A stretch of 22,885 nucleotides of DNA from the IMG/VR virus record IMGVR_UViG_3300020171_000137, positions 1-22,885 of that record. The stretch is one strand, 5' to 3'. Positions within the stretch are counted from its first letter, which is position 1. Each line of letters starts with the position of its first letter. Of the stretch, positions 1-22,885 are shown in pieces. Made by a program: the position numbers and the translations under genes. Origin of the DNA: a virus. A model generated the notes under the pieces. That model did not search any database. It was not told the origin of the DNA and was given only the letters and a program-made list of their open reading frames with translations.

Positions 1-785
1 TAATTATCTGTTATCCCCGCAGCATCGTTCATTTCAGTTTTGTATCTGTCTATTTCCGTACTGGTCAGTCCGAGAACTTTGAATAAATCCTCTCCACTTT
101 CTGCCGCCTGAGTTACCGCCGTTCTTAGTTTTAAGGTGGCGGCTGTTCCTGTGATACCCTTCTCACTTAAAGCCGCTAGGATAGCTACCGCATCATCCAT
201 CGTGATATTCAACTTCTCAAAGTGCGGGGCTAATCTGGTTAATAGAGTACCAAAATCCGATAAGTCCACTAGCGTGTTTTTAGTCAGCCATGTGAACTTA
301 TCCAATTCTCTTGAAGTCGTGGGAATTTCCTTCCCGAATAGTTTGAACGCCGGCAGAAGCATATCAGCCATAACATCAGCACTTGACCCTGTGGCGTCTC
401 CTAAAGCATCGAAAGCCTTTGCGCTCTTCTGGATAACTTCCATATCTTTAATTCCCGCCCGTGCGAGCAGGTCAAATGTAGCCGCCACCGATTTTAGGGG
501 AAATGTTACATCGGTTGTAGCAAGTGCAAGGTCTCGCATATCCTTAGTGGTAACACCAAGAGTTAGAGCCGTCTGCCCTAATTCAGCGTTCATTTTCTTG
601 GCGTCAGAGACCATCTTCATTCCCGCAATGCCAACGGCTGTAAATGCCACGCCGACAGCCTTCAGTTGCCCCTGGATTTTCTGCATAGAATCCTTGACGT
701 GCTCTTGGGTTTCCTTCAGGGACTTATCAAATTCTGACTTATCTACCCCTAGTTTTAGAAGGGCATCGCCTAAGCTCAAAGGCAT
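1..785 (-). CDS. Tape measure protein, N-terminal part (runs off the left edge)
   Basis: Read from the ATG at 785, the protein begins MPLSLGDALLKLGVDKSEFD and stays open for about 261 codons to the window edge. A ribosome site GAGGTGG lies just upstream. The N-terminal helix, followed by stretches such as AELGQTALTLGVTTKDMRDLA and LLARAGIKDMEVIQKSAKAF, has the pattern of the TP901 tape-measure core: an alpha-helical region with repeated A/G-rich helices. Tape measure proteins set tail length and help eject DNA through the tail. The position directly after the tail tube and frameshifted chaperone genes is the usual one in siphoviruses. The length and C-terminal domains are not visible. Confidence 0.88.
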   Translation of the reverse strand, partial: MPLSLGDALLKLGVDKSEFDKSLKETQEHVKDSMQKIQGQLKAVGVAFTAVGIAGMKMVSDAKKMNAELGQTALTLGVTTKDMRDLALATTDVTFPLKSVAATFDLLARAGIKDMEVIQKSAKAFDALGDATGSSADVMADMLLPAFKLFGKEIPTTSRELDKFTWLTKNTLVDLSDFGTLLTRLAPHFEKLNITMDDAVAILAALSEKGITGTAATLKLRTAVTQAAESGEDLFKVLGLTSTEIDRYKTEMNDAAGITDN

Positions 786-812
786 TTTCCACCTCGCTAT
801 TTAGATTTGGCA

Positions 813-841
813 TTGCATCTGCCTGTGATTTATACTATAAT
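813..841 (+). promoter_or_regulatory. Promoter for the small plus-strand membrane gene
   Basis: TTGCAT (813-818) and TATAAT (836-841) are separated by 17 bases. The ribosome site GGAGGT (851-856) and the ATG at 863 follow closely, so the leader would be very short. This promoter points against the surrounding late genes. It was read by eye only, but both hexamers and the spacing are good. Confidence 0.65.
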
Positions 842-862
842 AAAAGAAAAGGAGGTAGAGCA

Positions 863-1060
863 ATGAATGATTTCATTATCTGGCTATACATACTTGGTGG
901 TTTAGGAGGAATTTGTCTGATTGTACTTTCCATACAGGCTATGCTCGCTCAAATAAAAACCTGTCAGATTCTAGAGGAAATTGTTAATTCTGGTGCTATA
1001 CCTAAAGTATTGGAGATGCGGACTAAAAAAGTAGAAGAAGATAAAATATCTACTGGCTAG
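863..1060 (+). CDS. Small single-pass membrane protein, inserted against the late genes
   Basis: This 65-residue protein has one strongly hydrophobic stretch at about residues 3-29, then a charged tail (KTCQILEEIV, MRTKKVEEDK). I do not recognise a family. It is likely real because AAAAGGAGGT precedes the ATG by a good distance and a promoter (TTGCAT-17-TATAAT) sits just upstream. It lies between the tail chaperone and tape measure genes but on the opposite strand. Its stop overlaps the end of the frameshifted chaperone by 11 bases. This layout fits a 'moron', an independently expressed cargo gene. An effect at the host envelope, such as superinfection exclusion, is only a guess. Confidence 0.65.
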   Translation: MNDFIIWLYILGGLGGICLIVLSIQAMLAQIKTCQILEEIVNSGAIPKVLEMRTKKVEEDKISTG

Positions 1061-1675
1061 GTTTTACCACCTTTAATTTACCACCCAATTGCCCGAACAA
1101 TACATCTTCAGAAACAACAGTATCCTGATTGTAATTTGGAGTGTGTTTTCCCGACATAGCGGCATTGACCCGCTCTTTCCTATCTGCCAGTTTATCGACC
1201 ATGAGCGCCAGCATTTCACCAGTCCAATTCTCAACGATGTATATTGGATCCAGATGCCACTCTGTTAGGAGGAATTCAAATATCTCACCTATCGAGCTAG
1301 TTTCCCCAGTACCCCGGTCAGGCTTCCGACTAAAGGGAATGCCACCGCCATCACCGCTTCAATCGCCTTTGCCAGTTCCGCTTCCGTAGCAACAGCCTCA
1401 ATGTCGTCCCTTGATAGATTCTTAGCGTAACCAAAGAACAAGTCCGCCATCTCATCAGGCATTGACACTAACATGGCCTCTACAGCCACCTCAAAGCCCT
1501 TGGGGTCATCCGTAGTTGTATTGGCATAGGATGGCAATCTGCCAATTAATTTAGATAGTTTCTTGCGCCATTCCCTTGCGTCTTTGATTACAAGGGGAAG
1601 GATGGCATGTTCCATCCCTCCCAGAATTACAGTTATAGATGCTCTTAAAAGTTTGTCTTCTTCAGTCCGTTCCAT
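1050..1675 (-). CDS. Tail assembly chaperone, long form made by -1 frameshift
   Basis: The short reading frame (1289-1675) overlaps a second open frame at -1 that has no credible start of its own and ends at TAG 1050-1052. At 1331-1337 the minus strand reads CCCTTTA in the phase C CCT TTA, a correct X XXY YYZ slippery heptamer. Slippage there would give 115 residues of the short form plus 93 of the second frame, about 208 residues. The extension reads IGEIFEFLLTEWHLDPIYIV then ENWTGEMLALMVDKLADRKE, a W/Y-rich segment like the downstream halves of G/GT-type chaperones. By analogy with lambda gpG/gpGT, the long form would load tail tube subunits onto the tape measure. The location between tube and tape measure genes supports this. 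Confidence 0.75.
1289..1675 (-). CDS. Tail assembly chaperone, short form (gpG-like)
   Basis: This is a 128-residue protein, mostly helical and acidic at the start (MERTEEDKLLRASITVILGG), read from an ATG at 1675 after an AGGAGA ribosome site. It is the zero-frame product of the chaperone locus and ends at TAG 1289-1291, 14 codons after the slippery heptamer. In siphoviruses the short form is made in large excess over the frameshifted form and both coat the tape measure protein during tail assembly. Sequence similarity of this family is low, so the call rests on position, size and the overlapping -1 frame. Confidence 0.75.
   Translation of the reverse strand: MERTEEDKLLRASITVILGGMEHAILPLVIKDAREWRKKLSKLIGRLPSYANTTTDDPKGFEVAVEAMLVSMPDEMADLFFGYAKNLSRDDIEAVATEAELAKAIEAVMAVAFPLVGSLTGVLGKLAR
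1331..1337 (-). promoter_or_regulatory. -1 ribosomal frameshift heptamer CCCTTTA
   Basis: On the minus strand the codons are TTC CCT TTA GTC, so CCCTTTA is phased as C CCT TTA. After a one-base slip the ribosome reads CCC TTT AGT and enters the downstream frame, which is open to 1050. A small imperfect hairpin (GTCGG-AAGC-CTGAC, with one G-U pair) begins immediately after the heptamer. It is weak, and I do not claim that it acts as the stimulator. Confidence 0.65.
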
Positions 1676-1696
1676 GATTCTCCTTTTTAACTACTA

Positions 1697-2494
1697 TTAG
1701 ACGGCTACGACTGCCTGATTGCTGAAACTTGCCAGCACGCCAGTTGCGGCAGACGTTACCGTGCCGAGTGCATAGTATAGTTTCAATACCGCAGCCCCTG
1801 CAATAGCTGCACCATTAACCGTTAGTTTGATAGTATCCGCACCATCCAAAGCCGCCACGCTAAATGCCCTTACTACACCAGCTTCCGTAAACCAGAACTC
1901 CAGGTGCTTGCCTACGGGGTCTGTCATATTAGCCGTGAACTGCGCATGGATGAAAGTACCACCGGGTGTCTCAGCATGGGTTGTCGCGCCAACAATCAAT
2001 GTCGGGGCAACTGCCGCCGCATCCGTTAGAGAACCAAACACTCCTACATTAGAGACGAGTGCCGAGAAAGTCATCGGTATTACGGACACCTCGCCCTTCT
2101 TGTACGGAACACCGACTTCCCCAGTCGGATTAACTGCGGTGAGAACGATTACACGGGGTAAACCAGCAGGATTTATACCTACCAATGTCAACCTGTGTGA
2201 TTGGAGTACCCCACCGCCTATTGTGGTGATTGTGGTACTCGTTGCCACAGCTCCGGGGATAGCCGCCGCCAAGTCAGCCATTGCGCCCTCAGCTACGTTT
2301 AAGGTAACGTCAACCTCCTGGTCTATCAGACGCCGTATGATTGTACCTTCCTCCTCCTCCACCTTGATATTCGCATTACTTGACCTGACTGTCATGCTTA
2401 CGCCGTCAACAGTGTAGCCAATAACTCTAGCAAGTACCCCAATACCTAATGTAATTGAGGCATCGCCAACCAGAACATTTGCTACTGTACCCAT
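1697..2494 (-). CDS. Major tail tube protein, long paralogue with C-terminal extension
   Basis: This 265-residue protein starts MGTVANVLVGDASITLG with ribosome site AGGAGGTTAAGATATG. Residues 1 to about 158 align along their whole length with the neighbouring 165-residue protein: shared MGTVANVLVGDA, GTIIRR.IDQEVD, TGEVG.P.KKG and FSALV.N.GVFG. The extra ~105 residues resemble an Ig-like or bacterial surface beta domain (FIHAQFTANMTDPVGKHLEF, TIKLTVNGAAI). Tail tube proteins stack as hexamers around the tape measure, and C-terminal Ig-like domains decorate the outside of several phage tails. A tube role is inferred from genomic position between the terminator and chaperone genes and from the beta-rich, Gly/Thr/Val composition. 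Confidence 0.75.
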   Translation of the reverse strand: MGTVANVLVGDASITLGIGVLARVIGYTVDGVSMTVRSSNANIKVEEEEGTIIRRLIDQEVDVTLNVAEGAMADLAAAIPGAVATSTTITTIGGGVLQSHRLTLVGINPAGLPRVIVLTAVNPTGEVGVPYKKGEVSVIPMTFSALVSNVGVFGSLTDAAAVAPTLIVGATTHAETPGGTFIHAQFTANMTDPVGKHLEFWFTEAGVVRAFSVAALDGADTIKLTVNGAAIAGAAVLKLYYALGTVTSAATGVLASFSNQAVVAV

Positions 2495-2518
2495 ATCTTA
2501 ACCTCCTATAATTTCATT

Positions 2519-3016
2519 TTACGAATCTGTAATAGTGCCAAAAACACCCGCATTATCCACAAGTGCAGAGAAGGTTATCGGCACAACAGAGACATCGCCT
2601 TTCTTGAAAGGAATCCCCACTTCACCCGTCGAGTTCACACGATTCAATACGATTGTGCGAACAAACGTGGCCGTTGGTCCTATCCCTACAAGAGATAGTG
2701 AATATTCCTGTAAAGCACCACCACCCAGAGTAATTGCAGGGGCTGCTACGGTTGACCCTGGCAGTGCTATCGTTAGATTATCCAGCGTGCCCTCAGCGAC
2801 ATTGATTGTCAGGTCAACTTCCTGGTCAATTATTCTGCGGATAATTGTGCCGTTAGTCTCTTCGACCTTGATGTTTGCGAAACTTGTCCTGACGGACATG
2901 GTTACACCGTCAATCGTAAACCCGATTGTTACCGGACCCGCTGGATGCGGCGGAACTGACAGTGAAGTGACTGTTAATACGGCATCCCCTACTAATACGT
3001 TTGCAACTGTACCCAT
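2519..3016 (-). CDS. Major tail tube protein, short paralogue
   Basis: This 165-residue beta-rich protein has start ATG 3016 after TTAGGAGGTAAACATT. It is the upstream partner of a tandem duplication: nearly every block of the long paralogue's first 158 residues is present here, and it ends at FGTITDS where the long form continues into its extra domain. It lies 24 bases before the long gene in the same direction. It is probably the bare tube subunit, with the long version mixed in or used at one end of the tube. Which of the two is the main subunit cannot be told from sequence. Confidence 0.75.
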   Translation of the reverse strand: MGTVANVLVGDAVLTVTSLSVPPHPAGPVTIGFTIDGVTMSVRTSFANIKVEETNGTIIRRIIDQEVDLTINVAEGTLDNLTIALPGSTVAAPAITLGGGALQEYSLSLVGIGPTATFVRTIVLNRVNSTGEVGIPFKKGDVSVVPITFSALVDNAGVFGTITDS

Positions 3017-3028
3017 AATGTTTACCTC

Positions 3029-3442
3029 CTAACTGATTTTTATTTCGAAGAATGCTAAAACTCTAAAGTAACCTGTTATGTCATCAATCAAATCTTGTCC
3101 CTGTACCTCCTCTCTTGCGCTCTTGATATAGTAAGTGTTTGGCGCTATCACGACTGCCACATTTTGTATACCCTGAAGTGCCGAATATGTGGCGAGATAT
3201 AAACTTCTTGCCCCAATTGAATTATTATGCCAACAATCAATTTGAAAACTAGGACTCACCAATGGAGGGATATAAGGCGTGCTTGAGCCACCACGCACAA
3301 ATAGACCGATAGCCGGAAGTTTCGTATTCTCTGGTAAGCGTGGACAAAACACTCTCGGCAAGTCAGGGGCAAAGAACGCCACAATATCAGCGTTTCCTAT
3401 AAGATACTTTCTTACTACTGCATTTACATCGGGCATCGTCAT
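3029..3442 (-). CDS. Tail terminator / tail completion protein (DUF3168-like)
   Basis: This 137-residue protein has the length and layout of tail terminators: an N-terminal helix (PDVNAVVRKYLIGNADIVAF), a core strand around FQIDCWHNN, a helix SLYLATYSALQG, and a final strand region GYFRVLAFFEIKIS. DUF3168 proteins cap the tail tube and help attach it to the head. It is the last gene before the tube genes in transcription order, as expected. The start ATG at 3442 has a GGGAGAATTAAA leader; an ATG two codons in is an alternative. Confidence 0.75.
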   Translation of the reverse strand: MTMPDVNAVVRKYLIGNADIVAFFAPDLPRVFCPRLPENTKLPAIGLFVRGGSSTPYIPPLVSPSFQIDCWHNNSIGARSLYLATYSALQGIQNVAVVIAPNTYYIKSAREEVQGQDLIDDITGYFRVLAFFEIKIS

Positions 3443-3462
3443 TTTAATTCTCCCAAATTGAC

Positions 3463-3491
3463 TTGCTATTTATGATATGCCGTGTTATAAT
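3463..3491 (+). promoter_or_regulatory. Promoter for the plus-strand HNH gene
   Basis: TTGCTA (3463-3468) and TATAAT (3486-3491) are 17 bases apart, followed by AGGAG at 3499-3503 and the ATG at 3512. The layout is the same as for the other plus-strand insert at 863. This was read by eye. Confidence 0.6.
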
Positions 3492-3511
3492 TATGTTTAG
3501 GAGTTGAGATT

Positions 3512-4099
3512 ATGTTTAATATTGGTGACATCGCAATAGGTAATTCAATCGGCAAGCAAGGTAGCAAGGGACGCGGCAAATATATCTGGCATGCCTGTGA
3601 GAAATGCGGTAAGGAAAGATGGGTTTATTTAAGTGACCTTAAAAAGGGTATCAGTAAAATTTGCCAACGCTGTAATATCACCATGACTGGTCGCCCTCAT
3701 AAACACTTCACATGGAGTGAGGCGAGGAAAAATTCTATCAGAGGTGACCGCAATCCCAAATGGAAGGGCGGGAGAACTAAGTGTCTCGGATATATCTTCA
3801 TACATTTACAACCTGATGACTTCTTTTATTCAATGACTAAAGATAATGGCTATGTTAGAGAGCATCGCCTAGTCGTGGCGAAAGCATTAGGTAGATGTCT
3901 CCAATCTTGGGAAATAGTCCACCATAGGAACGGTGTTAGAGATGACAACCGAATTGAGAACCTTCAAATCGAACTTGTCAATAATCATAATCAGATAACC
4001 ATCTTGGTGCGTAAAATTAAAAAACTACAAGAGGAAAATAGACTTCTGAAATTAGCGAATAAAAGGCTCATTTCAGATGCCTCTTTATGCGTTCGGTAA
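3512..4099 (+). CDS. HNH homing-type endonuclease inserted in the late genes
   Basis: The 195-residue protein has a zinc ribbon at the N-terminus (C29xxC32, C51xxC54), a NUMOD3-like segment (RGDRNPKWKGG, residues 77-87), then the HNH fold: GYVREHRLVVAKALGR with H118, IVHHRNG with H137/H138, and DDNRIENL with N146 and N150. A coiled coil of about 30 residues (158-187, KIKKLQEENRLLKLANKRL) ends it, which is unusual for such a short enzyme and suggests dimer formation. These enzymes cut a specific DNA target and copy themselves into it. It sits on the opposite strand between the gp10-like and tail terminator genes and overlaps the end of the former by 32 bases. It has its own promoter and ribosome site. 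Confidence 0.88.
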   Translation: MFNIGDIAIGNSIGKQGSKGRGKYIWHACEKCGKERWVYLSDLKKGISKICQRCNITMTGRPHKHFTWSEARKNSIRGDRNPKWKGGRTKCLGYIFIHLQPDDFFYSMTKDNGYVREHRLVVAKALGRCLQSWEIVHHRNGVRDDNRIENLQIELVNNHNQITILVRKIKKLQEENRLLKLANKRLISDASLCVR

Positions 4100-4499
4100 A
4101 CTTCTCAAGAGTAAATTCCAAATCAAGTGCGGGTTTCATGTACGGGCGGGCGCTAATCCAACGACCGAATGAAACCCCAGTCTTGCGAGCTCCTGCGGTA
4201 AAGTGACCTACTTCCAACCAACCGCCGTAACCTGACGTAGAATAGACAGCCCCCTCAAGTTTATCATCATCAACGCTCTTTTCTGGTTCAGCGTCTGCTC
4301 CCTTTGCGACCTCACCCATGCCAGATACTTCACCAACTAGCGACCTTCTATTGTGTCCCGTTTTCTTGGGTGAACCGATTATCGATTCATTAAAGATAGT
4401 TACCACCGTATCCCTCATGGCCTCTCTGGAAGCGTCAAGAACTGCTCTCGTAACCTCTTCTACTTTCAGATTCAAGTCTATGGATACTGTTAAAATCAA
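4068..4499 (-). CDS. HK97 gp10-like head-tail joining protein
   Basis: This 143-residue protein has the family's hallmarks in order: a helix at the N-terminus (VEEVTRAVLDASREAMRDTV), the SPKKTGHNRRSL motif (family: P.dTG.LR.Si), YGGWLEVGH (family: Y..yvEfGt) and ISARPYMKPALD (family: ARPFl.PAl). HK97 gp10-type proteins act at the head-tail joint. The start ATG at 4499 overlaps the stop of the head closure gene by four bases (ATGA). Its last 32 bases overlap the opposing HNH gene, so the insertion stopped just inside its 3' end without apparently breaking it. Confidence 0.85.
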   Translation of the reverse strand: MILTVSIDLNLKVEEVTRAVLDASREAMRDTVVTIFNESIIGSPKKTGHNRRSLVGEVSGMGEVAKGADAEPEKSVDDDKLEGAVYSTSGYGGWLEVGHFTAGARKTGVSFGRWISARPYMKPALDLEFTLEKFTERIKRHLK

Positions 4500-4828
4500 C
4501 GTACTATCTCCAAATAGCAGTGTTTGTGATGCCCGCCTACAGCATCTTGTCTAAATACCACAGAGAGGATATTGTAGTTTTCCGTTCCGATAAGTACTCT
4601 GTTCTGCTCGGTTATATCTATGTCCTGTAAAAATAACTCATCATAAATAATTACAACTTCGGCTCCGACCTTGACTTCTCTGCCCTTGCCGGAGACATGG
4701 CGGCACTTAATATCAGTCAATCCCGCCACGTCAGTCCAGACAGGCGTTATACCGCCATAAGCATCTGCAACAGTTCCCGTATTCTCCAGTACAGTACATT
4801 CGTTTATCAATAAAGAATCGTATGACAT
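4496..4828 (-). CDS. Head closure / head-tail joining protein
   Basis: This 110-residue, beta-rich protein (DIKCRHVSGKGREVKVGAEV then VIIYDELFLQDIDITEQNRV, ending GGHHKHCYLEIVR) matches the phage head-tail joining family in size and pattern: an OB-like fold with a final strand rich in His/Tyr. The role is to close the connector pore after packaging, as SPP1 gp16 does. The start ATG directly follows the stop of the connector gene (TAAATG). The order connector, closure, gp10-like, tail terminator is the classic siphovirus neck module. Confidence 0.78.
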   Translation of the reverse strand: MSYDSLLINECTVLENTGTVADAYGGITPVWTDVAGLTDIKCRHVSGKGREVKVGAEVVIIYDELFLQDIDITEQNRVLIGTENYNILSVVFRQDAVGGHHKHCYLEIVR

Positions 4829-5173
4829 TTAATCCTCTTCTACAGTAATTCCAGAGCCATAAGTTAAGTCCATTTCAGCCCATTCCAGAGCGGGTATATC
4901 TGCCAGTTGCGCCTCTATTTCCCGCAGGTTTTTAGCCAGAGCCAGCATATTATCAACTGTCTTTTGGCTGTATGAATAATCACCACCACCGATGCTTTCA
5001 CTGGAGGGATTCATCATATACATTGCCGCCCACGCTTCTAATGCAGAAGCCGCCGCTAGCTTCACAGAATCATCATTATCATCTAGAAAGCTCTGTAAAT
5101 CAGGGTCACTAAATACTTCTGGAGCTGGAGGTCTGTCTCCAATCAGGAGTCGCACGCGTTCGATAAGTGTCAT
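4829..5173 (-). CDS. Head-tail connector (gp6 / SPP1 gp15-like)
   Basis: This 114-residue helical protein starts MTLIERVRLLIGDRPPAPEV and continues with FSDPDLQSFL and AAASALEAWAAMYM, the helix-turn layout of the HK97 gp6/SPP1 gp15 adaptor family. The C-terminus is acidic (TVEED). It forms a ring under the portal. Translation starts inside the stop of the repeat protein gene (GAATGA), with ribosome site AAGGAGGATATTTGA. Confidence 0.75.
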   Translation of the reverse strand: MTLIERVRLLIGDRPPAPEVFSDPDLQSFLDDNDDSVKLAAASALEAWAAMYMMNPSSESIGGGDYSYSQKTVDNMLALAKNLREIEAQLADIPALEWAEMDLTYGSGITVEED

Positions 5174-7248
5174 TCAAATATCCTCCTTAACCATCTATAT
5201 AAAGGAATACGGGAAGGTGCTAACCGTTTAATGTCTATTCTGGAGACTTGTACTCGAATAAACTTGAGCATATGGGCAACCCCGAATAGATGCTCTGTAA
5301 TTCTAATAGTCTCTGTTATGAGTTTCTTAAACCAGTAATTCCACAATCCGGTATCGAAAATGCCTACCGTCTCCGCAATTAACCGGATAGAGCGGGCACG
5401 TTTTATAAGAGAATCGATAAGCCCGACTGTTTCGATAGTCATTTTAATTAACCATGCTCTTTTTATGGAACTATCGGTAACCCCCACAGTATCGGGTATA
5501 TATCTGATTGAGCGTAACCGTCTCAATAAAGTCTCAGTTACCCCGATAACCTCATTGATAACCCTGACTGACCATGCCCGAACGATTGATATGTCAGTAA
5601 TGGCAATCGCCTCGGTAATCAATCTAATAGAACGCAACCGGCGAACTAGACTATCCGTAACCCCAACAATCTCATTGATAGCCCTGACGCTCCACAAGCG
5701 GCGTAGAGTGCCATCATTGACGTTTATAGTATCATCAGACCATCTAAGGCTTTTACCACGCCTTAACAGGGCATCTGTTAAGCCCACAACCTCGGCAATA
5801 AACCGTGTAGATACCATTCTTTTAATAAGCGAGTCGGTAAGTCCTATCGTTTCCTGAATAAACCTATTTGACCAGGCTCTTTTGATAAGTGTTTCTGTGA
5901 TTCCGATTGTCTCATTAATAATCTTAATCAGATAGACTAGAAACGAATTGACCATAGTCTCTGTTATGCCAATGGTATCTGCTTTTAACCGTATTGACCT
6001 TAATCGTCTTATTACGCTATCAGTAATTCCGATAACTTCAGCGATTAACCTTGTAGACAACGCCCGCCGGATAAGGGAGTCAGTGATACCAATAATTTCA
6101 GTTGCAACTTTTATAACCCATGCCATAAAAGTGGTAACACCAGAATCAGTCAAGCCTATAGTTTCAGCAATTGGTCTACTGGAACGATACCGATTAATAT
6201 ATAAATCTGAGAGTCCTATTGACTCAACTGTCATTCGGATAACTGGTGGCGGCACATAAACTGACCATCCACTCGTCGAGTTATAAGTACAGGTTGCATC
6301 GTAATACCAAGTGTCCGCAGGACTTGCTACAGAATAGGTTATAGTACAATATGAGACAACTACAGTTCCCCCGCCATCTTTGACTAGATTCCAGCCTGCT
6401 GTCGATGTACCTGTCAGAGTATGAACTTTTCCAACAGAACCCGATAATGAACAGGCAGCAACGTGTTGGGTAGTACCATCGGTAAATTTAATAGTCTGCG
6501 TTGTTCCAGATGGTAAGACAAGATTTGCGAAAGTATTTGAACCTGTTATTGTAGTTGTTCCTGAACCATTTAAGTTTACTTCTTTGTAATTGGTTAAAGA
6601 ACCACCATTAAATGTTGTTGCACCTGTAACTATTATTTTACTTGAGGCATTTGTCGTAAAGGTCAAACTGGTAGTTACGGAAGCATCCCACGTTGCACAA
6701 GTTATAGTACTACCAGACATATCAAGAGCACGTGTTCCTGTACCAGTTATAGATACAGAAGAAGTAGCGACTATAGATTTAGTAAGTGTATCCAGTTTTC
6801 CGTAACTTACAAAAAGGTAGGTGCATGACAAACTATCTCCTAACTGAACAGTCCCACCATTTCCGTTTATACTCACCGCATAGAGAACCTGTCCTGCGGT
6901 TGTTAGTATTGCCGTTCCTGAAGTATTTGCGAAATAAATAAATTTATTTCCGCTTCTACTCATAGTTCCAACTGGTACAAAAGTGCAATTCCCATAAAAT
7001 GTTAAATGGTTTACCATTGATAAAGTAGGATTATTTGTCACACCAGTCCAATCCATTGATAAGCCATATTGTGTAGCAGTATCCACTATCAAAGTCGCCC
7101 CACTCGCAATATTACTTGATGGTAAAACCGCATCGGCAGAAGTGGGTACAGAAGCACCTGGGTCAGAACCATCTGCCAAAGTACACCACGTACCAGTACT
7201 CGACCAGTTATTATTCCCCGCAGCTAATTTGAAGTAACGATTAGCCAT
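5170..7248 (-). CDS. Large virion protein: beta-helix-like N-terminus plus 16 x 20-residue repeats
   Basis: This is a 692-residue protein. Residues 1 to about 335 are Thr/Ser/Gly-rich with short strands (MANRYFKLAAGNNNWSSTGT, then GASVPTSADAVLPSS). This beginning recalls phage surface proteins with a G8/beta-helix fold that start MANRYW. Residues 336-661 are about 16 units of 20 residues with core E-T-I-G-I-T-D-S-L-I-R-R. The final 31 residues are basic (RIDIKRLAPSRIPLYRWLRR). It overlaps the previous gene by 8 bases and the connector gene by 4. Its place between the capsid and neck genes suggests a head- or neck-attached fibre or adhesin, not a tail-tip fibre. No enzyme motif was seen. The function is an inference. 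Confidence 0.7.
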   Translation of the reverse strand: MANRYFKLAAGNNNWSSTGTWCTLADGSDPGASVPTSADAVLPSSNIASGATLIVDTATQYGLSMDWTGVTNNPTLSMVNHLTFYGNCTFVPVGTMSRSGNKFIYFANTSGTAILTTAGQVLYAVSINGNGGTVQLGDSLSCTYLFVSYGKLDTLTKSIVATSSVSITGTGTRALDMSGSTITCATWDASVTTSLTFTTNASSKIIVTGATTFNGGSLTNYKEVNLNGSGTTTITGSNTFANLVLPSGTTQTIKFTDGTTQHVAACSLSGSVGKVHTLTGTSTAGWNLVKDGGGTVVVSYCTITYSVASPADTWYYDATCTYNSTSGWSVYVPPPVIRMTVESIGLSDLYINRYRSSRPIAETIGLTDSGVTTFMAWVIKVATEIIGITDSLIRRALSTRLIAEVIGITDSVIRRLRSIRLKADTIGITETMVNSFLVYLIKIINETIGITETLIKRAWSNRFIQETIGLTDSLIKRMVSTRFIAEVVGLTDALLRRGKSLRWSDDTINVNDGTLRRLWSVRAINEIVGVTDSLVRRLRSIRLITEAIAITDISIVRAWSVRVINEVIGVTETLLRRLRSIRYIPDTVGVTDSSIKRAWLIKMTIETVGLIDSLIKRARSIRLIAETVGIFDTGLWNYWFKKLITETIRITEHLFGVAHMLKFIRVQVSRIDIKRLAPSRIPLYRWLRRIFE
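5266..6243 (-). repeat. About 16 diverged 60-bp units coding for a 20-residue repeat
   Basis: Within the large virion protein, units such as RLIAEVIGITDSVIRRLRSI, RFIAEVVGLTDALLRRGKSL and RVINEVIGVTETLLRRLRSI follow one another without gaps. The period is 20 residues from the seventh unit on. Some early units are 21-22 residues. The most conserved positions are E/D5, G8, T10, D/E11, S/T12 and R/K15-R16, with alternating I/V/L between them. The DNA units have diverged, so the expansion is old and the pattern is kept at the protein level. Units 9 and 16 are the most degenerate. Confidence 0.9.
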
Positions 7249-7645
7249 TTAACACCTTATCCAGAGCTTCGTTATATTGCTGTTCAACCATTGGGTCAGG
7301 CGGTTGATAATTCCATTGCCGATTTGCCAGCAAACTGTCCACATATACGCCTTTAGTAGTACTGGTTACTTTAGCTCTTTTATCGTTTAACAGCTTTTCG
7401 TACTCGGTCTGTGTCAAAGGTGTTAGAGTAGTACCATCCTGCATACCACTAGGGATACTCTTTGCTCCCGCTGGAAACTGAGCCAGACAAAATCCTTCTA
7501 TGTCATCGTAACAGTCAATCTGCAAGGCTGGCGGGGCGTAACTACAAGTCCCATACCAGCCCTGAGAATAACAAGACTGTAAGAAGTCGGTTATCATCGC
7601 CTTTAGATTTGGCGGGTAATTGATTTTGAAATACTGATTAGCCAT
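7241..7645 (-). CDS. Phage protein of unknown function, virion region
   Basis: This is a 134-residue protein that I do not recognise. It starts MANQYFKINYPPNLKAMITD, and its first six residues resemble those of the next gene (MANRYFK). It has four Cys in the first half (SCYSQGWYGTCSY, IDCYDDIEGFC) and a helical C-terminal half (TEYEKLLNDKRAKVT, EQQYNEALDKVLNG) reminiscent in composition of tail-fibre accessory proteins. A GGAGT ribosome site precedes it. It ends inside the start of the repeat protein gene, so the two are probably translated together. A chaperone or attachment partner for that protein is possible but unproven. Confidence 0.6.
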   Translation of the reverse strand: MANQYFKINYPPNLKAMITDFLQSCYSQGWYGTCSYAPPALQIDCYDDIEGFCLAQFPAGAKSIPSGMQDGTTLTPLTQTEYEKLLNDKRAKVTSTTKGVYVDSLLANRQWNYQPPDPMVEQQYNEALDKVLNG

Positions 7646-7665
7646 ATAAAGTTACTCCGTCTTAT

Positions 7666-8211
7666 TTATGCACCGAGCATGGTATGATTAGCGAATACCT
7701 TAGCAGAAGTGGAAGCGTCTTTATCCCAAGCCGCCGCCCATTTATAACCGTTCAGAATGGGGTCCCCTGCACCGGCGCCAGTCTTGGCTATGAACGAATG
7801 GGTGATAGCCGCAAAAGGCCCGTCACCTGTCGTATAGGCAAACGCCCAGCTTGCAACAGTCGCACCGTCTCCAGTATTGTCAGCATCAGTATCAGGACTC
7901 ATTGGATAAGTTGCCGTCTTATGCTTTTCGGAGCCAGCCACTACTGTAAAATTTGAATAGGTGCTAGTTACCGTAGGAACACCACCCGCCTCATCGTTCG
8001 CAGTTGCCAGATACAGACTGTCGAAGTCGTTAGTCGGCGCTGCCCCACATGCTGACTGGGCATACCAGACGTTACCCGCAGTGGTTACGATGTTTCTACC
8101 CCAGATTCTACGCTCTTCTCCCGTCTTCTCATTAGTGAGTACGAGCAAAGCGTCATGTTCCCTCTTTCCGCCTGGTCTCATTTGTGATAATAGGTTACTT
8201 AATTTATGCAC
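7666..8211 (-). CDS. Putative virion structural protein
   Basis: This 181-residue protein starts at a GTG (8211) with GGAGGT about nine bases upstream. After a basic N-terminus (LLSQMRPGGKREHDALLVLT) comes RIWGRNIVTTAGNVWYAQSA and a Thr/Ala/Asp-rich beta region ending GYKWAAAWDKDASTSAKVFA. Proteins with this 'GxNIVTxAGxxxYAQ' opening are met next to fibre-like genes in phages, but I know no assigned function. It is probably a surface or neck component from its position between the capsid gene and the repeat protein. Confidence 0.6.
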   Translation of the reverse strand: MHKLSNLLSQMRPGGKREHDALLVLTNEKTGEERRIWGRNIVTTAGNVWYAQSACGAAPTNDFDSLYLATANDEAGGVPTVTSTYSNFTVVAGSEKHKTATYPMSPDTDADNTGDGATVASWAFAYTTGDGPFAAITHSFIAKTGAGAGDPILNGYKWAAAWDKDASTSAKVFANHTMLGA

Positions 8212-8306
8212 TTCTTTTTACCTCCGGTATTTAGTACAACAGACATTTTATCTTTAACCAACATCTTCTCTTTTGGCTGGAATAACTTTTTTAGAAACTT
8301 GAACAT
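8199..8306 (-). CDS. 35-residue basic micro-protein
   Basis: The start ATG (8306) directly follows the stop of the previous gene (TAAATG), and the stop lies 13 bases inside the next gene, whose ribosome site is within its 3' end. The peptide begins MFKFLKKLFQPKEKMLVKDK, strongly basic and amphipathic at the N-terminus. It may be a real small gene or only a translational bridge that carries ribosomes to the next gene. Confidence 0.45.
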   Translation of the reverse strand: MFKFLKKLFQPKEKMLVKDKMSVVLNTGGKKKCIN

Positions 8307-8483
8307 TTAATTTACCTTGTTCCAGTTAGTCCCGTCCGGTGAAATATATGTATCTACCGTTGTGTCTACCTTGACTTCATAGCAAATAGAGCCAGGACGC
8401 ACTCCGGTAGGTTTCACATCTGCTGTCAGGCAGACAAACACACGTCTGAATTGGATGGGTTCTGATATTTCAATAACTGCCAT
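8307..8483 (-). CDS. Small phage protein following the capsid gene
   Basis: The protein is 58 residues from the ATG at 8483 (MAVIEISEPIQFRRVFVCLT). I chose this start over one 20 codons upstream because GGAGGTAAAC sits directly before it. The pattern CLTADVKPTGVRPGSICYEV then TYISPDGTNWNKVN is the kind of compact beta protein often found in phage virion regions ('xTGxxxGSxxYE...TYI..DGT.W'). Its role is unknown; a minor virion or cement component is possible. Confidence 0.6.
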   Translation of the reverse strand: MAVIEISEPIQFRRVFVCLTADVKPTGVRPGSICYEVKVDTTVDTYISPDGTNWNKVN

Positions 8484-8568
8484 GTTTACCTCCAAAACCT
8501 TGCCAGGATGGATGAGAAAGGAGAAACTCACCCACCCCGACAAGTAAATTAAAACTAACTAACTCCTT

Positions 8569-9699
8569 TTAGACATTGGTGAGTTGACCGTATGTTGCAC
8601 GGTACTCAAGGCGGTTACAACCGAACACGTCTCTCACACGGTAGAACACGTTGTCAGTAGCGAAGTCTCCGTCCATTGCGCCGATTGACCCACCACCGAT
8701 TGAAACCTTATCGCTTGCTTTCATGCAAATCTCAGGTCTCTCGTGTCCTGCCAGATAGTCGCATTCCATTGCGGCAATATCACGCGGGTCAGCGAACAAG
8801 AACCAACTAAGTACATTACCAGTACAGAAGATGGGAATGTACGGGTCGATTACAAGTTGCAATCCATACTGGGATACAACATTGGTTGTCGGGAATGGGA
8901 CAGCAGTCGCAGGTACATTGGTCGTTGCAACCCACTGTTTGACTGCTGAGGTCAGGATTTGGCGAGCGGTGAATTCAAGACCCGGGCCGACAACAAGGTA
9001 TTTAGCCCTGTTCATTATCGGTTCACCGTTTACGTCAAGGAAAGCCGCCATCGCTTCTACTGTATTCTCAAGATTAGCGATAGTCAGCGGCAGCGCACCT
9101 ACGTTGCCTTGTGCAGCAGTATAGAGACCAGTACCAGCCAGGCAGTCCCCGCAATAAAGCGAGGATACTACACGGTGTTCAGTTCTAACCGCAGCCCTAG
9201 CAAATCGTTCCGGGGTATCTTTCAAAGCCCCTAAGTCATCATTAATCAGGGCTTCCCATGAGATGTCAAACTGTCTGCCATATTTCTTGACAGATACCGG
9301 GTAGCGAGTCTCGTTTCTGTCGCTGGCGAGATATTCGCCTTTCTCAGCGACTTCATCAAGATGCTGGTCTCCGCCGGTGACACCGAACCTATACCCACCA
9401 ACTTGCGGGTAGATACGAGGTACAGTTCCCATGCGGACGAAGGATTTCCAGACCGGGTCAACCGCTTTGTAAGCAGCGAGTACCTGTCTGTCTAAAACAT
9501 CACCAAACAGGTAAGGGAAGTCTGAGGTTGTCAGTGCTTCTCTCAAGAGATATTCGTGGCGATGCTGTGGTAAACCCTTTGCATTTGTGAGCAGGTCAAT
9601 GGTTTCCTTCAGCTTTAGCTCATAGCCTTCAGGTTTGTTGGTTTCGGAGAAGGACTGATAACCTTTCCAGTCCTCCATAAGTTTCATTAATTCAGGCAT
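8569..9699 (-). CDS. Major capsid protein, HK97 fold
   Basis: This 376-residue protein has an N-terminal helical arm (MPELMKLMEDWKGYQSFSET), then DVLDRQVLAAYKAVDPVWKS, the E-loop region around GVTGGDQHLDEVAEKGEYLA, and the strongly typical VKKYGRQFDISWEALINDDL followed by LKDTPERFARAA. This block is seen in Mu gpT-like and related HK97-fold capsid proteins. The remainder has the P-domain/A-domain layout (EFTARQILTSAVKQWVATTN, LQLVIDPYI, IGAMDGDFATDNVFYRVRDV). It forms the shell. No protease domain is fused; that activity is probably in the ChaB fusion protein upstream. Confidence 0.87.
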   Translation of the reverse strand: MPELMKLMEDWKGYQSFSETNKPEGYELKLKETIDLLTNAKGLPQHRHEYLLREALTTSDFPYLFGDVLDRQVLAAYKAVDPVWKSFVRMGTVPRIYPQVGGYRFGVTGGDQHLDEVAEKGEYLASDRNETRYPVSVKKYGRQFDISWEALINDDLGALKDTPERFARAAVRTEHRVVSSLYCGDCLAGTGLYTAAQGNVGALPLTIANLENTVEAMAAFLDVNGEPIMNRAKYLVVGPGLEFTARQILTSAVKQWVATTNVPATAVPFPTTNVVSQYGLQLVIDPYIPIFCTGNVLSWFLFADPRDIAAMECDYLAGHERPEICMKASDKVSIGGGSIGAMDGDFATDNVFYRVRDVFGCNRLEYRATYGQLTNV

Positions 9700-9716
9700 T
9701 ATTGCCTCCTGTTATT

Positions 9717-9929
9717 TTATTTTGTCTTTGTGGCGGCTTCCTCAGCCACTTTCTTTGTAGTTTCATAGTCTTCCATTGCCTTTTCAATAGCCAGTAGAGA
9801 GTTGCAAGCCTCTATCGCACCATCAAACATGTAAAGGTCAGCCTGAACCTTGTTGAAAGCCATCACAGCTTGCTCTTTGCCTTTCTTATACTGTCCTAAC
9901 TGTGCTTCAAGTATTGCTCTGTTTACCAT
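9717..9929 (-). CDS. Small coiled-coil protein before the capsid gene
   Basis: This is a 70-residue, highly helical protein (AILEAQLGQYKKGKEQAVMA, then LLAIEKAMEDYETTKKVAEE). It has heptad-like spacing and no other motif, and stands 17 bases before the capsid gene. Such small helical proteins are common beside capsid genes and may help assembly, but a specific role cannot be given. Confidence 0.6.
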   Translation of the reverse strand: MVNRAILEAQLGQYKKGKEQAVMAFNKVQADLYMFDGAIEACNSLLAIEKAMEDYETTKKVAEEAATKTK

Positions 9930-9950
9930 ATTCGCTCTCCCTTTGCTACC

Positions 9951-10880
9951 TTAAACCGCTGAATCGTAGCAACGCACCCAGACAATGCCTTTGCTGACAA
10001 TGTCCGCTATCGGGATGCTTCCGACTTTGGTACTCGCCACTCCAGCATTGGTAACATATCCGACTGATTCAGGGTTAGCAGCGGCAATTAGAGCCGTGAT
10101 ATTCCCCGCAACCTGAGCGACATTCAGCCTCCAGGCGTGCATAGATGCAGGTGGGCCGGCAAGTATTGCCTGATGCTGTCCAGCAAAAACTACCCTAGCG
10201 TCAGTTTGAGTAGTCCCCGCCCAAACACCACCTTCAAAAGGAACGATGATGTGACCAGCCTTCAGAATATTTTGAGCATCCACATTTATCCATGAGCCAA
10301 AGTTATAGAGATGCCCAGTCGTGTTAGCAGTAAGATGCCCTTCATGATATCCACTAAGACCCTCGGAAGCACCGCCATTGAGAGTAGCTAACATGGATTT
10401 GCCGTAGCCACCACTAACTACAACAGCATTGTACATAGCCAGCGCAGCATCCACTGTCGGGTCAAAGTGAACCTTAACGGCGATAGTGTCCGTGTTGCCA
10501 CCAGTTATAATACCCAGGGCATAGCCAAAGGGCAGTTGAGTGGCTATACTGCTAATCTTGCTGACAACGCAGGTGGTCTTATTGATAAACAACTCATCGC
10601 CACCAGCTACGGCACTATTGCCAGCATCATCTCTGGCGTAGACATCTATTACCCAAATTCCCTCGGTGTCTACGGCAATCAGGTCTGTCCCAAGCACCTC
10701 AGTCTTGAAAGCAACCCCAACTATCCTTCCGCATACTACGGGCAAACCTTTTGTAACTAGAGAGCCAGCGTGGGTCAACTCACTGGCCAAGAATGTGACA
10801 TGTCTACCTTCGTAGGTAGAAGAAATTTCGTCTCCAGCAGTCAGCGCATCTGCTACTGGATAAACTCCAAATGTTGGCAT
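9951..10880 (-). CDS. Decoration-type protein (DUF2190-like) with extra C-terminal domain
   Basis: This protein is 309 residues. Residues 1 to about 145 belong to the same family as the two proteins encoded just upstream: EISSTYEGRHVTFLASELTH, LVTKGLPVVCG, VDTEGIWVIDV, FGYALG and IAVKVHFDP. This pattern fits DUF2190-type capsid decoration proteins. Residues ~146-309 form an extra domain, rich in Gly and aromatics (EGHLTANTTGHLYNFGSWIN, GHIIVPFEGGVWAG, GSIPIADIVSKGIVWVRCYD). The ribosome site is AGGAGGTAAACA. The extra domain may be exposed on the capsid surface. The assignment of family is from memory of motifs. Confidence 0.6.
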   Translation of the reverse strand: MPTFGVYPVADALTAGDEISSTYEGRHVTFLASELTHAGSLVTKGLPVVCGRIVGVAFKTEVLGTDLIAVDTEGIWVIDVYARDDAGNSAVAGGDELFINKTTCVVSKISSIATQLPFGYALGIITGGNTDTIAVKVHFDPTVDAALAMYNAVVVSGGYGKSMLATLNGGASEGLSGYHEGHLTANTTGHLYNFGSWINVDAQNILKAGHIIVPFEGGVWAGTTQTDARVVFAGQHQAILAGPPASMHAWRLNVAQVAGNITALIAAANPESVGYVTNAGVASTKVGSIPIADIVSKGIVWVRCYDSAV

Positions 10881-10911
10881 TGTTTACCTCCTAATATTAG
10901 ATTGTGCGGGA

Positions 10912-11346
10912 TTATGGGGTCGGGACTATGGGACATTCGCCGTGAACCTTGACAGCAATAACAAGTGCTGCGCCTTGTCCAGTGTGCGGCTGAAGTACCC
11001 ACCCGAAACTCTTGTTACCGGCTGCATTGCCATCAACGAGTAAACCAGCATTAGTTATCCACACGTGTTGACCTACTATCATGGCGGCAGCCGCCGTAAC
11101 GGAAAGATACCAGACACCCTCTGTGTCGATTGTAACCCAGTCAGTCGCTGCTAATGCAGAATGAAAAGAGACGCCGACTAGGGATGCGACACCAGTACAT
11201 AGAACCGGCTGCCCTTTGTTCACAAGATTATCGGCTGCCTGATTGACGTGGATTAGATTAGATTCGAGAACGGAGACATGGCGACCCTCATAGGTTGAAG
11301 AGACTTCGTCGCCTGCATCTCCTGCTACACAAGTTTTATAAGGCAT
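10912..11346 (-). CDS. Decoration-type protein (DUF2190-like), second paralogue
   Basis: This 144-residue protein has the shared core: EVSSTYEGRHVSVLESNLIH, LVNKGQPVLCTG, VTIDTEGVWYLSV, VGQHVWIT, FGWVLQP, VIAVKVHGE. It lacks the C-terminal extension of its neighbour. The ribosome site AGGAGGTTAAAATT precedes the ATG. It is probably a trimeric or pentameric capsid-surface protein stabilising the shell. The copy number and exact binding site are not visible. Confidence 0.6.
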   Translation of the reverse strand: MPYKTCVAGDAGDEVSSTYEGRHVSVLESNLIHVNQAADNLVNKGQPVLCTGVASLVGVSFHSALAATDWVTIDTEGVWYLSVTAAAAMIVGQHVWITNAGLLVDGNAAGNKSFGWVLQPHTGQGAALVIAVKVHGECPIVPTP

Positions 11347-11390
11347 AATTTTAACCTCCTAAGTAAAATATTTGTTTTGATTATCGTGAT

Positions 11391-11477
11391 TTACCTCCCG
11401 TTGACAGCATATGGATTGTAGTAGGCATTAACTGCAACTTCTGGTGTTTGTGCGCCGCCTAATCCGTTGCCCACCAT
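11391..11477 (-). CDS. 28-residue micro-protein between decoration paralogues
   Basis: The ATG at 11477 comes one base after the previous stop, with AGAGG six bases before it. The peptide starts MVGNGLGGAQTPEVAVNAYY and ends NPYAVNGR. Its composition looks like structural-protein coding sequence, not random DNA, and it fills an otherwise empty 132-base gap. It could be a remnant of a longer gene. The evidence is modest. Confidence 0.35.
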   Translation of the reverse strand: MVGNGLGGAQTPEVAVNAYYNPYAVNGR

Positions 11478-11478
11478 G

Positions 11479-11943
11479 TTATGCCTCTATGTCTGTGGTG
11501 TAGAACCAGAACGGCCACATCCAATGAACTTTAACGGCAATAACCTGTGTAATGGGAGCACCTTGTCCTGGATCGGCAATGGGTTCAAGCGCATAGCCAA
11601 AAATAGCGTATGAGGTTGACCACTCATCATAGATCACCCCCGTGAAACTAATATAAAGAACTTGACCTACTACAATAGTGCCGAAGGAATTAACTCCGGT
11701 ATTGGTTACTGATAAGCGCCATATACCCTCAGTATCTACAGGTATTGAATCCGTTGCCGCTGTTGCTGTTTTGAGTGCTACTCCGGCGCCATCAAAGAAG
11801 GCTACGGGATCACCTTTTTGAACTAGGCCACCACCAGGATGAATTAGACTGGATGCTTCGATGTTTACATGCCTACCCTCGAAAGTGGAAGAGATTTCAC
11901 GTCCGGCTACAGCTTCAAAAGGATTAGTATAAGGATTAGCCAT
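11479..11943 (-). CDS. Decoration-type protein (DUF2190-like), first paralogue
   Basis: This 154-residue protein is the first of three tandem relatives in transcription order. It has REISSTFEGRHVNIEASSLI, GLVQKGDPVAFFDGAGVALK, VDTEGIWRLSV, FGYALEP and VIAVKVHW. It ends in an aromatic-rich tail (MWPFWFYTTDIEA) that the other two lack. Ribosome site AAGGAGGCGAAGC lies inside the end of the 47-residue gene. The role is inferred as capsid decoration, from its place between the protease-scaffold and capsid genes. Confidence 0.6.
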   Translation of the reverse strand: MANPYTNPFEAVAGREISSTFEGRHVNIEASSLIHPGGGLVQKGDPVAFFDGAGVALKTATAATDSIPVDTEGIWRLSVTNTGVNSFGTIVVGQVLYISFTGVIYDEWSTSYAIFGYALEPIADPGQGAPITQVIAVKVHWMWPFWFYTTDIEA

Positions 11944-12079
11944 GCTTCGCCTCCTTCGCTGCCTTCATTTTTGCCAGACGATTATCGAATGCTTCTTTTA
12001 ATTTCTCCGGTTCTTCAGGCACTTCTTCGGGTTTGCATTTAAGCGCCCATGCTATGCGTTGTTTTACACTCTTGTCCAT
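11936..12079 (-). CDS. 47-residue basic helical protein
   Basis: The protein opens MDKSVKQRIAWALKCKPEEV and ends FDNRLAKMKAAKEAKHG. The ATG at 12079 lies two bases after the stop of the ChaB fusion gene, whose last codons contain the ribosome site GGGAGGTAATC. The 3' end overlaps the next gene by 8 bases and contains that gene's ribosome site. The tight coupling on both sides makes it very likely real. It is charged and helical, and I do not recognise its function. Confidence 0.7.
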   Translation of the reverse strand: MDKSVKQRIAWALKCKPEEVPEEPEKLKEAFDNRLAKMKAAKEAKHG

Positions 12080-12081
12080 GA

Positions 12082-13803
12082 TTACCTCCCACTGACGGCG
12101 GTCTCTAATTGCTTATCCGACCACTCCGGATGCATCTTTTTCCAACTCTCCCTAAGAGCCGCTTGGTCTTTTTCGGGATTGACAGTTGTAGTGCCCATAC
12201 CTTTGACCTTTCCGGCTTCTGCCAATGCGCTGACATAATCCTTTTCGGACTTGACAGCTTCAGCTATGCCTTCACCAGTCTCGGCATCTTTGAACCGCTC
12301 AATCAATCTCGCCTTCGACGGCATTGGCAATTCGGATTCGCTTACGGCTTTGTCTATTACGGACTTGGCTTCAGCTTTCCTTTGTGCCTTTTCCGACTCG
12401 GTAATCTTGGTTTTGAGTCCATCTCGCTCTGTGGTAAGTGTAGTTATTTGTCCTTCTAATACTGTGATTTTTTCTTCTTGTTCTCCCAATTTCTTTGCCT
12501 CCTGTAATGTTTTGGCTTTAACCTCAGTCTCGATAATCTTAACCAGGTCAGGACGCCGTTCCTTTAATGCCTCTATATTTACAAGGTCAACATCATTCTC
12601 TCGGTCAACCTCATACATTGTAACTGTGCCGCCAGCACCCGCTTCGGTTACAAAATCCACTGAACGCACTCTTATAATGCGTTCGATTATGTTGGTTTTA
12701 ATGCCTTCTATAGCGCCTTTAATAGCCGAGCCGATAGCGTTAATAGAAACACCCATCTCCTGTAGCATATTCTGGTCTCTTAGTTGCGCTAGTTTCGCTT
12801 GTAACCATGGTTCAACGACTACCGCCTCGCCAATGACTTGACCTTTATCGTCTACATGGACATTTTTGAGGGTAGCAACCCAATCCTTTATCGACCGCTC
12901 AGGACGGGCTTTATCCTCCGCGTCTGTCGGATGGTCAGCGTACATTTTAACGCCTTCAAATAGTTTATAATCCCGTTTCAGAGTTTCAGGGGAGTAAAAT
13001 CTTTCCTTTGAACTATTGAGTCCGGGCTTAATCACAACTATTGTGGCAATACCCTTCGATGATACAATCGCCTCTGAGAGTGAACTGTAATCAGCCAGGA
13101 TAGTGCGACTTTCAGATTCTTTAACCCATCGGGGTATGTCTTCATCTGCAATATCAAGATTCCGATATTCAGTACGGATTTTACTTTTTACAGAGGTTGA
13201 TTCCGCAATGGGGATTTCTACCCGTTGCCCCCTAAAGCCGCCCGGTGAGAGAGCCGCAGATGCACGTCCTAGTTGTGTCTTGGTAACTTTCTTATCAAGT
13301 GATTCCCACAGTAATAGTTTCCACGTGGCAGGTGCTTCTGCATTTGGAGTATACGCAAAAGCCTCTTTAGGAAACTTCACGCCGTCCTCAGTCTTCATAA
13401 GTTCCTGTTCTTTTAACCAAGCAAGAGTGGCGGTAGCTTCTTTGATAGCCTCTTTCATCCTTCCCTCATCGGGGATTTCAGAAGATAGAAGCTCCTGGCA
13501 GAGTTCCACTATTTTCTTAATTCTGCCGGCATCCGAAGCGGCGTTACGTTTACCCGCCTCTTGAATTATCTCTGCGTAAATAGGTTGTAATGACATAGGC
13601 ACCCCCTTAGATTCTTTAGCGACCCACTCATCGTCTTTCTGTTCGTATTTAGTTTTAACAGCCGCCCACGCAGTCGCATTTGCCTTACCTTCATCGCCTT
13701 TGTATTGAACTATGGCGGCATTAAAAGCGGCGACAAATATCTCGATAGCGTGTTTAGGTAAACCTTTGATTCTCTCTGGCGGATTCTCTACTGTATATGG
13801 CAT
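12082..13803 (-). CDS. ChaB domain - prohead protease - scaffold fusion
   Basis: The protein is 573 residues from ATG 13803, chosen because AGGAGGTATTTAT precedes it. Residues 1-60 match ChaB (NPPERIKGLPKHAIEIFVAA, then AWAAVKTKYEQKDDEWV). Residues ~138-230 hold a segment FPKEAFAYTP...TKTQLGRASAALSPGGFRGQ. Residues ~250-400 look like a herpes-type/HK97-type prohead protease, with candidate catalytic H291 (ADHPT) and S353 (MGVSINAIG), then RVRSVDFVTEAGAGG, the end typical of phage proteases. Residues ~430-490 are coiled coil (LGEQEEKITVLEGQITTLTT), typical of scaffold, and the end (MHPEWSDKQLETAVSGR) is charged. It would assemble the prohead and then cleave scaffold and capsid. The catalytic assignment is an inference from motif and spacing. 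Confidence 0.75.
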   Translation of the reverse strand: MPYTVENPPERIKGLPKHAIEIFVAAFNAAIVQYKGDEGKANATAWAAVKTKYEQKDDEWVAKESKGVPMSLQPIYAEIIQEAGKRNAASDAGRIKKIVELCQELLSSEIPDEGRMKEAIKEATATLAWLKEQELMKTEDGVKFPKEAFAYTPNAEAPATWKLLLWESLDKKVTKTQLGRASAALSPGGFRGQRVEIPIAESTSVKSKIRTEYRNLDIADEDIPRWVKESESRTILADYSSLSEAIVSSKGIATIVVIKPGLNSSKERFYSPETLKRDYKLFEGVKMYADHPTDAEDKARPERSIKDWVATLKNVHVDDKGQVIGEAVVVEPWLQAKLAQLRDQNMLQEMGVSINAIGSAIKGAIEGIKTNIIERIIRVRSVDFVTEAGAGGTVTMYEVDRENDVDLVNIEALKERRPDLVKIIETEVKAKTLQEAKKLGEQEEKITVLEGQITTLTTERDGLKTKITESEKAQRKAEAKSVIDKAVSESELPMPSKARLIERFKDAETGEGIAEAVKSEKDYVSALAEAGKVKGMGTTTVNPEKDQAALRESWKKMHPEWSDKQLETAVSGR

Positions 13804-13828
13804 ATAAATACCTCCTAAAATTGGATAA

Positions 13829-13855
13829 TAAAAAAGCCACCCCGAATGAGTGGCT
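13829..13855 (-). terminator. Intrinsic terminator (second of two)
   Basis: On the minus strand AGCCAC, a nine-base loop, and GTGGCT are followed at once by a run of T (TTTTT, then ATTAT). The hairpin is at 13835-13855. It lies 25 bases before the ribosome site of the ChaB fusion gene. No T-run exists on the plus-strand side. Confidence 0.8.
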
Positions 13856-13860
13856 ATAAA

Positions 13861-13903
13861 ACAAAAAGAAGAACCGATAAACATTTCTGCCTATCGGTTC
13901 TTC
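13861..13903 (-). terminator. Intrinsic terminator (first of two), perfect 12-bp stem
   Basis: GAAGAACCGATA (13868-13879) pairs perfectly with TATCGGTTCTTC (13892-13903) around a 12-base loop. On the minus strand the hairpin is followed by TTTTTGTTTT. It ends the upstream operon, 28 bases after the stop of the gene at 13931. Confidence 0.85.
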
Positions 13904-13930
13904 CGTAAGACGAGACTATGCTATTTTAAT

Positions 13931-14176
13931 TTACTGTGGGTTTAGTTTTATAATTTCTGTTCTATCCTTAAATATTAACTGTATCTCTTTTTCTGATATT
14001 TCAAAGCCTATAAAAATATCCCAATCAGGGGGGGATTCTCCGTATTGGGGATGGGTTAAGAGTTTTAACAGTGATTCGTTACAAGGGTGTGCCTTGATTT
14101 TCTCTAATCCCTTTGCACTATAAAGCATATCGTGAAAACGCTCTATAGTTTCAAACCCATTCAGTATTTGTATCAT
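13931..14176 (-). CDS. Accessory phage protein, unknown
   Basis: This 81-residue protein starts MIQILNGFETIERFHDMLYS. It is acidic to neutral with alternating helices and strands (ISEKEIQLIFKDRTEIIKLN). No family was recognised. It starts within the shared junction TAAGGAGGAACCTTATG, whose first three bases are the stop of the previous gene. It is the last gene before the twin terminators. Confidence 0.6.
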   Translation of the reverse strand: MIQILNGFETIERFHDMLYSAKGLEKIKAHPCNESLLKLLTHPQYGESPPDWDIFIGFEISEKEIQLIFKDRTEIIKLNPQ

Positions 14177-14190
14177 AAGGTTCCTCCTTA
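14174..14190 (-). promoter_or_regulatory. Shared gene-junction ribosome site, copy 1
   Basis: On the minus strand the junction reads TAAGGAGGAACCTTATG: stop of one gene, ribosome site, start of the next. TAAGG and CCTTA can pair around the loop AGGAA, so part of the ribosome site would sit in a small hairpin. The same 17 bases occur at 14578-14594, and a near copy at 14802-14821. Confidence 0.8.
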
Positions 14191-14580
14191 ACCTGAAACT
14201 GTCTTGCTATAGTCTATGACCCTATTTTTTATTAAGTCAAGCGTCCCATTCCGTCCTATCGGGTCATGACGATGCACTGCAAGATAATCAGAATATTGTT
14301 TCGATGTAAAAAGATTGCTTTCCATCAGGTCATCATGTTTATTTATCCAATCGGTGAATTTCTGCCATTCGATAAACATAGACACGTCTTCTTCTGTCAC
14401 GTGTTCTATGTCGATTCTTATTAACATAATCGGTAATGGACAAACAATACTCAATTTACTCAATCTATTATTATGTAAATAACATAATCTTGCTACACAT
14501 CTAACGTAATCCTGCCCAAATGGATTTTCAGTCTTGATAAGAAGCTCACTATACTTTTTAACCTGCTCTACTGTCAGCAT
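14188..14580 (-). CDS. Accessory phage protein, unknown
   Basis: This 130-residue protein begins MLTVEQVKKYSELLIKTENP and is helical, with several Cys and His (DYVRCVARLCYLHNN, YLAVHRHDP). I cannot name a family. It has the same 17-base junction as its downstream neighbour, again starting with the stop codon of the gene before. Base composition is A/T-rich compared with the terminase and portal genes around it. Confidence 0.6.
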   Translation of the reverse strand: MLTVEQVKKYSELLIKTENPFGQDYVRCVARLCYLHNNRLSKLSIVCPLPIMLIRIDIEHVTEEDVSMFIEWQKFTDWINKHDDLMESNLFTSKQYSDYLAVHRHDPIGRNGTLDLIKNRVIDYSKTVSG

Positions 14581-14594
14581 AAGGTTCCTCCTTA
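14578..14594 (-). promoter_or_regulatory. Shared gene-junction ribosome site, copy 2
   Basis: This is an identical 17 bases (TAAGGAGGAACCTTATG) joining the stop of the winged-helix gene to the start of the 130-residue gene. Exact identity at two neighbouring junctions is more than the needs of ribosome binding explain. Confidence 0.8.
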
Positions 14595-14804
14595 TTTTTC
14601 CACCACATCTAAATCACAGAGCATCCCGAACATCAACATCTTTTCGTTTTCCGTGAGTCTTTCCCAAATCTCAATTCCTTTATCCTGCCCCTCCCAAGTC
14701 AGCCTCCAGCTTTTCTTGCCTCGTCTTTCTGCAAGCCCCTCCGCCACAAGTTCTTCCAATGCAATTTCGGAATTCTCAGCAGATTGCAATATTACTTTTT
14801 TCAT
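14592..14804 (-). CDS. Small winged-helix-like protein
   Basis: This 70-residue protein has a segment IALEELVAEGLAERRGKKSW followed by RLTWEGQDKGIEIWERL. This helix-turn then 'wing' pattern ('L...GL..R....W.LT..G') is that of small winged-helix DNA-binding proteins. It may regulate neighbouring genes, or be a structural variant of the fold. The shared junction motif precedes its start (AGGAGGAACCTTAAATG). Confidence 0.55.
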   Translation of the reverse strand: MKKVILQSAENSEIALEELVAEGLAERRGKKSWRLTWEGQDKGIEIWERLTENEKMLMFGMLCDLDVVEK

Positions 14805-14821
14805 TTAAGGTTCCTCCTCTA
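14802..14821 (-). promoter_or_regulatory. Shared gene-junction ribosome site, near copy 3
   Basis: The minus strand reads TAGAGGAGGAACCTTAAATG. The core AGGAGGAACCTTA is identical to the other two copies; the stop is TAG and two extra bases precede the ATG. The hairpin is shorter here (AGG/CCT). Confidence 0.75.
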
Positions 14822-14977
14822 ATCTAGTTTTACCGTCCTCTCTATTGTTATTAGGCTTGGTTTTCCCGCCCTTATCTGAATCTTTACACTTCCATAATAA
14901 CACGGCCAATCTATTTTATCAAGGCTCTTTTTAAGCTCAATATCATTCTGGTTTTCTATCTCAAACTTGTCTGTCAT
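14819..14977 (-). CDS. 52-residue phage protein, unknown
   Basis: The ATG at 14977 comes one base after the stop of the minor head protein gene, with GAGGAAC as ribosome site. The protein starts MTDKFEIENQNDIELKKSLD and ends in a beta-hairpin-like YYGSVKIQIRAGKPSLITIE then RTVKLD. This 'YGSVKIQ.R.GKP..I..E.T.KLD' ending is of a kind seen in small phage proteins of unknown role. It ends within the third copy of the junction motif. Confidence 0.65.
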   Translation of the reverse strand: MTDKFEIENQNDIELKKSLDKIDWPCYYGSVKIQIRAGKPSLITIERTVKLD

Positions 14978-14978
14978 A

Positions 14979-15590
14979 TTATTGTTCCTCTAACATCGCT
15001 GGGGCAAGAGTGCATCGGCAATTAAACGGGTCAACCCCCGGACAAAACATCGAGCCATCAGGAAAAGGTTGATTTATTGGTATAACACCGGCGGCTTCAT
15101 TCTCCTGGTGTGCCGGTCTGACATCAGCATCGCCAACAGTTACCCATTGTTTACCAGTCACCCCCATACCATTCATCCTGTCGTAACTTGCGGTACTGAG
15201 TGCAGTGTTGGTCTCTGTTTGTGCTATTAGTTTAGAGCGGTATTTGCTCATGTCATCAAAGGTATTCCGTATATCACGAGCTAATCCGTCAATCCCCCGC
15301 TTATTCTGAATCCCGTCGCTGATTGTTTGCGCTAGTCTGGTTTTAGTTTCATCATCCATGCGGGTGATCAGCTTAGCAGAATGAGACGTTGCCCAGTCTA
15401 TGGCCTTCTGGATGGGCGGGCCTTCAAATTTTATTGCTAAACCTAATTTAGTTGTCCCATAAGATACCATTTGGGCATCCCCTTGCAAATAAGCTCTAAC
15501 TAAATGACTACCCACAGTCAGCCTGATTTGCCGGTGAAAGGCTGCTAGAATCGGGTCAAGTAGATTATCAATATCTTCTGGTAATGGCAT
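14979..15590 (-). CDS. Minor head / head morphogenesis protein (Mu F, SPP1 gp7-like)
   Basis: This 203-residue protein has a long helical first half, then LARDIRNTFDDMSKYRSKLI, AQTETNTALSTASYDRMNGM and the family signature: WVTVGDADVRPAHQEN (D154, D156, R158, H161), PFPDGSMFCPG and a closing NCRCTLAP (C191, C193). Mu F-type proteins are few-copy head components near the portal. This one is short for the family, many of which exceed 250 residues. It starts at TAATG, where the stop of the previous gene and this start overlap by one base. Confidence 0.85.
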   Translation of the reverse strand: MPLPEDIDNLLDPILAAFHRQIRLTVGSHLVRAYLQGDAQMVSYGTTKLGLAIKFEGPPIQKAIDWATSHSAKLITRMDDETKTRLAQTISDGIQNKRGIDGLARDIRNTFDDMSKYRSKLIAQTETNTALSTASYDRMNGMGVTGKQWVTVGDADVRPAHQENEAAGVIPINQPFPDGSMFCPGVDPFNCRCTLAPAMLEEQ

Positions 15591-15784
15591 TATTGCTCCA
15601 CATTCCTAGAATAAAGTTCACTTAAATCAGGCATGGCTTTATCGAGGGCATCAAAGTATTTTGCCATTGTCTTTTCAAGATCACGCTCTAGTTTGGCGTT
15701 TTGGGTGTTTTCGAGGCTTCCGGGTAACCTCGCTTCCAATAGCGATAATATCCCGTTTATCTCCTGCATCACCTCTTGATTCAT
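15590..15784 (-). CDS. Small helical protein before the minor head gene
   Basis: The protein is 64 residues from the ATG at 15784, chosen because AGGAG lies nine bases before it; a TTG two codons upstream is less likely. The sequence is helical (MNQEVMQEINGILSLLEARL, then ERDLEKTMAKYFDALDKAMP). Its first 104 bases overlap the zinc-ribbon gene in another frame. The role is unknown; position next to portal and minor head genes suggests a head component. Confidence 0.55.
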   Translation of the reverse strand: MNQEVMQEINGILSLLEARLPGSLENTQNAKLERDLEKTMAKYFDALDKAMPDLSELYSRNVEQ

Positions 15785-15884
15785 CTTCAATAACTCCTGT
15801 ACCTTTGCACTTCTGGCAGAATAACCGTATTACGCCACCCTGATATTCCTTAACTCCTGAACCATCGCAAGCTACGCAAATCAC
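15681..15884 (-). CDS. DnaJ-type zinc-ribbon mini-protein
   Basis: This 67-residue protein starts at GTG 15884 with GGGAG six bases upstream. It contains two CxxCxGxG motifs, CVACDGSG (C3, C6) and CQKCKGTG (C23, C26), as in the zinc domain of DnaJ. The rest is a basic tail (RKPRKHPKRQTRA). The tail overlaps the next gene by 104 bases in a different frame. It may bind zinc and help folding or nucleic acid binding. No J domain is present, so it is not a DnaJ. Confidence 0.6.
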   Translation of the reverse strand: MICVACDGSGVKEYQGGVIRLFCQKCKGTGVIEDESRGDAGDKRDIIAIGSEVTRKPRKHPKRQTRA

Positions 15885-16141
15885 ACTAAACTCCCTTTAT
15901 AGACAAACAGATGTTCCTTACCGCACGGGCAAGGTAAATCTTCAAATGGTATATCGCTATGCTGTGCAAATTCCTTTTCATATCCACACGGCATTGTGAT
16001 TGTGAACTTACCGAGACGGCATCTGTCCATTAAATCTACGAGCGTTTGTCTGTCTTTAACGACTGCTGCGGTATACGATTCCGTTGTAGATTGCAGATAT
16101 TCACTGACTGTTATCCTGCCCTCAAAACCTCTAACTTCCAA
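15881..16141 (-). CDS. Small Cys-containing phage protein
   Basis: This 86-residue protein has a helical start, then TITMPCGYEKEFAQHSDIPF and LPCPCGKEHLFVYKG, giving C52, C71, C73 plus H61 and H77 as possible metal ligands. Its stop overlaps the GTG of the DnaJ-type gene (GTGTGA). I know no function. The 'CPCGKEHLF' ending is of a type seen in small proteins near phage portal genes. Confidence 0.6.
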   Translation of the reverse strand: MEVRGFEGRITVSEYLQSTTESYTAAVVKDRQTLVDLMDRCRLGKFTITMPCGYEKEFAQHSDIPFEDLPCPCGKEHLFVYKGSLV

Positions 16142-16256
16142 GTCGCTCCTTTTCTGCCCTCTTTGCTTTCACTTTAAGGACGGCATTCAATAGTTCACGA
16201 TCTCCATTACGCCCAAAAAGAAGATGGGCAAATATCCGACATATCCAAGCGTTCAT
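16131..16256 (-). CDS. 41-residue basic protein coupled to the portal gene
   Basis: The start ATG overlaps the portal stop (ATGA), with GAGGAG six bases upstream. It overlaps the next gene by 11 bases. The sequence starts MNAWICRIFAHLLFGRNGDR and ends in a basic helix (AVLKVKAKRAEKERLGS). Coupling on both sides supports translation. The function is unknown. Confidence 0.6.
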   Translation of the reverse strand: MNAWICRIFAHLLFGRNGDRELLNAVLKVKAKRAEKERLGS

Positions 16257-17626
16257 TCTAAACTCCTCTTGTATTCCCTTAACGCCTTAATTAGTTTAAC
16301 ACTGGATTCCTGTGTGGGTTTAGCTACTTTACTCAAAGCGTCCAGCACTTCAGCAGGGTCATTTACTCCCAACGCTATCAACGCCACCTGCTTAACATCG
16401 TCTGATTCCGCTAGTTCCGGCATAACAGTAAGTATCTGTCCTAACGCCACTGCTACTGCTGTCGCATCTTCAGGCGCTATCGCAGGGAAGTCTCTATCCA
16501 CATACCACTTGTCTTCAGGTACTTCATTATGCTCTAATATCAATTCGTCAATATCGTTATAAGCTCCACCCCAAATCGCCTGATAGCTCTGGAACATCTT
16601 CATCATTGGTAGTTCAACCGTCTTCGCGGTTGCCAGGTTGCCTATTGATATATCCCCGAAGTATTGCTCAGGAATACCTACTGCCGCACAGATTTGCATC
16701 TTAATCATCCTACCATCGTGATAGGCTGAAGAGGCTCCCGACTCTGTTCTAATGGGTGTGGTGTCCGACCCCATATTTTCAACCAGAACACTACCGGCGT
16801 TAGGAGTCTTATCGTCGAGCTTGCCCTTAATGGCTGTAACCGCCGCCTGACCGCCTGTGACCTTCGTACGCCAGGCGAAACGGGCGAGGGCTAGCATTAC
16901 CGCTATTCTTGATGCTAAGAACCGCCTGTACTGTTTAATCCAATCTAATGCCGGTAATAATAGCGGATTACCCCGCTGACTAATGGTATTGTTTGTCAGG
17001 TGATAGATTATGGCGTCCTCAGTCTTTTTAACCGAATTGCCGTACATATCAATCCCGGCTTCGTCTCTGACATTGGTGATATTGCGGTAGATGCCAGTGT
17101 GCACCTTACCAGTATTATCCGACCAGTCTCGCCTGAAGTATTTCACATCCTCACTATCATCGGGATTGGTGATTATCTCCGTTATCTCCAGCGGGTCAAT
17201 ACGTCTGATGATTGACTCATTACCTAAAAAGACAGCAAAGAATACTTCGCCATCTACCAAGAGTTTGTCAGATGACATACGCTGTCCTTTAGGCGATAGG
17301 ACTGTTTTATTCTGCCTGGCGTTCCAGAAGGAGTCAAGAACTTCTGTAACCTGTTCGTCATCGGCACTCCATACCATGCCGGTACCGAAAGTATAATCAG
17401 TCCAAAGCCTAATAGACTGTTTAGCTAATGGATCCTTGAGGTAGTAGAGCCGTGAGAGTAGTAAGTTTTCTTTACGGACATTAGCAGTGATAATATCGCC
17501 GGTGCCGCTACTCAGGTTAAGCCAGCCTGAATCTTCTATTTTAAGTTCCTGCTCAACGCTGGACGTAGCTTCTCTGAGAATATCCTCTAGTTCGCCGCCC
17601 ACTTTAACTGTCTTTTCTCTTTTCAT
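16253..17626 (-). CDS. Portal protein
   Basis: The protein is 457 residues. The first part holds SRLYYLKDPLAKQSIRLWTD and YTFGTGMVW, where the chain recognises portal-type folds; the core has LLVDGEVFFAVFLGNESIIR (the conserved GE in the wing region) and RIDPLEITEIITNPDD. The later helical part contains LLLPALDWIKQYRRFLASRI, RFAWRTKVTGG and the catalytic-free stem IPEQYFGDISIGNLATAKTV. Portals form a 12-subunit ring at one vertex, through which terminase pumps DNA. The gene starts inside the terminase stop (ATGA), the normal order. The length is normal for the family. Confidence 0.88.
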   Translation of the reverse strand: MKREKTVKVGGELEDILREATSSVEQELKIEDSGWLNLSSGTGDIITANVRKENLLLSRLYYLKDPLAKQSIRLWTDYTFGTGMVWSADDEQVTEVLDSFWNARQNKTVLSPKGQRMSSDKLLVDGEVFFAVFLGNESIIRRIDPLEITEIITNPDDSEDVKYFRRDWSDNTGKVHTGIYRNITNVRDEAGIDMYGNSVKKTEDAIIYHLTNNTISQRGNPLLLPALDWIKQYRRFLASRIAVMLALARFAWRTKVTGGQAAVTAIKGKLDDKTPNAGSVLVENMGSDTTPIRTESGASSAYHDGRMIKMQICAAVGIPEQYFGDISIGNLATAKTVELPMMKMFQSYQAIWGGAYNDIDELILEHNEVPEDKWYVDRDFPAIAPEDATAVAVALGQILTVMPELAESDDVKQVALIALGVNDPAEVLDALSKVAKPTQESSVKLIKALREYKRSLE

Positions 17627-18813
17627 AAGTCTAAATCCACCTCATTCATTACCACTGAGTCGTAAACTAGGATTGCGTCTCTCTCTATCGGTTCAACTTT
17701 ACCCATGATGGCGTAACGTCTGGCATCGGTTCCATGCGACCATATATGAGTAGTCTTTTCGGTAAGTCTGCCATTCTTATCGGCAACAAATCTTAGATTC
17801 CGCATCTCTTTAATGCAGTTTACGGAGTCCTTTGTCCAGTATTGATGATACTGCCTGACTCTCTGGTGTCCGTACTCAACACTGCCGGCGCCCTTTGGGG
17901 CCGCCTTGATATTAAAGCCGTACTGGTAAATCTCTTCTATGCTCTTAGGTTCCGCGCTATCGGCATATATCTCGTCATAGTGCTTTTTAACACCGAGTTC
18001 GTCCATCCGGTGAGCAATGGCGTCATTGGTTAAACCTTTCTCGTAAATCAACTCCTGGCTGTATAGGTTATCGTCCCTGATGACATTTTTAATTAATGAT
18101 GTCGGGTCATTGGAGTAACCGAAGTCAAGTCCGTAGAAGGCGTCACCCGGGGGTAGTATTTCAACCTGGTTGAATAGCGGATATACAAGCCCTTCGATTT
18201 TACCGAGCTTACCTAGTCCGTAGATTGACCACCAGTTAGGGTCCTTATCTTTGTTGCTCTTTATGTTGGCAATAACACCTGGAGGGAGAACATCGAGTGC
18301 ATCTAAAAAAGTCGAATGGATATAGGCGTTCTCCGGTTGCCCTATCCAATATTCATGCGCCCAGAACTCACTAACGGGATTCCAGTCGACAAATGTAAAC
18401 TTACTGGTGCGTATATCCAGACCCCTGGCGGTTTCCCACGGCACATTATTACCCTCGTTAATGAAGAGGATATCCCGGCGTGGCCCGCGTACCTTATCGG
18501 ATTCATCAGCTCCGAAGAACTCTATAACGCCGTTCCCAAAATGATATTGCGCTTCCGTTTTGTTGTAGGCGTTATCATCGAAAGAATCACCGAGAATATT
18601 CTTGAAGTCCCGTATGCACCCTCTTTTCAGATGCGGCATGGACTCAGAAACAATTGATATTAACAGGTTATTCTTGGCGTGTTGTGCAATGAGTATTAGT
18701 AACTGGAGGATTGAATAAGTCTTGGAGCTGGCAGTCCCGCCCTCATTAAGTGCCCTACGTTTCCCCCTGCGGTATGCCAATGCATTCTCTTCATAGATTC
18801 TTGTAGTCTCCAC
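17623..18813 (-). CDS. Terminase large subunit (ATPase-nuclease)
   Basis: The protein is 396 residues with a GTG start at 18813. Walker A lies at residues 25-32 (GGTASSKT). The Walker B region, DILFINEGN (114-122), has Asn119 where most have Asp, a variant known from terminases with 'INEA/GN'. The nuclease half has FYGLDFGYSNDPT (D230), DEIYADSAEPKSIEE (D285) and WSHGTDARRYAI (D363), the three acidic sites of the RNase H-like fold. It cuts concatemeric DNA and drives packaging. It follows the small subunit by two bases and precedes the portal. Confidence 0.9.
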   Translation of the reverse strand: METTRIYEENALAYRRGKRRALNEGGTASSKTYSILQLLILIAQHAKNNLLISIVSESMPHLKRGCIRDFKNILGDSFDDNAYNKTEAQYHFGNGVIEFFGADESDKVRGPRRDILFINEGNNVPWETARGLDIRTSKFTFVDWNPVSEFWAHEYWIGQPENAYIHSTFLDALDVLPPGVIANIKSNKDKDPNWWSIYGLGKLGKIEGLVYPLFNQVEILPPGDAFYGLDFGYSNDPTSLIKNVIRDDNLYSQELIYEKGLTNDAIAHRMDELGVKKHYDEIYADSAEPKSIEEIYQYGFNIKAAPKGAGSVEYGHQRVRQYHQYWTKDSVNCIKEMRNLRFVADKNGRLTEKTTHIWSHGTDARRYAIMGKVEPIERDAILVYDSVVMNEVDLDL

Positions 18814-18815
18814 AC

Positions 18816-19190
18816 TTACGTGCCTTCCCCTGCTATAATTTCCTCAGTCAATACCTTGGCTGTATTGGATACTACATTGATTGTCGGTTTAATCTCATTA
18901 CCTTTACTGGTTACATCAACACCCTGTGTAACCTTCCCCTCTATTCTCTCAATGATAAAGGTGTACTCGGATAGTTGTCCTTTAGCGGCTGACTTCCAAG
19001 CCGATAGTGCGGCGGCTTGTGCATAGGTTAGTTTCTTTGCGTCAATGGGTGCTGATATAGACTTATCTGCAAACTCTTTTAACCATGACGTTATGCAAAC
19101 TTCCTTACGCGGGCGTCCTTTCGGATTCCCCGAAACGCCCTTAACAAACGGTATTCCTATAATTCGCTGTTTATCAGCATTCTTAGACAT
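18816..19190 (-). CDS. Terminase small subunit-like protein
   Basis: This 124-residue protein has PFVKGVSGNPKGRPRK near the start, the 'GNPKGRP' motif of DUF5681-type proteins found just before large terminases, followed by helices (AQAAALSAWKSAAKGQLSEY, FIIERIEGKV). It would bind the phage DNA packaging site. The ribosome site GGAGTTAATC precedes it. It overlaps the methyltransferase gene by 8 bases. The assignment rests on motif and position. Confidence 0.75.
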   Translation of the reverse strand: MSKNADKQRIIGIPFVKGVSGNPKGRPRKEVCITSWLKEFADKSISAPIDAKKLTYAQAAALSAWKSAAKGQLSEYTFIIERIEGKVTQGVDVTSKGNEIKPTINVVSNTAKVLTEEIIAGEGT

Positions 19191-20346
19191 TGATTAACTC
19201 CGCTTTCTTTCCAGTAAAATCTTCATAGCGTTTGATTATGACATCGCAGTAATGTTCGCCTATTTCCATCATGTAACATCTTCTACCTAGCTTCTCACAG
19301 GCTATTAGTGTGGAGCCTGAGCCACCGAAGGGGTCGAGGACTGATTGCTTTGAATATAGCTTTATGAATTTACAACATAAGTCTACTGGCTTAGAGTATG
19401 AGAGGTCATTCCCCCCATCTCTGCTACCAGTATATAGCTTTGAATATTCCTGTTTCTCTAGTCCTTTATTTGGGTCGAGATTGCCTATAATGGCAATATA
19501 TTCAATGTCGGTCATCAAATGGCTGTTGTAATTCGGAGCGATATTACCCTTATGATATATAGCGAGGTCGTAATTTACTTTGTTTACCTTAGCTAATGCT
19601 ATGTATTCACCTATCAGGGGCTTGTTGTGAAAGTATATATTAACTAGCGCATAAAGTATAAGACTAGAAGGGTCAAAACTATCTACCTTGTTTTGCTTAA
19701 CCTGTTTCATACTATGGGAGTTTTGAAAAACTCCCCCACCTTCTGTCTCCATTCGATAAGGTGGATCAGTAAAGACCATATCCGCCTTCTCTCCCCCCAT
19801 CAATCTCTCCACATCCTCTTTCTTGGTAGCATCCCCGCATAAGAGTCTATGATTGCCTAGTTGCCACATTTCCCCAGTTTTACAGATAGTCTCTACTTTT
19901 TCAGGGATAGCGTCATCATCGGTTAAGCCTTCTGTCGGTTGATGTAATTGATTGATTAAATCTTCAATCTCCTTATCATCAAAGCCCGTTATCTCAATAT
20001 CAAACGCCCCGGTGTCAATCTCCTGAAGTAAATCCTTTAACATCGGTAAGTCCCACTCACCTGAAATCTTGTTGAGTGCCAGGTTAAGTGCCTTCTCTTT
20101 GGCGTCTGATAAATCAACTATTGAGACTTCGACTTCTGTCTGTCCGATGTCCTTTAGAATCTTTAATCGTTGGTGCCCGCCGACTAAGTTACCACTGCGT
20201 TTGTTCCAGACAAGAGGTTCTACAAGGTCGAACTCTTTCATTGATTTAGCAAGTTTCAGATATTCAGGGTCACTTGGTTTTAAGTCCTTTCTGGGATTAT
20301 ATTTAGCGGGTTTAATATCAACAATAGGGATGGTTTTAATCAGCAT
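19183..20346 (-). CDS. ParB-like domain fused to adenine DNA methyltransferase
   Basis: The protein is 387 residues. Residues 1-90 are ParB-like (NPRK at 17-20, LVGGHQRLKIL with GGHQR at 56-60). From ~155 it is a DNA methylase: WQLGNHRLLCGDAT, then TDPPY (193-197, motif IV) before DPFGGSGSTLIACEKLGR (338 on, motif I), the order of beta-class enzymes. TDPPY points to N6-adenine as target. No restriction gene is seen nearby, so it probably protects the phage DNA or marks it for control. ParB-methylase fusions are common in phages next to terminase genes. Confidence 0.88.
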   Translation of the reverse strand: MLIKTIPIVDIKPAKYNPRKDLKPSDPEYLKLAKSMKEFDLVEPLVWNKRSGNLVGGHQRLKILKDIGQTEVEVSIVDLSDAKEKALNLALNKISGEWDLPMLKDLLQEIDTGAFDIEITGFDDKEIEDLINQLHQPTEGLTDDDAIPEKVETICKTGEMWQLGNHRLLCGDATKKEDVERLMGGEKADMVFTDPPYRMETEGGGVFQNSHSMKQVKQNKVDSFDPSSLILYALVNIYFHNKPLIGEYIALAKVNKVNYDLAIYHKGNIAPNYNSHLMTDIEYIAIIGNLDPNKGLEKQEYSKLYTGSRDGGNDLSYSKPVDLCCKFIKLYSKQSVLDPFGGSGSTLIACEKLGRRCYMMEIGEHYCDVIIKRYEDFTGKKAELINV

Positions 20347-20355
20347 AATGCCTAC

Positions 20356-20622
20356 CTAGTTGCTTATCTTTGCTATATGGTCTGAAAGTTCCCTGATTCC
20401 GTGTCGCTGACTGTGACACCTTCCGCACAACATCAGGCAGTTGCTTTCGTCTAGCGGGTCGCCGCCTCTTGACCTGAACTTTATCTCGTGTTTTGATAAT
20501 CCTCTCCAATCCGGCCACTGACCGCAATCTTCACAAAATCCCCGACAGCGTTCTAGCAACTTCTGAGATAACTCGCGTTCCCCTTGCTTTTGAACTATCA
20601 TTTTATCACTGATTTGTTTCAT
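20356..20622 (-). CDS. HNH endonuclease, packaging type
   Basis: This 88-residue protein has C30xxC33, LSKHEIKFRSRGGDPLDESN (H45, N61) and LMLCGRCHSQRHG (C66, C69, H70, H74): zinc-bound HNH. HNH proteins placed just before terminase genes assist the terminase in cutting DNA ends in many HK97-like phages. Here only the methyltransferase gene lies between. The start ATG at 20622 has a weak ribosome site; the ATG at residue 8 is possible. Confidence 0.82.
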   Translation of the reverse strand: MKQISDKMIVQKQGERELSQKLLERCRGFCEDCGQWPDWRGLSKHEIKFRSRGGDPLDESNCLMLCGRCHSQRHGIRELSDHIAKISN

Positions 20623-20653
20623 GTTTACCGAGAAAGGTTTGATTCTAAAATAA

Positions 20654-20682
20654 ATATTAGGTTTTACACGTTATAGTGTGAA
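20654..20682 (-). promoter_or_regulatory. Candidate promoter for the minus-strand packaging operon
   Basis: On the minus strand TTCACA (20682-20677) and TAATAT (20659-20654) are 17 bases apart; the -10 matches the consensus in four of six bases. It lies 32 bases upstream of the HNH start. An imperfect palindrome covers the -35. Confidence 0.4.
20663..20682. promoter_or_regulatory. Operator-like inverted repeat
   Basis: TTTACAC and GTGTGAA form arms with six of seven positions complementary around a six-base spacer (GTTATA). It overlaps the -35 of the minus-strand promoter and lies eight bases upstream of the -35 of the plus-strand promoter, a position where a repressor could affect both. Confidence 0.4.
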
Positions 20683-20689
20683 TATGGAC

Positions 20690-20718
20690 TTGACAATATG
20701 GTTAGACACTGTTATCAT
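20690..20718 (+). promoter_or_regulatory. Strong promoter for the zinc-ribbon operon
   Basis: TTGACA (20690-20695), 17 bases, TATCAT (20713-20718). The ribosome site AAGGAGAG and the ATG at 20755 follow. This is the best sigma-70-type match in the window. Confidence 0.75.
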
Positions 20719-20754
20719 ATAGATAGTTAGAATAAATATAAGGAGAGAAACAAA

Positions 20755-20925
20755 ATGGATTACAAAGCTATAATTAAATCTACAACTACGTACTCAAAAA
20801 AATGGCAATGGGTAGTCAAGCATCTCAAGTGTTCCAAATGTGGCAAGGCTTATGACGTAAATCGCCCTGACTACGACAACTCAGAATTTGTATGCTGGAC
20901 TTGTTATAAGGAGGCATCTAAATGA
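20755..20925 (+). CDS. Zinc-ribbon mini-protein 1
   Basis: This 56-residue protein starts MDYKAIIKSTTTYSKKWQWV. C26xxC29 (CSKC) and C47xxC50 (CWTC) form one zinc ribbon. AAGGAGAG lies upstream, and the stop overlaps the next start (ATGA). It is the first gene after the strong promoter, so probably expressed early. The target is unknown. Confidence 0.7.
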   Translation: MDYKAIIKSTTTYSKKWQWVVKHLKCSKCGKAYDVNRPDYDNSEFVCWTCYKEASK

Positions 20926-21053
20926 CAACAAAAGTAATACCCGTCTGCCCTAAATGCCGAAAGCCTATTATAGATTTAGGTGGGGGAAAAGATTATGCTT
21001 GCCCTCACTGCCTAGTGAAACTAAGCGAAATATTGGGGGTATCAGTAAAATGA
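20922..21053 (+). CDS. Zinc-ribbon mini-protein 2
   Basis: This 43-residue protein, MTTKVIPVCPKCRKPIIDLG and on, has C9xxC12 and C27xxC30 as zinc ligands. It starts and ends with ATGA overlaps, so it is translated together with its neighbours. A ribosome site AAGGAGG lies inside the end of the first gene. Confidence 0.7.
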   Translation: MTTKVIPVCPKCRKPIIDLGGGKDYACPHCLVKLSEILGVSVK

Positions 21054-21316
21054 AATCATACATTTGTACTCGCTGCGATTGGGAATGGATACCACGAACT
21101 GACAAACCTAAGAACTGCCCCGGGTGTCACTCGCCTTATTGGGACAAGCCAAGGGTGCGAGAATACTACCCGCCAAAGGACAAGGAGGTCAAGACAGATG
21201 TTAGATACGGTTGCGAAAAATGCGGTAAAACTTTCAAGACTGCTCGTGAATGGCTTAATCATCGTAACCTGTTTTGTTCCTCTACCAGGATTAGAATCCT
21301 ACGTGGTCAAAAATAA
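21050..21316 (+). CDS. Double zinc-motif protein 3
   Basis: This 88-residue protein from ATG 21050 was chosen for its overlap with the previous stop. The N-terminal ribbon is C6xxC9 and C23xxC26 around WEWIPRTDKPKNCPGC, then SPYWDKPR, a pattern I have met in small proteins of archaea, Chloroflexota and phages. The second half is a C2HC-type finger: C55xxC58, H71, C76 (CEKCGKTFKTAREWLNHRN). This would fit a DNA- or RNA-binding regulator. Confidence 0.72.
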   Translation: MKSYICTRCDWEWIPRTDKPKNCPGCHSPYWDKPRVREYYPPKDKEVKTDVRYGCEKCGKTFKTAREWLNHRNLFCSSTRIRILRGQK

Positions 21317-21337
21317 ACACACAGGAGGTTAAATAAT

Positions 21338-21616
21338 ATGTACTGTCTATATTGCGGGGAATGTTGTAAGAAGATGAGTCCTATTTCAAACCCCGAAGTC
21401 TGCCCCTTTTTAGTAATTGACGGTACATTCTGCTTTTGTAATCAGTATAACCATCGACCCAAAGCGTGCGTTAATTATGATTACGCAATTAGATTCTGCC
21501 CTATTGGTATGTCTATATTGGGATTTACCTACCCCAAGGATAACAATAAAATTATAGAGCGCATAGATACGGGATGGGAAAAAATTAAGAGTAAGAATCT
21601 AACTGAATCGCTGTAG
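21338..21616 (+). CDS. YkgJ-like Cys-cluster protein 4
   Basis: This 92-residue protein starts MYCLYCGECCKKMSPIS, with CxxCGxCC (C3, C6, C9, C10), then C22, C32, C34, C44 and C54; HRPKACVNYDYAIRFCP follows the YkgJ/UPF0153 pattern of a metal- or Fe-S-binding protein. Strong ribosome site AGGAGG. It is the last gene of the operon, 21 bases after the previous one and just before the terminator. Confidence 0.7.
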   Translation: MYCLYCGECCKKMSPISNPEVCPFLVIDGTFCFCNQYNHRPKACVNYDYAIRFCPIGMSILGFTYPKDNNKIIERIDTGWEKIKSKNLTESL

Positions 21617-21639
21617 TCAACGTACAGGCTTCAAACAAG

Positions 21640-21675
21640 AGAGGGTGGCACATTGGCTACCCTCTTACTTTGTGT
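21640..21675 (+). terminator. Terminator hairpin after the zinc-ribbon operon
   Basis: AGAGGGT (21640-21646) pairs with ACCCTCT (21659-21665), with an inner GC pair of bases, followed by TACTTTGTGTTT. The T-run is imperfect. It stands between convergent transcription units and may serve both. Confidence 0.65.
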
Positions 21676-21813
21676 TTAGTCCTCACCTGAAGTCAACGCC
21701 TCGTACTGCGTCTGGAGTTCAGCTATATCTTCCCGCAAGTCCTTAATCTCTAACTGTATTGACCTGATAGTATCTTCAAACTTGATTAGGTTCAGCTCAT
21801 CATCTATGTTCAT
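21676..21813 (-). CDS. 45-residue coiled-coil protein
   Basis: The protein, MNIDDELNLIKFEDTIRSIQ then LEIKDLREDIAELQTQYEAL, is acidic with clear heptads. GAGGT lies eight bases before the ATG at 21813, and it overlaps the membrane protein gene by 14 bases. It may bind or modulate that protein. The function is unknown. Confidence 0.6.
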   Translation of the reverse strand: MNIDDELNLIKFEDTIRSIQLEIKDLREDIAELQTQYEALTSGED

Positions 21814-22039
21814 CTTTCTTGTACCTCAACTGTACCCATGCCCACCATCCAATGATTGATGTTACAATGTCACAGGTTATACCTATCATTGCCAATATCC
21901 AGAATTTTGTACACCAGGGATCGTTGTAGTAAGCTAGTGCCGATAAAATCCCAGTGAACAGGGCTATGGCCACCAGTACTATATCTACCGCCATCATCAG
22001 GGCGGTTTTCAATCCTAACGCACGCAGGAGGGCGGTCAT
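21800..22039 (-). CDS. Two-helix membrane protein, holin-like in form
   Basis: This 79-residue protein has two hydrophobic stretches, about residues 12-37 and 46-69, between short ends, with the C-terminus charged (QLRYKKDEHR). Ribosome site GGAGGTATGCG. A holin is one option since the size and topology fit, but no endolysin is seen beside it, so the role stays open. Confidence 0.6.
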   Translation of the reverse strand: MTALLRALGLKTALMMAVDIVLVAIALFTGILSALAYYNDPWCTKFWILAMIGITCDIVTSIIGWWAWVQLRYKKDEHR

Positions 22040-22124
22040 CGCATACCTCCAGTCGTTTAGTGCCGTTCATTGTGCCTCCAAAGGTCAAACAGATAGCAGG
22101 TCAAATTACACACGATTACGCATA

Positions 22125-22304
22125 TCACTTTCTCTTACCTACACAATGATCGGTAGCACATAGCCGGCGTATCGGTTGAGTCCTGGCAGTAAATACTTTC
22201 GCATTACACTCTAGGCATTCCGTTTGGTTATAGCCAGGATGCAGTTGAGTTCTACCATCTTCATTCATTTCTTGATGAGGTTCACCTACATTTAATACTT
22301 CCAT
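22125..22304 (-). CDS. Small Cys-rich protein near the insertion sequence
   Basis: The protein is 59 residues from ATG 22304 (a GTG two codons earlier is possible). C30, C33, C49 and C54 may form a zinc site (TECLECNAKVF, RRLCATDHCVG). It is the first gene left of the IS, 47 bases from its end, and a promoter spanning the IS edge points at it. I do not recognise its family. Confidence 0.5.
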   Translation of the reverse strand: MEVLNVGEPHQEMNEDGRTQLHPGYNQTECLECNAKVFTARTQPIRRLCATDHCVGKRK

Positions 22305-22340
22305 AAGCACTTGCCTTATTAAGATTATTATGATATACTA

Positions 22341-22368
22341 ATAATAGAGGTGTGACGTCGGATGTCAA
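22341..22368 (-). promoter_or_regulatory. Hybrid promoter across the IS edge
   Basis: On the minus strand TTGACA (22368-22363, inside the IS end) and TATTAT (22346-22341, outside it) are 16 bases apart. Transcription would run out of the IS into the gene at 22304. Confidence 0.45.
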
Positions 22369-22885
22369 TAACGGACACGAAACCTATCATGCTGCCACTA
22401 GACCTGCATAGTATCTTTGCTCAAAGACCACGGGCGACAGGAAACCAAGTCCTGGCTGCAAGCGCTGCCGTTTGTAGAATATCTCAATATACTCTGTGAT
22501 GTCCCGTATAGCCTCCTGTCTGGTCCTGTACCGGCGGTGATGAACAAGCTCCTGCTTGAGCGTCCCCCAGAAACTCTCCATCGGCGCATTATCATAGCAG
22601 TTCCCTTTACGGCTCATCGAGGCCTTCAGCCCGAACCGTTCCAGGATATTTCTGTACTCATGCGAGCAATACTGACTGCCTCTATCTGAATGGTGAATCA
22701 GCCCCTTGGCCGGGCGTTTGGCTGCCACAGCCTTAAACAAGGATTGACTGACCAGATTCCTGGTTAAGCGCTCTCCCATGGCATATCCAACAATATCAGC
22801 GGAAAAGAGATCCTTATGAGCAGCTACGTACAGCCAGCCTTCGTCAGTCGGCACGTAGGTTATATCACTCACCCATACCTTATTC
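22351..22885 (-). mobile_element. IS3-family insertion sequence, partial
   Basis: The 3' end of an IS3-family element. The proposed edge is TGTGACGTCGGATGTCAATA at 22351, beginning with TG as IS3-family ends do, 36 bases outside the transposase stop. The other end and the target duplication lie beyond the window, so the exact edge is provisional. Confidence 0.7.
22387..22885 (-). CDS. IS3-family transposase OrfB, C-terminal part (runs off the right edge)
   Basis: About 165 residues of the catalytic domain are visible. The DDE triad can be read: D in KVWVSDITYVPTDEG, D in LIHHSDRGSQYCS, and E in NAPMESFWGTLKQEL, the D-D-35-E order of IS3 elements. The end FYKRQRLQPGLGFLSPVVFE is also typical. 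The upstream part, normally joined to OrfA by frameshift, is not in the window. No stop or frameshift disturbs the visible part, so the element may be intact. Confidence 0.9.
   Translation of the reverse strand, partial: NKVWVSDITYVPTDEGWLYVAAHKDLFSADIVGYAMGERLTRNLVSQSLFKAVAAKRPAKGLIHHSDRGSQYCSHEYRNILERFGLKASMSRKGNCYDNAPMESFWGTLKQELVHHRRYRTRQEAIRDITEYIEIFYKRQRLQPGLGFLSPVVFEQRYYAGLVAA

Follow-up and report, generated by a model that had tools for sequence, protein, structure and literature searches.

An uncultured tailed phage very probably (at about 95%, on our estimate) harbours, in its late tail operon, a programmed -1 ribosomal frameshift, by which one locus would yield both a protein of 128 residues, G, and a G-T fusion of 208 residues. 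The stretch of DNA analysed, hereafter the window, comprises 22,885 nucleotides, and its comparison with related loci, at the level of sequence, brings together both reading frames, a slippery heptamer and its phase, signs of selection on a Shine-Dalgarno-like (SD-like) stretch, preferential pairing of a downstream stem with its own partner arms, and the gene order. On this basis the shift appears to be of the lambda G/GT type, an ordinary phage device here met in a new uncultured family, such that the lambda-type chaperone frameshift would be extended to a family whose G and T proteins are unmatched in 50,697 phage records. What lifts the case above the routine is the conserved three-part signal together with a natural series of site variants: the 87 distinct sites described below vary in heptamer, SD-like stretch and stem, and could serve as a comparative set for the efficiency of bacterial -1 frameshifting.

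The operon lies on the minus strand and comprises the genes for terminase, portal, capsid, tail terminator, two Ig-domain proteins, G/T and the start of the tape measure protein; no tRNA gene was found in the window. The zero-frame gene G (1289..1675, minus strand), for which we suggest a gpG-like role, starts with ATG at 1675, ends with TAG at 1289-1291 and encodes 128 residues, an assignment based on the reading of open reading frames (ORFs) and on the alignment of the window with 37 relatives. As the earlier note had proposed, a second frame overlaps it in -1: on the minus strand the T frame is open from 1358 to 1050, and the T part proper, supported by an alignment of its own, again of the window with 37 relatives, runs for 95 residues from the heptamer to the stop codon at 1050-1052 (1050..1337, minus strand). 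The heptamer itself, C_CCT_TTA at 1331..1337 on the minus strand, is the sole in-phase XXXYYYZ within the G/T overlap of the window; its phase, C CCT TTA, and the product of a slip at this point, 208 residues by computed translation, both agree with what had been noted before. Further along the operon follows the N-terminal part of the tape measure protein (3..785, minus strand; phrog_28, tail length tape measure, E 2.4e-14), whose gene runs past the window edge. The tape measure gene is likewise downstream of G/T in 10 of 10 scanned relatives, chosen from 20; in L010, one of the other ten, the next long ORF begins differently. Directly upstream of G stands a protein matching an Ig-domain family (1697..2494, minus strand; phrog_2175, E 1.7e-10), for which its position suggests a role in the tail, and farther upstream the tail terminator (3029..3442, minus strand; phrog_123, E 3.2e-9). 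The span 1697-3016 on the minus strand holds two similar neighbouring proteins, both matching phrog_2175 and probably the outcome of a duplication.

The G/GT role is the best reading of the two proteins by virtue of position, overlap and frameshift. The G of the window gave no significant family (best phrog_5400, E 0.023) and no Pfam match, and the T part gave no family match of note. Among the relatives of G, 8 of 38 matched phrog_1613 (best E 3e-4) and 4 matched Phage_TAC_15, both counted at E up to 0.1; an unnamed family, however, matched 10, and an F-box model as many as Phage_TAC_15, so that the matches to tail assembly chaperones are weak and equalled in strength by unrelated families. 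A structure model of G reached a pLDDT of 85.7; a search of the PDB with it returned no fold match, and its matches among viral folds were weak (best E 0.008, none at 0.001 or better), 7 of the 50 listed bearing the name tail assembly chaperone.

The relatives were collected by patterns drawn from G, in its N-terminal and middle part, and, separately, by T-domain patterns, the site itself not being used, with the proviso that the first search (11 loci) additionally used a pattern ending just short of it. In this way the site could be read in 156 loci, of which 87 are distinct when 180 nt are compared; two of the searches were limited to their best 80 relatives, out of 99 and 86 respectively, the most distant being left out, and seven loci ending before the end of G, L076 among them, do not enter the counts. 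Apart from the figures for representatives or for 53 clusters, the statistics take no account of the tree. Over 50 different IMG metagenome numbers are represented among the loci, besides one metagenome-assembled genome (MAG) of the Dehalococcoidales, one contig of which carries the only relative found in a genome collection; among 393 genomes of the class to which this MAG belongs there is a single match, which is that same MAG. Ten proteins scanned from the contig matched capsid, ChaB, ParB, methyltransferase and MCM, or nothing, which makes the Dehalococcoidales no more than a putative host. The window being a metagenomic virus record, one might suspect in its two frames a broken gene or an error of assembly, an explanation that is hardly credible and is refuted by the relatives, in which the same arrangement recurs at 87 distinct sites from all these sources.

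Taken alone, the sequence of the window is only suggestive, since, when the codons of G in the 70-nt overlap were resampled synonymously (20,000 trials, window alone), some in-phase XXXYYYZ arose in 29% of the trials and CCCTTTA at the same place in 2.1%. It is the conservation in relatives that renders the heptamer significant: under a model taking the sequences as independent, the 38 distinct proteins of the first set give a log10 P of about -52, and 28 representatives sharing less than 60% identity one of about -38. An in-phase CCCTTTN stands at 83 of the 87 distinct sites (67 with A, 10 with C, 5 with G and 1 with T in the last position), the remaining four being two TTTTTTA and two CCCCCTC, so that 85 sites possess some in-phase XXXYYYZ; counted by the 53 clusters, the figures are 41 CCCTTTA, 7 CCCTTTC, 2 CCCTTTG, 0 CCCTTTT, 2 TTTTTTA and 1 CCCCCTC. 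The heptamer is also kept where the encoded residues vary. Ahead of the proline, 70 of the 83 CCCTTTN sites encode Phe, 4 Ala, 3 Leu, 3 Ser, and 1 each Asn, Arg and Tyr, and these 13 exceptions to Phe imply that the protein varies while the first C is kept. The proline codon is CCT in all 38 of the first distinct proteins, about a quarter being expected from codon use, and the codon that follows it is TTA, TTG, TTC or TTT, a choice which allows Leu to turn into Phe without loss of TTT, as has happened, with TTT retained, at 11 sites.

The exceptions are of two kinds. In L090 and L161 a canonical heptamer, TTTTTTA, occupies about the same place, which we read as turnover of the slip site, not as its loss. 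In L102 and L113 (2 of 87 sites, 1 of 53 clusters) both frames are kept with CCCCCTC in place of the heptamer, the SD-like stretch (GGAGGTG and GAGGTG) and the downstream hairpin being retained; the conservation of the heptamer is therefore strong, not absolute. The earlier note had proposed an alignment of homologous loci, and in this comparison the phase of CCCTTTN held at the 83 sites, while at the two of L102 and L113 the heptamer was lost with both frames kept, which is the very case that the note had named as refuting and which is confined to one cluster. Its central proposal, a -1 frameshift at CCCTTTA in a chaperone locus, gains from these counts as it does from the SD-like element, the stem and the tape measure gene. 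As a separate observation, in L042, L044 and L045 gene G stops one codon past the heptamer, which in all three is CCCTTTC, not CCCTTTA.

T could, in principle, be produced without any shift if ribosomes initiated internally and the SD-like stretch, which does lie upstream, acted as their binding site. In 26 of 38 sequences the T frame does contain an ATG, GTG or TTG within its conserved region or ahead of it, in 25 of the 26 exclusively past the heptamer, and 5 of the 87 sites have one upstream, in every case at -27. The earlier note had remarked that the second frame has no good start, and the window bears this out: no ATG, GTG or TTG occurs from the opening of the frame to the conserved EW motif, which speaks against an internal start at any of these three codons. 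Upstream of the heptamer 82 of the 87 sites are likewise without such a codon, and, internal initiation leaving the conserved in-phase heptamer and the stem without explanation, we regard it as highly improbable. A corollary is that the T part would probably escape gene finders that need a start codon.

A second doubt concerns the place and nature of the shift, which might instead be due to slippage of RNA polymerase or to a ribosomal slip at GGGAAAC. The GGGGAAAC tract, 25 nt downstream of the heptamer, invites this reading; it had, rightly, been set aside earlier as lying in the wrong phase, GGGAAAC at 1306-1300 on the minus strand being out of phase. Among the relatives, GGGAAA is found within 63 nt downstream in just 5 of 87 distinct sites, at one of them in the phase of the heptamer, and GGGAAAC was accordingly rejected as the slip site. 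Polymerase slippage generally needs a homopolymer of a certain length, and none that long is present. As the conserved site is, moreover, the in-phase heptamer, a shift by such other means has very little probability. We retain the ribosomal slip at the heptamer, to which two further elements of the locus relate.

The first of these is the SD-like stretch, GGTGATGGCGGTGGC in the window (1341..1355, minus strand, upstream of the heptamer), where it is of moderate strength; in many relatives it is AGGAGGT-like. When pairing with the 3' end of 16S rRNA is scored in 9-nt windows, those starting at -23 to -21 show a mean of about -7.3 kcal/mol over the 87 sites, compared to about -4.2 kcal/mol on synonymous resampling. 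In terms of clusters, 32 of 53 reach -8 kcal/mol or better at -25 to -17 (11.6 expected), 10 of 53 do so at -16 to -9 (3.5 expected), and 41 of 53 at either position (14.5 expected); none of 300 synonymous resamplings of the 53 clusters gave a mean pairing as strong. A control region farther upstream displayed no such trough of pairing (z -2.6 to +4.1). By these comparisons the SD-like stretch looks selected.

The second element is a predicted stem-loop (1287..1323, minus strand), which starts 7 nt past the heptamer and ends just beyond the stop codon of G. In the window, the 60-nt segment beginning with the stem folds at about -11 kcal/mol, and the stem is of moderate strength, at rank 51 of 87. 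Overall folding energy downstream is barely below that of controls, three downstream windows having mean z-scores of -0.4 to -0.6 and a fourth one of 0.0, where three control windows gave -0.3 to +0.2, and RNAalifold detected no covariation among the window and five relatives. Hairpins starting 4-10 nt past the heptamer are, on average, stronger than shuffled ones (-13.3 vs -10.4 kcal/mol). A stem in one fixed register was tried and rejected: in the best of 36 registers it formed in 33% of 85 sites vs 23% with swapped partners, two rows without the anchor motif having been dropped. Because the fixed register gave so little, the register was allowed to vary, and with all 87 rows the 14 nt from +4 were paired, in any register, with the region coding for S-I-G-E/G in T. 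For arms picked after the hairpins had been viewed, own partners then paired at -9.18 kcal/mol and swapped ones at -7.60 kcal/mol (sd 0.26), with none of 2000 swaps as good; over the 53 clusters, and for the same arms so picked, the values are -9.48 and -7.52 kcal/mol, again with 0 of 2000. Two control pairings in the arm-swap test exhibited no difference. The better pairing of own partners implies that the arm sequences vary while their pairing tends to persist, with registers differing between branches, and in this sense the downstream stem, too, looks selected.

Turning to mechanism, we infer from these comparisons that the shift occurs, along with its rate, its tRNA steps and the chaperone roles of its products. 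The majority of ribosomes would translate gene G to its stop, giving the 128-residue chaperone, and a minority would slip back by one base and continue in the T frame to give the 208-residue G-T fusion, whose predicted junction reads AFPL and then SRKPDR. In the slip, the tRNA-Pro in the P site would move from CCT to CCC and the tRNA-Leu in the A site from TTA to TTT, aided by pairing of the SD-like stretch with 16S rRNA behind and by the stem-loop ahead. By analogy with lambda, G may bind the tape measure protein, and the tail tube protein may be recruited through the T part; the roles of G and GT are drawn from lambda (PMC5009743).

With lambda G/T (gpG/gpGT) the locus shares overlapping tail genes, an in-phase XXXYYYZ close to where G ends, and a tape measure gene that comes next. 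The heptamer differs, being CCCTTTA here and GGGAAAG in lambda, the latter verified to be in phase in NC_001416, and a further distinction is the SD-like stretch and stem that appear to be under selection in the family of the window. In SPP1, the products 17.5 and 17.5*, analogues of G and GT, involve a putative -1 shift at UUUUUUC (PMC6316719). A -1 shift on a pyrimidine heptamer is thus common to both; the SPP1 motif is UUUUUUC and that of the window CCCUUUA, two of the relatives having TTTTTTA. In E. coli, according to PMC4066793, C_CC.U_UU.A is one of 18 under-represented motifs that shift at more than 0.10% without stimulators, C_CC.U_UU.C is singled out for high-level shifting, and among C_CC.U_UU.N the UUY forms, not UUA, are among the most efficient. 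That study shares the motif with the window, its tests having been made on reporter constructs and not on a phage locus, and the main position of the SD-like stretch here (-25 to -17) lies on or outside the distal limit of the 6-17 nt searched there. The same heptamer, CCCUUUA, has been proposed, along with a downstream structure, for the -1 shift between CP and RdRp of Giardiavirus, which is a eukaryotic dsRNA virus, and according to PMC8230311 its authors' own sequences do not support that site. As regards phages, no tail locus with CCCTTTA was found in print, judging mostly by titles, and the 2004 survey by Xu and others may include one; in the spellings tried, CCCTTTA is absent from the available text of the PRFect article (PMC10885494), the GeneTack study (PMC3711429) and PMC5009743. 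The CCCTTTA of a review on SPbeta (PMC8270828) belongs to an attachment site.

One could go further and suppose that what sets the frameshift rate in this family is not a fixed site but a signal of three movable parts, these parts (the last base of the heptamer, an SD position near -22 or -12 and the distance to the stop of G) trading off against one another, and that in the CCCCCTC branch P-site slippage on the run of C replaces the two-tRNA slip. This we hold to be doubtful, though conceivable. A weaker SD in CCCTTTC loci was considered and dropped, the mean pairing being hardly different (-10.0 at 10 CCCTTTC sites, -10.7 at 67 CCCTTTA sites), and this near equality speaks against part of the supposition.

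Several other features of the window and its relatives deserve mention in their own right. The gap between the end of T and the tape measure gene holds an antisense ORF of 65 residues (863-1060, plus strand), membrane-like and equipped with an aggagg-type ribosome binding site, which looks like an extra inserted gene; L052 and L010 have different antisense membrane-like ORFs in a similar place, and many relatives have next to no space between T and the tape measure gene. Amid the tail genes, and on the opposite strand, there is an ORF for an HNH endonuclease (3512-4099, plus strand; Pfam HNH_3). Three ORFs at 9951-11943 (minus strand) have in common a G(D/R)E(I/V)SSTYEGRHV-like start and are perhaps repeated capsid cement proteins, the first one scanned matching Pfam Phage_cement_2. 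Upstream of the capsid gene, an ORF of 600 residues (12082-13884, minus strand) carries a ChaB domain near its start, and a gene with such a domain is also present on the Dehalococcoidales MAG contig. Finally, at 22387-22884 (minus strand) there is a transposase-like frame with an integrase core (rve), cut at the end of the window, which is the edge of the virus record.
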